The position numbers were made by a program, and so were the translations under genes. Of a stretch of 64,000 nucleotides of DNA, positions 1 to 64,000 are shown piece after piece. Numbering within the stretch: the first letter of the stretch is position 1; the number at the start of each line of letters is the position of its first letter. The DNA lies in NCBI GenBank assembly GCA_016214855.1, contig JACRMT010000002.1:62001-126000 (forward strand), in the 5' to 3' direction. This DNA is from Nitrospirota bacterium (GTDB lineage Bacteria > Nitrospirota > Thermodesulfovibrionia > Thermodesulfovibrionales > UBA6898). The notes beneath the pieces were generated by a model, which saw only the letters and a list, made by a program, of their open reading frames with translations, was not told the DNA's origin and ran no database searches.

Positions 1-2
1 CC

Positions 3-833
3 ACTGATGATACGGTGGAAGTCCTGGCAACCATCTTTGATGCAGGTGGCGTTCCTGTCGGCGGAGGGGTTGGAGTTTCCTGGGATTCAGAGTTCAAAAG
101 AACAATTTTGAACCCGACAGGAGAAGCCAATTTCTTGCGCGAGGAGATAGTAACGAATGTATTTGGTCAGGCAAAGGCCGTTATTCAGATACTCCCTGCA
201 AGCATCAGAAATACGGAAACACACCTGAATGTCTTTGCTTTTTCATCGAATGGCTCAGCTAATATGGTTACACTATTCCTGCAGCCGGTTGTGGTTTCCG
301 CAGCAGCTTCGTCGCTTACTGCCGATCCATTAACGGTCGCGCCGGGCGGGAGTTCTGCGTTAACTGCTGTTGTCAAACTGACTACAGGAGCAGTAGCCCC
401 TGACGGCACAATCGTAAACTTCACGACTACCTGCGGAACAGTGACGCCATTTGGCCAGACCACTGATGGTGTTGCAACAGGCACATTTAAAGCCCCTGTA
501 ACAGAGGGAACATGTACGGTTACTGCCACAGTGCAGGGAGTGGCGATCGGTTCTGTTGATATAAATGTTGCGCGGGCATTGGCAGTCTTCCCGGCAACTG
601 CGAGCATATCGGGTGGGACAGGTGGTTCAGCAGTCTTTACCATTACCGGTGGGACCCCGCCCTACAACATAACTTCAACCAATACTGCTATTGTGCCTAA
701 TGGTCCAGTGGCGGCAAGCGGAGGCACCTTCACTGCTACTGTTCCAGCACTGACACCTGCCGGAACGGTTACGGTACAGGTACGGGATTCTGCCGGTACA
801 ACAGTGACAGTAACGATAACTATCACACCATAG
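3..833 (+). CDS. Ig-like repeat surface/secreted protein, 3' part
   Basis: The reading frame is open to the left edge, so the gene starts outside the window; the first in-window GTG (15) is probably internal. What is visible is a Ser/Thr/Gly/Val-rich beta-sandwich protein. A first segment (about residues 1-95) resembles the end of one bacterial Ig-like (Big_1/invasin type) domain. A second, from about 97 to 190, has the typical Thr-rich pattern with a Cys pair (TTCGTVT, GTCTVTA). A third, shorter repeat with GGTPPYNI runs to the end, which is the usual start of a putative-Ig or SprB-like repeat. There is no C-terminal anchor, LPXTG or autotransporter barrel. Such proteins are normally exported and act in adhesion or as cell-surface structures; export through the T2SS encoded downstream is possible but not shown. 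A strong intrinsic terminator follows. Confidence 0.75.
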   Translation, partial: TDDTVEVLATIFDAGGVPVGGGVGVSWDSEFKRTILNPTGEANFLREEIVTNVFGQAKAVIQILPASIRNTETHLNVFAFSSNGSANMVTLFLQPVVVSAAASSLTADPLTVAPGGSSALTAVVKLTTGAVAPDGTIVNFTTTCGTVTPFGQTTDGVATGTFKAPVTEGTCTVTATVQGVAIGSVDINVARALAVFPATASISGGTGGSAVFTITGGTPPYNITSTNTAIVPNGPVAASGGTFTATVPALTPAGTVTVQVRDSAGTTVTVTITITP

Positions 834-854
834 TTTTTTGTTGATGAGTTTTGA

Positions 855-885
855 AAGGGCGGGTCATTGGACCCGCCCTTTTTTT
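855..885 (+). terminator. Intrinsic terminator after the Ig-repeat gene
   Basis: A perfect 10-bp stem, AAGGGCGGGT (855-864) and ACCCGCCCTT (871-880), with a 6-nt loop, is followed by a T run to 885. It lies 21 nt after the stop codon at 831-833 and is the clearest rho-independent terminator in the window. Confidence 0.9.
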
Positions 886-888
886 GTG

Positions 889-1030
889 GTGCGCCCGTCA
901 GGGCGCAGACAAGCCCTTACCCTTCCTAACCAAAGAGGGGAGCTAATGCAAAGACCCGGAATTCCAGGCTCCCCACCTGTTTTAGGAGGGGTGGCCGAAG
1001 GCCGGGGTGGTAGGGATAGTCGGGGACGTC
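889..1030. repeat. Palindrome-rich intergenic repeat region
   Basis: No gene is supported between 886 and 1225. The first part holds several short perfect palindromes: GCGCCC-gtca-GGGCGC (891-906), then an AGAGGGGAGC / GCTCCCC-type pair, then GGCCGAAGGCC followed by a GGGGTGG run. This G/C-rich make-up resembles dispersed extragenic palindromic elements and is related in style to the element at 10064-10136. The rest (1031-1190) shows nothing before the promoter of the next gene. The short ORF that can be drawn through the repeat is not credible as protein. Confidence 0.45.
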
Positions 1031-1191
1031 AGTGAATTAGTTGAACATAATGAAAAAGGGCAGTCAGAAGGCGTCCTTGTTTCAATTTTCCCCTGATTTA
1101 TCGCTTAGGTAATCCTTCAGTGATGAAGATAATAAATCATAAGAATGCCGGTTGAAAAGACGGTTTCTTGATGCCAATGTATTGCAAAAGA

Positions 1192-1220
1192 TTGACATTG
1201 ATGTAAATATACAATACACT
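1192..1220 (+). promoter_or_regulatory. Consensus promoter abutting the start codon
   Basis: TTGACA (1192-1197), a 17-nt spacer and TACACT (1215-1220). The ATG of the ATPase gene is at 1226, where transcription itself should begin, and there is no Shine-Dalgarno, so a leaderless mRNA is predicted. Confidence 0.65.
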
Positions 1221-1225
1221 TTTAC

Positions 1226-2386
1226 ATGATGATACCAAGATTGCTTGAACTTCCCATGAATAAATCCTTCTTTCTCTTTGGTCCGAGACAGACAGGAAAG
1301 ACTACACTTATCAATAGTGTGTTTCTTGATGGGGTGTACCGAGTTAATCTACTGCTTTCTGACCAGTTTCTGAAGTATTCAAAGACCCCGTCTCTGCTCA
1401 GGAAAGAGGTGCTTGAAAAGCAGATATCAATCACCCATGTCTTTATTGACGAAATCCAGCGGGTGCCTGAACTCCTGAACGAGGTGCAGTACCTCATTGA
1501 CTCTACATCCCTGCATTTTATACTCTCAGGTTCCAGCGCAAGAAAACTCAAGCGTGGACTTGCCAACTTGTTAGGTGGCCGCGCTGTGCAAAGGTTTCTT
1601 GCTCCGTTTATGTGGCAGGAAATTTCCGAAATAGAAAACCTGACTAATCTGCTGCGGTTTGGCTCGCTTCCACCTGTTTTTCTGGCAGTAACAGATGTGG
1701 ATAAAGTTGACCTGCTCAGGGCCTATGTCGATATCTATCTTCGCGAGGAGATCCAGGCTGAAGGCATTGTCCGGCAAGTAGGCGCCTTTTCAAGGTTTCT
1801 TGATATGGCTGCCAGTCAGTTCGGCGAAATTGTGAATTATTCATCAGTCGCCCGTGAGTGTCAGCAGGCAGTTATGACGGTCAAAACGTATTACGAGATA
1901 CTCATTGATACACTTATCGGGGTGCGCCTTGAGCCATGGAGAAAAAGCATCAGAAAGCGACTTTCAGGACATCCTAAATTCTACTTTTTCGATAACGGCG
2001 TAACGAACATCATTAACCGGTATGATAGCGCAATCTCAGACTCATATTTGACGGGCCGTCTGTTTGAACAGTTTATTATCATGGAAACATTTAAATGGAT
2101 CAGGACATCCCAAAAAATGGTGAACCTCTACTATTGGCGAACGGGTGCAGGAGCAGAGGTAGACCTTCTTACAGAACATGCTGGAGTATTAACCGGAGCA
2201 TACGAGATCAAGTGGTCTGCCAGTATAGATACAGCGCATCTTACGGGACTCAGGTCTTTTCAGAAAGACCATCCGAATGTGCCTTGTCATGTCATCAGCA
2301 ATGTGGATGAACCCTACCGTCTTGGTGATGTCCTTGTTATGAACTGGAAGGACTTTCTGAGAACGCTGCCGGAGCGGCTGGGATAA
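1226..2386 (+). CDS. AAA ATPase with DUF4143 C-terminal domain
   Basis: A 386-residue soluble protein of the widespread archaeal/bacterial ATP-binding family (AAA_14 plus DUF4143). Walker A is GPRQTGKT at residues 19-26; Walker B is HVFIDEIQR from about residue 71, inside a hydrophobic strand. A Ser-rich sensor-like strand (FILSGSSARKLK) follows. The C-terminal half (about 200-370) has the DUF4143 pattern, including a late YYWRTGAGAEVDLL motif of the kind seen in restriction-endonuclease-like folds. The cellular role of this family is not established; members are scattered and often move horizontally. A second ATG lies at 1229, so the exact start is uncertain by one codon. It is probably leaderless and is followed 10 nt later by an unrelated TPR gene. 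Confidence 0.85.
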   Translation: MMIPRLLELPMNKSFFLFGPRQTGKTTLINSVFLDGVYRVNLLLSDQFLKYSKTPSLLRKEVLEKQISITHVFIDEIQRVPELLNEVQYLIDSTSLHFILSGSSARKLKRGLANLLGGRAVQRFLAPFMWQEISEIENLTNLLRFGSLPPVFLAVTDVDKVDLLRAYVDIYLREEIQAEGIVRQVGAFSRFLDMAASQFGEIVNYSSVARECQQAVMTVKTYYEILIDTLIGVRLEPWRKSIRKRLSGHPKFYFFDNGVTNIINRYDSAISDSYLTGRLFEQFIIMETFKWIRTSQKMVNLYYWRTGAGAEVDLLTEHAGVLTGAYEIKWSASIDTAHLTGLRSFQKDHPNVPCHVISNVDEPYRLGDVLVMNWKDFLRTLPERLG

Positions 2387-2396
2387 GAATAATGCC

Positions 2397-3899
2397 ATGA
2401 CATTCCTCAATGAACTAATATCTCGGGGGCGCGAGCTCGCCGGAGTACTAGCCGGGCATCTGCATATCCCGTGGGCAGATGAATATGTATTCTACTTTCT
2501 TTCTGGTCTGAGTCTGCTTATTCTGCTCCTTGCCGCAAAAAAGATATTGGCGGCAATTTTCCCTCTTCTTCTAAGACCGTTTCAACCCCTGAGAAGGCAC
2601 CTTTCTGATAAGCGCAGGAATAGATCAGAAGAAAGATTTATCAGAAAAAGAATTAAGAAGGCTCGGACAGAAAAAGACTACCGGTCAGCTGCCCTGCTTT
2701 ATCAGTCGATCAATGCGTATCATGAAGCGGCTCATATGTATCTTGAGGCCAAAGAATACGCCTCTGCTGCCCAGCTCTATGAAACCATCGGCGACCTTGA
2801 GAGGGCTGCCCTCTATTTTAAAGAGGCCGGAAGCAACACAAGGGCGGCTGAACTTTTTTTAAAAATAAAGGACCATAAGAATGCTGCAGTTATGTATGAG
2901 AAGGGCGGAAATTATCTTAAGGCTGCCGAGCTGTATGAAGATGCTGGTGACTATCTTAAGGCAGCCGAGTCCTATGAGCTCTGTTTTATCGAGCAGAGGA
3001 ATCCATCAGCCATAGAGTCCCCCGGCCGCAGATATGCTCAGATGAGCGCCAAGCTCTATGAAAAAGCAGGTCACTATGACAGGGCAGTCAAGATCCTGGA
3101 AAGGGCTCGCCTCTTTTATGAAGCTGCAGAGGTCTATGAACTGAAAGGCGATTTTCTGAGGGCCGGATCATGCTATCTGCACGCAGATAACCTTGAAAAG
3201 GCTGCAGAGGCATTTGAAAGAGGCGGCGATCTGCGGAAAAAAGAGGAGATATTATCGAAAGTATCTTACAAGAAAGGCCACTTGCTGGAGGCTGCATTGC
3301 TTGCAGAAAAAGCGGGTGACCTTGTAATGGCTGCAGAGATAGCGATTGAAGCGGGCAGTTATGCAAAGGCAGGTGAGTTATATGCCAGGGCCGGCTCCTT
3401 TGACGAGTCCGGAGGGATGTATCTGAAGGCTGGTGATCTCTTGAAGGCAGCTGAAGTCTTTGAAAAGGCAGGGAGTTTTATTGCGGCAGCAGATGCATAT
3501 CAGGCGGCCGGCCAGACCGACCGGAAGGTTGCAGAGCTCTATGATACAGGCGGGGAGCATCTCAAGGCCGGCAGGCTTTTTATGCAGTTGGACCTTATAG
3601 ATCATGCGCTGGTGGTCCTCCAGAAAATTGGGCCTGAATCCCCTGATTACAAAACGGCTTCTGTGCCTATCGGCAGAATATTCGGCCAGAAAGGCATGCC
3701 ACACCTTGCTATCGAGAAATTCAACAAGGCGATCAATAATGAACCGGTAAACAAGGCAAATCTCGAACCATATTATTATCTTGCGCTGTACCATGAACTT
3801 TCAGGAAAATTCGATGAGGCCAGGACTATCTTTAACAAAATTCTTGCCGAGGACTACCATTTTATGGACGTCAGTCAGAGGGTATCCCGGCTTGCATAA
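2397..3899 (+). CDS. Membrane-anchored TPR-repeat protein
   Basis: A 500-residue protein with one hydrophobic anchor near the N-terminus (about residues 30-58), a basic stretch (RKRIKKARTEKDYR), then an almost continuous array of short helical repeats from about 95 to 480. The repeats are Ala/Tyr-rich with cores like AAELYEDAGDYLKAAESYE, which is TPR/Sel1-like solenoid architecture for protein binding. The last repeats (LAIEKFNKAINNE, DEARTIFNKILAEDY) are more canonical TPRs. The protein is likely held on the cytoplasmic face of the inner membrane, given the basic residues after the anchor. It lies directly upstream of the T2SS operon and may be linked to it. The gene at 42099 encodes a protein of the same build with a pseudokinase end, so the two look like paralogues. 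Confidence 0.8.
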   Translation: MTFLNELISRGRELAGVLAGHLHIPWADEYVFYFLSGLSLLILLLAAKKILAAIFPLLLRPFQPLRRHLSDKRRNRSEERFIRKRIKKARTEKDYRSAALLYQSINAYHEAAHMYLEAKEYASAAQLYETIGDLERAALYFKEAGSNTRAAELFLKIKDHKNAAVMYEKGGNYLKAAELYEDAGDYLKAAESYELCFIEQRNPSAIESPGRRYAQMSAKLYEKAGHYDRAVKILERARLFYEAAEVYELKGDFLRAGSCYLHADNLEKAAEAFERGGDLRKKEEILSKVSYKKGHLLEAALLAEKAGDLVMAAEIAIEAGSYAKAGELYARAGSFDESGGMYLKAGDLLKAAEVFEKAGSFIAAADAYQAAGQTDRKVAELYDTGGEHLKAGRLFMQLDLIDHALVVLQKIGPESPDYKTASVPIGRIFGQKGMPHLAIEKFNKAINNEPVNKANLEPYYYLALYHELSGKFDEARTIFNKILAEDYHFMDVSQRVSRLA

Positions 3900-3994
3900 T
3901 TGGTCGGCAGATTGGCAAGCCGATAAACGCTGAAACAGGATGCATCGCTATACCTTCCGGCTTATAACGCCTGCTTTGATGGCCTTTTTTGTTG

Positions 3995-4000
3995 TATAAT
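3995..4000 (+). promoter_or_regulatory. -10 box (TATAAT) of the T2SS operon
   Basis: A perfect TATAAT lies 17 nt before the ATG of gspC (4018). No convincing -35 is seen at 16-18 nt and no Shine-Dalgarno is visible between the box and the ATG, so the leader would be only about 11 nt. Confidence 0.45.
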
Positions 4001-4017
4001 TGACTTTCTGGTAATCT

Positions 4018-4860
4018 ATGAAAATAATGACTTTTCTGAGAAAGAGAGCCTTTCTGAATGCAGCGGGCATTATTGTATTGGTGTTGGCAGTTTCCTATAA
4101 TCTTGGGAAGATCTTTGAGCTTGTTTCGGCAAAAGGCACAGTGACAAAGACGGAAGGCAAGTCTTCCGGGGCGCAGGATCTGCAATCAGTAAAAAACTTT
4201 GTCTCTGTTGTTGAAAAAAACCCATTCGGCATAAAGGGCGCCAGATTTTCGGTTATTCAGAAGGAGTCCGGCGGCGCAGCAGACCCTAAGGGGCTTGTCT
4301 TAAAGGGTGTGATAACGTATAAGCCAGGCTTTGCATTTATCGAGAACAAGGGCGCCATGGAGAGGCTTTTCAGGCTCGGCGATGATGTCTTTGGCGCCGG
4401 GAAGCTGACTGCCGTGTCAGCGGACAAAGTCAGCATCTCTGATAACGGCAGAGACTTTGAACTCTTATTTGCGAAGATCGAATCTGTTGCTGCAAAAACC
4501 TCCTCAGGCTCAGCTTTTGTAAATCAGGCTGCGAAAAACAGCAAAGAGATGACCTTTGACCGGGAGCAGATCAAGAAGTTTCTGGAGAATCCTAACGAAC
4601 TTCTTACGGGCGCCCGGCTTCTGCCGCGTCTTAAAGACGGCGGGCAGGAAGGTTTTGTGGTGCGAGAAGTCAAGCCGGGAGGGGTCTATGAAAATTTGGG
4701 ACTGAAGAATGAAGATATTCTTCTCAGGGCAAACAAGATAGACCTGAATTCTCCTAGCGACGGGGTGAAGATATTCACGATGATAAAAGAACTGGACCGT
4801 ATGGAACTGGACATAATAAGGAATGGCGTACCTATGACTCAGGTATACCATATCAATTAG
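4018..4860 (+). CDS. gspC: Type II secretion system protein GspC
   Basis: A 280-residue inner-membrane protein linking the inner-membrane platform of the T2SS to the outer-membrane secretin. It has a short cytoplasmic N-terminus, one membrane helix (about residues 11-30), a periplasmic HR-like region (about 60-150, starting near VVEKNPF), and a C-terminal PDZ-type domain (about 190-280) with VREVKPGGVYENLGLKNEDI, typical of GspC. The length and the position directly before gspD fit the family. It is the first gene of the operon; gspD starts 9 nt after its stop. Confidence 0.9.
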   Translation: MKIMTFLRKRAFLNAAGIIVLVLAVSYNLGKIFELVSAKGTVTKTEGKSSGAQDLQSVKNFVSVVEKNPFGIKGARFSVIQKESGGAADPKGLVLKGVITYKPGFAFIENKGAMERLFRLGDDVFGAGKLTAVSADKVSISDNGRDFELLFAKIESVAAKTSSGSAFVNQAAKNSKEMTFDREQIKKFLENPNELLTGARLLPRLKDGGQEGFVVREVKPGGVYENLGLKNEDILLRANKIDLNSPSDGVKIFTMIKELDRMELDIIRNGVPMTQVYHIN

Positions 4861-4869
4861 GGGGCTATT

Positions 4870-6804
4870 GTGAAGAAAATAGGTATAAATGTAAATCCCA
4901 TTTCCAGACTGTTAATGGGTCTTCTTGTTGTTTTTCTGCTGATATCGGTTGTGTCTGCCGAAACGAAGAAAAACCTGATAGCAGTGAACCTGCAGGATGT
5001 TGAGCTTCCCAATGTGGTCAAGTTCATCAGCGAGGTGACAGGCAGGAACTTCATATTCGATGAGACGCTGAAGGGCAGGATAACGATAATGGCGCCCTCA
5101 AAGATATCGGCTGACGAGGCTTTTTCGCTCTTCACCTCTGTCCTCAACCTGAAAGGCTATACCCTGATACCGGGACCCGGCAGCATGCTGAAGATAGTCC
5201 CTGTCGGTCAGGCAAGGGCGCTCTCTCCCGAGGCTGCCGAGGGTAAGGCCACAGACGCATATATAACCAAGCTTATACCTCTCAGCCACATAAGCGCTGA
5301 AAATGCACTGAAGTTCTTTCAGCCGCTTATCTCAAAGGACGGTCATATCTCGGTTTTTGGGACAGGCAATTACCTGCTGCTTGTAGAAAATGCGCTGAAT
5401 ATCCAGAGGATCGAGCATATTCTCTCTTTTGTGGACCAGCCCCTTGTGAAGGATGATCCTGAGATATACCAGATTAAGAACGGTGTGGCAGAAGATATGG
5501 CAAAGACGATCAACGAGTCGCTGCAGAAAAAGGACAAGGCCGGGATCGGCGGAGATGAGATACGGGTCATGGCAGACGCCAGGCTCAATGCCCTTATCCT
5601 GATCGGCTCGAACTATGCCAAAGAATCGATAAAGAAACTTGTTGCCCTCCTTGATATTGCCCAGAAAGATACGACAGGCAACATAAAGGTCTATTTCCTT
5701 GAGAATGCCGATGCTGTTGAGCTTGCAAAAGTGTTGGACAGCGTTGTAAAGGGTATAGAGGAAAAGGCAAAGCAGCCTCAGGAGATGAAGGGCAAAGTGA
5801 CCATAACAGCGGACAAGGCGACGAACTCGCTCATCGTCAATGCACCAGCAGGGCTTTACCAGAATCTGCTGGGAATTATAAAGGACCTGGACAAACGGCG
5901 CAAACAGGTTTACGTGGAGGCCATGATCGTGGAGGCGTCCCTGGACAAGCTGAAAGAACTCGGCTCCAAGTGGCGCACCATAGCGCGTAACAATGGCGAG
6001 GGGGTAGTTGCCGGGTTCGGAACGATGGACAGCAATTCCATGCTTGAAATAATCAACGGGTTGGCAGGTATATCCGTCGGCGGCATGGGCAACTTTTTCA
6101 GTGTGCCGGTTACGGATGGGACGACCACGACCAATCTGACCATCCCAGGATTTTCAGCCCTTTTCAGCGTTAATGAGTTCAGGGATGCGGTGAATGTGCT
6201 TTCGACGCCGCAGATACTCACCTCTGACAATAAAGAAGCCGAGATCATCGTCGGCGAAAACGTGCCGTTCATATCCAAGAGAGAGACGAACACCACGGGC
6301 ACAGCAACGGGCAGTCTTTTCAATGTGATCGAGCGGAAAGACGTGGGCATTATGCTCAAGCTGACGCCGCAGATAACCGAGGGGGAGTATGTCAAGCTCG
6401 ACCTGTATCAGGAGATCTCCTCCCTGAAGCAGGAGACCAATGTCCGTATTCTGACCGAGGTCGGCCCGACCACCACAAAGCGTTCGACCAAGACTTCGGT
6501 TGTGGTCAGAGACAATCAGACAGTAGTAATAAGCGGCCTCATGCAGGAAAAGGGCGAGGAGATCATTACCAAGGTCCCGGGGCTGGGCGATATACCGTAT
6601 CTGGGATATCTTTTTAAGTTCAAGTCCGTAAACAAGACAAAGACGAACCTGGTCATATTCCTGACACCGCATATCATAAGGGATTCTGCTGACCTTGCGG
6701 CTCTCTCAGAGAGGAAGAAGGCTGATTTTACCCGGCAGATGTTTGATGACAAGTCGAGCCTCAAAGAGCCGGGTGAGCCTGACCTGAAGGTGAAGGATCA
6801 GTGA
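4870..6804 (+). CDS. gspD: Type II secretion system secretin GspD
   Basis: A 644-residue outer-membrane secretin. A GTG start follows a GGGG-containing ribosome site. The N-terminal signal peptide ends near VVSAETKK (residues 30-37). Next come the N0 domain (about 38-110, with VNLQDVELPNVVKFISEVTG), N1-N3 modules to about residue 340, and the secretin core with VYVEAMIVEAS, TPQILTSDNKEAEIIVGENV and the late VPGLGDIPYLGYLFK motif. The C-terminal tail is short and charged, with no obvious S-domain, and no pilotin gene is nearby. The stop codon overlaps the GTG of gspE (GTGA), which points to translational coupling. Confidence 0.96.
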   Translation: MKKIGINVNPISRLLMGLLVVFLLISVVSAETKKNLIAVNLQDVELPNVVKFISEVTGRNFIFDETLKGRITIMAPSKISADEAFSLFTSVLNLKGYTLIPGPGSMLKIVPVGQARALSPEAAEGKATDAYITKLIPLSHISAENALKFFQPLISKDGHISVFGTGNYLLLVENALNIQRIEHILSFVDQPLVKDDPEIYQIKNGVAEDMAKTINESLQKKDKAGIGGDEIRVMADARLNALILIGSNYAKESIKKLVALLDIAQKDTTGNIKVYFLENADAVELAKVLDSVVKGIEEKAKQPQEMKGKVTITADKATNSLIVNAPAGLYQNLLGIIKDLDKRRKQVYVEAMIVEASLDKLKELGSKWRTIARNNGEGVVAGFGTMDSNSMLEIINGLAGISVGGMGNFFSVPVTDGTTTTNLTIPGFSALFSVNEFRDAVNVLSTPQILTSDNKEAEIIVGENVPFISKRETNTTGTATGSLFNVIERKDVGIMLKLTPQITEGEYVKLDLYQEISSLKQETNVRILTEVGPTTTKRSTKTSVVVRDNQTVVISGLMQEKGEEIITKVPGLGDIPYLGYLFKFKSVNKTKTNLVIFLTPHIIRDSADLAALSERKKADFTRQMFDDKSSLKEPGEPDLKVKDQ

Positions 6805-8324
6805 ACCCGGAAATCACCTCCCTTCAGATCTCTGATATTGATGTCAGTCTGCTGAAGGAAGTCCCCTTTGAATTTGCGAGAAACAACCGGTTTCTTGTGT
6901 ACAAAAAGGAAGACAACCTCTTATTCGGCCTGGTCTGTGATGATAACGGCAGACTTGCCCTTCGCGACATGGCAAAGGACCTCGGTATGGAGTTTGATCA
7001 CCGCTTCTGCCCTGAGGAGACGCTCCTGAGCCTGCTTAACCAGGCTTATAGCCTTGTCCCGTCGGCTCAAACCGTCATGGGCGAGATCTCCGGGGAAGAC
7101 CTTAAGATGTTTTCGCAGTCAGCCGACCTGCCCAAAGACCTCCTTGAACTGAAAGACGAAGCGCCGGTAATAAAACTGCTCAATGCGCTTTTTCTCGAGG
7201 CAGTGAAAGAGAGGGCAAGCGATATCCATATTGAGCCTTACGAGCGGGAGCTTGAAGTGAGGTTCAGGATAGACGGCATACTGAAAAAGCTGATCACCCC
7301 GCCGAAGATTATTCAGGATGCCCTTATCTCACGCATCAAGGTCCTGGCCAACCTCGATATTGCTGAAAAGAGGCTCCCTCAGGACGGGAGGATACGCCTT
7401 ATCGTTGGAGGCAAGGACATTGACATAAGGGTCTCTATAATACCCACCTTTTTTGGTGAGCGGGCTGTATTGAGGATATTGGACAGAATGAAGGGTGTGA
7501 TGAGCCTTGAGGAACTTGGTCTCGGCGAGAGCAGGATGCCGCAGTTTACGTCCGTGCTTTCCCGATCAAACGGCATACTGCTCGTAACAGGTCCCACCGG
7601 TTCAGGAAAGACAACGACTCTTTACGGCAGTCTGCTCAAGATATACAGCGAGGAGAAGAATATCATCACGATCGAGGACCCTGTTGAATATCAGATAAAA
7701 GGCGTGGGACAGATCCAGGTGAACTCGAAAATAAATCTGAATTTCGCCACAGGCCTCAGGTCCGTACTCAGGCAGGACCCTGATATCATAATGGTCGGCG
7801 AGATCCGGGACAGGGAGACTGCAGAGATCGCCATACAGGCCTCACTCACCGGCCACCTGGTCCTCTCTACGCTTCATACCAACGACTCGGCCTCGGCAGT
7901 CACGAGGCTTGTGGATATGGAGATCGAACCGTTTCTGGTGGCCTCGTCACTCTCTGGTGTGCTCGCACAGAGGCTCGTGAGAAAGGTGTGCGATTCCTGT
8001 AAAACGCCGGTGGCTCTCAGTCCCGGAGAGAGGTCAGAGTTCCCTGCATTGAAAGAGGTTGAGACGGTTTATAGGGGCAAGGGCTGTGCGGAATGCGGGG
8101 GCAAGGGCTACCTGGGCAGGACAGGCATATTTGAGTTTCTCTCGATAGACGAAGAGATAAAAGATCTGATCCTTGCCAAAAAGGATGCCAGAAGTATTAA
8201 ACAGAGAGCGATCCAAAAAGGTATGGCAACGCTGATGGATGACGGTATCAGCAAGGTGAAGGGCGGAATTACTACCCTCGAAGAAGTGCTCAGGGTGACG
8301 AACCAGGATTATGCCGAATTTTAA
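6801..8324 (+). CDS. gspE: Type II secretion ATPase GspE
   Basis: A 507-residue cytoplasmic hexameric ATPase that powers pseudopilus assembly. It has an N1E-like domain, then ASDIHIEPYERELEVRFRID, Walker A GPTGSGKTTT at about 263-272, the Asp box ITIEDPVEYQI, Walker B DPDIIMVGEIRD and the His box LTGHLVLSTLHTND. A tetracysteine zinc module (CDSC and CAEC, about 396-435) matches GspE rather than PilT-type ATPases. The start is GTG overlapping the gspD stop. The 3' end overlaps gspF by 14 nt. Confidence 0.97.
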   Translation: MNPEITSLQISDIDVSLLKEVPFEFARNNRFLVYKKEDNLLFGLVCDDNGRLALRDMAKDLGMEFDHRFCPEETLLSLLNQAYSLVPSAQTVMGEISGEDLKMFSQSADLPKDLLELKDEAPVIKLLNALFLEAVKERASDIHIEPYERELEVRFRIDGILKKLITPPKIIQDALISRIKVLANLDIAEKRLPQDGRIRLIVGGKDIDIRVSIIPTFFGERAVLRILDRMKGVMSLEELGLGESRMPQFTSVLSRSNGILLVTGPTGSGKTTTLYGSLLKIYSEEKNIITIEDPVEYQIKGVGQIQVNSKINLNFATGLRSVLRQDPDIIMVGEIRDRETAEIAIQASLTGHLVLSTLHTNDSASAVTRLVDMEIEPFLVASSLSGVLAQRLVRKVCDSCKTPVALSPGERSEFPALKEVETVYRGKGCAECGGKGYLGRTGIFEFLSIDEEIKDLILAKKDARSIKQRAIQKGMATLMDDGISKVKGGITTLEEVLRVTNQDYAEF

Positions 8325-9474
8325 ATATCTCGCTTACAATACCAAAGGCAGGGAGATAAGCGGAAAGACCTTCTCGCGCGACGAAAATGAAGCTATAGCT
8401 GACCTCAGGGAAAAGGGTCTGTATGTAAAGGAGATCGGGAAGGATGAGAAAACGGGTTTCAGGCTCGAAAAGGGTCTCGGCATTTCCGATATCTTCATTA
8501 ACCTTTCTGCGATGATATCCTCCGGCGTGCTGGTGCCTGCTGCGGTCCAGTCGATCACCGGAGAAACCGCAGGAACTGTAAAAAAGGTTATGGAGGATGT
8601 TTACAACAATGTTGTGAAGGGTCTCAGCCTTTCCGGCGCCATGGAGCTGCGAAAGGATTTTTTCCCTCAGTATGCAGCGTCTATGGTGAGGGCAGGTGAA
8701 GAGTCAGGAAGATTGGATACTGTGCTTGCGAGCCTTGCCGGTTTTTTGGAGAGGGAGAAGGAACTGAAGGACAAGGTCAGATCTGCCCTTATATACCCGG
8801 CCTTTATGGTTACGGTCTCCATGCTGCTGATATTCTTTGTTTTTGTATTTGTCTTTCCCCGGGTGACCGGGATATTCATGGACCAGAAGATACCTCTGCC
8901 CTTTATAACCCGGATATTCATGGGACTCAGTAATGTTCTCTACGGGTACTGGTACCTGCTGATCACCGCTGCCATAGCTGCATTTATTTCAGGCAGGGTC
9001 TATTATCGGAGAAACACGATGCATCTATCAAAAAAACTCTTTTTTTCTCCGTTCCGGTCATTCAGAAACCTCTATATTTCCAGGTGGTGCAGAGTGCTGA
9101 GTCTTCTCCTCTCAGGAGGGGTACCGATAATAAAGGCGCTCGAGTATTCGAGGGACGTCTCAGGCAGCGAGTACCTCGTCTCGGAGATAGACAGGATCGG
9201 CAGCGAAGTCAAAGAGGGCAAAAAACTGTCAGACCTCGCACTTTTTCTTCCTCCAACGTATCTCCAGCTGGTGATCACCGGCGAGAAGACCGGCGGGCTT
9301 GAGGGCTCGCTCGAAAGAATAGCAGACATGGCGGAAAGGGATTTCAGAAAATCTGTTGATAACTTCCTTCGGGTGCTTGAACCATCGATCATCCTGGTGA
9401 TGGGTGCAGTTGTGGGCTTTATGGTGATCTCCATTCTCCTGCCCATATTCCAGATGAACCAGATAATCAAATAA
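8311..9474 (+). CDS. gspF: Type II secretion inner-membrane platform protein GspF
   Basis: A 387-residue polytopic protein with two T2SSF domains: residues about 55-180 and 255-380, each with the motif pattern SGV..(A)L.. and GE.SG.L (VRAGEESGRLD; ITGEKTGGLEGSL). Membrane segments lie at about 168-190, 215-237 and 360-384. It is the platform that couples GspE to pseudopilin addition. The start codon sits within the end of gspE. Confidence 0.95.
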   Translation: MPNFKYLAYNTKGREISGKTFSRDENEAIADLREKGLYVKEIGKDEKTGFRLEKGLGISDIFINLSAMISSGVLVPAAVQSITGETAGTVKKVMEDVYNNVVKGLSLSGAMELRKDFFPQYAASMVRAGEESGRLDTVLASLAGFLEREKELKDKVRSALIYPAFMVTVSMLLIFFVFVFVFPRVTGIFMDQKIPLPFITRIFMGLSNVLYGYWYLLITAAIAAFISGRVYYRRNTMHLSKKLFFSPFRSFRNLYISRWCRVLSLLLSGGVPIIKALEYSRDVSGSEYLVSEIDRIGSEVKEGKKLSDLALFLPPTYLQLVITGEKTGGLEGSLERIADMAERDFRKSVDNFLRVLEPSIILVMGAVVGFMVISILLPIFQMNQIIK

Positions 9475-9484
9475 GGAGATGAAT

Positions 9485-10000
9485 ATGAGGATAAACAGTC
9501 TTAAGGAAGTTGCTGGTTGCGAGTTGCGGGTTACACGTTTTTTCAAACCCCTAATCCCCAACCCCCAGTCCCTGACTCCCAGGGGCTTTACGCTTATCGA
9601 GGTGCTGGTTGTGGTATTCATCCTCGGCATTTTAGCCGCTCTTGTTGCGCCAAAGATGCTCGGTCGCACTGACGACGCCAAGATAGCGGAGACCAGGCTG
9701 CAGATGAAGAACCTTGAGACTGCCCTGAAGCTCTATAAGCTTGACAACGGGCTGTATCCCACAACGGATCAGGGGCTCGATGCCCTCATCACAAAACCCG
9801 CAGCAGAACCGATACCGAAAAAATATAAAGACGACGGGTACCTGGAGAAGAATAAAATACCGAAGGATGCCTGGGGGAATCCCTATCTTTACCTGTCTCC
9901 CGGGAGCCATGGCGACTTTGACATGATCTCCTACGGCTCTGACGGAAAGCCGGGAGGAGAAGGCAAGGACGCTGACATAAAAAACTGGGAGCTGGACTGA
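9485..10000 (+). CDS. gspG: Major pseudopilin GspG with repeat-extended leader
   Basis: The main subunit of the T2SS pseudopilus. After the prepilin-peptidase site (G before FTLIEVLVVV) comes the N-terminal hydrophobic helix with Glu5, the linker, and the major-pseudopilin signature YPTTDQGLDAL, DAWGNPYLY and a C-terminal calcium-loop region DFDMISYGSDGKPGGEG. An ATG at 9479 directly abuts GGAG, so the ATG at 9485 has the better spacing and is chosen. The odd part is the leader: about 34 residues instead of the usual 5-10. Its coding DNA consists largely of two degenerate heptanucleotide tandem arrays (9508-9535 and 9546-9580). The processed protein is normal. Confidence 0.93.
   Translation: MRINSLKEVAGCELRVTRFFKPLIPNPQSLTPRGFTLIEVLVVVFILGILAALVAPKMLGRTDDAKIAETRLQMKNLETALKLYKLDNGLYPTTDQGLDALITKPAAEPIPKKYKDDGYLEKNKIPKDAWGNPYLYLSPGSHGDFDMISYGSDGKPGGEGKDADIKNWELD
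9508..9580 (+). repeat. Two heptanucleotide tandem arrays in the gspG leader
   Basis: Array one has period 7: AGTTGCT, GGTTGCG, AGTTGCG, GGTTACA (9508-9535). Array two, also period 7: AACCCCT, AATCCCC, AACCCCC, AGTCCCT, GACTCCC (9546-9580). Both are translated in frame as part of the prepilin leader. They resemble the heptanucleotide STRR sequences known from filamentous cyanobacteria. Confidence 0.7.
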
Positions 10001-10063
10001 TACGGACCTGTATTCAATATGATAGTAAGAGTCTCAAAATTATAACTACATCAATTTATAAAA

Positions 10064-10136
10064 TCCCTCCTGCCCTCCCTTTGTCAAAGGGAGGAATCAG
10101 TGACCCCTCTTTGGCAAAGAGGGGCGAGGGGAGATT
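10064..10136. repeat. Double palindromic element between gspG and gspH
   Basis: Two perfect 10-bp inverted repeats with 1-nt centres stand in tandem: CCTCCCTTTG-t-CAAAGGGAGG (10074-10094) and CCCCTCTTTG-g-CAAAGAGGGG (10104-10124). Imperfect outer ends AAATCCC... and ...GGGGAGATTT flank them. The element fills most of the 142-nt gap between the major and minor pseudopilin genes, the only real gap in the operon, and the RNA hairpins could stabilise or attenuate the transcript there. A related CCCCCCTT-ggc-AAGGGGGG core occurs in frame inside uvrC. Confidence 0.75.
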
Positions 10137-10142
10137 TGTCCT

Positions 10143-10604
10143 ATGAGAGGGTTTACCTTATTAGAACTGCTTGTTGTCCTGTTCATTATTACGACCACTG
10201 CCTTCATGATATTCCCGAGCATCTGGGGCCAACTGATAAAGGACGATACGGTCACGCTTGCCTCAGCCCTGACGAATGTCAGGAAAGAGGCTGTTGCTGC
10301 GAGAAAAGAGATATTCTTCATTGTTGATTTTAAGGAACGGCAGTTCAGGATCAGCGGCGCAAGGGGCGAGGTGAAAGACAAGCCCAGGATCATCGATATG
10401 CATGAGGGAGAGACATGGGAGGTCCTTATCCCCTCGAAGGGAGTCATAAAAGAAGGTCAGGTGATCGTTGCCTTCAGCCCTTCTGTACAGGAAGAGCTTA
10501 TTGCGTTTTATCTTACCAAGAATGGGAAAGAGACGACGATCATACTTAATAACCTGTCAGGAGAATTGGAGATAGAAGAAGGCAGAAGGATGTTCGATGA
10601 GTAA
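10143..10604 (+). CDS. gspH: Minor pseudopilin GspH
   Basis: A 153-residue pseudopilin with a very short leader (MRG) before FTLLELLVVLFII, Glu5 present. A predicted beta-rich C-terminal domain follows, with many Val/Ile strands. Length, position between gspG and gspI, and a GspH-like TNVRKEAVAARKE segment after the first helix support the call. No good Shine-Dalgarno is seen (the end of the palindromic element, GGGGAG, is about 10 nt upstream). Its 3' end overlaps gspI by 8 nt. Confidence 0.85.
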   Translation: MRGFTLLELLVVLFIITTTAFMIFPSIWGQLIKDDTVTLASALTNVRKEAVAARKEIFFIVDFKERQFRISGARGEVKDKPRIIDMHEGETWEVLIPSKGVIKEGQVIVAFSPSVQEELIAFYLTKNGKETTIILNNLSGELEIEEGRRMFDE

Positions 10605-10920
10605 GAAGAAGGGTTTTACCCTCATCGAGGTCCTTGTCTCACTTGCTATTGTAAGCGGGGTATTTCTGCTGGTACTCACCTCGTTTTCCTATCATATTGA
10701 TATCTTCGGCAGAAAGAAGGACAGCCTCAGGCTTGTACTGCAGGCAAAGGAAAACCTCTATCGTTACCGGACCGGGAAGCTCACAGAGCTCGCAGGCTCA
10801 AAAGACGGTATAGAGTACGAGATAAAAACAGAAGACATGCAATATCACCTCAAGAGGGTCACCTCGGTGGCCAGGTCGGGCAGGGATGAGGCTTCGCTCC
10901 TTGTGTACATGAGGCAATAA
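10597..10920 (+). CDS. gspI: Minor pseudopilin GspI
   Basis: A 107-residue minor pseudopilin of the tip complex. The leader MSKKKG is followed by FTLIEVLVSLAIVSGVFLL; the globular part is small, as usual for GspI. The start overlaps gspH. The stop codon is directly followed by the GTG of gspJ with no gap. Confidence 0.85.
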   Translation: MSKKKGFTLIEVLVSLAIVSGVFLLVLTSFSYHIDIFGRKKDSLRLVLQAKENLYRYRTGKLTELAGSKDGIEYEIKTEDMQYHLKRVTSVARSGRDEASLLVYMRQ

Positions 10921-11511
10921 GTGGAGGTTGGCAACAGAAACGGCTTCACCCTGATCGAGATCCTCGTGGCCCTTGCCTTAGCCGCTGTGGTGATAGGGTC
11001 GGCGTACACGCTTCTCTTTACCGTAAAGAAAGGTACAGCAGGCGTATATGAAAAGATGCGGGAGAAGGAGCAGGCCTTTAATCTGTTAAGCATGATCAGA
11101 AAAGAGGTTGAGAGTATATACTATGTCAGGAACACGGACTACACGGGCATTAAGATAGAAGAGAAGGACTTTTACGGCAAGCCTGCCTCGCGGCTTACGT
11201 TTACCTGTTTTTTCAGGGACGGGATAAAGGTGATCAGTTATGCTGTGGCGGAAGACAGGGAGGGCAGGCTGAATCTCATAAAGACGATCGCGGATGTCAT
11301 AAAGGGCGGGCAGCCTATAACCATAACCGTGCTTAAGGATGTTGAGGGTTTCAGCGCACAGGTGCTGGACGAGGGATACGACAAGGTATATGATTCTACA
11401 AAACTTAAGAAGGTGCCGAAAGACGTGAAGATAACGCTCATATTGAAGGGAGTCAAAGGGGGCGAGGCATTTTCGCAGATATGCTCCCTCATGCTGAACG
11501 ATGCGCTCTGA
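10921..11511 (+). CDS. gspJ: Minor pseudopilin GspJ
   Basis: A 196-residue minor pseudopilin with leader MEVGNRNG and helix FTLIEILVALALAAVVIG. A larger beta domain follows, typical of GspJ, which caps the pseudopilus with GspI and GspK. GTG start immediately after the gspI stop; the 3' end overlaps gspK by 11 nt. Confidence 0.85.
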   Translation: MEVGNRNGFTLIEILVALALAAVVIGSAYTLLFTVKKGTAGVYEKMREKEQAFNLLSMIRKEVESIYYVRNTDYTGIKIEEKDFYGKPASRLTFTCFFRDGIKVISYAVAEDREGRLNLIKTIADVIKGGQPITITVLKDVEGFSAQVLDEGYDKVYDSTKLKKVPKDVKITLILKGVKGGEAFSQICSLMLNDAL

Positions 11512-12361
11512 GAAAGGCTATGTCCTTGTCATCGTGCTGCTGATACTGGCAGTAACTACGGCTGCGGTAATTCATTTTGCCGGGACCGTGTATGGATATG
11601 TAAATACGGCCAATAACTTCAATGAGTCAGAAAGGATGTCGCTGCTGCTCAAGTCCGCGTACCTCCTTATGGCAGAAAAGGCGGTTGAGCTTTCATCGCA
11701 GGTCAATTTCAGCGCTCAAAGGGAGATCGCTCTTGAAGAGAAGATCGAGGATACGACCGTCGGGCTCCATCTCGAAGACAATAACAGCAAGTTCAATGTA
11801 AATTCGCTTGTTTTTGAAAACGGACTGGTGAACGGGGAGGGCTACAATGTCTTTAAAAGGCTATGCAGGGAACTCAAAATAAATGAAGAGTATGCCGACA
11901 GACTCGTGGACTATATTGACCCTGATAAAATCCCGAGGGTACCGGGCGGCGAGGACAGGGCCAAGAATTATATTCTTTTTTCGCTCTCTGAATTGGGTTA
12001 TATCTTCCCGGATGATGTTGTACAGACAGTAACGCCTTATCTTACGGTCTTCGGTCCAAAAAAGATAAATATAAACACGGCAGAGCTTCTGCTCTTAAAG
12101 GCCCTTCACAAGGATATGACCCTGTCTCTGGCGGAAAATATTATAGCAGCAAGGAAAAACAGCCCCTTTAAAAAACTGGGCGAAGTGTCAAAGGTGCTTG
12201 GTGACAAGCTCGTCACTGACATGTCGAATTATATTGACGTGACCAGTAAAAGCTTCACGGTGACAATCAAGGCAGAGCGCAATGATTTGGTAGAGACTGC
12301 AGAGGCCGGGTTTGATATGAGCGGGGGCAGAGCAGTGCTAACATACTGGAGGGAACGATAA
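11501..12361 (+). CDS. gspK: Tip pseudopilin GspK
   Basis: A 286-residue protein, the largest minor pseudopilin. The leader MRSEKG precedes YVLVIVLLILAVTTAAV. The residue at mature position 5 is not Glu, which is known for GspK and fits its tip position. The body contains the GspK helical domain (about 100-220), including VDYIDPD and the helix-hairpin-helix-like ININTAELLLLKAL. The stop overlaps the start of gspL by 1 nt. Confidence 0.88.
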   Translation: MRSEKGYVLVIVLLILAVTTAAVIHFAGTVYGYVNTANNFNESERMSLLLKSAYLLMAEKAVELSSQVNFSAQREIALEEKIEDTTVGLHLEDNNSKFNVNSLVFENGLVNGEGYNVFKRLCRELKINEEYADRLVDYIDPDKIPRVPGGEDRAKNYILFSLSELGYIFPDDVVQTVTPYLTVFGPKKININTAELLLLKALHKDMTLSLAENIIAARKNSPFKKLGEVSKVLGDKLVTDMSNYIDVTSKSFTVTIKAERNDLVETAEAGFDMSGGRAVLTYWRER

Positions 12362-13332
12362 TGGCTTTATGTCTCTACGAGGAAAACAACGGGTTCCGCG
12401 TGTACGACGAGGAGACCAAACGCTCCTCTCCTGCTGTGGAAAAGATCGAAGACCTCCTGAAGGTGCTTGTCAAGAACAGGGAGATTAGGCTCTATGTCAG
12501 CTTTGACGCCTTCTCAATGCGCAAGAGCGTCCTTCCTCACCTTGAGGGCGACAAGATACGAGAGATACTGCCCTTTGAAATGGAGGGTCTTTTTCTCGCG
12601 CCTGCTGCGGAGCTTGTATTTGATTTCTTCCCTCTCGCGCCTGCCGCGAAAGGCACGGAAGGCCTTGTATTCGCGCTCAAAAAGGAGACAGCAGAAAAAT
12701 ATACAGCCCCTTTTATTAGGGCAGGACTGAATCTCATCTCGCTCTCTCCGCTATGGGACAACAGGCTGTCGGAATACGGCATAGATGAAGGACTTTTTTA
12801 CAGGGCAGCACTTAACCTTGCGTCTGCAGGCCTCACCGGAGAGAAGAAAAAAATCAGGTCAAGGGATGTTTACCGGACGGTTTTCCTGTACACAGCCGCT
12901 GTCCTGCTGGTATTCATGACAGGCCTCTCGCTCAGGTATTTCCTTGTTCTGAAAAAAGAGTCAATGATGAAGAAAGAAATGTCAGTGGTGTACGCCAGCC
13001 TGTTCCCCGGACAGAAGGTGCCGTCGGACCTCTATTATGGTGTCCAGTCAAAACTGGCCGAAATGAAGCAGAACTACAGGGCATTCAAAGGGATAGATGT
13101 GCTGGGGATCCTGAAGTCAGTTTCAGAGAATTCACGGGAAGGGATCAGGGTGAAGGAGATCATCATGGATGGGAACAAGGCCATACTGAAGGGCGAAGCC
13201 GCAGACTATGCTTCTGCGGAGCAGTTCAGGAACAGCCTGAAAAAAAGTTTCAGCGAAGTTCAGCTCCTTGAGACAAAAAACATGCCCGACGGCAGATCAG
13301 GGTTTGCGATGGAGGTGACCGTACATGAATAA
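12361..13332 (+). CDS. gspL: Type II secretion protein GspL (short)
   Basis: A 323-residue bitopic inner-membrane protein that ties GspE to the platform. It has a cytoplasmic domain of about 175 residues, one membrane helix (about 177-198), then a periplasmic ferredoxin-like domain with GVQSKLAEMKQNY and a conserved-type GIRVKEIIMDGNKAILKG segment. Typical GspL proteins are near 400 residues, so the actin-like cytoplasmic part is shortened. It could equally be described as PilM/PilN-like, but the T2SS context decides. Confidence 0.8.
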   Translation: MALCLYEENNGFRVYDEETKRSSPAVEKIEDLLKVLVKNREIRLYVSFDAFSMRKSVLPHLEGDKIREILPFEMEGLFLAPAAELVFDFFPLAPAAKGTEGLVFALKKETAEKYTAPFIRAGLNLISLSPLWDNRLSEYGIDEGLFYRAALNLASAGLTGEKKKIRSRDVYRTVFLYTAAVLLVFMTGLSLRYFLVLKKESMMKKEMSVVYASLFPGQKVPSDLYYGVQSKLAEMKQNYRAFKGIDVLGILKSVSENSREGIRVKEIIMDGNKAILKGEAADYASAEQFRNSLKKSFSEVQLLETKNMPDGRSGFAMEVTVHE

Positions 13333-13819
13333 AGAGAAAAAAAAGCTGCTTGTTGCCGCCGGGATCCTTGCCGCATTGTTCGCTGCGGTTCTTTTCCTTC
13401 GTGCGGGCGTGAACGATGTCCAAAAAAGGCTCGCTCTCATGGAATCCGTGTACGCCGAGATGACCGGCAATAAGGCCGGGCTTATCGCTCTATCGGAAGA
13501 GACCAAGACGCTGAAGGCGAGGGCAGCAGAAAGCAAGAACAGAAACTTTGTATCAGAACTCGAAAAGACCGCTGCCGAATTCGGGCTTTCAAAGAACCTG
13601 AAGAAGGTAAGCTTTGTCGCTCACCGGGAGGATGCCCGGCTCAGGGGAGACGACTATGAGCTAACTATCGAGGGCGTGGCGCTCAATACGGCTGTTAACT
13701 TCATGTACCGTCTGTCAAATACCGGCGTCCTGCTGAAGATCAAGAAGTGTTCCATAGACGTCAGTTTTGAAAATCCGACCCTTCTCAATATCAGTCTTCT
13801 TGTTTCTCACATAACATGA
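13325..13819 (+). CDS. gspM: Type II secretion protein GspM
   Basis: A 164-residue bitopic protein: a basic N-terminus (MNKEKKK), one membrane helix (about 8-26), a coiled-coil segment (about 30-80) and a periplasmic ferredoxin-like domain. It partners GspL. Sequence identity within the family is always low, so the call leans on topology, size and gene order. The start overlaps gspL by 8 nt. Confidence 0.78.
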   Translation: MNKEKKKLLVAAGILAALFAAVLFLRAGVNDVQKRLALMESVYAEMTGNKAGLIALSEETKTLKARAAESKNRNFVSELEKTAAEFGLSKNLKKVSFVAHREDARLRGDDYELTIEGVALNTAVNFMYRLSNTGVLLKIKKCSIDVSFENPTLLNISLLVSHIT

Positions 13820-14565
13820 AAAAGATCATCATTATCCTGGCCGCTGTCACACTTACGGCCTTTCTTACGCTCTTTTTTTTTCTTACGCCTTCTCAGATCA
13901 TCTCTGAGATCAATAAAGCTCAGCAGAAAGTAGTATTAACCGCAGGGGACTCAGGTGGCAACTTTCTGACAGGGTACCATTTCGGGAATGCTGCCCTTGC
14001 CGGCAGAGATGGCACGAAGCTTTTGGTCCTCGATGAGGTGAAGCTCGACCTTCAACTTTCTCCACTCATGTTCGGGCGGATAGGGATAGGCGTACAATCA
14101 AGAGAGATAACGGCAGCGTTCAAGGTCAGCTTCGACGGCAGCCTGAACGGTGAGGCAAGCTTTAATGGTCTTCCCTTTGATACTGCGGCGTTTATCTCCC
14201 CGGCAACTATATCTTTCACCGCGCCGATTTCCGGAAGAGCGACCGTATCAGGCAGGAAGGCCGATATTGAGGTCAAGGCTGATGAGATAATATGGAAAAG
14301 ACTCTCTGTTTCGGGATTCGATCTGCCTCTGAATATGTTCGAAAAGGGGAAGGGTGCATTGACCGTTGAGCAAGGCAGGATAATCGTCAGATCGCTTGCT
14401 TTTGAGGGAGGCAAAGGTTATGCAAGGCTCTCGGGTGAGATACTCAGCGGGCAGCGGCACCTCGCGCTGGAACTTTTTCCGAACGACTGGAATGACTTTA
14501 TGCTCATACCGCTTGAGCGTTACAAGGTTTCTCCGGGGCAATACAAAATGACACTCAATTTGTGA
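13816..14565 (+). CDS. gspN: Type II secretion protein GspN
   Basis: A 249-residue protein with an N-terminal membrane helix or signal anchor (about 3-24) and a beta-strand-rich periplasmic remainder. This matches GspN, the accessory T2SS component related to AsmA-like folds. Low-similarity family; called from its place as last gene of the operon, a 4-nt overlap with gspM and fold-like composition. The prepilin peptidase gene (gspO) is not in this window. Confidence 0.72.
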   Translation: MKKIIIILAAVTLTAFLTLFFFLTPSQIISEINKAQQKVVLTAGDSGGNFLTGYHFGNAALAGRDGTKLLVLDEVKLDLQLSPLMFGRIGIGVQSREITAAFKVSFDGSLNGEASFNGLPFDTAAFISPATISFTAPISGRATVSGRKADIEVKADEIIWKRLSVSGFDLPLNMFEKGKGALTVEQGRIIVRSLAFEGGKGYARLSGEILSGQRHLALELFPNDWNDFMLIPLERYKVSPGQYKMTLNL

Positions 14566-14601
14566 AAAGAGAAAATAGTGTGTTGTTCCATGGTGATGCA
14601 T

Positions 14602-14639
14602 GTCTTATCGACGCACCGTATGCAGGCGTTACATAAGAC
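14602..14639 (+). other. Hairpin between gspN and aroC
   Basis: GTCTTAT (14602-14608) pairs with ATAAGAC (14633-14639), with a partial inner stem GACGC/GCGTT. It is followed by T-rich but not poly-T sequence. It may be a weak terminator of the T2SS operon or part of the aroC leader. Confidence 0.4.
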
Positions 14640-14720
14640 CTCTATTTACTTTATTCTCATGATTTCAATAACATAGTGATACAAAAAAGTTATCAATAAA
14701 GAGAGGGATAAACAGAGGGA

Positions 14721-15914
14721 ATGGCATATCTGAGATTTCTCACATCTGGCGAGTCACACGGGAAGGCCCTTGTTGGGATCATTGACGGCATTCCTTCAGG
14801 ATTTTCACTGTCCTCAGACGATATTGACCGGGACCTGAAGCGGCGGCAGGGTGGATACGGACGCGGCGGCAGGATGAAGATAGAGACTGACCATGGGGAA
14901 ATTATTTCTGGCGTAAGATGGGGCAAGACACTGGGGTCCCCGATAGCGCTGCAGATCGTCAATAAGGACTGGGATAATTGGCAGAAGGGCATGTCCGAGC
15001 ACGAAAGGGATGCGCTTTCCATCCCTTCGGTGATCAAACCCCGTCCTGGTCATGCGGATCTGTCCGGTGCCGTAAAATATGATACGAAAGACGTCCGGAA
15101 TATCCTGGAACGATCGAGTGCAAGAGAAACCGCCATGCGCGTGGCGCTCGGCGCTATTGCAAAAAGTATACTTTCGGTTTTTGGCGTAGCCGTCGGAAGT
15201 TACGTGATTCAGATCGGATCGGCCGGCGTTAAGAAGCAGCAGTGTTCAACGGAAAAACAGCTTTTGGCTCTATTCAGACTTGCAGAAAAATCATCAGTCA
15301 GATGCCCTGATAAAGTTGCCTCAGCCAAAATGGTTGCGGCTATTGACAAGGCAATTCAGCATGGCTATTCGCTTGGCGGCCTGTTTACGGTCTTTGTCAC
15401 AGGGTTGCCGATGGGGCTGGGGAGCCACGTTCAGTGGGACAGAAAGCTCGACGGGCAGCTTGCCCAGGCCATAATGAGTATTCAGGCGATAAAGGGCGTG
15501 GAGATAGGCAGCGGCTTTGCCATGGCCGCACTGCCCGGTTCGGAAGTGATGGACGAAATTTATTACCGGAAATCATCAGATCCGGGGATAATGCCATTTT
15601 TCAGAAAAACAAATCATGCCGGAGGCATAGAGGGTGGGATGACCAACGGTATGCCGATTACCCTGACTGCTGCCATGAAACCGATCCCGACGTTGCGGAA
15701 GCCTCTCGCATCAGTAGACATCATAACCAAACGTCCGCTTGCTGCTGCCTACGAGCGCTCAGACGTATGCGCTGTCCCGGCTGCTGCAGTTGTAGGGGAG
15801 GCGATGGCTGCGCTTACTATTGCAGATGCGTTTCTTGGGAAATTCGGCGGAGACAGCAAAAAAGAGATCTTGCGTAATTATAAGAGTTACCTGTCATATA
15901 TCAGAAATTACTGA
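14721..15914 (+). CDS. aroC: Chorismate synthase
   Basis: A 397-residue cytoplasmic enzyme making chorismate from 5-enolpyruvylshikimate-3-phosphate with reduced FMN. Signatures are RFLTSGESHGKALVGIIDG at the N-terminus, RRQGGYGRGGRMKIE, RSSARETAMRVALGAIAK, and the late RSDVCAVPAAAVVGEAM. Length is normal. GAGGGA directly precedes the ATG. It begins the shikimate block aroC-aroK-aroB; the gap to aroK is about 100 nt, with its own possible -10. Confidence 0.97.
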   Translation: MAYLRFLTSGESHGKALVGIIDGIPSGFSLSSDDIDRDLKRRQGGYGRGGRMKIETDHGEIISGVRWGKTLGSPIALQIVNKDWDNWQKGMSEHERDALSIPSVIKPRPGHADLSGAVKYDTKDVRNILERSSARETAMRVALGAIAKSILSVFGVAVGSYVIQIGSAGVKKQQCSTEKQLLALFRLAEKSSVRCPDKVASAKMVAAIDKAIQHGYSLGGLFTVFVTGLPMGLGSHVQWDRKLDGQLAQAIMSIQAIKGVEIGSGFAMAALPGSEVMDEIYYRKSSDPGIMPFFRKTNHAGGIEGGMTNGMPITLTAAMKPIPTLRKPLASVDIITKRPLAAAYERSDVCAVPAAAVVGEAMAALTIADAFLGKFGGDSKKEILRNYKSYLSYIRNY

Positions 15915-16018
15915 TAGTATCCTGCTGTCCCAGGCCCCATGTGCTTTGCTTTTTCTTTGGCAGCAATCTAAAATATCAGCAATCGTATGGAATCGAACCG
16001 CTCCCATAATATCGTCTT

Positions 16019-16531
16019 ATGATGCAGAATATCGTGCTGGCCGGATTCATGGGAACCGGAAAAAGTGAAGTTGCCAGGGCACTGTCCCGGATCTGCGGCA
16101 TGAAACTCGTCGATATCGATCGGGAGATCGAAGCGTCCCAGCAGAAATCTATTTCAGAGATCTTTGCACAGCAGGGAGAAGATCAGTTCAGGCAGATCGA
16201 GACTGCGGCAATCCGGCAGTCTGCGTCAGAACAGGGAGTTATTATCTCTACAGGGGGTGGAGCTGTCCTGAAAGAGGAAAACGTCAGGGTACTTCAGGAG
16301 CATGGTATTATCTTCTGCCTTACAGCAAGCCCTGAAACGATCATGCTCCGTACTGCCGGCAATACTGATCGTCCTTTGCTGCAGTCTGATGACAGACTGG
16401 CGAGAATATCCGAACTGTTGAAAGAGAGGCAGCCCTATTATGAAAAGGCGGGAATTATGATTAATACGGAAGGAAAGACCCCTGTTGAGGTAGCTGAAGA
16501 GATCGCGGGGAAACTATCATGGACAAGATAA
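16019..16531 (+). CDS. aroK: Shikimate kinase
   Basis: A 170-residue kinase for shikimate 3-phosphorylation. The P-loop is GFMGTGKSEVA (residues about 9-19), the shikimate-binding Asp is in LVDIDREIE, the GGG motif is ISTGGGAVL, and the lid arginine region is TDRPLL. Two ATGs (16019, 16022) are possible. A CATAAT box ends 8 nt before the first, with no Shine-Dalgarno. The 3' end overlaps aroB by 13 nt. Confidence 0.95.
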   Translation: MMQNIVLAGFMGTGKSEVARALSRICGMKLVDIDREIEASQQKSISEIFAQQGEDQFRQIETAAIRQSASEQGVIISTGGGAVLKEENVRVLQEHGIIFCLTASPETIMLRTAGNTDRPLLQSDDRLARISELLKERQPYYEKAGIMINTEGKTPVEVAEEIAGKLSWTR

Positions 16532-17610
16532 GGGTAGAACTGGGGGAAAGAAGCTATACCATAGCCACGGGCAGCGGCATTTTGAAAGATATAGGAAAAA
16601 GTCTTGAACGTTTTGACTTCAGCAAAAAGGCCGCGATCATCAGCAACCCGACTGTGTACGATCTTTACGGTAAAACGCTGGCAGCCTCGCTCTCAGGCTC
16701 CGGTTTTGAGATCATGGAGATCATCCTGCCTGATGGAGAGGAATACAAGAATCTGGCATCGGTAGAGAGGATCTATGAACAGCTGCTCAAGATGCGGTTC
16801 GACAGAAGGTCTGTGCTGATAGCGCTTGGCGGCGGAGTTATCGGCGACATAACCGGATATGCGGCATCGACCTATATGAGAGGGATCGATTTTATCCAGG
16901 TGCCTACCACGCTTCTGGCCCAGGTGGACAGCTCTGTAGGAGGGAAGACCGGCGTTAACCATGCGCTCGGAAAAAATATGATCGGTACATTCTGGCAGCC
17001 GCGGCTTGTCTGGGTTGACATCAGCACACTCCATACCCTTTCGCGGAGGAATTTCCTCGCGGGCATGGCCGAAATCATCAAGTATGGCATCATTTGGGAC
17101 AGTGCTTTTTTTGATTTTCTTGAGAAGAAACGGGAAACCCTTCTCAGTCTTAACCCTGACGACCTTATCCATATTATCAGACGCTCCTGCGAAATTAAGG
17201 CTGACGTGGTGTCACGGGATGAACGCGAGTCCGGTCTCAGGGCCATATTGAACTTTGGCCATACCATAGGCCATGCGATCGAGACTGCCACGGGATATAC
17301 TACATTTCTTCATGGTGAAGCAATTGCCATCGGGATGCATGTTGAGGCAACGATCGCCCATGAGATTGGTCTCATCGGCAGCGAGGAAGTCTCAAGAATA
17401 CAGCACCTTTTGAAGACCTTCGGCCTTCCGACCGAGATACCCGCAGATATCGATCTTGCCGCAATCTTTGGGGCCATGAAACTGGATAAAAAAACTGTTT
17501 CCGGCGATGTGAAGTTCATTCTTCCCGACAAGATAGGCAGGGTCAAAATACAGGGTAATATACCCGAGAAGGCAGTTCAGCAGGCGGTTAATAAGACGTT
17601 GACAAAGTAG
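16519..17610 (+). CDS. aroB: 3-dehydroquinate synthase
   Basis: A 363-residue NAD- and metal-dependent enzyme of the shikimate pathway. It has the nucleotide motif ALGGGVIGDITGYAAS, VPTTLLAQVDSSVGGKTGVN, the metal ligands in GMAEIIKYG and FGHTIGHAIE, and LHGEAIAIGM. The start overlaps aroK, showing coupled translation. Together with aroC and aroK it gives three of the seven shikimate steps here. Confidence 0.97.
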   Translation: MDKIRVELGERSYTIATGSGILKDIGKSLERFDFSKKAAIISNPTVYDLYGKTLAASLSGSGFEIMEIILPDGEEYKNLASVERIYEQLLKMRFDRRSVLIALGGGVIGDITGYAASTYMRGIDFIQVPTTLLAQVDSSVGGKTGVNHALGKNMIGTFWQPRLVWVDISTLHTLSRRNFLAGMAEIIKYGIIWDSAFFDFLEKKRETLLSLNPDDLIHIIRRSCEIKADVVSRDERESGLRAILNFGHTIGHAIETATGYTTFLHGEAIAIGMHVEATIAHEIGLIGSEEVSRIQHLLKTFGLPTEIPADIDLAAIFGAMKLDKKTVSGDVKFILPDKIGRVKIQGNIPEKAVQQAVNKTLTK

Positions 17611-17686
17611 ACAGGCAAATGATACTTCGTCTGCTGTCCGCAAGTCTATTTTCTGTGTTCTTGCCCTTGGTTGTGACACCCAGCAT

Positions 17687-17763
17687 TCCCAGTTTTTGTT
17701 TGTTGTCAATAAAGAGAATTGTCCGGTTTTTGTTTTGACACACAGAGCCAAAACTGGGATAAT
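17687..17763 (+). promoter_or_regulatory. Promoter with flanking inverted repeat upstream of the diguanylate cyclase
   Basis: TTGACA (17735-17740), 17-nt spacer, GATAAT (17758-17763). A perfect 10-bp inverted repeat, TCCCAGTTTT (17687-17696) and AAAACTGGGA (17750-17759), brackets the region; its right arm overlaps the -10 box, so it may be an operator. Confidence 0.6.
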
Positions 17764-17795
17764 ATAGGCTGAAAAATCAAGGTAAATGCGGGCTG

Positions 17796-19190
17796 ATGAA
17801 AAAAAAGACCATACTGCTTTTTGTAAAAAACAGATCTGTTATTACTTTTCTTGAAACCTTCTTCAAGCTTTCGGGAAAATACCGCCGGGTGAACTGCGAT
17901 TCTGCTGACGCGCTGCGCGACGGTCTCGCAAAATTCTCCCCTTCTGCTGTCATTGCGGATAATGCCCTCCTGCCGCTTGTTCCCGCTGTGCAGTCCAAAG
18001 TCCCTGTGCTCGCCATGATTGAAGGGGCGCGGGGAAGGGGCATTGCAGCAGCTATTGATCACAAGGCCGATCTTTACCTTCACAAGCCGTTCCTTGACAG
18101 GGATCTTGAGCACAAGCTTGCACTGATAATAAAGCTGAAAGAGGAAAACAGAGCGCTCCGGCAGGAGGTGCAGAACCTCCAGACCATCAATGACCTTGTT
18201 CAGCTCATATCTTCTACGCGCGATCCTCACGAACTTCTGTACAGGATCGTCAAAAAGATCGCCGAGATCATGCCGGTGACGCGGTGCTCGATCATAAGAA
18301 TTGACTGGCTCCGCAAGTTTGCCTATGTTGTCGCCAGTTATGAGACACCGAATCTGACCGCCATCAAGCTGAGCCTCAAGAAGTATCCGGAGATCGAAGA
18401 GGCGCTGCTCAACAAGAAGCCGGTTGTTATCAGGGATATCATGTCTGATCCGCTTATGGCCCCTGTAAGGGACATTGTCGGGCCTCTCGGTATCCGTTCC
18501 ATTCTTGTTATGCCGATCATCTTCGAGGAAAAGGTGATCGGCACCCTGTTCCTGAGGACCTCGAGAACATTGCACGAGTTTACCGAGAATGAAGTTCAAC
18601 TGTTGAGGACCATATCCGATGCCTCTGCAAACACGCTCTACAATGCCTTTCTCTTCTCTCAGGTAGAGGATGAGAAGACCAGGCTTGAGAAGCTTGCCAT
18701 CACAGACTATCTGACCGGCATTTATAACATCCGTTATTTTTATCACCGCATCATCGAAGAATTCAGCCGCTCGGACAGATACGGTCTGCCGATCAGCTGT
18801 CTCATGCTTGACATTGATTTTTTCAAGAAGATCAATGATACGTACGGTCACAAGACCGGCGACGCCGTATTGAAGGAATTTGCCCAGCTGTTGAAACATT
18901 TCACCCGCAAGAGCGATGTCCTTGCGCGCTATGGAGGAGAAGAGTTTATCGTCATGCTTCCCCATACTTCCCTTGACGGGACTGTGGCAGAAGCAGAAAG
19001 GATCCGCAATGCGATCAAGAACCATAAATTCAAGAGCCTCTCGAACCAGACCGGCATAACTGTAAGCATCGGCATCTCCGTCTTCCCGAGCGCCAGGATC
19101 AAAACCCACGATGAGCTCATCTCTGCTGCTGATGATGCCCTGTATGAGGCCAAGAAGAGCGGCAGAGATCGAGTAATTGTTTTTGATTAA
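17796..19190 (+). CDS. Diguanylate cyclase: degenerate receiver-GAF-GGDEF
   Basis: A 464-residue cytoplasmic protein. Residues 1-115 look like a receiver domain without the usual acidic pair (ILLFVKN where IL.VDD is expected), so phosphorylation is doubtful. A short coiled coil follows (about 110-130), then a GAF domain (about 135-285), then a GGDEF domain (about 300-464) with GGEEF in the active site (RYGGEEFIVMLP). The substrate-site motif DIDFFKKINDTYGH is present, so cyclic-di-GMP synthesis is expected. An RxxD inhibitory site is not obvious. It has its own promoter, and c-di-GMP removal is also encoded in the window (HD-GYP at 48924-50030). Confidence 0.9.
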   Translation: MKKKTILLFVKNRSVITFLETFFKLSGKYRRVNCDSADALRDGLAKFSPSAVIADNALLPLVPAVQSKVPVLAMIEGARGRGIAAAIDHKADLYLHKPFLDRDLEHKLALIIKLKEENRALRQEVQNLQTINDLVQLISSTRDPHELLYRIVKKIAEIMPVTRCSIIRIDWLRKFAYVVASYETPNLTAIKLSLKKYPEIEEALLNKKPVVIRDIMSDPLMAPVRDIVGPLGIRSILVMPIIFEEKVIGTLFLRTSRTLHEFTENEVQLLRTISDASANTLYNAFLFSQVEDEKTRLEKLAITDYLTGIYNIRYFYHRIIEEFSRSDRYGLPISCLMLDIDFFKKINDTYGHKTGDAVLKEFAQLLKHFTRKSDVLARYGGEEFIVMLPHTSLDGTVAEAERIRNAIKNHKFKSLSNQTGITVSIGISVFPSARIKTHDELISAADDALYEAKKSGRDRVIVFD

Positions 19191-19250
19191 CCTGTCTTCC
19201 CCTGATCGGCGGCACTGTCGAGACCGGAAGCAGGCAATCTAAGCAACGTC

Positions 19251-21857
19251 ATGGATATCATCACCTCTCACCTCAATGCCGATTTTGATTCCCTTGCCTC
19301 GATGATCGCAGCAAGAAAGCTTTATCCTGACGCCTTCCTCGCATTCCCGGGGTCTCAGGAGCGCAAGGTCCGGGATTTTATCGAGGTCTTTAATCCTGTT
19401 GAGATCAGGAAGCTCAGGGATATTGACCCTGCCGAGATCAGGAGACTTATCATTGTTGATACCAAGCAGCCGGACCGGATCGGCATGTTTGCCGATGTCG
19501 CAAAGAACAAGAATGTCCAGGTGCATATCTTTGACCATCACCCCATCGAAGACGGAGACATCCGCGGCAGTGTCGAGCGGATAGAAACCGTGGGGGCAAC
19601 CACGACGATCTTTGTTGAGCTGCTGAAGGAAAAGGGACTTGCTCCGGACCCCATGGAGGCGACCATCCTTGCCCTGGGTATCTATGAAGAAACAGGCTGT
19701 TTTCTCTTTCCTTCCACGACCGAGCGGGACCTCAGTGCAGTCTCCTATCTCATTAAACGGGGCGCCATCCTCAATATCGTATCAGAATACGTTAAGACCG
19801 AATTGGCCAAGGAGGAACTGGAGATCCTCAATGAGCTGCTGAAATCCTCCCGGGAACTGGTCATCAAAGGGATACGGGTCATGATCGCAAAAACTTCCCG
19901 GGATCCCTATTTCGGTGATGCAGCCCTTCTTGCACACAAGATCATGGACCTGGAAGACATAGACGCTGTTCTTCTGATATTGGGCATGCAGGGAAGGATC
20001 ATCCTTGTCGGCCGAAGCAGGGCTAAAGAGTTTGATGTTGCGGACCTTTTAAAGGAGTTTGGCGGGGGAGGCCATCATGCTGCGGCATCCGCAACTATTA
20101 GGGGCGATTCCCTGGAGACCGTTGAAGAACAGGTTCTCAGGAGGATCCCGGACCATATAAAGCCGGGAAAGGTCGCTGCTGACATAATGACCAGTCCGGT
20201 TATTGTGATCCCCTGGGACAGTACGATCAGAGAAGCTGAAGATAGCATGACCAAGTTTGGAGTCAACGTTCTGCCGGTGGTAAAGGATGGTGAATATGCA
20301 GGCCTCATATCACGGGAGACGGTCGAAAAAGCTATATTCCACGGGTTCAAGAAGAACCCCATAGCTGATTTCTGTTCAACCGAAAAACTTACTGCAACAG
20401 CAGATACCCCTATCAGGGACATCGAGACCATGATGATAGAGCATAACCAGAAATTCATGGCGGTGCTGGAGGGGCAGAGGATCACGGGCGCCATTACCAG
20501 GACGGATCTGCTCAGGGTGCTGTATGAGGAATTTCTGAAAAAACGTCGTATTGATAAGGAAGAAACGGCTGATATTCATTTTTCGAGCCGTAACCTTTCC
20601 TCATGGCTCAGAGACAGATTCCCTGGCGAGATATTCAGCATCCTGAAGCTCTCCGGTACGGTTGCCGAACAATTGGGATTCAGTGCTTACCTTGTCGGCG
20701 GATCGGTGAGGGACCTGCTTCTCGGAAAACAAAACCTTGACCTTGATCTTGTGATCGAGGGCGGCGGCATCAGATTTGCCAATATCCTTGCAGAACAGAT
20801 CGGCGCAAGGGTCAGGCCCCATCCCAAGTTCGGCACGGCCCAGGTCAAACGGGGCGCATTGCGCATTGATATAGCCACCGCGCGCACGGAATATTATGAG
20901 TCGCCTGCAGCCCTTCCCAAGGTCGAAACATCATCAATCAAGAAGGACCTTTACCGCAGGGACTTTACAATCAACACCCTTGCCATCAGGCTTAATCCCA
21001 ATGATTTCGGCCTGCTCATCGATTTCTTCGGCGGTCAGCGCGATCTGAAAGAAAAGACCATTCGGGTCCTCCATAATCTCAGTTTTGTTGAGGACCCTAC
21101 CCGTGCATTCCGTGCAATACGGTTCTCTGAGCGGTTCGGGTTCAGACTGAGCAGGCACACGGCATTCCTGATGAGATCAGCCATCGAGATGAATCTTTTT
21201 GCCAAACTCTCAGGGGCACGCCTGTACGAGGAGCTTCTTCTCTCCTTTAATGAAACAAATCCCGTGCTTACGTTGAAAAGACTTTCCGATCACGGGCTGC
21301 TGAAGGTGATCCACGAGAGGATCATTTTCGACAAGCAACTCGAGAGCGACTTTGAATCCACGGCCGAGACCCTTGCCTGGTATAACCTCCTTTATCTCGA
21401 CGAAAAGATCGAAAAAGGAATACTGTATCTCATGACACTCCTGTCCCACCTCAATGACCACGAACGTGCTGATGCCCTTGCGCGTCTTTCGACGCCGCCA
21501 AAAGCCAGGAACATCATCACAGAGGGCGTGAAGCAGCAGCGGCAGATCCTCGCCGGACTTCCGTCAAAAGATCCTGCAAGCCTTTATCACCTTCTCTCTG
21601 AAAGGGAACTGGAAATAATTCTCTTTTCCATGTCTTCCACAAAGGATGCGAGAAAGAAAAAGGACATTTCCCACTTTCTTGTTGAACTCCGAAAGGTCAG
21701 GCCGATTCTCAAAGGGAATGATCTGAATGCATTGGGGCTGCCTCAAGGTCCGCTTTACGCGAAGATCCTGCATGAACTTCTCAATGAAAAGCTTGCCGGA
21801 AATCTGCCTGCAGCGGAAGATGAGATAGCATTCGTAAGAAATAATTATCTTCGATGA
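19251..21857 (+). CDS. DHH phosphoesterase-CBS-tRNA nucleotidyltransferase fusion
   Basis: An 868-residue three-part protein. Residues 1-300 are a DHH/DHHA1 phosphoesterase with HLNADFDSL, VDTKQP, FDHHPI and GGGGHHAAASA. Residues about 310-435 hold two CBS domains (from AADIMTSPVIVIPW). Residues about 460-868 are a class II poly(A)/CCA nucleotidyltransferase head with YLVGGSVRDLLLG and LDLDLVIEGG, then RRDFTINTLAI and RAFRAIRFSERFGF. This fusion is known in several deep-branching bacteria; some have split CC-adding and A-adding enzymes, so the exact product (CCA or A addition) cannot be read here. CBS domains suggest control by adenylates. It lies 60 nt after the cyclase gene, with no good Shine-Dalgarno. 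Confidence 0.9.
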   Translation: MDIITSHLNADFDSLASMIAARKLYPDAFLAFPGSQERKVRDFIEVFNPVEIRKLRDIDPAEIRRLIIVDTKQPDRIGMFADVAKNKNVQVHIFDHHPIEDGDIRGSVERIETVGATTTIFVELLKEKGLAPDPMEATILALGIYEETGCFLFPSTTERDLSAVSYLIKRGAILNIVSEYVKTELAKEELEILNELLKSSRELVIKGIRVMIAKTSRDPYFGDAALLAHKIMDLEDIDAVLLILGMQGRIILVGRSRAKEFDVADLLKEFGGGGHHAAASATIRGDSLETVEEQVLRRIPDHIKPGKVAADIMTSPVIVIPWDSTIREAEDSMTKFGVNVLPVVKDGEYAGLISRETVEKAIFHGFKKNPIADFCSTEKLTATADTPIRDIETMMIEHNQKFMAVLEGQRITGAITRTDLLRVLYEEFLKKRRIDKEETADIHFSSRNLSSWLRDRFPGEIFSILKLSGTVAEQLGFSAYLVGGSVRDLLLGKQNLDLDLVIEGGGIRFANILAEQIGARVRPHPKFGTAQVKRGALRIDIATARTEYYESPAALPKVETSSIKKDLYRRDFTINTLAIRLNPNDFGLLIDFFGGQRDLKEKTIRVLHNLSFVEDPTRAFRAIRFSERFGFRLSRHTAFLMRSAIEMNLFAKLSGARLYEELLLSFNETNPVLTLKRLSDHGLLKVIHERIIFDKQLESDFESTAETLAWYNLLYLDEKIEKGILYLMTLLSHLNDHERADALARLSTPPKARNIITEGVKQQRQILAGLPSKDPASLYHLLSERELEIILFSMSSTKDARKKKDISHFLVELRKVRPILKGNDLNALGLPQGPLYAKILHELLNEKLAGNLPAAEDEIAFVRNNYLR

Positions 21858-21862
21858 GCGAA

Positions 21863-21878
21863 TCCCGAGTTTTCGGGA
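21863..21878 (+). other. Small hairpin after the nucleotidyltransferase gene
   Basis: TCCCGA-gttt-TCGGGA, a 6-bp stem with a tetraloop, 6 nt after the stop codon. No T run follows, so it is at best a weak terminator or an RNA 3'-end stabiliser. Confidence 0.3.
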
Positions 21879-21884
21879 AAGAAT

Positions 21885-21913
21885 TTGACGCTGCAAATGA
21901 AATCTGATAGGCT
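21885..21913 (+). promoter_or_regulatory. Promoter for the 81-residue protein
   Basis: TTGACG (21885-21890), 17-nt spacer, TAGGCT (21908-21913), 33 nt before the ATG at 21946, with a GGAGA-type ribosome site in between. Confidence 0.5.
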
Positions 21914-21945
21914 TAAATCAACTACAAGACAAACGGAGACAGGTT

Positions 21946-22191
21946 ATGGACGAGACCCTTCAGCAACTTATCGAACTTGCGGCATCGCGGGGCAATAACT
22001 ATGTAAAGGGTGTTTCAACTCTCGACGAACTGCCGGGCAAGCTGGCTGAACTGGGCGTTCTTCTGCTCGAAAAGTCAAAGGTCATCGAGAATTCCGGCAA
22101 CAGCAGGCTTAAGGAAGAGGTCATAGAGCTCCAGAACAAGATCGATGATATGAGAAAAACCCTTTTCGCAAGCAAACTGCTTATCAAGTAG
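21946..22191 (+). CDS. Small helical protein of unknown function
   Basis: 81 residues, no signal peptide, cysteine or membrane segment. The first half is mixed, including a [16 protein letters not shown] helix; residues about 45-80 are strongly heptad-patterned ([19 protein letters not shown]) and likely form a coiled coil. A promoter and a ribosome site (ACGGAGACAGG) precede it, and codon use matches its neighbours, so it is probably real. I do not recognise the family. Confidence 0.65.
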
Positions 22192-22255
22192 TATACGCCG
22201 GCATCGCAATGGAACCTCTTATTGCGCCGCTGACAGCAGTTTACCGATCCGCGTT

Positions 22256-24091
22256 ATGATTGCCAACAGGCTTATCTCAGAAAAAAGCCCCTATCTCATG
22301 CAGCACGCCTATAACCCGGTCGACTGGTACCCATGGGGTCAGGAGGCCTTTGACAAGGCAGCACGAGAGAATAAGCCGATCTTTCTTTCAATAGGATATT
22401 CCACATGCCACTGGTGCCATGTCATGGAAAAGGAGTCCTTTGAAGATGAACAGGTGGCCGGGCTGATGAATGATGCCTTTGTTTCAATAAAGGTGGATCG
22501 CGAGGAGAGACCGGATATAGATCATGTTTACATGACGGTCTGCCAGCTTATGGCCGGCAATGGTGGCTGGCCCCTCACCATCATCATGGCTCCGGACAAG
22601 CAGCCGTTCTTTGCCGGCACCTATTTCCCAAAGAAAGCTGCTTTCGGCAGAATTGGCATGGCTGACCTGATCCCGCGTCTGAAGCAGATGTGGGAAACTG
22701 ACCGGCAAAAGCTCATTCAGCTTTCCGAAGAAATAACAGCCCGGCTTTTGCGGGAAAATACCGCTCCAGCGCCTGCGGAGCCTGAGGAAGCAGTTTTTCA
22801 CGAGGCCTTTGAGCAGCTGATCAATCAGTTCGACCATGACAACGGAGGGTTCAGCCAGGCCCCAAAGTTCCCTGCACCGCACATACTGCTTTTCCTCCTG
22901 CGATATGGGAAGCGCACAGGCAATCAGGAGGCGCTGCATATGGCGACAAAAACCCTCAATGCCATGAGAGATGGTGGCATCTATGATCATATCGGCTTTG
23001 GTTTTCATCGTTATTCAACAGACGCCCGTTGGCTGGTGCCCCATTTTGAAAAGATGCTGTACGATCAGGCAATGCTCTGCATTGCCTACACCGAGGCTTT
23101 TCAGGCGACCGGCAACGAGGACTTTCGTAACACTGCAGAAGATGTCCTCTCCTATATATCCCGGGACATGACGTCTCCTGAGGGCGGCTTTTATTCTGCA
23201 GAAGACGCAGACAGTGAAGGTGAAGAGGGCAGATTCTATGTTTGGACGCATAGTGAAATTACCGGGGCGCTCGAACCTGGTGACGCTGAACTTATATGTT
23301 CGTCGTTCAATATTCAGAGGGAGGGCAACTTTTTTGACCAGGCAACGAATGACCGGACAGGCTCGAACATCCTCCACCGGGGCCAGCAACCAGATGCAAC
23401 AGCGCAGAAAAAAGAACTTACTGCCGCAGAGCTGCCGGATCGCATAAAAAAAGCCCTCGCGCGCCTATTTGCGGTTCGGGAGCAGCGAATTCATCCGGAC
23501 AAGGACGACAAGATCCTGACAGACTGGAACGGTCTCATGATAACAGCCTTTGCAAAAGCGGCAAAGGCCTTTCAAAGACCTGACTATGCCGCTGCAGCAG
23601 CGAAGGCTGCCGATTTCATTCTGAGCCGTCTTCGCACGCCGGATGGCCGTCTTATTCACCGTTACCGCGATGGAGATGCCTCGCTGCCGGCGCATACAGA
23701 TGACTATGCCTTTTTCATCTCCGGGCTTATAGAGCTGTACCTGGCTGGCTGTGAACCTCGTTATCTTGAAGAAGCCCTTCGACTGAACAGTATTTTTATC
23801 CGCCATTTCTGGGACAACGTTCAGGGCGGCTTTTTCTTTACTGCAGATGACGGAGAAAAACTGCTTGTGCGCAGGAAAGAGATCTATGACGGAGCAGTAC
23901 CTTCCGGGAATTCCATGGCACTGTTTAATCTTCTGCGCCTCGCTGGTATCACAGGAGATGTATCCCTTGCTGAAATGGCTTCAAAGGCAGCCCGGACCTT
24001 TTTTACCATGGTCAGACAGGCGCCGACAGCATATACATATTTTCTCATGGCACTTGACTCCCGATTTGACGGAACCCTGAAAAATCAATAG
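22256..24091 (+). CDS. YyaL/DUF255 thioredoxin-fold protein
   Basis: A 611-residue cytoplasmic protein of the YyaL / spermatogenesis-associated protein 20 family. Residues about 5-165 are a thioredoxin-like DUF255 domain with the CxxC site in [16 protein letters not shown]. The remainder is an (alpha/alpha)6 barrel like N-acylglucosamine 2-epimerases and six-hairpin glycosidases, with [21 protein letters not shown] and DWNGLMI. The biochemical role of the family is unresolved. No Shine-Dalgarno is visible before the ATG. Confidence 0.92.
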
Positions 24092-24105
24092 GGCTCATAA
24101 CATGG

Positions 24106-24111
24106 TATAAT
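24106..24111 (+). promoter_or_regulatory. Extended -10 promoter close to the psiE start codon
   Basis: TGGTATAAT (24103-24111) is an extended -10 box ending 12 nt before the ATG at 24124. There is no Shine-Dalgarno between them, so the leader would be about 6 nt or none. Confidence 0.5.
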
Positions 24112-24123
24112 GATCCCAATAAT

Positions 24124-24564
24124 ATGGAACAGAACAAGGCTGATCTGACAGAGTTATTCCGCAGGGGATTGGTAAAGGCCGATATGGTCCTGCATGTTTT
24201 TGCTGCCTTGTTGCTGCTTGCAGCATGCGGTTTTATCTTTTACTATGCTGTTTTAAATCTCGCAAATCCGAGCCGGGACTCCATTATTCATTTAATAAAT
24301 GATGTGCTTCTTGCCCTGATCATCCTTGAGCTGCTCTGGACAGTCATCAGGTTCCTGAAAAAACAGAAGTTTTTCCTGGCCCCCTTCCTTGCCATCGGCA
24401 TTATCGCTGCAGTCAGAAGGATCCTGCTGATAGAGGCACAGACCTCATTTATGGAGCATGTGCCTTCTGAGAAACTCTATGAGATTGGACTAAGCGCCTT
24501 TGTGGTCATAACCCTGATGGTCGCCTATTATCTTTCGGTCAAGGCACAGAAACTCGAACAGTAA
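24124..24564 (+). CDS. PsiE-family membrane protein
   Basis: 146 residues with four predicted membrane helices (about 22-46, 57-76, 84-104, 120-140), matching the phosphate-starvation-inducible PsiE family in size and layout. The motif AVRRILLIEAQ between helices 3 and 4 is typical of the family. The function of PsiE is not established. The gene ends 8 nt from the convergent PfkB kinase gene. Confidence 0.75.
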   Translation: MEQNKADLTELFRRGLVKADMVLHVFAALLLLAACGFIFYYAVLNLANPSRDSIIHLINDVLLALIILELLWTVIRFLKKQKFFLAPFLAIGIIAAVRRILLIEAQTSFMEHVPSEKLYEIGLSAFVVITLMVAYYLSVKAQKLEQ

Positions 24565-24572
24565 CCGGGCGG

Positions 24573-25505
24573 TTAAAGAGCACCGAAATTTAGTTGATAC
24601 CGTTCTGAGAATTCCTCGTACGTATACTTATGCTCCTGCGTGCCATATTGTTCTACAGCATAGGCAGCAGCCACTGCGCCGATCTTTGCAGCGTCTTCGA
24701 TATTCTTTCCCATGGCAAGTCCCTTGAGGAGGCCGGAGCGGTATGCATCCCCTGCGCCGGTGGGATCCAGGACCTGAGATGCCTTTGCCGCAGGAATTGT
24801 TATATCGCGGCTGCTCATGCTGATAAGGGAGCCCTTGTCGCCGAGCGTTGTAATGATCATCTGTGTCAGGGCGAGGATCCCGTCCTTGTTCAGGCCTGTC
24901 ATCTTCATGATCACCTCAAGTTCATAGTCATTCGTGATCAGCATCATGGAATCCTGTATCCATTCTCTAAGCTGTTCGCCGGTCCATAAGGTAAGTGACT
25001 GTCCCGGATCGCAGATATACGGTATGCTCCTTTCCCTGCAGCGTGCGGCATAGCCGATCATATCCTGAAGATTGCCTGGGGCAATGATCATGATAGAACT
25101 TTTCGGATCAGCTGAACTGACATCGTAGTTTGTTGCCTGTTTCATGGCACCGGGATTAAATCCGGTGATCTGATTGTCTGACTTGTCTGTGGTAATGTAC
25201 GCGCCGGCAGTGAACTCTTCCCGAATGATCGTGATGCCTTCATTCGATATGGCATGCGTTTTCAGCCAGTCAAAATAGTTCTCATAATCCTTGCCGATCG
25301 TCGCTATGATGACCGGCCTCTCGCTGAGCAGGCTGAGGGAATAGGCAATATTGCCTGCAGTGCCGCCGAACTTCTCCTGCAGGCTGGTGACATTAAAGCA
25401 GACATTCAGCACATGGATCTTGTCCGGCAGGATATAGTCGGCAAACGAGCCGGGGAAGTCCATGATCCTGTCATATGCCATAGAACCTGAGATAAAGATA
25501 TTCAT
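24573..25505 (-). CDS. PfkB-family carbohydrate/nucleoside kinase
   Basis: A 310-residue cytoplasmic kinase of the ribokinase/PfkB superfamily. The N-terminal glycine motif is FGGTAGNIAYSL; the C-terminal catalytic motif DPTGAGDAYRSG (about residues 240-251) holds the anion hole and the catalytic Asp. The GGTAGN motif and the length fit the adenosine-kinase-like branch, so adenosine or a sugar is the likely substrate; the sequence alone does not decide. Monocistronic by spacing. Confidence 0.85.
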   Translation of the reverse strand: MNIFISGSMAYDRIMDFPGSFADYILPDKIHVLNVCFNVTSLQEKFGGTAGNIAYSLSLLSERPVIIATIGKDYENYFDWLKTHAISNEGITIIREEFTAGAYITTDKSDNQITGFNPGAMKQATNYDVSSADPKSSIMIIAPGNLQDMIGYAARCRERSIPYICDPGQSLTLWTGEQLREWIQDSMMLITNDYELEVIMKMTGLNKDGILALTQMIITTLGDKGSLISMSSRDITIPAAKASQVLDPTGAGDAYRSGLLKGLAMGKNIEDAAKIGAVAAAYAVEQYGTQEHKYTYEEFSERYQLNFGAL

Positions 25506-25550
25506 AATTGGTCTCCCTTATTCACGTGGCTCTTCACTGAGCCTTCAACT

Positions 25551-25985
25551 TCAAAATTGAACAATCTTCAGCCCAAGGGCCTTTCCACCCGCAGCCATGA
25601 TATGATCGGCAGTCGCAAGACTTTCAGCAGCAATCTCCTTGGCGATCATAAGGTGCAACGCATCGAGAGTTCTGATCGGGATATCCGCAAGAAGTGCCAT
25701 CAAATTAATCGTACCAGATGCCAATCCGGCCGGAAAGGGATGACATATCAAATGTCTCTGGCGTATATCCTCCTGAAACGTTGAGAAAATCTCCATCTCC
25801 ATCTTGAGGGTAATACTTTTCTCTCTCCGGCGGCGTGCAAGCAGGCAGCGCATCTCTACTATGGTCAGATCACTAATGGCAACAGGGCCATGCTGCTGCA
25901 GATATTCCTCCACATCCTCGGAGTGTGCCTCGTTGATATACCATTTTGCTAGTGCACTGGTATCGAAGTAGATCAAGGCCCTCAT
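25551..25985 (-). CDS. vapC: VapC-type PIN-domain toxin
   Basis: A 144-residue PIN-domain ribonuclease. The four acidic active-site positions can be seen: Asp8 in YFDTSALAKWY, Glu in TIVEMRCLL, Asp in TLDALHLMIA and Asp in LATADHIM. Its ATG overlaps the stop of the upstream antitoxin gene (ATGA, 25982-25985), which is typical of toxin-antitoxin operons. VapC toxins usually cleave tRNA or rRNA; the target here cannot be inferred. Confidence 0.9.
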   Translation of the reverse strand: MRALIYFDTSALAKWYINEAHSEDVEEYLQQHGPVAISDLTIVEMRCLLARRRREKSITLKMEMEIFSTFQEDIRQRHLICHPFPAGLASGTINLMALLADIPIRTLDALHLMIAKEIAAESLATADHIMAAGGKALGLKIVQF

Positions 25986-26209
25986 CGAGCGTCTCTGTCC
26001 TCACGGACCAGTTTTTCGCTCCCTTTCTTCATGCGTATCATCTTGTCCCGGAGATCCTTATGAGACGGAACAGGCCGGCCCTTTCCGAGCTGAACTACGC
26101 GGGCGACGGCCTTCCCTCTTTTTGTGATGATAATTTCTCCTTCAGCCTCCAGCACATCATCAAGGTGCGACAATGATTGCCGGGCCTGTCTGATTGTAAG
26201 AGTCTTCAT
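25982..26209 (-). CDS. Phd/YefM-type antitoxin
   Basis: A 75-residue antitoxin. The N-terminal half (MKTLTIRQARQSLSHLDDVL...EGEIIITKRGKAVARV) is the Phd/YefM DNA-binding fold; the C-terminal part is charged and likely wraps the toxin. A GGAGG ribosome site lies 6-8 nt before the ATG. It is translationally coupled to vapC and preceded by a 14-bp perfect inverted repeat that is a natural autoregulatory operator. Confidence 0.88.
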   Translation of the reverse strand: MKTLTIRQARQSLSHLDDVLEAEGEIIITKRGKAVARVVQLGKGRPVPSHKDLRDKMIRMKKGSEKLVREDRDAR

Positions 26210-26235
26210 AACCTGGCCTCCTATAGAGCTGCTTA

Positions 26236-26275
26236 TGTCATGTGCTACATATTTACCTTATTGTAGCACATGACA
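26236..26275 (-). promoter_or_regulatory. Operator palindrome of the VapC/Phd operon
   Basis: A perfect 14-bp inverted repeat, TGTCATGTGCTACA (26236-26249) and TGTAGCACATGACA (26262-26275), with a 12-nt A/T-rich centre. It lies 26 nt upstream of the antitoxin start. Likely bound by the antitoxin or toxin-antitoxin complex. No single consensus promoter stands out; TACAAT on the minus strand falls inside the right arm. Confidence 0.75.
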
Positions 26276-26312
26276 ATCACAAAGGGAACCTGAAGCACTC
26301 AGGAGTCGGGAT

Positions 26313-26507
26313 TTGGCAGTGGTTGCCGGCGCGTATAAATATTTCCTCCAAAAAGGACGTCCCAATACTGAAGAGATTATGATTAAGGCACTAAAAGAAT
26401 TTAAGAGTCCCCAAATGGCATTTTACCTGAGGAAGTCGAGCAGCCAGAAACTCCGTGAAGCAGCAGAAGAGTGGATAGAGCACAACCCTGTTATTGTCGG
26501 TCCGTAA
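26313..26507 (+). CDS. Short hypothetical ORF or gene remnant
   Basis: 64 residues from a TTG start; the frame is open back to 26274. The sequence reads like normal protein (YKYFLQKGRPNTEEIMIKAL, KLREAAEEWIEHNP) with helical character, but no ribosome site is seen, and the gene would begin just beyond the toxin-antitoxin operator. It could be the end of a truncated gene beside an inserted toxin-antitoxin pair. I do not recognise it. Confidence 0.3.
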   Translation: MAVVAGAYKYFLQKGRPNTEEIMIKALKEFKSPQMAFYLRKSSSQKLREAAEEWIEHNPVIVGP

Positions 26508-26556
26508 AAGGAAGATTATAAATAACCAGTTCCCATCTGAAGCTTAGTTAAAGACT

Positions 26557-28446
26557 TTATTTCCCTGCAAGTGTCTTTAGCACATCCTCTGCCAGCTTCT
26601 TCGTGAAACCCGGCAAACCGGAGATCTCTTCGGCAGAGGCTTTTTTTATTGCCTCTATACTGCCAAAATGATCGAGCAATGCGAACCGCCTTTTCCTGCC
26701 GAGACCGTAGATGCTCTCAAGCGCTGACTCAAACATCCTCTTGGCACGCTGCTTCCGGTGATAGCGGACAGCGAACCGGTGAACTTCGTCCCGTATTTTT
26801 CTGAGAAGGAGAGAGGCCGGCCTGCTGTTATCAATAAGGACCGGCTCATCCCTGTCTTTCATAAAGATCCTGTCAGGGTCCTTTGCGAGCCCCACAACAA
26901 CCGGCCGATAATCCTCACCCCCCTCACTCCCCCCTTGGCAAGGGGGGAAGAAAAGCGGGGTAAATACTTCCAATGCCACATTCAGATGCTCTCTTCCCCC
27001 ATCAATAATGATCAGGTCCGGCAGTATGGGCTCATTTATATGGCTGTCTCCCTGAGCTATCCTGTTGTCTTTTTTCTTAACCTTAACCTCGGTCTCATCC
27101 CCTCGCCCTTCGCCGATGCTCTTAACTGTTCTCCTGATCATCTCCCTCATCATGGCATAGTCGTCAGGACCCTTGACCGCGTCCATGCTGATATTTCTGT
27201 ACAGGGACTTATCGAAATCGCCATTCTTCCAAACAACAAAGGCGCCTCCGGCAGATGTGCCGGTTATGTTCGATATATCGAAAGCACCGATGCTTTCCGG
27301 GACCTTTTTCAGGCCGAGGAGCGATGCCACCTCCGACAACACTTCAGGACCTGACTCTGCTTTCCTGGTTTTTATGATCTCCCGGCTATTTTCCTCTGCC
27401 ATGCTCACCAGCTTTCGCTTTATCCCTCTTACCGGGACTGTGATCCTGGCCCTGCTTCCTCTTCTGTCTGAAAGCCACTGCTCAAGCACATTCCTGTCCT
27501 CAGGCATTTTGGAGCAGTAGAGCTCAGGAGCAGGGAGGATCTCTCTGCCATAGAACTGCTCAATGAAATTTCTGAAAAGGTATCCATCCTTTTCCCCCGT
27601 CGTATGCCTCTGCTCAAAATCCCTTGTTCCGATCATCACGCCATTTCTGATAAAAAAGAGCTTGAACACCACACTATCATCCTGTCTGAAGAACCCTATG
27701 ACGTCGGCATCCCCCAGTTCAGGTGAAACCACTTTCTGAGATTCTGACACGGACCGTATTGCCCTGATCCTGTCTCTGATCATCGCTGCCTCCTCAAATC
27801 GCATCTCTTCAGAAAGCAACATCATTTTTCTTTCGAGCGATTCAAGCAGTTTCCTGTTTTTCCCTTCAAGAAGAAGCTCGATCTCCCTGATCATCTGCAT
27901 ATATTCTGCGTGGTCGACCTCGCCGGAGCAGGGACCGATACATTTCTTCATCTGAAACTGGATGCAGGGCCGCATCCGCTTTTCGAGCGAATATCTGCAG
28001 TTTGGAATATGGTAGTGATTCCGGATAAAGAAGAGGGTCTCCCACATGGCACCGGCAGGCACATACGGTCCGAAATACCGCGCATCGCCCTTCCGGATCC
28101 TTCTTGCGACTTCAAGCCGTGGCCACTTCTCATGCAGTGTGAGTCTCAGGTAGGGGTAGCTTTTATCATCCCGCAGAAGGATATTGTAACGGGGCTTATG
28201 CTGTTTGATCAGGTTTGCCTCAAGAATAAGCGCCTCCAGCTCATTGCCCGTTACCGTGAATTCGAAGTCTGCAACGCTCTTCATCATGGCAGTCTTGCGC
28301 TCGTCAAGGCCTGCTGCTTTCTGAAAATAGCTCCTTATGCGGTTCTTCAGGACCTTGGCCTTGCCTACATAGAGGATCTTTCCCTGAGCGTCCCTGAAAA
28401 AATAAACACCCGGCTTTCCCGGGATAGCAGCAAGTTTTTCCTGCAT
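26557..28446 (-). CDS. uvrC: Excinuclease ABC subunit C
   Basis: A 629-residue nucleotide-excision-repair nuclease that makes both incisions with UvrA/UvrB. It has an N-terminal GIY-YIG domain (GVYFF...ILYVGKAKVLKNR, about 12-90), a UVR motif near 200-235, an RNase-H-like endonuclease domain (GAFDISNITGTSAGGAFVVW...IIIDGG), and C-terminal helix-hairpin-helix motifs (LPGFTKKLAEDVLKTL). Two segments in the endonuclease half look inserted: a charged stretch at about 447-475, and TPLFFPPCQGGSEGGED at about 492-511. The second is encoded by a G/C palindromic repeat. The reading frame is kept, so the protein may still work. Confidence 0.95.
   Translation of the reverse strand: MQEKLAAIPGKPGVYFFRDAQGKILYVGKAKVLKNRIRSYFQKAAGLDERKTAMMKSVADFEFTVTGNELEALILEANLIKQHKPRYNILLRDDKSYPYLRLTLHEKWPRLEVARRIRKGDARYFGPYVPAGAMWETLFFIRNHYHIPNCRYSLEKRMRPCIQFQMKKCIGPCSGEVDHAEYMQMIREIELLLEGKNRKLLESLERKMMLLSEEMRFEEAAMIRDRIRAIRSVSESQKVVSPELGDADVIGFFRQDDSVVFKLFFIRNGVMIGTRDFEQRHTTGEKDGYLFRNFIEQFYGREILPAPELYCSKMPEDRNVLEQWLSDRRGSRARITVPVRGIKRKLVSMAEENSREIIKTRKAESGPEVLSEVASLLGLKKVPESIGAFDISNITGTSAGGAFVVWKNGDFDKSLYRNISMDAVKGPDDYAMMREMIRRTVKSIGEGRGDETEVKVKKKDNRIAQGDSHINEPILPDLIIIDGGREHLNVALEVFTPLFFPPCQGGSEGGEDYRPVVVGLAKDPDRIFMKDRDEPVLIDNSRPASLLLRKIRDEVHRFAVRYHRKQRAKRMFESALESIYGLGRKRRFALLDHFGSIEAIKKASAEEISGLPGFTKKLAEDVLKTLAGK
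26912..26965. repeat. Palindromic repeat translated in frame within uvrC
   Basis: The core CCCCCCTT (26929-26936), ggc, AAGGGGGG (26940-26947) lies in a G/C-polarised stretch with flanks similar to the element between gspG and gspH (ccctcactcccccc... ...aagcggggta). On the coding strand it reads as PPCQGGSEGG. Confidence 0.65.
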
Positions 28447-28541
28447 AAGCTTAGATTAGGGATAACTGCTCAGGTGAATAGACCGCAGACGATCAGCAAC
28501 TGCAATACCTGAACATCTACAGACTATCCACCTGAGTTGTA

Positions 28542-29096
28542 TTACTTTGCCATTGCCTTCAGCTTATCTATCTCTGCCTTGATAGCGCCGGCATCAGGGG
28601 CATTGGGAGCGAGAGCGAGGGCCTTTTCAAAATACTTTATTGCCTGCTTGCTGTCCTTGAGGTCGTAGGTGAGTACAACCGCCATATTCTTGTTCGCATT
28701 GATATGGTTGGGGTTGAGCTCGAGAGCCTTATTATATTCCTTGACCGCAATATCGGGGTTGCCGGATTCTCTCAGACATGTGCCCATATCAACCCTGACA
28801 TCAACGTTCTTTGGATCAAGTGCAAGCGCTTTTTGGTACGGCTCAACTGCCTCTGCAAACCGTTTTGCATCCATCAATATATTCCCGAGTTCGATCCATG
28901 CATTGATATTCTTCGGGTCTTTTGCAGCCACCTCCTGAAGCATCTTTACCTTGTCAAAGCCCTGGACCGGGCCGCTGCTGACAGGCCCCTGTCCGGGTTG
29001 TCCGACAGGCGGCTGGAACTGCGGTTTTGAATCGTCCTTCTGGCAACCGTATACGGCAAATGCGGAAAGAAAAATAGCAATAGCGATCTTTTTCAT
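28542..29096 (-). CDS. TPR lipoprotein
   Basis: 184 residues. A lipoprotein signal peptide ends with the lipobox AVYGC (Cys18), followed by a Pro/Gln/Gly linker. Three to four canonical TPR units follow (about 60-184), each close to the 34-residue consensus (NAWIELGNILMDAKRFAEAV; DVRVDMGTCLRESGNPDIAV; HINANKNMAVVLTYDLKDSK). It is expected to be a membrane-anchored periplasmic scaffold. A separate transcription unit by spacing. Confidence 0.85.
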   Translation of the reverse strand: MKKIAIAIFLSAFAVYGCQKDDSKPQFQPPVGQPGQGPVSSGPVQGFDKVKMLQEVAAKDPKNINAWIELGNILMDAKRFAEAVEPYQKALALDPKNVDVRVDMGTCLRESGNPDIAVKEYNKALELNPNHINANKNMAVVLTYDLKDSKQAIKYFEKALALAPNAPDAGAIKAEIDKLKAMAK

Positions 29097-29192
29097 GTCA
29101 GTCTCCCGGATATAAATTTAGGCTGCTATTATACCAGAAGTCATTTCTGCCGGAAAAGAGGCGGCCAGTCAACCACTCCTTGAGAGACCCGG

Positions 29193-29636
29193 CTATGGTG
29201 TCCTCTTTTGAAAGTCCATCTCATGCCAGTATCCCTTCTCAGCCATGGCATTTATCACGCTTTTTCTGGTGATAAGTCCGACCAGCAGCTTGTCCTGCAC
29301 GACCGGAAGGACGGTAAAACTGTCAGAATACAGCAAAGATGCAAGGTCCTCGACCGATGTCTCAACAGACACGGTAACCGGTTTGCTGCAGACGTTGTGG
29401 TCAGGATGACCGCAGCTCATGATCGATTCTGCGCTGAACTCGTGGATCGTCCTGCCCTCTTTGACGGCACTCAACAGATCGTATTCTGAAACTATGCCAA
29501 CGACTTCATACTCATCGTTAATTACCGGCAGCGCAGGGTAGGGACACATCAGCTTCTGGACCACTTCATCACCCTTCATTTTCATTGGGATGCTTACCCT
29601 TGGATACATAATGTCTCTCGCTGTAATACAGGACAT
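29193..29636 (-). CDS. CBS-domain pair protein
   Basis: 147 residues made almost only of two CBS domains: the first from TARDIMYPRVSIP to EYDLLSAV, the second from AESIMSCGHPDHNVCSKPVTV to TRKSVINAM. A Cys/His-containing insert (SCGHPDHNVC) sits between the halves and could bind metal or act as a redox site. Stand-alone CBS proteins sense adenine nucleotides; the partner is unknown. An AAGGAGG-like ribosome site precedes the ATG. Confidence 0.85.
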   Translation of the reverse strand: MSCITARDIMYPRVSIPMKMKGDEVVQKLMCPYPALPVINDEYEVVGIVSEYDLLSAVKEGRTIHEFSAESIMSCGHPDHNVCSKPVTVSVETSVEDLASLLYSDSFTVLPVVQDKLLVGLITRKSVINAMAEKGYWHEMDFQKRTP

Positions 29637-29863
29637 GGCAACCTCCTTAAATCAAGAAATATTCAATTCCGCCCGGTTGAATTCCGGGCCGGTATGGCTT
29701 GGTAACGTCATACTTTTTCAGATCACCATTTCCGGTTGATCAGCAGGTTTGGAAATCGATGCCAGTCTCAGCACATCCATGCGCTCAACCAGGCTTATCG
29801 TTTCCGCCTCCATATCGAATTTCCGCAATACCTAATAAGAATCTTCTGCTTCTGCCGCTCCCG

Positions 29864-30475
29864 TCATGTCGGCGGTTCGTTATGCTCCAGCAAATTCATG
29901 ATCACCGCGTCAGGTTTCGGCAGTCCGGCCAGCTTCCATACGACCGCAGGATTGAGAAACTGTTCGCTGATACAGTTCTTCTCCTGGTGCAGGTTCTTGC
30001 AGATAGACTTGATGACCGGAAAATAGTTGTACTGCTCATAATAACTTCTAACGAACTTCAGGACATCAAGCTGTTCATATGAAAGATCCCTGATTCCTTC
30101 CCGCTCTGCCAGAGCAAGCGCGATGTTTTCATCCCAGTCATGAAAGTTGGCGAGGTACCCTTCCTCGTCTACATAGGCAGAAGTCCCGCAGCATTCAATG
30201 ATACACTCATTGGATTGCTGCGGCTGGTCGTTCAGGAAATTATGTATTAACTGTCCTATCTGGCTCCCCAGATATACACATTTGATGCCGTCCATACATC
30301 CATCTGCATCTTCTTTCTCAAGATGGGTGGAGAGAAGATGAGACCCCTTCCGGAAATTGACGACAAAAGCATTTTTTTCCTCACTGAAGACAAGGTTCAC
30401 CAGGATGCCGTTCTTTTCTATCTCAGGATACATCTCCATGATCTTATCCTTTAGTGCGACTACGGTGTAGCCCAT
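29864..30475 (-). CDS. Fusion of an unrecognised domain with a cysteine-less DsrC-like domain
   Basis: 203 residues. Residues 1-85 form a domain shared with the protein encoded just upstream (MGYT.ALKDKI.EMYPEIEK). Residues about 98-203 match DsrC/TusE: YVDEEGYLANFHDWDE, then LKFVRSYYEQYNYFPVIKSI and the C-terminal KLAGLPKP. In DsrC two cysteines 11 apart in this arm are the redox-active pair; here the positions are Trp180 and Val191, and the protein runs 12 residues further. Members of the family without both cysteines have been set apart as possible regulators (RspA). Other cysteines (Cys60, Cys66, Cys91, Cys95, Cys96, Cys159, Cys168) lie elsewhere. Its ATG is 2 nt after the upstream stop, with AAGGAG as ribosome site. 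Confidence 0.75.
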   Translation of the reverse strand: MGYTVVALKDKIMEMYPEIEKNGILVNLVFSEEKNAFVVNFRKGSHLLSTHLEKEDADGCMDGIKCVYLGSQIGQLIHNFLNDQPQQSNECIIECCGTSAYVDEEGYLANFHDWDENIALALAEREGIRDLSYEQLDVLKFVRSYYEQYNYFPVIKSICKNLHQEKNCISEQFLNPAVVWKLAGLPKPDAVIMNLLEHNEPPT

Positions 30476-30477
30476 GG

Positions 30478-30822
30478 TTACTCCTTCCCGTTGCAGGAGC
30501 TGATGTATTGTGCAGAAACTGGCGCCTGATCTCGAACGCTTCGGGCAGCCAGCATGATCGATGCCTGCGTCTGATTAGCCTCAACATTGTTCATCCAACA
30601 CCCTATCTGCGAACCGAGATATTGGAACTTGACGCCGCCCATGCATGCATCAGTTTCATCTTTTTCAAGATGGGTGGCAAAAACACTCAATCCCTTCCTG
30701 AAATTCACAAAATAGGTATTCTTTTCTTTGCTAAAAACGAGGCCGATCTGTATGCTGTTCTTTTCTATCTCCGGGTACATCTCCAAGATCTTATCCTTTA
30801 GCGCAGCAATGGTGTAGCCCAT
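30478..30822 (-). CDS. Stand-alone copy of the unrecognised N-terminal domain
   Basis: 114 residues. Residues 1-80 closely parallel the first domain of the downstream DsrC-like fusion: same start MGYT, same EMYPEIEKN, VNFRKG, THLEK and YLGSQIG motifs. This is a tandem duplication, with the DsrC-like part missing and replaced by a short unrelated tail ending in ISSCNGKE. No signal peptide or membrane segment. A GAGGGG ribosome site lies 7 nt before the ATG. Function unknown; I do not recognise the domain. Confidence 0.7.
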   Translation of the reverse strand: MGYTIAALKDKILEMYPEIEKNSIQIGLVFSKEKNTYFVNFRKGLSVFATHLEKDETDACMGGVKFQYLGSQIGCWMNNVEANQTQASIMLAARSVRDQAPVSAQYISSCNGKE

Positions 30823-30832
30823 AGCCCCTCAT

Positions 30833-31106
30833 TTATGTCTTGAAAAAATTCAGCCGTTCCATTTTCTTGAATGCCCAGGCATCTGCAAACAGTTCGTCTT
30901 CCCCGATCTGCGGCAGGCTTGCGCATCTTGCACCCCTGCGGGCTGTTCAGCACAAGTTTCAGCGGCCTTGCCCGATCAGGTTCCGCAATGCCCTGTTTCC
31001 CGCACCGCTCAGCGATATTGTTCATAAAAAGCTTATCTTCAGGCCGAAGACAGTATGCTTCCATAAGATAATTGAACAGCTCTTTATGATCTTCCGGATA
31101 CTTCAT
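30833..31106 (-). pseudogene. Small ORF with an apparent single-base frameshift
   Basis: The frame from ATG 31106 reads as good protein (MKYPEDHKELFNYLMEAYC...RPLKLVLNSPQG) up to a CCCC run at 30933-30936 (GGGG on the coding strand). Downstream it turns into Arg/Pro/Gly-rich text that overruns the next start. If one G is removed, the frame continues as ARCASLPQIGEDELFADAWA and ends with NFFKT at a stop (30833-30835) 10 nt before the next gene, with normal operon spacing. So either the gene is broken or the sequence has a homopolymer error. The restored product would be about 90 residues, with several Cys, and is not recognised. It heads the DsrC-like cluster. Confidence 0.6.
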
Positions 31107-31289
31107 ACATTCATTTTGCTGCCTGCGAGCCGGTTATTCAAGAGGGCCAATTAACCTTTGTCGTCAGTATCTGGGGAGATTCGATGTAAGTATTACCCTA
31201 CAAAACCTTTCCTCTTCTTCTGCGGTTTTGGCAGGGGCCTTTCGTGATAGAATAGTAAGGCTTCTGGCAAAAAAGGCGGCAGAGGGCGT

Positions 31290-34200
31290 ATGGCAAGAGA
31301 AAAGAAAGACCTGATAAAAGAAAGCCGAAAACAGAAACGCAGAAGAGCGAATAAAACACCCGCGGCATTCCCTGAAAGGAGATGCCATGAGCAGAATGAA
31401 GAACTGCGAAGGGCAATGGAAGATCTCGAGGAGTCCCGCAGCAGATATTCTGAACCGGCACGGCGGCGCACAGTAGAAATACAGAGAACTAACGATGAAC
31501 TTATGACCGAAATCACCGCGCGGAGTGAAGCAGAGGAGCGGATAAAGCACCTTGCATCCTTCCCTCAGTTAAACCCAAACCCTGTTATTGAGGTAGATTA
31601 CTTCGGCAACATCATCTTCGCCAATCCGGCAACTGAACGTTTTTTGGAAGGGCTGGGCATGGAAAAAAGGGATGCATCCGTATTCCTCCCAAAGGACCTG
31701 CATCTTATCCTGGCGGATATGGACAAGAACGCCGAATCTTCTGTTTCCCGCGATATCGCTATCGCGGATAAATTTTTCAATGAAACCATACAAATTCTTC
31801 CCCAATTCAAGGTTGTTCGTCTTTATGCCTCGAACATAACCGAACGCAAACGGGCTGAGGAGGCGCTGCACAATAGCGAAGAGTTCTATCGGCAGACCCT
31901 CGAATCGATCCCTGGCATGGTGTTTACGACGAGGGCAGACGGCTATTGCGATTATCAGAGTCAGCAGTGGGTCGATTTCACCGGAGTGCCGATGAAAGAA
32001 CATCTCGGCGACGGCTGGAACAAACTGCTGCATCCCGATGACCGGCCGCATGCCTATGCAGCCTGGTATGCGGCGGTCGAGGGACGTGCTCCTTATGACC
32101 TTGAATACAGGGTGCGGAGGCATGACGGCGAGTACGAATGGTTCAAGGTGCATGGCCGGCCGATCCGCGACTCAGCCGGGCATATCGTCCGCTGGTTCGG
32201 AACCGCGCTGAATATCGATCGACTGCTCAAAACACAGCAGGCGCTTCAGGCAAGCGAAACAAAATACCGCGCCCTGTTCACAAATATGATCAGTGGTTTT
32301 GCGCTCCATAAAATTATTCTGGACGACGCGGGGAGCCCGGTTGACTATATATTCCTCGAAGTGAACAGGGCCTTCGTAAGACTGACCGGCCTGAAGGAAG
32401 AGCAGGTGATCGGCAGGCGCGTAACTGAGGCCCTGCCGGGAATTCAGAATGATCCGGCTGACTGGATCGGCATATACGGCAAGGTTGCACTGAACCGAAA
32501 AGAAGTTCACTTTGAGCAACACAACGAACTCCTCGATACGTGGTTTGCCGTCTCCGCATACAGCCCGATGCAGGGCTTTTTTGTGACGATCTTTGAGGAC
32601 ATCAGCGAGCGCAAGCGCACAGAAGCTGCCTTAACAGAAAGCGAGGAGCGTTTCCGCCGCATCGCCGAAACCAGCGTTGACCTGATCTTCCAGCTGGACC
32701 CTGAGGGCAGGATCACCTACTGTTCCCCTGCGATCAAATCCTTCGGATACGAAGCAGACAAAGTCCTGGAACGATCTTTTGCCGAGTTCATACCGTGCGA
32801 TGAACAGGCTTCGGCTTATAATGCGCTGCAGCGGGTAATTTCCGGTGAAATTTTAAACCTCTTTGAACTCAGAGCGCTGCGACCGGACAACTCGGTTGTC
32901 TTCTGTGAGATAAGTGCAACACCGATCGTGAAAAATGGCGCGATAGTCGGGATCCAGGGAATAGCCCGCGATATCACTGACCGAAAACAGGCAGAAACGG
33001 AACTGCGCGAGGCACACGATGAGCTTGAGGAGCGCGTCAGAGTGCGAACGTCCGAACTGTCCGGGCTTAATGACGACCTCGAGGCCGAGATCTATGAACG
33101 CAGAAAAGCAGAAAACAGGCTTGCGCGCATAAACGCGCTCTATTCGATTCTCTTTCGGGTGAACGAGGCGATAGTCCGCATCCACAATCCCGAAAGGCTG
33201 TTTGAACAGACCTGCCGTATTGTTGTTGACAGCGGCCTCTTCAAGATGGCATGGATCGGATTTGTAGATCCTGATACCGCAAAGGTAAAACCTGTAGCCA
33301 GCGCAGGCGACAGCGGCAAATACCTTGACCGCATCACGATCATCGCCAGTGATGTCCCTGAAGGACAGGGGCCGACCGGCAGGGCAATCATCGAGGGGAA
33401 GACAATGGTATGCCCTGACATTGAGAATGATCCGACCATGCTCCTCTTTCGCGAAGCAGCCCTCAAGGAAGGTTTTCGCTCCTCTGCATCCTTTCCGCTA
33501 CGCGCCGGATCCACCGTTATCGGCGCCTTTAATACCTACGCAGACAGCCCTCGCTTCTTCACTGACGAGGAGATTAAGCTGCTTTCTTCGCTGGTTGAAG
33601 ATATCTCCTTTGCGATCGAGACCATGGCCGGAGAGAAGAAGAGGATAGAGGCAGAGCAGACTGTGCTGGCATCAGCGCATGAGATCGAAGACCTGTACAA
33701 CTATGCGCCCTGCGGGTACCATTCTCTGGACAGGGACGGAAGGATCGTCAGGGTCAATGACACTCAACTTTCCTGGATGGGCTATAAAAGAGAGGATGTC
33801 ATGGGGAAAAAGATATCCGATTTCTGCACCGAAGAGAGCAGGAAGATCTTCAGCATAAAATTCCCTCAATTCCTGAAAACGGGAAAGGCAGCTGATCTTG
33901 AATTTGAATTTGTTCGCAGAGACGGATCCATCCTGCCTGTCAGCATCTCTGCAACGGCTGTCCGCGATAAAGACAACAACTTTGTCATGACTCGTACAAC
34001 GGTGATGGACATCACCGAACGCAAGGCGCGGGAACGGCAGACCGAGGCAGCCAACAATGTGCTCAAACTCTTCGCCGCAACTGCTGCACGTGAAGACTAT
34101 CTTAATGCCCTTGTCAGCCAGCTCAGGATATGGTGCGGATGCAGCGCTGTCGGCATACGGCTTATCGGCGAGGAAGACGATGTGCCCTTTGTAGCCTGTA

Positions 34201-35255
34201 GGGGATTCAGTGAGGGATTTATTAAACAGGAAGGCAGCCTCATACTCGGAAAGGACTCCTGCGCCTGCACCAGGGTGATCAACGGGAAGCCACGCAGGGC
34301 AGAGACAAATTTCATGACCAAAGGCGGTTCTTTTGTCTGCAATGACACGTCCGATCTCTGCTCCAAAAATCTGCGTGACTTTTACCGGCATGCCTGCATC
34401 CGGGAAGGTTTTTCTTCCCTGGCCGTAGTACCAATCCGGTACCGCAGCAGGGTGATAGGTGCGGTCCATCTTGCTGATCCGCAAAATAACGCATTTACCC
34501 CCCCTGTCATTAACTTCATCGAGGCCATAACGCCTCTTGTCGGCGAGGCCCTGCACCGGTTCTCCATTGAGGAAGAGCTGACAACCTCCCGGGAAGAGCT
34601 GCGCGCCCTTTCTGCCCATCTGCAGGAGGCCCGTGAAGAGGAGCGTATTAAAATAGCCAGGGAGATCCATGACGAACTGGGCCAGATCCTTACTGCAGCA
34701 GGGATCGAGTTATCTCTGATAAAGAACCGGTATAAAGACCATGCTCCGATAAAGAAGGCTGCCACATCGGTCATCGGCATGCTTGATAATGCCGTAGCGG
34801 ATATACAGAGGATATGCGAGGAGCTGAGGCCGAGAATACTGGACCATCTCGGTCTGCCGGTAGCCATTAAACAGGAAGCAGCGGGCTTTACAAAGCGCAC
34901 CGGCATACGCTGCTCACTTGATCTTGTCAGTAAAGTTCCCGGCCTGACCGATGAGTCGGCAGTTGCCCTTTTACGCATCGTTCAGGAAGCGCTCACCAAT
35001 GCTGCAAGGCATTCAGGGGCTACGGCGGTCTCTGTCCGTCTCACGGCTGACAAGAAAAATATTACCCTCGAGGTCACTGACAATGGCAAAGGCATCTCCC
35101 GTCAGGAACTCGGAAAGAAGACGTCGCTGGGTCTTATCGGCATGCGGGAACGGGTGCGCGAAATTAACGGTGACGTGACCATACAGGGAACTGCCGGCAA
35201 GGGAACTGTTGTGACTGTCCGGATCCCGTCGAAAGAACGCTCAAGGAAGAGGTGA
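31290..35255 (+). CDS. Multi-PAS/GAF sensor histidine kinase
   Basis: A 1321-residue soluble sensor kinase. N-terminal coiled coil (about 1-80), four PAS domains in series (about 82-185, 195-315, 318-440, 445-570), a coiled linker, a GAF domain (about 615-785), a further PAS (about 790-915), and a second GAF domain with several Cys (CGCSAVGIRL, LGKDSCACTRVINGK; about 925-1095). It ends in HisKA_3 (EREEERIKIAREIHDELGQI type, phospho-acceptor His in EIHDE) and HATPase (NAARHSGA, VTDNGKGIS). No membrane segment, so cytoplasmic ligands are expected. The stop overlaps the response regulator start by 4 nt, so the pair is cognate. Confidence 0.93.
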   Translation: MAREKKDLIKESRKQKRRRANKTPAAFPERRCHEQNEELRRAMEDLEESRSRYSEPARRRTVEIQRTNDELMTEITARSEAEERIKHLASFPQLNPNPVIEVDYFGNIIFANPATERFLEGLGMEKRDASVFLPKDLHLILADMDKNAESSVSRDIAIADKFFNETIQILPQFKVVRLYASNITERKRAEEALHNSEEFYRQTLESIPGMVFTTRADGYCDYQSQQWVDFTGVPMKEHLGDGWNKLLHPDDRPHAYAAWYAAVEGRAPYDLEYRVRRHDGEYEWFKVHGRPIRDSAGHIVRWFGTALNIDRLLKTQQALQASETKYRALFTNMISGFALHKIILDDAGSPVDYIFLEVNRAFVRLTGLKEEQVIGRRVTEALPGIQNDPADWIGIYGKVALNRKEVHFEQHNELLDTWFAVSAYSPMQGFFVTIFEDISERKRTEAALTESEERFRRIAETSVDLIFQLDPEGRITYCSPAIKSFGYEADKVLERSFAEFIPCDEQASAYNALQRVISGEILNLFELRALRPDNSVVFCEISATPIVKNGAIVGIQGIARDITDRKQAETELREAHDELEERVRVRTSELSGLNDDLEAEIYERRKAENRLARINALYSILFRVNEAIVRIHNPERLFEQTCRIVVDSGLFKMAWIGFVDPDTAKVKPVASAGDSGKYLDRITIIASDVPEGQGPTGRAIIEGKTMVCPDIENDPTMLLFREAALKEGFRSSASFPLRAGSTVIGAFNTYADSPRFFTDEEIKLLSSLVEDISFAIETMAGEKKRIEAEQTVLASAHEIEDLYNYAPCGYHSLDRDGRIVRVNDTQLSWMGYKREDVMGKKISDFCTEESRKIFSIKFPQFLKTGKAADLEFEFVRRDGSILPVSISATAVRDKDNNFVMTRTTVMDITERKARERQTEAANNVLKLFAATAAREDYLNALVSQLRIWCGCSAVGIRLIGEEDDVPFVACRGFSEGFIKQEGSLILGKDSCACTRVINGKPRRAETNFMTKGGSFVCNDTSDLCSKNLRDFYRHACIREGFSSLAVVPIRYRSRVIGAVHLADPQNNAFTPPVINFIEAITPLVGEALHRFSIEEELTTSREELRALSAHLQEAREEERIKIAREIHDELGQILTAAGIELSLIKNRYKDHAPIKKAATSVIGMLDNAVADIQRICEELRPRILDHLGLPVAIKQEAAGFTKRTGIRCSLDLVSKVPGLTDESAVALLRIVQEALTNAARHSGATAVSVRLTADKKNITLEVTDNGKGISRQELGKKTSLGLIGMRERVREINGDVTIQGTAGKGTVVTVRIPSKERSRKR

Positions 35256-35890
35256 CCATGTATAAGATCCTTATTGCAGACGACCATCCGATTGTTCGAA
35301 AGGGCCTCAGGCAGATCCTTGAAGAAGGAGGCATTGTCCGGAGCATAGAAGAGGCCGAAAACGGCAGAGAGGCCATCGAAAAGGTCAGGGATGGCAGTTT
35401 TGATGTAGTCATGCTCGACATCTCAATGCCGGAGATGGGCGGACTTGAGGCACTTGAGCAGATCAAGAAACTGAGGCCGTCCCTTCCGGTCCTGATCCTG
35501 AGCATCTACGCGGAAGAGGAGTATGCAGTGCGCGCCCTGAGATCTGGGGCATCAGGCTATATGACCAAGAAGAGCGCTCCTGACGAACTGATAACAGCCA
35601 TAAAGAAGATCGCCCACGGTGCACGGTACATCAGTCCGTCCCTTGCTGACTTTCTCGCCTCTCACCTGACCGAAGAGCAGAACAAGCCTCCCCATGAAAC
35701 CCTGTCGAACCGGGAGTTCCAGGTAATGCGCATGATCGCCACGGGCAGATCCCTGAAAGAGATCGCCTTTGACATGTCCCTCAGCCCCAAGACGATCAGC
35801 ACCTTCCGGACACGTATCCTTCAGAAGCTGCAGTTACAGAGCAACGCTGACCTGATCCAGTATGCCATAAAGAATAAGCTTGTAGATTAA
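35252..35890 (+). CDS. NarL/FixJ-type response regulator
   Basis: 212 residues. The receiver domain has the acidic pair in LIADDHPIVRKG, the phospho-acceptor Asp in VMLDISMPEMGG, Ser in LILSIYA and Lys in MTKKSAP. The LuxR-type HTH (about 148-210) reads LSNREFQVMRMIATGRSLKE and STFRTRILQKL. It is translationally coupled to the HisKA_3 kinase and expected to act as its transcriptional output. Its targets are not visible, though the sigma factor gene 206 nt downstream could be one. Confidence 0.95.
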   Translation: MTMYKILIADDHPIVRKGLRQILEEGGIVRSIEEAENGREAIEKVRDGSFDVVMLDISMPEMGGLEALEQIKKLRPSLPVLILSIYAEEEYAVRALRSGASGYMTKKSAPDELITAIKKIAHGARYISPSLADFLASHLTEEQNKPPHETLSNREFQVMRMIATGRSLKEIAFDMSLSPKTISTFRTRILQKLQLQSNADLIQYAIKNKLVD

Positions 35891-36096
35891 GATAGAGCTA
35901 TACCCTGACCTCCTCAACCGGGGTCTTCTTCTGCCCTGTAGGAAAAACCTTACGCTGAACTGCCCATAATTTGACGTGAAAAAGATACATTCGCTGATAG
36001 TTTTACCCATCAGGCTCGGTTACTGTAAATGCACGGCGTCCAAATATCACTGTACCCGCGTAGTGAAATATACCGTAACCCGGCAGGAGGTTTAGC

Positions 36097-37503
36097 GTGA
36101 GCGAATTTGTAACTACCGAAATAGAATATGCAGGCTGCGATATCCTGGAATATGCAGAACCTCTGGCAGAAGAACCGGTCTCAATGTTTATGGAGGATGA
36201 AGAGACCTCTGCGGAAGACCATTGTCCGGAAGACGGCGCTGATGACGATCATGGGCAATGCGACCCGCTCACGATGTATCTGAGCGAAATAGGTTCCATT
36301 CCTCTCCTGAAGAGAAGCGAGGAAACAGAAGTTGCAAAACGAATTGAAGACAACAGGGAAAGGCTGATGAGAGCACTTTTTTCGCTGCCGCTTGCTGTGG
36401 AAAAAATGCTGCAGGAAGCAGACCGGGTGCGGCTCAAAGAGGCGCATCTGAACGAGATCATACATCTCTCGGCCGATCCTGATCAGATAAAGGAAGATGA
36501 GAGAAAGACTATTTTTGAAGCCATGCGGCAGATAGGCCGCCTGCACAGGATGAAAATTCCGTCTCTGTATCGTGAAAAACTGCCATCCAGGGTCATAGCA
36601 CTCGGATTAAAATTTGATTTTGTCGAAAAGCTGTTTGGCGAGGTCAATGCAGAAGTACGGGATATGGAAGCCCGCCTGGCAGACATGAACACCAGAAAAG
36701 CAAATGCTGAAAGGAAGACATTTGAGGAGAGGACCTGCAGCGCTCTGAGCACAATGCAGGCAGTTCTCCGGACCTGCGCTCATGCCCGCGAAGAGATCAA
36801 TGAGGCAAAAAACATACTCATCGAAGGAAACCTGAGGCTTGTTGTCAGTACAGCCAGAAGATATGCCGTCATGGGCAAGATGAGCATGCTCGATCTTATT
36901 CAGGAGGGGAATATCGGTCTCATGAGATCGGCAGAACTGTTCGACTACCGGAGGGGTTTCAAATTCAGCACCTACGCCACCTGCTGGATCAAGCAGGCGA
37001 TCACCCGTGCACTATCAAAACACTCAAGGATGATACGCTTCCCGGTGCATACTGCAGACGAGTTGACCAGGATCATCCGGGCCTCAAAGCAGTTGGCAAA
37101 TGAAATGGCTGAAGAACCCTCCCATGAGAGCATAGCAGAACGGGTAAAGATGCCCGAGCATAAGGTGAGGAGCTTGCTTGAGATGTCGCGGGACCCGCTC
37201 TCCCTTCATCATCAGGTCGGCGATGAAGAATCCGAGATGATAGAGCTGATTGAGGACAGGTCAATGCCGTCTCCTCTTGAATCTGTCATTCATACCGATC
37301 TCAGGGAAAAGGTGCGACATGCGATCTCAATACTCGACCCGAAGGAGGAAATGATCATCCGCGGACGGTTCAGCATAGACAAGGAAGAACGGACGCTCGA
37401 AATGCTGGCCAATGAATTCGGTCTGACCAGAGAACGGATTAGACAGATAGAGACGATAGCCATAAAGAAACTGAAGAGCCATTTTGCAGCGGCATCTGTT
37501 TAG
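36097..37503 (+). CDS. RpoD-family (group 2-like) sigma factor
   Basis: A 468-residue sigma-70 family protein with GTG start and an AGGAGG ribosome site. Region 1.2 is DPLTMYLSEIGSIPLLKRSE. A charged non-conserved segment (about 110-235) is followed by region 2 with LRLVVSTARRY, DLIQEGNIGLMR and FSTYATCWIKQAITRAL, region 3, and the region 4 HTH LANEFGLTRERIRQIE. Region 1.1 is replaced by a short acidic N-terminus, and the protein is shorter than typical housekeeping sigma factors, so an alternative sigma factor is more likely than the primary one. The 206-nt gap upstream has no convincing promoter that I can see. Confidence 0.85.
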   Translation: MSEFVTTEIEYAGCDILEYAEPLAEEPVSMFMEDEETSAEDHCPEDGADDDHGQCDPLTMYLSEIGSIPLLKRSEETEVAKRIEDNRERLMRALFSLPLAVEKMLQEADRVRLKEAHLNEIIHLSADPDQIKEDERKTIFEAMRQIGRLHRMKIPSLYREKLPSRVIALGLKFDFVEKLFGEVNAEVRDMEARLADMNTRKANAERKTFEERTCSALSTMQAVLRTCAHAREEINEAKNILIEGNLRLVVSTARRYAVMGKMSMLDLIQEGNIGLMRSAELFDYRRGFKFSTYATCWIKQAITRALSKHSRMIRFPVHTADELTRIIRASKQLANEMAEEPSHESIAERVKMPEHKVRSLLEMSRDPLSLHHQVGDEESEMIELIEDRSMPSPLESVIHTDLREKVRHAISILDPKEEMIIRGRFSIDKEERTLEMLANEFGLTRERIRQIETIAIKKLKSHFAAASV

Positions 37504-37637
37504 TGGTCTGCCCGGGCGACTGCATGAGAATTTTTTTGATGTTCGATTCCACAATCATCCGAAACTGGATAGCAAACGGGCAGCGGTGAAGAGCGCTATG
37601 CATACGGAGCAACAACTGATGCGTTATAAGAGTTCCC

Positions 37638-38630
37638 TTAGGCTGACTCTGCCTTCACTTCTTCAGTAAAGCTGCCTATCCTCTTCAGCTTCTTATAGCG
37701 GTCCTCTACCAGTTTCCCGGCAGCCTTGTTCTTCAGCTCTTCGAGAGCTTCAGAGACCTTGTCGGAGATGTTCTTTGCCATCGTCTCAGGGTCCCGGTGC
37801 GCTCCTCCTGAGGGCTCAGGGATTATCTCGTCAATGATCTTGAACCCGAGAAGGTCCTGAGCAGTCATCTTCAGGGCCTCGGAAGCACGCGCAAAATCCT
37901 CAGGGCCGAGATCGCTCTTCTTCCAGAGAATTGCCGCACACCCTTCCGGGGAGATGACCGAATAAACCGAATGCTCAAGCATATAAAGTCTGTCAGAAAC
38001 ACTCAGCGCAAGTGCGCCGCCGCTGCCTCCCTCGCCAATGACCACAGCAACGATCGGCACTCTGAGACGTGACATATGCATGAGGCTGGAAGCGATCGCC
38101 TCGCCCTGGCCCCGCTCCTCGGCACCAATGCCGGGATATGCACCCGGCGTGTCAATAAGCGTAATGATCGGTCTCCTGAACTTCTCGGCAAGTTCCATGA
38201 GCCGCATGGTCTTCCGGTACCCTTCCGGGTGCGGCTGTCCGAAGTTCCTGTGGATCCTCTCCTTTGTGCCCCGGCCCTTTTGATGGCCCATGATCACCAC
38301 AGGCAGTCCGCCTTTCAGCCTGGCTATGCCGCCGACAATGGCCTTGTCATCGGCAAACCGCCGGTCCCCGTGAAGCTCAATGAACTCTTCGGTCATGAGG
38401 CCGATATAATCAAGAGTATAAGGCCTGTCCGGATGGCGGGCAAGCAGTGTCTTCTGCCAGGGCGTCAGGTTTGAATAAATCTCTGTTCTCAGCTCCCTGA
38501 TCTTCTTTTCAAGCTTTTTGATCTCGCCGGAGAGATTGATATCCTTGCCGTCAGAGAGCCTCTTCAGCTCCTCCATCTTGAGTTCAAGCTCTTCGATCGG
38601 TTTTTCAAATTCGAGGTAGTATTTGATCAT
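37638..38630 (-). CDS. accA: Acetyl-CoA carboxylase carboxyltransferase subunit alpha
   Basis: 330 residues; half of the carboxyltransferase that moves CO2 from carboxybiotin to acetyl-CoA in fatty-acid synthesis. Family motifs are [47 protein letters not shown] and [11 protein letters not shown]. Length is normal. The ATG overlaps the stop of dnaE by 4 nt. The partner accD lies at 47272-48108 on the same strand but in another operon. Confidence 0.97.
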
Positions 38631-41600
38631 GAAACGGTCACCGCTCCCTTGCCTATCATGGTTTCCAGTCTCTTCACGAGCGCCGTGTCAGGCTTGATGG
38701 AAATACTCGTTGCTATCAGGGTCTGGGACTGGTCGCTCCTTATCCTGAGATAGAGCTGGCAGTCGCCGGGGTACTCCATGACCAGTGACCGGATATTCTG
38801 CAGACCCTCGCTGTTTCCCTGCGTTTCCCCGAGGGATATCTCCATCTTCCTGATGCTCTTCCTGCCTGCATCCTCAAGGTTCGAGACCTCAAGACCGCGG
38901 AGCCGCACACCTTTTTCGTCCTTGTCAATGGTTCCTTTCACCAGGACCACCGCATCCTTCTTTAACCGTTCAAAAACACTTTTGTAAAGGGTCGGGAATA
39001 TGATGACTTCAACGCTGCCCTCGTCATCCTCAAGCGTCAGGTATGCCATGAGATCTCCCGATGATTTTACATTCTTCTTTTTGACCGTTCGCAGAATGCC
39101 GCCGATAAGTACCTCTGCCTTGTCAGTGGCATGTTCAAGGTCTGACGTCTTTCTTGCCTTGAGCCGTGAAAGGAGCGTATCAAATTTTGTCAGCGGATGG
39201 CCGGTGATATAAAAGCCGAGCGCTTCTTTTTCATTATTCAGAAGCTCTGCCTCGTCCCACTCCGCACCAGCAGGCGCAGCCTCCGGGAGATCGTCGCCGA
39301 ACATGCTGACCTGATCGGCATTTTTTGAGCTCTTTCCATTTCCGTTCAGAAGGTCCGCGACCGATTCCATGGCAGCCGCACGCGTAACGCCAAGGGAATC
39401 AAAAGCACCTGCCTTTACGAGGCCCTCGAGCACTTTTTTATTCACCTTTCTGGTGTCTGCCCTCTTTATGAGATCAGCGACAGAGGTAAAAGGACCGCCT
39501 GCCTCCCTCACCTCGAGCACTAATTCTATGGCAGCTCCGCCCACACCCTTCACAGCCTCGAGGCCAAAGCGTATGGAGTTGCCGATCACTCTGAACTCCC
39601 TGCCCGAAAGGTTGATGTCAGGCGGCAGCATCTCGATCTTCATTTTTCTGCATTCATTGATGGACTTTACGATCTTGTCCGTATCGCTCATATCAAGGGT
39701 CAGCGTTGCCGCCATAAACTCAACAGGATAATGTGCCTTGAGATATGCGGTCTGGTAAGCGATAAAAGCGTACGCAGCAGAGTGTGATTTATTGAACCCA
39801 TACAGTGCAAAAGGAGCCATCACATCAAAGAGCCTCGCCGCCTTCTTCTCGGTAATATTATTTTCGATCGCACCCTTGATGAAGACCTCTTTCTGCTTCT
39901 CCATCTCCTCGGCATTCTTCTTGCCCATAGCCTTTCTGAGTACGTCCGCCTGTCCCATCGAGAAATTCGCGATCCTGTTTGCTATCAGCATGACCTGTTC
40001 CTGATACAGGATGATGCCGTAGGTCTCGTCAAGGATCTCCTTCAGCTGGGGCATCATGTATGTGACCTTGGTATCGCCCTTTTTCCGTTTGATAAAATCA
40101 TCGATCCACTGCATCGGACCCGGCCGGTACAGCGCAACAAGAGCGATCAGGTCCTCGAAGCGGTTCGGCTGCATCCTGATCAGAATGTCGCGCATGCCCT
40201 CGCTTTCGAGCTGGAACACGCCTGCGGTCTGTCCTGAACTGAGCAGGTCATAGGTCGGCTGGTCATCGATCGGTATGGCCGCCAGATCAAGCGCATCCTT
40301 GCCCTGTGTGATGTATTTCAGGGTCTTTTCAATTACGGTGAGCGTCTTGAGGCCCAGGAAGTCGAACTTGAGCAGCCCCACCTTTTCAAGGGCTTTCATC
40401 TCGAACTGGGTAACGATGCTTTCATCAGACGGGTTCCTGTAGAGCGGGGCATAGTTGGTGATCGGCTCCGGAGATATGACCACTCCGGCAGCATGGGTTG
40501 AAGCATGCCGGTTCAGGCCTTCAAGCCGCATCGCGATGTTCAGGAGCTCTTTCACGTTCTCGTCCGTTTCATATGCCTGCTTCAGCTGCGGCTCCGCAGC
40601 CAGTGCCGCTTCGATCGTGATCTTCGGATCATGGGGAATGAGCTTTGCAATTCTGTCTACGTCTGCATAAGGGATGTCCATCGCGCGCCCCACATCCCGG
40701 ATCGCAGCCTTTGCCTTCATCGTCCCAAAGGTGATGATCTGGGCTACATACTCGGCCCCGTATTTTTGCGTGACATAATTGATGACCTCCTGCCTCCTGT
40801 CCTGGCAGAAATCGACGTCAATATCAGGCATGCTCACTCTTTCAGGGTTCAGGAACCGCTCAAAAAGAAGCTTGTATTTCATCGGGTCTATTTCGGTTAT
40901 ATCGAGACAGTAGGAGACAAGGCTGCCTGCAGCAGAGCCTCTTCCGGGACCGACGGGAATACCTTTGCTTTTTGCGTGGTGGATAAAATCCCAGACGATC
41001 AGGAAATAGGAGGTGAATCCCATCTTCCTGATCATGCTCAACTCGCTGCTCAACCTGTCCTGATAGTTCTGCGGTGCATCCTTCCCGATCTTTCGCTCAA
41101 GGCCTTCATGGGCAAGGCGCGAGAGAAACGCCTCGGTATCTTCACCCGTTTCAGCCTTGAACTGAGGGAGCAGGTTCTTGTGCTGGAGCGTAACATTGCA
41201 CCGCTCAGCTATCACAACGGAGTTCCTGATAGCCTCCGGCACATCCTTGAATGTCTCGATCATCTCCCCGGGAGATTTGAGATAGAATTCGTTTGTGCTG
41301 AACTTCATCCGCGTGGTGTCCTTGAGCGTCTTGCCTGTCTGGATACAGAGAAGAACCTCATGTGCCTTTGCGTCATCCTTCTTCAGGTAATGACAATCGT
41401 TCGTTGCAACAAGTCCGATATGCAGTTCCCTGCCGAGGGCGATGAGCTGTCTGTTCAGTTCAGCCTGCTCCGGAAGGCCGTTCGCCTGTATCTCGAAGTA
41501 AAAGTTCTCGGGCCCAAGGATATGTTTGTACGCCAGCGCCCGCTCGCGCGCCTTGTCCTCCATACCTCTCTGGAGATAGTACGGGACCTCTCCCTTGAGA

Positions 41601-42028
41601 CATGCTGATAAGCCTATCAGACCGCCGCTGTATTGCTCGAGGAGGTCCATATCGATGCGGGGCTTGTAGTAAAAACCCTCGAGAGAAGCCTTGCTCGCAA
41701 GCGTCAGGAGATTTCTGTACCCTGCATCGTCACGGGCAAGAAGGATGAGATGGAAGGAGGAATATTCGTCCTCACTGGACTGTGTCTTGTCAAAACGGCT
41801 TCTCGGTGCAACATAGATCTCGCAGCCGATGATAGGCTTGATGCCGGCATGTGTGCATTGCCGGTAGAAATCTACCGCGCCGAACAGATTGCCGTGATCG
41901 GTCATGGCTATAGCCGGCATCTTGAATTCCTTTGCCTGTTTGATGAGGTCCTCGATACGAATTGCACCATCAAGGAGGCTGTATTCTGTATGCAGGTGGA
42001 GGGATACGTAATCCGCGTGTGAATGCAT
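38627..42028 (-). CDS. dnaE: DNA polymerase III alpha subunit
   Basis: The 1133-residue replicative polymerase. The N-terminal PHP domain starts with [16 protein letters not shown]; then the polymerase core with [16 protein letters not shown] and [12 protein letters not shown]; fingers and tandem HhH; then an OB-fold (about 980-1060) and C-terminal domain. Length is typical of DnaE1. The ATG is 5 nt from a TAAAAT box with TTGACC 18 nt upstream and no ribosome site, so the transcript is probably leaderless. accA follows with a 4-nt overlap. Confidence 0.97.
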
Positions 42029-42033
42029 AGAGA

Positions 42034-42063
42034 ATTTTACCCGATGGTCAGTTTGAAGGTCAA
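42034..42063 (-). promoter_or_regulatory. dnaE promoter abutting the start codon
   Basis: On the minus strand: TTGACC (42063-42058), 18-nt spacer, TAAAAT (42039-42034), then 5 nt to the ATG at 42028. Predicts leaderless dnaE mRNA. Confidence 0.55.
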
Positions 42064-42084
42064 TGAAATGGCTGTTTTTTCTGA

Positions 42085-42090
42085 TATAAT
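42085..42090 (+). promoter_or_regulatory. -10 box of the TPR-pseudokinase gene
   Basis: A perfect TATAAT ending 8 nt before the ATG at 42099; the -35 region is weak. It is divergent from the dnaE promoter in the same 70-bp gap. Confidence 0.5.
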
Positions 42091-42098
42091 AGAGACTT

Positions 42099-43346
42099 AT
42101 GGAGCAGGCAACGACAGGTCTTACAACCCTCTTTGGACTTCTTTCGATCCCGGTGCTGGTGGCGCTCTTTTTTATTATCAGAGCGGTCTATAAGAATACC
42201 CTCGGAAAGAAGATGCAGACGACCCTCAGAGAGGATTACCAGAACGAGGCGGACCGGTTCGAAAAGGCCGGCAAGTTCGTATCTGCAGCAGATGTATACG
42301 AGAAAAAGCTGAAAAATCTCCAGAAGGCTGCTGCGCTGTATGAAAAGGGAGGGGATTGCAGAAAGGCCGCATCGCTTTACGATTTTCTCGGTGTATCATC
42401 CAAGGCAAAAGAGATGTATGAAAAGGCCGGCAATATCGAGGATGCTGCAGAGGTCTCGATACGGGACGGTGAATTCGAGGAGGCGGCAAAGCTCTACAGC
42501 AAGGCAGGAAAGAAGATCGACGAAGCGGTCATTATGGAGCAGGCCGGCAGAAGGCTTCCTGCGATCAGGGCATACCGCGAGGCAGGCGACTACCGAAATG
42601 CCGCCCGTCTGCTCGAGGCAGAAGGCATGCTGAAAGAGGCTGCCGAGATGTTCGGTCTCATGCTCCGTGACAAGGCAGTTGACCGGTCAACGCTCGATGA
42701 TTTTTATGCCTATGCCTTCAAGCTCGAAAAAACAGGCCAGGCCGATAAGGCAGCCGAAACATACCGGCAGATAGACCTGGCAGACCCTACGTACAAGGAC
42801 GTGAGGGAAAGGATCCAGGCCCTTTCCCCGCAACAGGAAAAAGAAGAGGAGCAGGAGGACACGCAAGGCAGGACCTCTGTACGCAGCTTCATCAAGAGCG
42901 GTAATCTCGACCCAAAGCACAGTTTCAAGCTCTGGTATCAGATATTGAAGGCGCTTCAGGAGGCACACAGGATCGGCAGGCCGTACGGCTTCATAAGCCC
43001 TGAGAATATCCTTATCGACACGCATAACAACATCTCATTCATGAAAAGATCTCTCACATCCGCCTATACGCCGCCTGAACAGACAAAGGGTCTGGAGCCT
43101 GACGTACGGGCTGACATCTTCTCATTGGGCGTCATTCTCTACGAGATGCTGACCGGACAGCTTGAAGGCCTCGGTGCGGTCAGGGTCATAGATGTTGTCC
43201 ACGATGTGCCGGACTGGCTCGATGAGATCGTCATACGGTGTATCAGAAAGGTTCGCGAAGACCGTTACCAAAGCATCGACGAGATATTTACTGACGTCAG
43301 GAATCTGTCGAAAAGCAGAAAAGATACGGACAACACCGCAGCATGA
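42099..43346 (+). CDS. Membrane-anchored TPR protein with pseudokinase C-lobe
   Basis: 415 residues: one N-terminal membrane helix (about 8-30), TPR-like Ala/Tyr-rich helical repeats (about 45-245) like those of the protein at 2397-3899, an acidic linker (EKEEEQEDTQ), then a kinase-like C-lobe (about 270-395). The kinase hallmarks ILKALQEAHR, SPENILID, PPEQ and DIFSLGVILYEMLTG are present. The catalytic loop reads YGFISPEN where HGDIKPEN is expected, so the catalytic Asp and Lys are Phe and Ser; the N-lobe with P-loop and Lys, and the DFG motif, are missing. It is therefore a pseudokinase, probably a binding module. The stop overlaps the next gene by 4 nt. Confidence 0.85.
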   Translation: MEQATTGLTTLFGLLSIPVLVALFFIIRAVYKNTLGKKMQTTLREDYQNEADRFEKAGKFVSAADVYEKKLKNLQKAAALYEKGGDCRKAASLYDFLGVSSKAKEMYEKAGNIEDAAEVSIRDGEFEEAAKLYSKAGKKIDEAVIMEQAGRRLPAIRAYREAGDYRNAARLLEAEGMLKEAAEMFGLMLRDKAVDRSTLDDFYAYAFKLEKTGQADKAAETYRQIDLADPTYKDVRERIQALSPQQEKEEEQEDTQGRTSVRSFIKSGNLDPKHSFKLWYQILKALQEAHRIGRPYGFISPENILIDTHNNISFMKRSLTSAYTPPEQTKGLEPDVRADIFSLGVILYEMLTGQLEGLGAVRVIDVVHDVPDWLDEIVIRCIRKVREDRYQSIDEIFTDVRNLSKSRKDTDNTAA

Positions 43347-43885
43347 GCGGCATGGTCATTTGGATCACCGGACTCCCCGGAAGCGGCAAAAGCACCATTG
43401 CTGATGCCGTTAAGCTGAAATGTCCTGACTTCGTTATTCTCCGCATGGATGACCTGCGGCATATGGTTACGCCGCAGCCGGCCTATTCAGACGATGAACG
43501 GGAACTGGTGTACCGCAGCCTCGTCTATGTTGCAAAGACCCTTTCCGACCTTGGGCATGAGGTGATCATTGATGCTACCGGCAATATGAGACGGTGGCGG
43601 GAGCTTGCGCGGAGAATGATCTCGCCTTTTGCAGAGGTTTATCTCAAATGTTCCTTCGAAACGTGCAGCCAAAGAGAGCGGCAGAGGACAGAAACTCACG
43701 GGGCCCCAAGAGGGATCTACCAAAAAGGCCTTGCAGGCTGGCCGGTCCCCGGCTTGAGCGCGCCGTATGAAGAGCCCTCAAATCCTGAAATAGTCATTGA
43801 TGCGGAAAAGATAACGGCAGTTGCTGCTGCAGAACAGATCATCGAATTTATCGAAAGATCCCGAAAAAACCCTGCCTCCGGATAG
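43343..43885 (+). CDS. Adenylyl-sulfate kinase-like protein
   Basis: 180 residues. The P-loop GLPGSGKSTIAD is near the N-terminus, DDLRHMV stands where APS kinases have DGD..R, and the C-terminal segment RGIYQKGLAG...PG...PYEEPSNPE matches the APS-kinase lid/substrate region. It most likely phosphorylates APS to PAPS (CysC type), though related small kinases act on other substrates. No ATP sulfurylase is adjacent. It is translationally coupled to the TPR-pseudokinase, an unusual pairing. Confidence 0.75.
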   Translation: MSGMVIWITGLPGSGKSTIADAVKLKCPDFVILRMDDLRHMVTPQPAYSDDERELVYRSLVYVAKTLSDLGHEVIIDATGNMRRWRELARRMISPFAEVYLKCSFETCSQRERQRTETHGAPRGIYQKGLAGWPVPGLSAPYEEPSNPEIVIDAEKITAVAAAEQIIEFIERSRKNPASG

Positions 43886-43890
43886 TTTCC

Positions 43891-45996
43891 TTAGGATGAG
43901 GGGCGGGACTGCGGAAGAGGAAGAGTATTCTCCTTTCCGGAACCCTGATACGTATCCCTGGGCTGTTTTGCTGTTATCCCGAAAAGGTCGAACATCATCT
44001 GCACAGAAAAATCGCCCGGTTTCTTGACTGCCTCCAGCCTGACCCCCCAACACTGGCTGGTGTATTGAGCATGACCGCCCACCTGCCTTAACCCTTCGCC
44101 CTTCGCATCGTAGCGAGCCTCCAGGCCGAGCTGAATGGGTCTGACCGGCTGGACCGCCAAACCGGCCCTGAATACCATGATGTTGTCCGGCATACTGTAT
44201 CGCTGCCCGAAACTGACGCTGCCGTATGAAAAGGGCAGCACGAATTCGGAGCTTACCGCCTGTATCTTTCCCGTATTGACATCATAGGCAGTGGTGACTC
44301 TTGCAGGGACAGGCATCTGCATCGCCAGCTCAAATTCAAAAGGTCTGAACGGTCTGTCACCATTATTCATGTCAAAAGGCTGGGTGACACGTGCTGTCAC
44401 CACTTCCTTCCCTTTAACAAGGAATCTGTTGAGCAGACTGAGTTCCAGCCTCGACGTCTTGCCGTGAAGTTCCCATTCGTCAAAGGTGTACCCAAGGTCA
44501 TTTGGTGAACTCGATATATAATGATAGCGGATCGCGGGTTCCATCATATGGGTAAAGGAACCGTATCTTCTGACGAACCGGGCATGGATGTTTCCGTCAT
44601 ATTCAAATGCCAGCCGCTCCTGATTGCTGTTTGATCCGCCATCATGGTAAAACTCGTAGGCAGTTCCCCTCACTGCCGCGGTCTGGGACAGAACAACATC
44701 GCTGCCGACTGTATGAAGCACTGCAGGGAACAGATCGAGCCTGTGCGCTGAGACACCGTTCTTTCTCCAGAAGTTCACTGCAGCAGCCTCGGCTGAAACG
44801 AGGAAACTGCCAAGACGCGTATAATTCATGACATATCCGATCTCTGGCAATCTTTGAGGGATGTCGCCGGTGGCGTCTTTAAGGTCGATCCAGTACTGCG
44901 CAAGGAAATAGGCGCGCGCATTGTCAAAGGGAGTAGTCACTTCAACGGTGGTCTCGAGAAAACGCTGTATATTCTGTTCACTGTTCCGATGTATCTCCCG
45001 GAAAAAATTCTTTTGGGGCGCAATCTCCCGGTAATAATTCTTCTCGTTCACAAAATTGGCGTTCAGGAATAGTCCTGTACCGCCGGTAGACCGGTCATCA
45101 TGCAGTGCTCTGAACTCCGTGAAATCCGTATGCAGCCGATGGTCGCGGATATGGTAGAGCTGCCAGATACTCTGCACGCCCGGCTCGATAAAACGGTATT
45201 CCATGCCTGTGCCGATCCCCTGCCGCGCATAGGCATCGAGCAGGAACGTTGCATCCCTGTTTTCCGCTATTGCCCAAAAAAATGGGATATTGAGGCCCAG
45301 TCCGCGTGAACTGCTGCTGCCGACAGTCGGCAGCAGAAAGCCGGTCTTCCGGTCGTTGTTCAGCGGCGCCCAAAGGCGGGGGGAATAGAGAAGCGGGATG
45401 TCCCTGACGCGGAATGATACGTCCTGCCCGGTGATCTTATCACCAATGACCAGATCCATTTCCCTGCCGCGGAAACACCACGCAGCAACAGGCCCGTCAC
45501 ACGTCGTTACAGTAATCTCGTCCCTGCTGTAGAATTCGTTCTCCGCTCTTCTCTCGATCTCCCGGCCTTTGATGCGGAAATTATCGTCCTTGGAGAGGAT
45601 ATCGGCCTCATAAAGTTTGCCGGTCTTCTTCTCCATATTCATTTCAGCAGCAGTTGCGGTAAAAAAAGTCTGCCGGTCGCTGTACCGCACATTCCCGGAA
45701 GCGGTCACATCGCCGGTCTCCGCAAAGTAGACCATTTCATCTGCCTCAACCGTGGCATCAGCCTGTTCGACCGTCACGGTTCCCCTTGCAATATATTTCT
45801 TTGTTTCAGAGAAATACTCAAGTGTGTCGGATGTGATGACGGTCTTCTGCCCGGCAGCATAGCAGAGATTAATGGAGAGTGGAGAGTGGAGAGTGAAGAG
45901 CGAAAAAGCGAGTGCAACAAGCGCTTTTATTGCTGCTCTGCCGGTCAATGACAGCTCCGAACTGCGTTTATCATTCCCGCAGCCTGGCAAGCACAC
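43891..45996 (-). CDS. lptD: LPS-assembly outer-membrane protein LptD
   Basis: A 701-residue LPS transporter barrel. The signal peptide region (about 18-47) ends near CYAAGQ. An OstA/LptA-like domain (about 50-170) has TSDTLEYFSETKKYIARGTV and VTASGNVRYSD. The C-terminal barrel (about 215-680) contains YSPRLWAPLNNDRKTGFLLP and many Tyr/Phe beta-strands. It is slightly short for LptD but complete. The start overlaps folC by 26 nt and could be later. The hydrophobic core of the signal peptide is encoded by a GGAGAGT heptamer array on the opposite strand. Confidence 0.88.
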   Translation of the reverse strand: MCLPGCGNDKRSSELSLTGRAAIKALVALAFSLFTLHSPLSINLCYAAGQKTVITSDTLEYFSETKKYIARGTVTVEQADATVEADEMVYFAETGDVTASGNVRYSDRQTFFTATAAEMNMEKKTGKLYEADILSKDDNFRIKGREIERRAENEFYSRDEITVTTCDGPVAAWCFRGREMDLVIGDKITGQDVSFRVRDIPLLYSPRLWAPLNNDRKTGFLLPTVGSSSSRGLGLNIPFFWAIAENRDATFLLDAYARQGIGTGMEYRFIEPGVQSIWQLYHIRDHRLHTDFTEFRALHDDRSTGGTGLFLNANFVNEKNYYREIAPQKNFFREIHRNSEQNIQRFLETTVEVTTPFDNARAYFLAQYWIDLKDATGDIPQRLPEIGYVMNYTRLGSFLVSAEAAAVNFWRKNGVSAHRLDLFPAVLHTVGSDVVLSQTAAVRGTAYEFYHDGGSNSNQERLAFEYDGNIHARFVRRYGSFTHMMEPAIRYHYISSSPNDLGYTFDEWELHGKTSRLELSLLNRFLVKGKEVVTARVTQPFDMNNGDRPFRPFEFELAMQMPVPARVTTAYDVNTGKIQAVSSEFVLPFSYGSVSFGQRYSMPDNIMVFRAGLAVQPVRPIQLGLEARYDAKGEGLRQVGGHAQYTSQCWGVRLEAVKKPGDFSVQMMFDLFGITAKQPRDTYQGSGKENTLPLPQSRPSS
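45874..45901. repeat. GGAGAGT heptamer array in the lptD signal peptide
   Basis: Three perfect tandem copies of GGAGAGT (45874-45880, 45881-45887, 45888-45894) plus GAAGAGC. On the coding strand it reads LFTLHSPLS within the hydrophobic part of the signal peptide. Confidence 0.8.
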
Positions 45997-47275
45997 CTTT
46001 TTTGCCGAACGCCTCTTTTACCTCACCGATTGTGTAGAACGAACCGGTAACAACGATGAGGTCACCCTGCAGATACAGCCGCTCTGCCATATCCAGGGCA
46101 TCTGCAACCGTCAGGGCGGTCTGTGCGAGGTATCCGAGCCCGCGGGCCTCAGCAGCGAGCGCGGCAGGAGATGCAGCCCTGCCATAGCCGGCAGCGGCGA
46201 ATATGATCTCCGAGGCGAGGGGGAGCAGAGGCTTCATGATACCTGCCCTGTCTTTGTCGTTCATGATGCCCATGATCAGGATAATGCGGCTGTACAGGTC
46301 AAGTGCTTTTTTCAGATATTCGGCAAGTACTGCCGCAGCCTGCGGATTATGCGCCCCATCAATGAGCATTGGCGGCCGGTCTTTCACGAACTCCAGCCTG
46401 CCTGGCCAGGTGGCGTCTGCCAGGCCCTGCCTGATATCGCAGTCCATATCCGGATATTTCCTCATGATAACTTCTATCGTCTTTATGGCCAGTGCCGCAT
46501 TCCGGGCCTGATGCCTTCCTGCAAGCCGCAGGGCGAGGCCATGATATTCTCCATCTCCGTGATAGTCGATCCTGATGCCGACAAGTTCGTCTGCCGTTAC
46601 ATCAGCAGAAAAATCCCTTCCGCATACTGCCATTGCAGAACCGCACTCTTCTGCTCTCAGCTCCAGCACTTCTGCAGCATCAGGATGCTGCAAGGCCGAG
46701 ATCACGGGCACACCCTGCTTGATAATACCTGCTTTTTCTCCTGCGATCTCCCTGAGCGTAGAACCTAAAAAATCGCTATGGTCAATATCGATGGCAGTGA
46801 TCACTGAGGCCTCGGGCATAAGAATGTTGGTTGCATCAAGCCTGCCTCCCATGCCCACCTCAATAACAGCCCACCTGACCTGCATCTTTCTGAAATACAG
46901 AAACGCCATCGCAGTCGTCACCTCGAAAAAAGTGGGCAGAAAATCGGGGATGTTTTCAGCGGCCTTTCGCACTTCATCCGCGAGCTTCACCACTTCAGCC
47001 TCGGATATCTCTTTGCCGTTCACCCGTATTCTCTCGGTAAAGCTCACGAGATGGGGCGAGGTGAAAAGCCCGGTCGTGACCCCTGCGGTCCGTAATACGG
47101 AATCGATCATGGACGACGTTGAACCCTTGCCGTTCGTTCCTGCCACATGGACCGAACGAAACGACTCCTGGGGGTCATGCAACGCAGACATGAGTTTTCT
47201 GATATTATCCAGGCCGAACTTCATGCCGTATTGCTGAAGACGATAGAGGTACGCTATCGTGCCTTCATAGCTCAT
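45971..47275 (-). CDS. folC: Dihydrofolate / folylpolyglutamate synthase
   Basis: 434 residues, Mur-ligase superfamily. The P-loop is VAGTNGKGSTSSMID (about 43-57); then LFTSPHLVSFTERIRVNG, EVGMGGRLDATNI, and DGAHNPQAA for the C-terminal domain. It adds glutamate to dihydropteroate and folates. The ATG overlaps the accD stop by 4 nt; accD-folC adjacency is widespread. lptD starts within its 3' end. Confidence 0.96.
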   Translation of the reverse strand: MSYEGTIAYLYRLQQYGMKFGLDNIRKLMSALHDPQESFRSVHVAGTNGKGSTSSMIDSVLRTAGVTTGLFTSPHLVSFTERIRVNGKEISEAEVVKLADEVRKAAENIPDFLPTFFEVTTAMAFLYFRKMQVRWAVIEVGMGGRLDATNILMPEASVITAIDIDHSDFLGSTLREIAGEKAGIIKQGVPVISALQHPDAAEVLELRAEECGSAMAVCGRDFSADVTADELVGIRIDYHGDGEYHGLALRLAGRHQARNAALAIKTIEVIMRKYPDMDCDIRQGLADATWPGRLEFVKDRPPMLIDGAHNPQAAAVLAEYLKKALDLYSRIILIMGIMNDKDRAGIMKPLLPLASEIIFAAAGYGRAASPAALAAEARGLGYLAQTALTVADALDMAERLYLQGDLIVVTGSFYTIGEVKEAFGKKGVLARLRE

Positions 47276-48108
47276 GCAAGCATTCCTATGATCTGACCGA
47301 TCGTCTTTTTCAGATCCTTCCGGTCAACCACCATGTCTATCATGCCGTGGTCCAGCAGAAACTCTGCCCTCTGGAAATCATCAGGCAGCTGCTGTTTGAT
47401 CGTCTGTTCAATGACCCTCGGGCCTGCGAATCCTATCAGGCTTCTCGGTTCAGCAATGATAATATCGCCGAGCATGGCAAAACTCGCCGTAACGCCTCCG
47501 AAAGTCGGATCCGCCAGGACAGATATGTAGAGACAGCCGTTATCACTCAACCGGGCAATGGCAGCAGATACTCTGGCCATCTGCATAAGAGAAAAGATAC
47601 CTTCCTGCATGCGCGCCCCGCCTGAAGAAGCGACCGTGACGAGCGGCTTCTTTGCCTCAAGGGCAGTCTCAGCCGCCCGCATTACCTTTTCCCCAACCAC
47701 CGATCCCATGCTGCCGCCCATGAACGAAAAGTCCATCATCACCAGGACCACAGGAATGCCCTCTATGGCAGCCTCTCCTGATATGGCCGCTTCTTCGAGC
47801 TCGCTTTTCTTTCTGTTATCATCAAGACGATCCTTGTATGAGATCTTGTCCCGAAAATTCAACGGGTCCTTGGATGAAAGGCCTGTATCGATCTCTGAGA
47901 AGCTGCCTTCATCGACAAGCAGCTGAATGCGGTCCTTTGCGCTGATCCGGAAATGGTAATTACACTTGGGGCAGATCCTGAGGTTCTTGTCTATTTCCTT
48001 CTTATAAATGATCTCCCTGCAGCTGTCGCACTTCACCCACAGCCCCTCGGGGATCTTGATCTTCTTCTCTGTCTTTATTGTTTCCTTGCTTTTCTTAAAC
48101 CATGCCAT
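47272..48108 (-). CDS. accD: Acetyl-CoA carboxylase carboxyltransferase subunit beta
   Basis: 278 residues. The N-terminal zinc ribbon has CDSC and CPKC (about 28-50), followed by the carboxyltransferase core with GEAAIEGIPVVL, FMGGSMGSVVGEK, SSGGARMQEG and GFAGPRVIEQT. Partner of AccA encoded 9 kb away. Normal length. Confidence 0.97.
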   Translation of the reverse strand: MAWFKKSKETIKTEKKIKIPEGLWVKCDSCREIIYKKEIDKNLRICPKCNYHFRISAKDRIQLLVDEGSFSEIDTGLSSKDPLNFRDKISYKDRLDDNRKKSELEEAAISGEAAIEGIPVVLVMMDFSFMGGSMGSVVGEKVMRAAETALEAKKPLVTVASSGGARMQEGIFSLMQMARVSAAIARLSDNGCLYISVLADPTFGGVTASFAMLGDIIIAEPRSLIGFAGPRVIEQTIKQQLPDDFQRAEFLLDHGMIDMVVDRKDLKKTIGQIIGMLA

Positions 48109-48156
48109 TGTCTTATTGTCCCTTATGCTGCCGCGAAGCTCACGCTGAGGTGACTA

Positions 48157-48927
48157 TTATACCTCATATGTGCGGCCATCTTTAATGATCTGAATCGTGG
48201 TCTGCTTCTTTTTCTTTATTTCCTGAAGTTCCTTCAGGATCCTTGCCATATATTGCGGCTTTATGTGGGTAATCAGGATCTTTTCAGGCAGGTGTTTCAT
48301 TTTGTCGATCTCAAGACTGAGCAGTTCCGGGGTGAGGTGGCCCGTCTTTACTGCAAGATCCCCCATGGCGTTTGGAAAGGAGACTTCGATGATCATGACG
48401 TTTATGCGGCCTGATGAAGCCCATATCTTCTTTGTCGGGCCGGTGTCCCCGGTATAAAGAAGGGTTCTGCCACGCTCGTTTCTCAGCACATATCCCACTG
48501 CCGGAACCGTGTGACTGACAGGATACGCGGTCACCGAATAACCATTGACAACGAAAGGCCTTCCCGGAACAATGGTTTTCAGCTTCAGCACAGGATCAAG
48601 AGATGCTGATATTTTGGTGAAATCCGGCCAGAGCCTGTCATTTAAAAGGTTGTCGCGCAGGGTTTTGAGCGTTTCTTTTGTGGCATAAAGGTTCACGCTG
48701 TGCTTCTTCTGCTTGATGACAATATTATCGGCAAGAAAGGGAATTGCCTTGATATGGTCAAGGTGGGAGTGTGTGATCAGGATATTCATCACCTCCCACT
48801 GCTTTGACTCACTGAGCGAAGCCCCAATGGTCCCGGCATCGAGAAGGACCTTTCTGTCAACAAGAAAGGCAGGCGAATTATACCCGGGCAGTTCCGCTCC
48901 CGAGCTTCCCAAAACCTTCACTTTCAC
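48157..48927 (-). CDS. Metallo-beta-lactamase-fold class II cyclic-nucleotide phosphodiesterase-like protein
   Basis: 256 residues with the MBL metal motif THSHLDHI (about 51-58), an early LLDAGTIGASL, and later TGDTGPTKKIW and ITHIKP. The arrangement matches class II 3',5'-cyclic-nucleotide phosphodiesterases (yeast PDE1/CpdP type) better than RNase Z. It overlaps the stop of the HD-GYP gene by 4 nt, so two likely second-messenger hydrolases are co-translated. The substrate (cAMP, cGMP or other) is not known. Confidence 0.75.
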   Translation of the reverse strand: MKVKVLGSSGAELPGYNSPAFLVDRKVLLDAGTIGASLSESKQWEVMNILITHSHLDHIKAIPFLADNIVIKQKKHSVNLYATKETLKTLRDNLLNDRLWPDFTKISASLDPVLKLKTIVPGRPFVVNGYSVTAYPVSHTVPAVGYVLRNERGRTLLYTGDTGPTKKIWASSGRINVMIIEVSFPNAMGDLAVKTGHLTPELLSLEIDKMKHLPEKILITHIKPQYMARILKELQEIKKKKQTTIQIIKDGRTYEV

Positions 48928-50030
48928 AGCTGCGCTCCCAGTTCGGGGAGCATCCGGATAAAATGTTTTACCACGTCACCGTCGAACTGCGTCCACGAAT
49001 GCTTATGCAACTCATCAATGGCGGTCTGCATGCTGAGTGCTTTGCGGTAAGGTCTGTCCGTGGTCATGGCGTCATAGGTGTCTGCAACCGCAATAATCCG
49101 TGCAATAGGGTCAATAGCGTTCCCCTTGAGCTTATCCGGGTATCCGCTGCCGTCGTATTTTTCATGATGCCCCCGCACGCCGGGAATGATGTCCTTCATC
49201 TGTTTTACGCGGTGGAGCGCTCTCGAGCCCAACGCGGCATGTTCGTTCATCATCGTTAACTCCTCCGGATCGAGCTTGTCCTGCTTCAAAAGGATACAAT
49301 CATGGATGCCGATCTTGCCGATATCATGCAGGATAGCGGCAAGCTTGAGCCGTTCCATGTCATGCGCAGAAAGTTCCATTGACCTGCCGATCCCTATGCT
49401 GTAATGCATTACCCTCTGCGTATGTCCGCCGGTGTAGGGGTCACGTATCTCGATCAATTCGGCAAGGGCATGTGCCGTTTCATAGAAGGTTTCCTTCAGC
49501 TCCGCATAAAGGTCTGCGTTTTCTATTGCAATGGCAACCTGGTTTGCCAGCGCACAGAGACTGTCCTTGTCCTCATCGTCAAACAGACCTGCTTTTTTAT
49601 TTATGGCCTGCAGCACGCCAAGGACCCTGTTCTTTGTTTTGACAGGGACACAGACCATGTTCCTTGTCTGGAAGGTGCTCTTTGCGTCTGCACCGCCGAA
49701 AAATCTGGGGTCTGCCGCAACATCATGAATGATTATGCTCTCGCTCTTTTCGGCAACCCATCCCGCGATGCCCTGCCCTCTTGCCAGTCTGATCTCCTTG
49801 AGCGCGCATCCCTTATCGCCAAGTGCAACCTCGAAAAAAAGTTCGCCGGTCTCCTGGTCAACAAGAAGCAGGCTGCCGGTCTCTGCATTTACCAGAGATG
49901 TTGCAGCCTCGATAGCACGCTTCCTTATCTCACGCGTATCGAGGGTTGAGTTCACCAGCGCGGAAAGCTCCATGAGCGTCTTTGTCTGCTGGAGCTTTCT
50001 CTGGAGAGTGTATGTTAAGAGGTCGGCCAT
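48924..50030 (-). CDS. GAF-HD-GYP cyclic-di-GMP phosphodiesterase
   Basis: 368 residues. A GAF domain (about 20-165) is followed by an HD-GYP domain (about 180-365) with HDIGKIGIHD, the second metal motif HHEKYDGSGYPDKLKG and the GYP triad intact. It is expected to hydrolyse cyclic-di-GMP in the cytoplasm under GAF control. It lies between trpA and the MBL phosphodiesterase with no gaps, which is an odd position inside a tryptophan operon. Confidence 0.92.
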   Translation of the reverse strand: MADLLTYTLQRKLQQTKTLMELSALVNSTLDTREIRKRAIEAATSLVNAETGSLLLVDQETGELFFEVALGDKGCALKEIRLARGQGIAGWVAEKSESIIIHDVAADPRFFGGADAKSTFQTRNMVCVPVKTKNRVLGVLQAINKKAGLFDDEDKDSLCALANQVAIAIENADLYAELKETFYETAHALAELIEIRDPYTGGHTQRVMHYSIGIGRSMELSAHDMERLKLAAILHDIGKIGIHDCILLKQDKLDPEELTMMNEHAALGSRALHRVKQMKDIIPGVRGHHEKYDGSGYPDKLKGNAIDPIARIIAVADTYDAMTTDRPYRKALSMQTAIDELHKHSWTQFDGDVVKHFIRMLPELGAQL

Positions 50031-50807
50031 CTAAATGCTTTCGCGCAGGGAAAGCAGGTAATTTTTCAATGCCTCATCAGGTTCGTTGACCTTCTTGACG
50101 ATCGCGCTGCCGATGATCACGCCGTCAGCGAACCGGGCGACCAGAGAAGCCTCATCAGGCGTTGAGATGCCGAAACCGACTGCAATGGGAGTATCGCTGA
50201 CAGATCTGATGCGGTCGATATGGGATCCGATCGCAGGATCAAGCGCGAGCTTCGAACCGGTGATGCCGGTGATGGATACATAATAAATGAAGCCATGGGA
50301 CGCCTGACTGACCCGCGCGATCCGGTCCTCTGTCGAGGTGGGTGCAAGCAGGAAGATCAGATCAAAGGGCTTCTTCTTCGCGAGTTTCATCATATCTCCT
50401 GCCTCATCAGGCGGAAGGTCCGGGACTATGATACCGTCAACCCCTGCAGAGCATGCATCTGCGACAAATTTCTCTTCTCCATATTTGAAGATGGGGTTGT
50501 AATAGGTCATCAGGATAATCGGGATCCGGGTCGTCTTTCGCAGGTCAGCAACAAGATCTATAACCGTGTGCAGGGTCGTACCGTTCTCAAGAGCCCTCTG
50601 CGCAGCAGCCTGTATCGTAGGTCCGTCTGCAAGCGGATCGGAAAAGGGCACGCCAAGCTCGATGATATCTACGCCGCAGTCCTCGAGGATCCTGACCATC
50701 TCCTTTGTTCTCTGGATGCTCGGATCCCCTGCCATGATATACGCAATAAAGGCCTTCCGGCTATCATTTTTGAGCAGCTGGAATTTTTTGCTGATGCGGG
50801 ACTTCAT
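50031..50807 (-). CDS. trpA: Tryptophan synthase alpha chain
   Basis: 258 residues, TIM barrel cleaving indole-3-glycerol phosphate. Motifs are [19 protein letters not shown] (catalytic Glu), [10 protein letters not shown] (catalytic Asp), and [14 protein letters not shown]. The start overlaps the trpB stop by 4 nt, as in classical trpBA pairs. Confidence 0.97.
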
Positions 50808-52000
50808 AGCTGCACACCCTTGATGCGTGCCACATGCTGCACATCCTTGTCACCCCTGCCTGAAAGGTTCACGATCATGATCTCGTTTTTCGCGAGTTTC
50901 GGCGCAAGCATCAAGGCCTCTGCAAGGGCATGGGAAGATTCAAGCGCAGGAATGATACCCTCGGTCATCGAAAGCCTGCCAAAGGCTGCAAGCGCCTCGT
51001 CATCCGTTGCGTAGGCATACTGGACCCTGCCTGAGTCCCTGAGAAATGCATGCTCAGGCCCGACAGCCGCATAGTCAAGACCGGCCGATACCGAGTGGGT
51101 GCCCAACACGTTGCCGTCATCATCCTGGAGCAGATAACTTTTCGTGCCCTGGAGCACGCCGACCGAACCTCCGGCAAAACGCGCTGCATGCTCGCCGGCA
51201 GCAATACCCCTGCCGCCTGCTTCAACGCCGATCATCTTCACATTATCGTCCATGAACTCATGGAACAGGCCCATGGCATTACTGCCGCCGCCAACACAGG
51301 CGATAAGATAGTCAGGGAGTTTTCCCTCTGCGGCGAGGATCTGTTTCCTTGCCTCTCTGCCGATAACAGACTGGAAATCCCGGACCATTGCCGGGAAGGG
51401 ATGCGGGCCAAAGACCGTACCCATAACATAATGAGTAGTCCTGACATTCGTGGTCCAGTCTCTCAGTCCTTCGTTGATCGCATCCTTCAGGGTCCTTGAA
51501 CCGATCGTCACCTCATGTACCTTTGCGCCGAGAAGCTTCATCCTGAAGACATTCAGGGATTGACGGGCAACGTCTTCAGAGCCCATGTAGATCTCACAGT
51601 CAAGCCCGACCAGCGCTGCTCCTGTTGCCGTTGCAACGCCATGCTGCCCAGCTCCTGTCTCTGCGATCAATCTCTGTTTGCCCATCTTCTTTGCAAGCAA
51701 TGCCTGGCCGATAGCGTTATTGATCTTGTGCGCGCCGGTATGGGCAAGATCCTCACGCTTAAGATATATTTTGGCGCCGCCAAGATCAGCGCTCAGCCTC
51801 TTTGCAAAATAGAGCGGCGTGGGCCTTCCGATATAGGTCTGCTGGAGCAGCCTGAGTTCATCATGGAACTCCCTGTCTTTTTTTAGCGCTGCGTACGCAA
51901 TTTCGAGTTCCTGGAGCGCAGGCATAAGGGTCTCAGGCACGAACCTGCCGCCATAAGCCCCAAAATAGCCCTTTTTATCAGGTAATTTTTTGATAGCCAA
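50804..52000 (-). CDS. trpB: Tryptophan synthase beta chain
   Basis: 398 residues, PLP enzyme condensing indole and serine. It has [20 protein letters not shown] with the PLP lysine, [12 protein letters not shown], the phosphate loop GGGSNAMG, and late GRGDKD. The only start in frame is TTG at 52000, since a TAA lies two codons upstream; a GGGGGA run directly precedes it, closer than usual. The other trp genes are not in the window. Confidence 0.96.
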
Positions 52001-52056
52001 TCCCCCTTATGGATACAAAAAGAAATGTGATAAGGATCCGAAATATAAGCCTGTTT

Positions 52057-52084
52057 ATTATATCCCAAATAAGTCAAATAACAA
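52057..52084 (-). promoter_or_regulatory. Promoter of the trpBA operon
   Basis: On the minus strand TTGTTA (52084-52079), 16-nt spacer, TATAAT (52062-52057), about 57 nt before the trpB start. No leader peptide with Trp codons or attenuator is evident in the short leader. Confidence 0.6.
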
Positions 52085-52124
52085 CATAAAAAGCCCCTCT
52101 CTCATAACCCCGGAGATTATTCCT

Positions 52125-52153
52125 TTGACACATAGAGCCCCATTTCTTATACT
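52125..52153 (+). promoter_or_regulatory. Consensus promoter abutting the DUF3842 start codon
   Basis: TTGACA (52125-52130), 17-nt spacer, TATACT (52148-52153), then 6 nt to the ATG at 52160. No ribosome site, so a leaderless transcript is predicted. Confidence 0.7.
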
Positions 52154-52159
52154 TCAATT

Positions 52160-52576
52160 ATGCTTAAGATCGCGGTAATAGACGGCCAGGGGGGCGGCAT
52201 CGGAAGCCTTGTGGTGAAGCGGCTGAAAGAGGAATTCTCTGACAGGGTAGAGGTGATCGCGCTCGGCACCAATGCTGCGGCGACAACGTCCATGATGAAG
52301 TCTCGGGCTAACAAGGGCGCCACCGGAGAGAACGCCATCATCTGGAACTCTGACAAGGTAGATATGATCGTCGGCCCCCTGAGCATTGCATTCCCGAATG
52401 CCATGTTGGGCGAGGTGACCGGCAGGATGGCAACAGCCATTGTTTCATCTCCTGCCCGGAAACTCCTGCTGCCTCTGAACCAGGAAGGGATTGAGATAGC
52501 AGGCGGGGACAAGGAACCCCTGCCCCATCTTATTGAACATGTAATCTCACAGATAAAGGAGAGCGGCCATGTGTGA
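52160..52576 (+). CDS. DUF3842-family protein
   Basis: 138 residues. The N-terminus KIAVIDGQGGGIGSLVVKRL looks like a Rossmann-type nucleotide-binding loop. A later AIVSSPARKLLLPLNQEGIE fits the DUF3842 family, found mainly in anaerobes. Function unknown. It overlaps the CooT-like gene by 8 nt; this pairing suggests a shared job, perhaps metal or redox related. Confidence 0.8.
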   Translation: MLKIAVIDGQGGGIGSLVVKRLKEEFSDRVEVIALGTNAAATTSMMKSRANKGATGENAIIWNSDKVDMIVGPLSIAFPNAMLGEVTGRMATAIVSSPARKLLLPLNQEGIEIAGGDKEPLPHLIEHVISQIKESGHV

Positions 52577-52757
52577 AGCAAATGCCTATATCTATAGCGA
52601 CGGCAAAGAAGAACTCTATCTTGAAAACGTCGATCTCATGAAGCCGGAAAACGGCAAGATTTTCATGAAGAATCTTTTCGGGGAGCAGAAGATCTTTGAA
52701 GGGGAGATCAAAGAGGTCTCGCTTCTCCGTCACAAGATTATCTTAGAGAAAAAATAG
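52569..52757 (+). CDS. CooT-family small protein
   Basis: 62 residues starting MCEANAYIY, with the conserved Cys2 and a compact beta fold (EELYLENVDLMKPENGKIF...EVSLLRHKIILEKK). CooT in carbon-monoxide-oxidising bacteria binds nickel through this N-terminal cysteine; many family members have unknown partners. No CODH gene is in the window. Confidence 0.82.
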   Translation: MCEANAYIYSDGKEELYLENVDLMKPENGKIFMKNLFGEQKIFEGEIKEVSLLRHKIILEKK

Positions 52758-52785
52758 CTTCTCTCTTTCCGGGTAACCTGAACGT

Positions 52786-53577
52786 ATGTCTTATGAATGG
52801 CGGCTGATCGATTCAGGGCCATGCAGTGCCTCTTACAACATGGCGCTTGACGAGGCGATAGCCGCTTCGGTCAGAAGCCGCAAAGCACCTCCCACGCTTC
52901 GGTTCTACAGCTGGGACAGTCCGTCCCTGAGCCTCGGCTGTTTTCAAAAAACCTCAGACCTTGATCTGGATCACTGCAGACAGAACAGTATCCCGTTTGT
53001 CAGAAGGCCGACAGGGGGGAGGGCGATCCTCCATGGTGATGAGCTGACTTATAGCTTCTCTGTGCGCACAGACCGGGAGCCTTTTTCAGAAGGCCTGATC
53101 GAAAGCTACCGCAGGATAAGCTGTGCGTTCAACCTTGCCTTCCAAAAGATCGGCATGCAGGTCGAATCAAAGATGCAGAGGGAGCGGGGCAGGGTTCTGA
53201 CCGGAAGCCCCCTCTGTTTTGGGTCAAGCTCGTATGGTGAGATCCTCCTGAATGAGCGGAAGATCGTCGGAGCTGCCCAGAAACGGTGGCAGGACGGACT
53301 TCTCCAGCAGGGGTCAATACCGTATGCCTGCGACAAAGAAAGGATCGTTCATGTTATCGCAGGAAAAGCTTCAGAAACAGAAAATTCTCCGGATGGCCTG
53401 AAGGAGATCGTGCCTGATTTTGACGATCGGAATTTCAGAATAGCGGTTCGGGAAGCGTTTGAAGAGACCTTCGGGATCAGCCTTCTGACTTCTCATCCTG
53501 ACCCGGCAGAGTATCAGCTTGCCGGGGAGCTTGAGCAGGGGAAGTATCTTCAGAACTCGTGGAACCTTCGTCTGTAG
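52786..53577 (+). CDS. Lipoate-protein ligase A-type protein
   Basis: 263 residues, biotin/lipoate A/B ligase fold. Motifs are PTLRFYSWDSPSLSLGCFQ, RRPTGGRAILHGDELTYS and KIVGAAQKR with the substrate lysine, then LLQQGSIPY. It may attach lipoate or transfer octanoate (LipM-like); a cysteine near the LipM site cannot be judged here. The C-terminal end (KYLQNSWNLRL) is family-like, so its stop at 53577 is trusted, although it overlaps the convergent gene by 101 nt. Confidence 0.88.
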   Translation: MSYEWRLIDSGPCSASYNMALDEAIAASVRSRKAPPTLRFYSWDSPSLSLGCFQKTSDLDLDHCRQNSIPFVRRPTGGRAILHGDELTYSFSVRTDREPFSEGLIESYRRISCAFNLAFQKIGMQVESKMQRERGRVLTGSPLCFGSSSYGEILLNERKIVGAAQKRWQDGLLQQGSIPYACDKERIVHVIAGKASETENSPDGLKEIVPDFDDRNFRIAVREAFEETFGISLLTSHPDPAEYQLAGELEQGKYLQNSWNLRL

Positions 53578-54505
53578 CTGCCGAATCAGTTGCCAAATCA
53601 GGTGCAGATTTGGCAGTCCCCGTCTCCGGTTTCTTTATCTCCAGCTCATAGTAATAGGTAAAGACAACTCCAAGCAAAGCAAACCAAAGATAATCAAGCA
53701 ATAATTCTATAGGCAATGAAACAACCACGCCGATAACAGGAATTAGAAGAAGTGGATAACCGACCATCATTATTGAAAAGTTGATAGCTACATAGGCAAA
53801 CAAGAAAAGAACGCTGAGCAAAAACACGTCTTGTTTACGCCAAAGAAAATTACAGGCATCTTTGAATGCTTTTATAGAACCCTCTCTTTTGAAAAAGAGG
53901 ATGACAATACCGTAAACCATGACTGTCAGGGCTATCAGCAGCAACAGAAGAACCGTGAGAGTAAAAAATATGCCGAGGAAAAGGCCCAGTGTGACATTCT
54001 GACTTTTTGCAGCAGTAACAATAAACGACAATCCAATACCAAGAAGAGTAAACAAAATAAAATATATCACTCCAATTAAAGAAAAATACCATGCATATGG
54101 AAAAAATAATTGCTTGGCTTCAACAAAAAACTGTTTCATGCTAAACGTAAACGACGAATCGAAGACGCTTTTCCCCAATATGCCGACTGATCCACCAAAG
54201 ACATAAAGTTTGAGAGTAATTTTAAGTAAAAAATAGATAATGAAAGCGACTAAAACCATTAACACCAATCCAAAATATTTAGCTAATAAATCAGATGGGC
54301 TCGACAAGACAGTTAGAATATCCTTGGCTTGGACAAGTCCAGTCAGGTCAAGGCCGAATATGACAAAGGCAATGCCGAGCGGGATACCAACAACAATAAA
54401 AAAGCTGATACAATTTATAATCATCAGCACTGCCTGCACACCGACAAGCTGCATGCGCCTGTTAATAGTATGGAATCCTGCTCTTATAGCTTCAGCGAAA
54501 GTCAT
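53477..54505 (-). CDS. Polytopic membrane protein, unknown
   Basis: 342 residues with about six membrane segments (near 20-52, 75-98, 135-160, 172-200, 230-252, 255-290) and a cytoplasmic-type, Ser/Thr/Pro/Asp-rich tail (about 293-342). Layout resembles DUF4013/glycerophosphoryl-diester-phosphodiesterase-like membrane domains, but I cannot name a family. The DNA is clearly more A/T-rich than its neighbours, hinting at later acquisition. The last 33 residues are encoded antisense to the end of the lipoate ligase gene. Confidence 0.7.
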   Translation of the reverse strand: MTFAEAIRAGFHTINRRMQLVGVQAVLMIINCISFFIVVGIPLGIAFVIFGLDLTGLVQAKDILTVLSSPSDLLAKYFGLVLMVLVAFIIYFLLKITLKLYVFGGSVGILGKSVFDSSFTFSMKQFFVEAKQLFFPYAWYFSLIGVIYFILFTLLGIGLSFIVTAAKSQNVTLGLFLGIFFTLTVLLLLLIALTVMVYGIVILFFKREGSIKAFKDACNFLWRKQDVFLLSVLFLFAYVAINFSIMMVGYPLLLIPVIGVVVSLPIELLLDYLWFALLGVVFTYYYELEIKKPETGTAKSAPDLATDSAATDEGSTSSEDTSPAQAPRQADTLPGQDEKSEG

Positions 54506-54537
54506 GATAATTACATTAACAAAAAAAGCTCTCGGAA

Positions 54538-56493
54538 TTATACATCCTCTACTGCCATCTCCTCAAAGCAATCTGAGGGAAGCTCCTTCAGGAACCGGGA
54601 CTGCTGGGCAATCCCCATGGTCTGCCAGTCATCAGCAACCACCGGATAGCAGAGGTACAGGGATTCTTTGGCCCTGGTCACGCCGACGTAGAAAAGTCTG
54701 CGCTCTTCTTCCTCGTCTTCGTTCTTGAGCGATTTTGCGGATGGGAACTTCCCGTCGTTCAGGCCGATCAGGAAGACCGTGTTCCACTCCAGCCCTTTTG
54801 CCTGATGCACTGACGAAAGGATAACCTTGCCTTCAGACGCCTCTGCACCTTCAGCTGCATCAGCAAGCCCCTGGAGCGTCATCTCGCTCAAAAAGGTCTC
54901 TAACAGATCGTACCTCTGGGCAAATTTCATCATCTGCGTTACGTCTTCGACCCTCATGTCAGCATTGGGATAGGTTGCATGGAGATGGTCCTCATACCCG
55001 TGCTGCATCACATAATCGATCGCTGCAGAAGGCATGCCCAGGTACCGCTCATGTTTCAGCACGCTCAGCATCTCAAGAAAATTATTAAATGCTGTTACCG
55101 CTTTCTTCGGCACAAGCTTGTACGCATCGAAGACAGCCTCAACAGGTTTCTCTTCCTGCTGAATGAAATTCCAGATCTTTGCGGCAGTGATATTGCCGAT
55201 GCCGGGAGTGAGTTTAAGCACGCGTTTCCAGCTGATCTCGTCATGGGGGTTGGCAACGATCTTCAGGAATGCAAGCGTATCCTTGATATGTGCCTGCTCG
55301 AAGAACGTAAGCCCTGACCTCACGTCAAAGGGTATGCCCTTGCGCTGGAACTCCATCTGGAGTTCCATGGACTGAAAATGGGAACGGTAGAGCACCGCGA
55401 TCTCATTAAATGATCGTCCGTCAGCATTCAGGTCTATCACAACCGACGCCACAAATTCTGCCTGCTCAAACACGTCCTTGAGCGCAACCATATAAGGAAG
55501 CTCGCCTGCAGCAGAAACCGCATGGAGATCTTTGCGGAACTGCCTGCGGTTATGAAGAATGCTGCTATTGGCAAGGTGCAGCACCTGGGGAGTCGAGCGA
55601 TAGTTCGTGGTGAGCTTGTACAAAGCAGTTCCCTCATGCTTTTCAGGAAACTTCAGGATATTCTCAAAGTCAGCGCCTCTGAAAGAATAGATCGACTGGG
55701 CGTCATCACCCACAACCATAAGGTTGCCCTCGGGACCGGTCGTGAGGTCTATGATCCCGGCCTGAAGTTTGTTCGTATCCTGGTACTCGTCAACCAGCAG
55801 GTGCCTGAATTTTATCGAATAGTATTCGCGGATCTTCGGATGCTCGGTAAAAAGCCTCTTCCATCCATGGAGCAGATCGTCAAAATCAAGGAGGTTCAGA
55901 TGGACCTTCTTTTTATCATAGAGTCCCGCTATCTTCACGATCTCTTCAAGCAGATGGGAGAAGTGCGAAAAGCGCCTGAGTACAACATCCTCAACCGGCA
56001 TGTCCGTATTCCGCGAGAGGCTGCATATCTCGGCCAGCACGCTGCCTTTGGGGAGAACAGTTTCCTTCTGGTACACATCTGCAATGCAGGCATCGAAGAG
56101 CTCCTTTGAATCCTCACGGTCAAGGATCGAGAAGCCCTGCCTGTACCCGATGAGCTGGCAGTGCTGTCTGAGGAGCAGATTTGCGATATGGTGGAACGTG
56201 CCGCCAAAAAGGCCGGAGATGTTCATGCCTATCAGGAGTTCAACCCTTCTCAGCATCTCCCGTGCTGCCTTGTTCGTAAAGGTAAGAAGAAGGATGTTTT
56301 CGGCAGGGGTGCCTGTTTCGATCAGGCGTGCAACCCGGTATGTGACAACCCGGGTCTTCCCTGTACCCGCTCCGGCAAGCACCAGCGCAGGGCCCTCCCC
56401 ATGCATTACCGCAGCCAGCTGCTCCGGATTAAGGTCCTTTGCATAATCAACCGAAAACCGGGGCGGTTCTCTGTGGAGGAGATACTTTTTCAT
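54538..56493 (-). CDS. UvrD/PcrA-type superfamily 1 helicase
   Basis: 651 residues, ATP-dependent 3'-5' DNA helicase. Motif I is LAGAGTGKTRVV, then LTFTNKAAREMLRR, motif II VDEYQDTNKLQ, motif III GDDAQSIYSFRGA, motif IV and the late VHQAKGLEWNTVFLIG and YVGVTRAKESLYL. It is somewhat shorter than UvrD (about 720), lacking the C-terminal extension. It shares the repair theme with uvrC but not an operon. The ATG overlaps the mqnD stop by 4 nt. Confidence 0.92.
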   Translation of the reverse strand: MKKYLLHREPPRFSVDYAKDLNPEQLAAVMHGEGPALVLAGAGTGKTRVVTYRVARLIETGTPAENILLLTFTNKAAREMLRRVELLIGMNISGLFGGTFHHIANLLLRQHCQLIGYRQGFSILDREDSKELFDACIADVYQKETVLPKGSVLAEICSLSRNTDMPVEDVVLRRFSHFSHLLEEIVKIAGLYDKKKVHLNLLDFDDLLHGWKRLFTEHPKIREYYSIKFRHLLVDEYQDTNKLQAGIIDLTTGPEGNLMVVGDDAQSIYSFRGADFENILKFPEKHEGTALYKLTTNYRSTPQVLHLANSSILHNRRQFRKDLHAVSAAGELPYMVALKDVFEQAEFVASVVIDLNADGRSFNEIAVLYRSHFQSMELQMEFQRKGIPFDVRSGLTFFEQAHIKDTLAFLKIVANPHDEISWKRVLKLTPGIGNITAAKIWNFIQQEEKPVEAVFDAYKLVPKKAVTAFNNFLEMLSVLKHERYLGMPSAAIDYVMQHGYEDHLHATYPNADMRVEDVTQMMKFAQRYDLLETFLSEMTLQGLADAAEGAEASEGKVILSSVHQAKGLEWNTVFLIGLNDGKFPSAKSLKNEDEEEERRLFYVGVTRAKESLYLCYPVVADDWQTMGIAQQSRFLKELPSDCFEEMAVEDV

Positions 56494-57329
56494 ACGGTCA
56501 GAAAGAGTGGAAGGGATGATTTCGGAATTATGCCCTGCTCAGTCGCTCTTCTGAAAAGCTCTTCGACCGCCTGAACGCCTCTGTTACCGATATCGAGGGA
56601 ATAGTCATTCACATAGAGCCTGATATGCTGATCTATGACCTGTCCGTCAAGCTCCTGTGCATGGCTCCTGATATAGATCTTTGTTTCTTCGCTATGGCTG
56701 AAGGCATATTCCAGACTCTTACGGATCAACGCATCGGTCTTCTGAACAAACTCTTTGCCCAGGTCTCTTTTCGCGATAATGCACCCCAGCGGAATAGGAA
56801 GCCCTGTCTCCTGCTCCCACCAGACGCCGAGATCCATGATCTGCTTCAATCCTGCCTGCTGATAGGTAAAACGGCTCTCGTGGATAATGAGCCCTGCGTC
56901 TGCCTCCCCGTTTTTGACCGCATCGATGATCTGATGAAAGGGCATAACCTTGATCTTTTTCTTCAGTTCAGGATCAAAGATCTGCAGAAGCAGAAAGGCT
57001 GTGGTCAGTTCTCCGGGGATCGCAATGGTCTTTCCCCTGAGATCCTGCATCGAACATTCGTCCCGCGCCACGACAAGCGGGCCGCAGCCCTTGCCGAGCG
57101 CACCACCTGATCTGAGCAGGCAGTATGTATCTCTGAGATGACCAAAGGCATGGAACGACACCTTTGTGATGTCGAGCTTTGCCTGCTGCGCCATCCGGTT
57201 CAGGGTCTCGACATCTTCAAGGATCTCTTTGTACACAATGCCCGCAGTATCGATCTTCCCATGCACAAGGGCATAAAAGATGAACGTGTCATTGGGGCAG
57301 GGTGAATAGCCAAGGGAAAGAGTTCGCAC
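56490..57329 (-). CDS. mqnD: 1,4-dihydroxy-6-naphthoate synthase
   Basis: Futalosine-pathway enzyme turning cyclic de-hypoxanthine futalosine into dihydroxynaphthoate. The GTG at 57329, 4 nt after the mqnB stop, gives the family N-terminus RTLSLGYSPCPNDTFIFYAL; a longer frame from 57386 would overlap mqnB and is not preferred. The periplasmic-binding-protein-like fold shows GKTIAIPGELTTAFLLLQ and the substrate-site HESRFTYQ. About 280 residues, normal for MqnD. Confidence 0.93.
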   Translation of the reverse strand: MRTLSLGYSPCPNDTFIFYALVHGKIDTAGIVYKEILEDVETLNRMAQQAKLDITKVSFHAFGHLRDTYCLLRSGGALGKGCGPLVVARDECSMQDLRGKTIAIPGELTTAFLLLQIFDPELKKKIKVMPFHQIIDAVKNGEADAGLIIHESRFTYQQAGLKQIMDLGVWWEQETGLPIPLGCIIAKRDLGKEFVQKTDALIRKSLEYAFSHSEETKIYIRSHAQELDGQVIDQHIRLYVNDYSLDIGNRGVQAVEELFRRATEQGIIPKSSLPLFLTV

Positions 57330-57333
57330 GATA

Positions 57334-58080
57334 TCAGAGAGCCCTGATAAATTCCAAAGCTGCCTTCTGGCAGTTTTCTGCGGCAAGCTTTATATTCCAT
57401 TTTGACAGGTCCCGGTCTTCCACTATATTGCTGATGCCGCGTATTTCGGCAAAGGGAATTCCATAGATGCTGCAGATCTGGGCTATTGCAGCACCTTCCA
57501 TATTCTCGCAGACAGCGCCGAAGCGACGCTCAAGTTCGATAGCCCGCTTTTTTGTGCCGGTGCAGGTGGAGAGTGTCAAAAACGTTCCTTTTTTGACCGT
57601 AACCGGTGATGCGTGATGAGTAACGAGTTGAGCAGCCCTGACAGCCTTTCTGATAAGAGGCTTATCAAGAGGAAATGCATTGAAATACTTTTTTCTGCCC
57701 CTTTTGACAAGGGGGATGCCGATAAGGTCCAGGCCATGAAACCCGTCCTTCAGCAGGACGCCCTCGTCTCCATAGATCTCTTTTTCTGCAATCGCAACAT
57801 CCCCTGTTTTCAGCCCTGATGAAGGATACGCGCCGCCAATGCCGATATTTATGATCATTGCAGGGGGAAATTCATGAATTAGGCTGGTGGTGGCATGGGC
57901 TGCATTCACTTTGCCTATGCCTGAGACAGCAAGTATCACACGCTTTCCGGTCACACGGCCCGCCTGATACATGCCCTCCGCTCTCAGCCTTTCCGTCAGA
58001 TTTCGGATCAGGATGCTGCCTTCTGCTGTGACCGAAAAAATAATCCCTATGTCAGCTCTCTTTTTTATGCCCAACCTCAA
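57334..58080 (-). CDS. mqnB: Futalosine hydrolase with repeat-derived insert
   Basis: 248 residues, nucleoside phosphorylase fold. Motifs are GIGKVNAAHATTSLI, NIGIGGAYPSSGLKTGDVAI, CENMEGAAIAQIC and ISNIVEDRD. It releases hypoxanthine from futalosine. It is longer than many MqnB proteins; residues about 150-162 (LVTHHASPVTV) are encoded by a degenerate heptamer array, and nearby PLVKRGRKK is encoded by a CCCCTT/AAGGGG palindrome. Both look like inserted repeats that kept the frame. It is followed directly by mqnD. Confidence 0.9.
   Translation of the reverse strand: MRLGIKKRADIGIIFSVTAEGSILIRNLTERLRAEGMYQAGRVTGKRVILAVSGIGKVNAAHATTSLIHEFPPAMIINIGIGGAYPSSGLKTGDVAIAEKEIYGDEGVLLKDGFHGLDLIGIPLVKRGRKKYFNAFPLDKPLIRKAVRAAQLVTHHASPVTVKKGTFLTLSTCTGTKKRAIELERRFGAVCENMEGAAIAQICSIYGIPFAEIRGISNIVEDRDLSKWNIKLAAENCQKAALEFIRAL
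57595..57629. repeat. Degenerate heptamer array in mqnB
   Basis: Period-7 units on the plus strand: GACCGTA, ACCGGTG, ATGCGTG, ATGAGTA, ACGAGTT. They are translated on the minus strand within MqnB. Confidence 0.6.
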
Positions 58081-58121
58081 CCTGAACCTGTATTTTCCTG
58101 TTTTTTATCTTACCAGACGCC

Positions 58122-58150
58122 TTGATAAAAAAGGGGTACCTGTGCTAATG
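58122..58150 (+). promoter_or_regulatory. Possible rpsB promoter
   Basis: TTGATA (58122-58127) and a GCTAAT box preceded by TG (58141-58149) about 16 nt on. The leader to rpsB is about 115 nt and has small hairpins (CCTGTTTTACAGG), so translation feedback is possible but not shown. Confidence 0.4.
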
Positions 58151-58269
58151 TTTCTAACCCGATTGCCTGTTTTACAGGCCGGGAAAATCACACGCCGGCT
58201 ACCGTTTCTGCCTCTGGTCCCGAAAGGGTGGGCAGAACAGGCGGAGGAAAAACCCAAGGAGGAGTACCA

Positions 58270-59030
58270 ATGGTAGTTTCAATGAAGGAGTTGCTTGAGG
58301 CCGGAGTACATTTTGGTCATCAGGTAAAGCGCTGGAATCCCAAGATGAAGAGATATATCTTCGGGGAGAGAAATGGCATCTACATCATCGACCTGCAGAA
58401 GACACTGAAAGGTCTTGAAGATGCTTACCGTTTTGTCAGAGACACAGCAGCAACAGGAGCAACCGTACTGTTTGTCGGCACCAAGAAACAGGCGCAGGAT
58501 GCAGTTATGGAAGAGGCGAAGCGCTGCTCCTCCTATTGCGTTAACCAGAGATGGCTCGGCGGTATGCTCACCAATTTCACGACGATCAAGAAGAGCATCG
58601 AGAGGCTGAAAAAGCTCGAGACCATGAAAGAGGACGGCACGTTCGCTCTCCTCACCAAGAAAGAAGCGGCAGCGCTTGAAAAGGAGCGCATAAAGCTCGA
58701 CAAGAACCTTTCCGGCATCAAGGATATGAAAGGGACCCCGGGCGTTATCTTTATTATTGATCCCAAGAAAGAGAAGATCACGATCCAGGAGGGGAAGAAG
58801 CTCTCGATCCCTATCGTTGCGGTCGTTGACACGAACTGCGATCCTGATGAGGTTGACCATGTGATCCCGGGCAATGACGACGCAATCCGCGCCATCAAGC
58901 TCATGGCATCCAAGATCGCCGATGCCGTGCTTGAGGGCAGGGCCATACTGAACAAGGAAACCGCGCAGGAAGAAGAAAAGGCCAAGATCGAGGAAGGCGT
59001 TGAAGCTGCAGCTGCCGCAGAGGTGGCAGA

Positions 59031-59034
<4 letters not shown>
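58270..59034 (+). CDS. rpsB: 30S ribosomal protein S2
   Basis: 254 residues from the ATG at 58270, which has a strong AAGGAGGAG ribosome site; an upstream in-frame ATG at 58228 is rejected. Motifs are [44 protein letters not shown] and [20 protein letters not shown]. The C-terminal tail is Glu/Ala-rich. It overlaps tsf by 4 nt in the conserved rpsB-tsf-pyrH-frr order. Confidence 0.97.
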
Positions 59035-61219
<2,185 letters not shown>

Positions 61220-61220
61220 C

Positions 61221-61358
61221 ATGAACAGTAATTTTATGGTAAAAGTTGAAGATGCAAAGCTTCCGGATGTACAGAAGGCCCTTCAGGCCGCAGGGATCAA
61301 GGTAAGGAGCATCATCGAGATATACAAAGAAGAAGTCAAGAAAGAAGAGACCGCCTGA
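61221..61358 (+). CDS. 45-residue small protein between frr and the DksA-like gene
   Basis: An ATG right after frr (GGAGG ribosome site 6 nt upstream) opens a 45-residue ORF, MNSNFMVKVEDAKLPDVQKA... to ...KKEETA. Its stop overlaps the next ATG (TGATG). The tight coupling at both ends and the sensible amphipathic sequence (LPDVQKALQAAGIKVRSIIE) support a real gene. It is acidic/basic mixed, soluble and of unknown function. Confidence 0.7.
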   Translation: MNSNFMVKVEDAKLPDVQKALQAAGIKVRSIIEIYKEEVKKEETA

Positions 61359-62113
61359 TGGCTTCCGCAAAAAAGAAGGCTCCAGCCGCAAAAAAGGCCA
61401 AGGTTCAGGTCAAGACAAAAGCAGTGAAGGCGGCCGCCAGGGCTGTTGTAAAAAAGAAGGTCCCGACCGGGAAAAAGGCCGAGGTTCAGGTTAAGGTTGC
61501 GGTCAAAAAGAAAATAATAAATACAAAGGCTGCGGCAACAGCTAAGCCACGGCCCAGGGTCCAGTCCAAAGTCAAGGCTGCGGTAAAGGCTGCTGCAAAG
61601 AAAGCAGTTGTCACGCCTTCAAGGAAAAAGATAGTGCCACAGAAAAAGTCAGTTGCAAAGAAAACCGGGAAGACGTCTTCACCCGCTATAAAAACGGCTG
61701 CTTCCAAAAAGGGGCCTGCTGTTGTTCCTGCTACTGAGCGTTTCCGGGGGTTAAAGGGCATGCTGGTCGCAAAGCGCGATGCATTGCTCAAGGAAGCAAA
61801 GCAGGAGATCCAAAAATATGTGTCCGGCGAGAACCGTCAGCTTGTTGATACGGCTATTGACGAGGCAGACTGGGCAGCAGTGGAGATCTCAGAGGACATC
61901 AACCTCAAGAGACTGAGCGCTCAAAGACAGCTTCTGAATGATGTCGAAGAATGTCTGAGAAAGCTTAACGAAGGCACATATGGTGTCTGTGAGGATTGCG
62001 GAGAAGAGATCAGCGAAAAGCGGCTGCATGTCATTCCCACAGCAACACTCTGTATTGACTGCAAGGAACAGAGAGAAAAAATGGCTATCCTGGAGCAGGA
62101 AACAGAAGTATAG
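61358..62113 (+). CDS. Histone-H1-like / DksA zinc-finger fusion protein
   Basis: 251 residues. The first 125 are Lys/Ala/Val-rich with repeated AAKK and VKKK units, like eukaryotic H1 tails and bacterial Hc1/AlgP-type DNA-binding tails. Residues about 130-251 form a DksA/TraR domain: a coiled coil (LKGMLVAKRDALLKEAKQEI) with the zinc finger CEDCGEEISEKRLHVIP...CIDC. DksA-type proteins act in the RNA polymerase secondary channel; the basic tail would add nucleic-acid binding. The acidic DxxDxA tip motif is not evident, although DEADWA (about 168-173) is close to it. Confidence 0.85.
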   Translation: MASAKKKAPAAKKAKVQVKTKAVKAAARAVVKKKVPTGKKAEVQVKVAVKKKIINTKAAATAKPRPRVQSKVKAAVKAAAKKAVVTPSRKKIVPQKKSVAKKTGKTSSPAIKTAASKKGPAVVPATERFRGLKGMLVAKRDALLKEAKQEIQKYVSGENRQLVDTAIDEADWAAVEISEDINLKRLSAQRQLLNDVEECLRKLNEGTYGVCEDCGEEISEKRLHVIPTATLCIDCKEQREKMAILEQETEV

Positions 62114-62120
62114 TTACTAC

Positions 62121-62147
62121 GGCAGCATCGGTTCATCTGATGCTGCC
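62121..62147 (+). terminator. Probable terminator after the rpsB-dksA operon
   Basis: A perfect 9-bp stem GGCAGCATC (62121-62129) and GATGCTGCC (62139-62147), 8 nt after the stop codon, followed by TGATTT. The T run is weak. Confidence 0.55.
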
Positions 62148-62436
62148 TGATTTCCCCTGTTGAGAGACTTCATAGGTGGTTAGTTCAATATAATAGAGAA
62201 GGCTGTCACGAGTGGCTTACAGTTTGGGCATAAATTGATCTGTTTTTGGACTGATTATCCCACCAGCAGCATCGGGATTTATCCCGCTATCGTGAGTTTT
62301 AGTTCTTTTATCGTCCCACTCCGTTTCTATGCGTAACAGGGCGGTTACTACCATTACAAAAAGCCATGAAACCATTATATGCGTCAACTACAGTATTTGG
62401 ATTGTTTATTAAGACCCTTCAATTAGAACAAAATCC
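62148..62436. other. Non-coding accessory spacer
   Basis: About 290 nt with no convincing gene on either strand. Only a short CAGCATCGGGATTTATCCCG hairpin-like stretch near 62267-62292 and frequent stop codons are seen. No repeat or RNA gene recognised. Confidence 0.5.
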
Positions 62437-62527
62437 ATGAGCCAAGATAGCGTTTCATCATTTCCTCCAGCACTTCACTCAGTTCAGCGGTGCTGAAGAG
62501 GAATTCGAAGGCATCAGGAAATTCATT

Positions 62528-62857
62528 ATGGCCGGGGGAAAAGTTAAGGACTGGGTCAAAAACATACCCGGCACATTTCTCTACGATTTGAAGGACCCTC
62601 ACATTTTTATTGATAAGTACGCGCACTTCATCGCTACGGAAAAGAATGACAGATACATCGTTTCAAAGATGGTGTTCTTCATCGGCCCTGAGGCGAAACC
62701 GCCATCATATTTTCAGGTGATGATCGGCAGGAACCCGGAAAGAATACATTACCCTCAGAATGTGGGACACCAGATAGTTTATTTCGAACAGAAGGATAAT
62801 GACGGCTACATTGGTATAATGCAACCGATGAATAGTGTTTCACAATTATTGCTTTGA
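62528..62857 (+). CDS. Hypothetical protein, N-terminus possibly frameshifted
   Basis: 109 residues from ATG 62528; soluble, mixed alpha/beta (KDWVKNIPGTFLYDLKDPHI; YIVSKMVFFIGPEAKPPSYF). The frame remains protein-like for about 29 codons upstream of this ATG (LQHFTQFSGAEEEFEGIRKF) but has no start there. A different frame has ATG at 62437 (MSQDSVSS). Removing one T from the TTT at 62461-62463 would join the two into a protein of about 139 residues. No ribosome site is clear for either start. Family not recognised. Confidence 0.5.
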   Translation: MAGGKVKDWVKNIPGTFLYDLKDPHIFIDKYAHFIATEKNDRYIVSKMVFFIGPEAKPPSYFQVMIGRNPERIHYPQNVGHQIVYFEQKDNDGYIGIMQPMNSVSQLLL

Positions 62858-63047
62858 TTTCATATGCAATGTTGACGGATTCCATTTGGACAGGACTTAA
62901 TTCCTTCTCATATAGAGCAATATGAAGAATATGAGCAGCCCAAGGCTAGCACATGACGGGCTTGTATCATTCACCACGTAGCATCCACGGCCTATTCTCC
63001 AAAAACTACCGATGTAGGTTTGACTGTTTTTTCTCTTATGCATGGAC

Positions 63048-63076
63048 TTGACATTATGTCATATCTGACATAGTAT
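63048..63076 (+). promoter_or_regulatory. Promoter/operator of the HigB/HigA-type operon
   Basis: TTGACA (63048-63053), 17-nt spacer, TAGTAT (63071-63076), then 5 nt to the ATG at 63082. Three half-sites overlap it: TGACAT (63049-63054), ATGTCA (63056-63061) and TGACAT (63066-63071), a likely operator for the HTH antitoxin. No ribosome site, so a leaderless toxin mRNA is predicted. Confidence 0.75.
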
Positions 63077-63081
63077 TAAGC

Positions 63082-63414
63082 ATGAGCCCTTTCGACAAAC
63101 CGATTGTGTGGCTTCACGGGGAAATACGCACGCCACCTCTGTCTAAAGAGGCGCGGATTGAAACTGGGTTTCTACTGAGGATGCTTCAAAAAGGCGAAAA
63201 ACTCAGCATGCCTCAATCGCGACCCATGAAAGTCATAGGCAGCAGATGCCACGAGCTTAGAATTGATGATGAGCACGTAACGTGGAGGATCATTTGCCGG
63301 GTGGATGATGATGCAATTGTCATACTCGAAGTCTTCAAGAAAAAGAGCGAACAGACGCCACAGCAGGTGATCGATACATGCAAGAAAAGGTTAAAGGAGT
63401 ACGACGAATCATGA
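63082..63414 (+). CDS. HigB/Gp49-type toxin
   Basis: 110 residues of the phage-derived Gp49-like/HigB (RelE superfamily) toxins. Typical segments are PIVWLHGEIRTPPLSKEARIETGFLLRMLQ trimmed to its ends by a short helix-strand start, then GSRCHELRI, WRIICRVDDDAIVILEVFKKK and a C-terminal helix. RelE-fold toxins of this group cleave ribosome-bound mRNA. The toxin gene comes first, as in higBA operons, and overlaps the antitoxin gene by 4 nt. Confidence 0.82.
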   Translation: MSPFDKPIVWLHGEIRTPPLSKEARIETGFLLRMLQKGEKLSMPQSRPMKVIGSRCHELRIDDEHVTWRIICRVDDDAIVILEVFKKKSEQTPQQVIDTCKKRLKEYDES

Positions 63415-63719
63415 ACAAGAAGAAAATGGCAACATTGGAACAAAAAGGGTGGAATGTCGGAACTGCGGCTGAGTTCCTGGGCTTGTCTGCTGAAGAGGCG
63501 ACTTATGTGGAGCTGAAACTCTCGTTGGCCCTCTATCTGCAGAAGAAAAGAAAGGCCAAACACATGACGCAGGACCAACTCGCAAGGCTTATTCATTCGA
63601 GCCAGTCACGGGTTGCCAAGATGGAAAAAAGCGATCCTACGATTTCAATCGACTTGCTGATGAAATCTCTGCTGGCTCTCGGCGCTTCCAGATCGGAACT
63701 TGCCCGCACCATATCGTAA
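63411..63719 (+). CDS. HigA/XRE-type antitoxin
   Basis: 102 residues from the ATG at 63411, which overlaps the toxin stop (ATGA); an earlier in-frame ATG at 63378 would lie well inside the toxin and is less likely. The N-terminal part (GTAAEFLGLSAEEATYVELK) is typical of this XRE antitoxin group, followed by an HTH (MTQDQLARLIHSSQSRVAKM). Expected to neutralise the toxin and bind the TGACAT operator. Confidence 0.85.
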   Translation: MNKKKMATLEQKGWNVGTAAEFLGLSAEEATYVELKLSLALYLQKKRKAKHMTQDQLARLIHSSQSRVAKMEKSDPTISIDLLMKSLLALGASRSELARTIS

Positions 63720-63804
63720 AGCTGAACTACTGCCAACTTTGCAAGATCATTGACATGGATCGGCTGAAGGCGATATTCGCCATTCCCAAAGACCCCAATG
63801 CCAT

Positions 63805-63850
63805 AAAACTCATTTGCGCGCCATTTATTATGGCGCGCAATGTCAGTTTT
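63805..63850. terminator. Bidirectional intrinsic terminator
   Basis: A perfect 11-bp stem TTGCGCGCCAT (63814-63824) and ATGGCGCGCAA (63830-63840) with loop TTATT. AAAACT lies outside the left arm and AGTTTT outside the right arm, so each strand has a T run after the hairpin. It sits between the antitoxin gene (plus) and the gene ending at 63928 (minus). Confidence 0.75.
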
Positions 63851-63859
63851 ACTTTATTA

Positions 63860-63869
63860 GGGGGGGGGG
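63860..63869. repeat. G10 homopolymer tract
   Basis: Ten consecutive G between the bidirectional terminator and the end of the minus-strand gene. No supported gene spans it. Confidence 0.8.
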
Positions 63870-63927
63870 ACGCCAGCCCATATCCCACGTATAACTCAGG
63901 ACGCGAGCTTCTGGATGGTTTGTGGTT

Positions 63928-64000
63928 TTATGATCCGATCATCCCGCGGTAAAGCTCCATCACTTCATCCCTGGTCACGACCGTATCGACCTTGTATCCG
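63928..64000 (-). CDS. 3' end of a minus-strand gene, unknown
   Basis: On the minus strand a frame runs in from the right edge and ends at the stop 63928-63930, giving the C-terminus YKVDTVVTRDEVMELYRGMI-GS. The text is protein-like and no stop precedes it. Too short to name. The adjacent bidirectional terminator supports a gene ending here. Confidence 0.5.
   Translation of the reverse strand, partial: GYKVDTVVTRDEVMELYRGMIGS

Follow-up and report, generated by a model that had tools for sequence, protein, structure and literature searches.

A DsrC-fold protein with another cysteine pair, joined to an undescribed two-cysteine domain: a candidate thiol-redox stress module in Nitrospirota

Dissimilatory sulfur metabolism has DsrC as its hub, a protein whose chemistry depends on two cysteines in its arm. 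What, then, might be the function of a protein that keeps the DsrC fold and has neither of them? The question is raised by the window, the 64,000-nucleotide stretch of a Nitrospirota genome analyzed here, in which three ORFs of 102, 114 and 203 amino acids overlap or nearly touch on the minus strand (29864-31106; Table 1). The 203-residue product carries a DsrC-like domain, termed DsrCp below, behind a domain that we call DOM1. An earlier note on this DNA took it for a cysteine-less DsrC relative with a sensing or regulatory role.

Table 1. Features at and around the DOM1-DsrCp locus, in window coordinates.
Feature	Position	Strand	Basis or remark
DOM1-DsrCp fusion protein, 203 aa	29864..30475	-	ORF; Pfam DsrC aa 97-190; model m50eef29c7026, pLDDT 78
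DOM1 domain of fusion, aa 1-84	30224..30475	-	115-member alignment A2; model m7086bd7e3ab6
Fusion DOM1 cysteine codons	Cys60 30296-30298; Cys66 30278-30280	-	
DsrCp domain of fusion, aa 91-203	29867..30205	-	alignments and tree
DsrCp codons	Cys159 29999-30001; Cys168 29972-29974; Trp180 29936-29938; Val191 29903-29905	-	
Stand-alone DOM1 paralogue, 114 aa	30478..30822	-	ORF and sequence comparison
Third (leading) ORF, 102 aa	30798-31106	-	ORF call
Decayed ORF3, 5' in-frame part, 61 codons	30924..31106	-	compared with 143-aa G002 orthologue (L055:9103-9534)
Decayed ORF3, 3' part, other frame (SLPQIGEDELFADAWAFKKMERLNFFKT*)	30833..30919	-	blastn 82% to G002 locus over 143 bp
CBS-domain protein	29193..29636	-	downstream, same strand, 227 bp gap
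Divergent PAS/GAF sensor histidine kinase (HisKA_3), Cys-rich GAF	31290..35255	+	genus-conserved neighbor
LuxR/NarL-type response regulator	35252..35890	+	overlaps kinase stop
Sigma-70 family factor, regions 1.2-4	36097..37503	+	neighbor kept in G001, G002, G006, G057

The C-terminal domain of the fusion protein belongs to the DsrC superfamily. It matches Pfam PF04358 at 67.2 bits, against a gathering cut-off of 24.9 (E 2.1e-18), as well as TIGR03342 (E 1.6e-17), and it matches DsrC chains in the PDB by sequence (E 1e-12). Similarly, the predicted fold of this half, taken from a model of the fusion built with 48 relatives, found DsrC chains in Foldseek (3or2_C and 1yx3; best E 7.5e-5). The division into an unrecognized domain and a DsrC domain that the earlier note had drawn is thus borne out, and the DsrC similarity persists in both profile and fold searches. 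By definition, DsrC has two redox-active arm cysteines, one penultimate and one 11 residues earlier (PMC3397948). When aligned with 21 canonical DsrC proteins, all 21 of which have cysteine at both positions, the window protein has W180 and V191 there, with 12 residues following position 191, as the earlier note had it; it is not a DsrC in the strict, two-cysteine sense.

The comparison took in 53 DsrCp paralogues and, from related genomes, 21 canonical DsrC and 3 TusE-like proteins. All 53 paralogues have W180 in place of the first arm cysteine and lack the second. The arm motif is retained as AWKxAGLPKP, which, with the profile and fold matches, upholds the claim that the DsrC fold and the KLAGLPKP arm were kept. 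Cys159 and Cys168 (C-x8-C) are also present in 53 of 53, where every canonical DsrC protein has Val and Tyr instead; of the two, only Cys168 is a free test, since membership in the set was defined by W180 and C159. In an alignment of 48 sequences picked by homology (A4), Cys159, Cys168 and W180 are all invariant. The label "cysteine-less" was thus mistaken, also because DOM1 has its own Cys60 and Cys66, and the argument for sensing that was built on lost redox residues is therefore unsupported: the canonical arm pair is indeed gone, but another invariant pair is present. In the model of the fusion, the loop that carries Cys159 and Cys168 has a pLDDT of about 57-64, and no structure brings the cysteines within disulfide distance.

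DsrCp forms one clade apart from DsrC and TusE (support 99/97, midpoint-rooted tree). With DsrC (PF04358/TIGR03342) it shares the fold, by profile and Foldseek, the conserved W114 and the GLPKP arm; it differs in having neither arm cysteine (W180; V191 or another residue), in the new C-x8-C, in a deletion in the pre-arm loop and a longer arm tail, in its fusion to or pairing with DOM1 and in its gene neighborhood. TusE (PRK11508) is of the same superfamily, and TusE-like proteins occur in the same order (L234, L235 and L237), but TusE keeps the terminal cysteine that DsrCp lacks (position 191 is V in the window). A DsrC-family protein is encoded by 60 of 61 related genomes and DsrCp by about 39 of the 61, mostly alongside canonical DsrC. 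Metagenome surveys may count many DsrCp genes as "dsrC" although their products lack the cysteines for DsrC chemistry. Two further observations concern individual family members: one genome with six DsrC-family genes (G057) has two tandem DsrC-fold paralogues with an AWKxAGLPQP arm and neither the arm cysteines nor the C-x8-C (L249:5866-6634 (-)), and a DsrCp gene with an internal TAG is apparently broken (G048:C49:25286-25555).

DOM1 is, as judged from sequence searches, an undescribed family without a curated relative. A scan of 115 members found no consistent Pfam or NCBIfam family, only scattered matches (best E about 1e-3), and a profile search of the PDB gave scattered weak matches and no related family, in agreement with the earlier note, which had not recognized the domain. 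The family is present in 35 of 61 relatives and in 99 of 396 Nitrospirota genomes; in a second phylum, that of a MAG labelled Deltaproteobacteria, 67 of 345 genomes have it. Among 115 non-redundant members, down to 28% identity, Cys60 occurs in all 115 and Cys66 in 110 (C-x5-C). The gene just upstream of the fusion encodes the same domain alone, as had been claimed (61-62% identity to the fusion's first domain, with a diverged tail at residues 85-114); it and its G002 orthologue are among the Cys66 exceptions, the window's copy keeping Cys60 and having Phe at position 66. In addition, 15 divergent DOM1 proteins have a second pair, C9/C22, with both residues together in 15 of 15.

The predicted DOM1 fold is alpha-beta-beta-beta-alpha-alpha (pLDDT 84), and its Foldseek search returned no match with E below 0.1. 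We considered an HPF-, dsRBD- or SRP-like fold. The ribosome hibernation factors HPF/YfiA have a similar alpha-beta-beta-beta-alpha arrangement (VIA Z 4-5.2, rmsd 3.3-3.5 over 77 residues), but these Z scores are no higher than those of unrelated entries, and DOM1 differs in its conserved cysteine pair, its acidity and the lack of any sequence relation. As the Foldseek and VIA matches are at background level, we make no fold claim. An RNA-binding reading was dropped because DOM1 is acidic (the two protein families, DsrCp included, have median pI values of 5.4 and 5.1). One DOM1 gene (G130:C1:1104348-1104592) is apparently broken, interrupted either by in-frame stops or by a frameshift.

The two domains belong together well beyond the window. 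We found that 31 of the 61 related genomes have both, 4 DOM1 alone, 8 DsrCp alone and 18 neither (Fisher p 7e-6), and that DsrCp lies near or is fused to DOM1 at 24 of 74 DOM1 loci. Many genomes carry the two domains again, either fused or encoded side by side; the pairing is conserved and not due to chance. In the second phylum, DOM1, KORab and DsrCp occur together at L186 and L195, and DsrCp adjoins DOM1 at L189 and L194. DOM1-DsrCp fusions are present in two genera of different families, that of the window and g19; in the latter, probably Thermodesulfovibrio, the fusion lies next to SOD and KORab. The maximum-likelihood tree needs two changes to account for them, but the AU test leaves one origin unrejected (p 0.187), and we therefore do not claim two independent origins. 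In G023, DsrCp is instead fused to a thiol peroxidase (PRK00522, 196 bits) in one 285-aa ORF (L253:5399-6256 (+)). A literature search found no description of a DOM1/DsrCp module.

What the genes around DOM1 encode was assessed for 74 distinct DOM1 sequences of Nitrospirota whose surroundings were available, two loci labelled Deltaproteobacteria included; neighbors were named by scanning representative proteins against Pfam and NCBIfam. Rubrerythrin genes lie within 5 kb of DOM1 at 28 of the 74 loci, where about 1.5 would be expected from their gene density of 2.1 per Mb; the p-value of about 4e-28 is nominal, because the genomes are related and neighborhood counts are uncorrected for kinship. 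SOD genes are present at 11 loci (rubrerythrin or SOD at 35), subunits of 2-oxoacid:ferredoxin oxidoreductase (KOR) at 20, a nitroreductase of one family at 15 and a Thioredox_DsbH/DUF255 protein at 13. The usual order is nitroreductase, SOD, rubrerythrins, DOM1, DsrCp, CBM48, DUF255, rubrerythrin, KORab, and the families identified comprise rubrerythrin, Fe/Mn SOD, nitroreductase, Thioredox_DsbH, POR, Redoxin, DJ-1 and WrbA. SOD directly precedes DsrCp at L241, L257 and L259, with a spacing of -1 to 0 bp. Only 1 of 58 rubrerythrins adjoining DOM1 has the CxxC rubredoxin motif. About half of the DOM1 loci have no stress neighbors, and none of the second-phylum DOM1 loci that were read showed the rubrerythrin/SOD context. 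Beside the window's own cluster there is no SOD or rubrerythrin gene; an SOD gene lies on another contig of this genome.

Two further protein groups were noted at these loci. DOM1/DsrCp/SOD/rubrerythrin clusters repeatedly include a gene for a radical SAM protein of about 380 aa (L245:2311-3450, L241:6664-7815, L129:8372-9514 and similar). A 96-aa rubrerythrin/EncFtn-like protein is encoded 3' of the fusion in G006 (L067:6086-6376 (-)) and by the first gene of the cluster at L035 (L035:5816-6106 (+)).

Our preferred reading, held tentatively and at somewhat less than even probability, is that the fusion represents one version of a conserved thiol-redox module of two components that serves the oxygen and peroxide stress response of anaerobic sulfur-metabolizing bacteria. 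We favor this role because the cysteine pairs, the peroxidase and SOD neighbors, the rubredoxin-less rubrerythrins and the thiol peroxidase fusion agree. From gene context and conservation we infer redox activity, its partners, the direction of electron flow and the same role in the window's genome. DOM1, with its C-x5-C, and DsrCp, with its C-x8-C in the pre-arm loop, would work jointly, as adjacent genes or in one chain, as a carrier or switch whose likeliest action would be reversible thiol-disulfide (or persulfide) chemistry. They might take electrons from a cellular reductant, as 2-oxoacid:ferredoxin oxidoreductase and ferredoxin are recurrent neighbors, and pass them to detoxifying enzymes without a donor of their own, namely the rubredoxin-less rubrerythrins and the thiol peroxidase; alternatively, they may become oxidized as a sensor of oxygen or peroxide stress. 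The kinase, response regulator and sigma factor next to which the module has settled in the window's genus may control it or be under its control.

The most specific form of this proposal is a good deal more doubtful: that DOM1 and DsrCp are an undescribed thiol-disulfide electron relay, a substitute for thioredoxin or rubredoxin on the DsrC fold, through which electrons of 2-oxoacid:ferredoxin oxidoreductase would reach thiol peroxidase and the rubredoxin-less rubrerythrins. If so, sulfur-metabolizing anaerobes would have taken over a sulfur-carrier protein for the removal of peroxide. More generally, if the stress role is true, a large sister clade of DsrC, with another cysteine pair and in oxygen-defense clusters, would be a clear example of a sulfur carrier put to use against redox stress. 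DOM1 comes into view as an undescribed two-cysteine family that about one in four Nitrospirota genomes encodes, with rubrerythrin, thiol peroxidase and SOD as candidate partners.

The strongest competitor to a thiol-redox stress module, unlikely as a whole yet ahead of the other alternatives, is a regulator. DNA binding is known for the DsrC family, and the name RspA has reportedly been proposed for DsrC-class proteins that lack the conserved arm cysteines and have a regulatory role. This class appears to be the nearest published concept to DsrCp, which fits a DsrC fold without arm cysteines, the likeness being one of definition. DsrCp would then be an HTH-like protein acting on the transcription of stress or sulfur genes. 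DOM1 would be its partner or its sensor domain, the cysteine pairs would form a redox switch, and its circuit would comprise the kinase, response regulator and sigma factor nearby. The loss of the arm cysteines across the whole DsrCp clade is consistent with this, as is the gene order on the other strand. The divergent neighbor is indeed a PAS/GAF kinase with a Cys-rich GAF domain, and a kinase and a LuxR-type regulator adjoin DOM1 in 7 genomes, the kinase being assigned in most relatives by alignment with that of the window; a sigma-70 factor is present too in 5 of the 7 (G000, the window's genome, G001, G002, G006 and G057, as opposed to G036 and G048). The Cys-rich GAF segment is common to G000, G002 and G006 and partial in G057 and G036. 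Conservation of the order near the kinase, which the note had proposed checking, thus holds within part of the taxonomic order. Against a regulator, DOM1 and DsrCp are both acidic, the only HTH signal is a sub-threshold LexA-like match (E 0.087), the partners that recur across the phylum are enzymes, and the thiol peroxidase fusion speaks for an enzymatic partner. The phylum-wide detoxification context (rubrerythrin, SOD, thiol peroxidase, nitroreductase) suits a thiol-redox partner no less well than a regulator, and, together with the replacement cysteine pair, it tells against deducing a sensing role from lost redox residues. Because the window's genome has no detoxification genes next to the cluster, the regulatory reading stays live there. 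Should DsrCp turn out to be RspA, what is new would be its invariant C-x8-C pair, its pairing with DOM1 and its place in stress clusters.

It is less probable still that the cysteines form a shared Zn or Fe-S site, with Cys60, Cys66, Cys159 and Cys168 and perhaps His163 as ligands, the product being a stress-labile sensor or an iron carrier for ferritin-like enzymes. The four cysteines are invariant or nearly so across DOM1 and DsrCp, the four-cysteine DOM1 subclass gained C9 and C22 together, and the DsrCp pair reads C159-x3-H-x4-C168 in 41 of 53 proteins. Position 163 is, however, Asn, Gly or Asp in the other 12, some genomes have DOM1 or DsrCp alone, and the window's second DOM1 lacks Cys66. 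Least probable of all is an oxygen-stress-induced accessory subunit of the sulfite reductase DsrAB or of the Dsr pathway, a DsrC competitor or inhibitor that would dock through the KLAGLPKP arm and take up no sulfur: the arm motif is retained and the window's genome encodes DsrAB and, on contig C7, a canonical two-cysteine DsrC, but most loci have no adjacent dsr genes, the module sits among detoxification genes, and the first arm cysteine is Trp in all DsrCp members.

The leading ORF, which the note had counted as a small cysteine-containing member of the set, is, by comparison with its 143-aa orthologue in a congener, a gene remnant in this genome: it has lost about 50 residues from its middle, and its last 28 codons are out of frame with the first part. 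The 102-aa ORF is therefore not to be taken as a functional cysteine-containing partner here. A sequencing error could account for the frameshift, but not by itself for the missing stretch. Intact homologues occur at L047, L062, L135 and L245, at the last of these between SOD and rubrerythrin. A promoter and terminator scan gave no signal above shuffles, and the CBS-domain protein downstream probably lies outside the module.

Elsewhere in the window's genome, contig C23 carries a third DOM1 copy (74% identity). It lies near genes for ferredoxin and for COX1/cytochrome c proteins that resemble NorB/NorC (L053, G000:C23:71000-90900), and these NO-reductase-like genes suggest a nitrosative-stress link for some DOM1 copies. 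Within the window, a 75-aa protein encoded at 25982-26209 (-) resembles, by eye, a Phd/YefM-type antitoxin.
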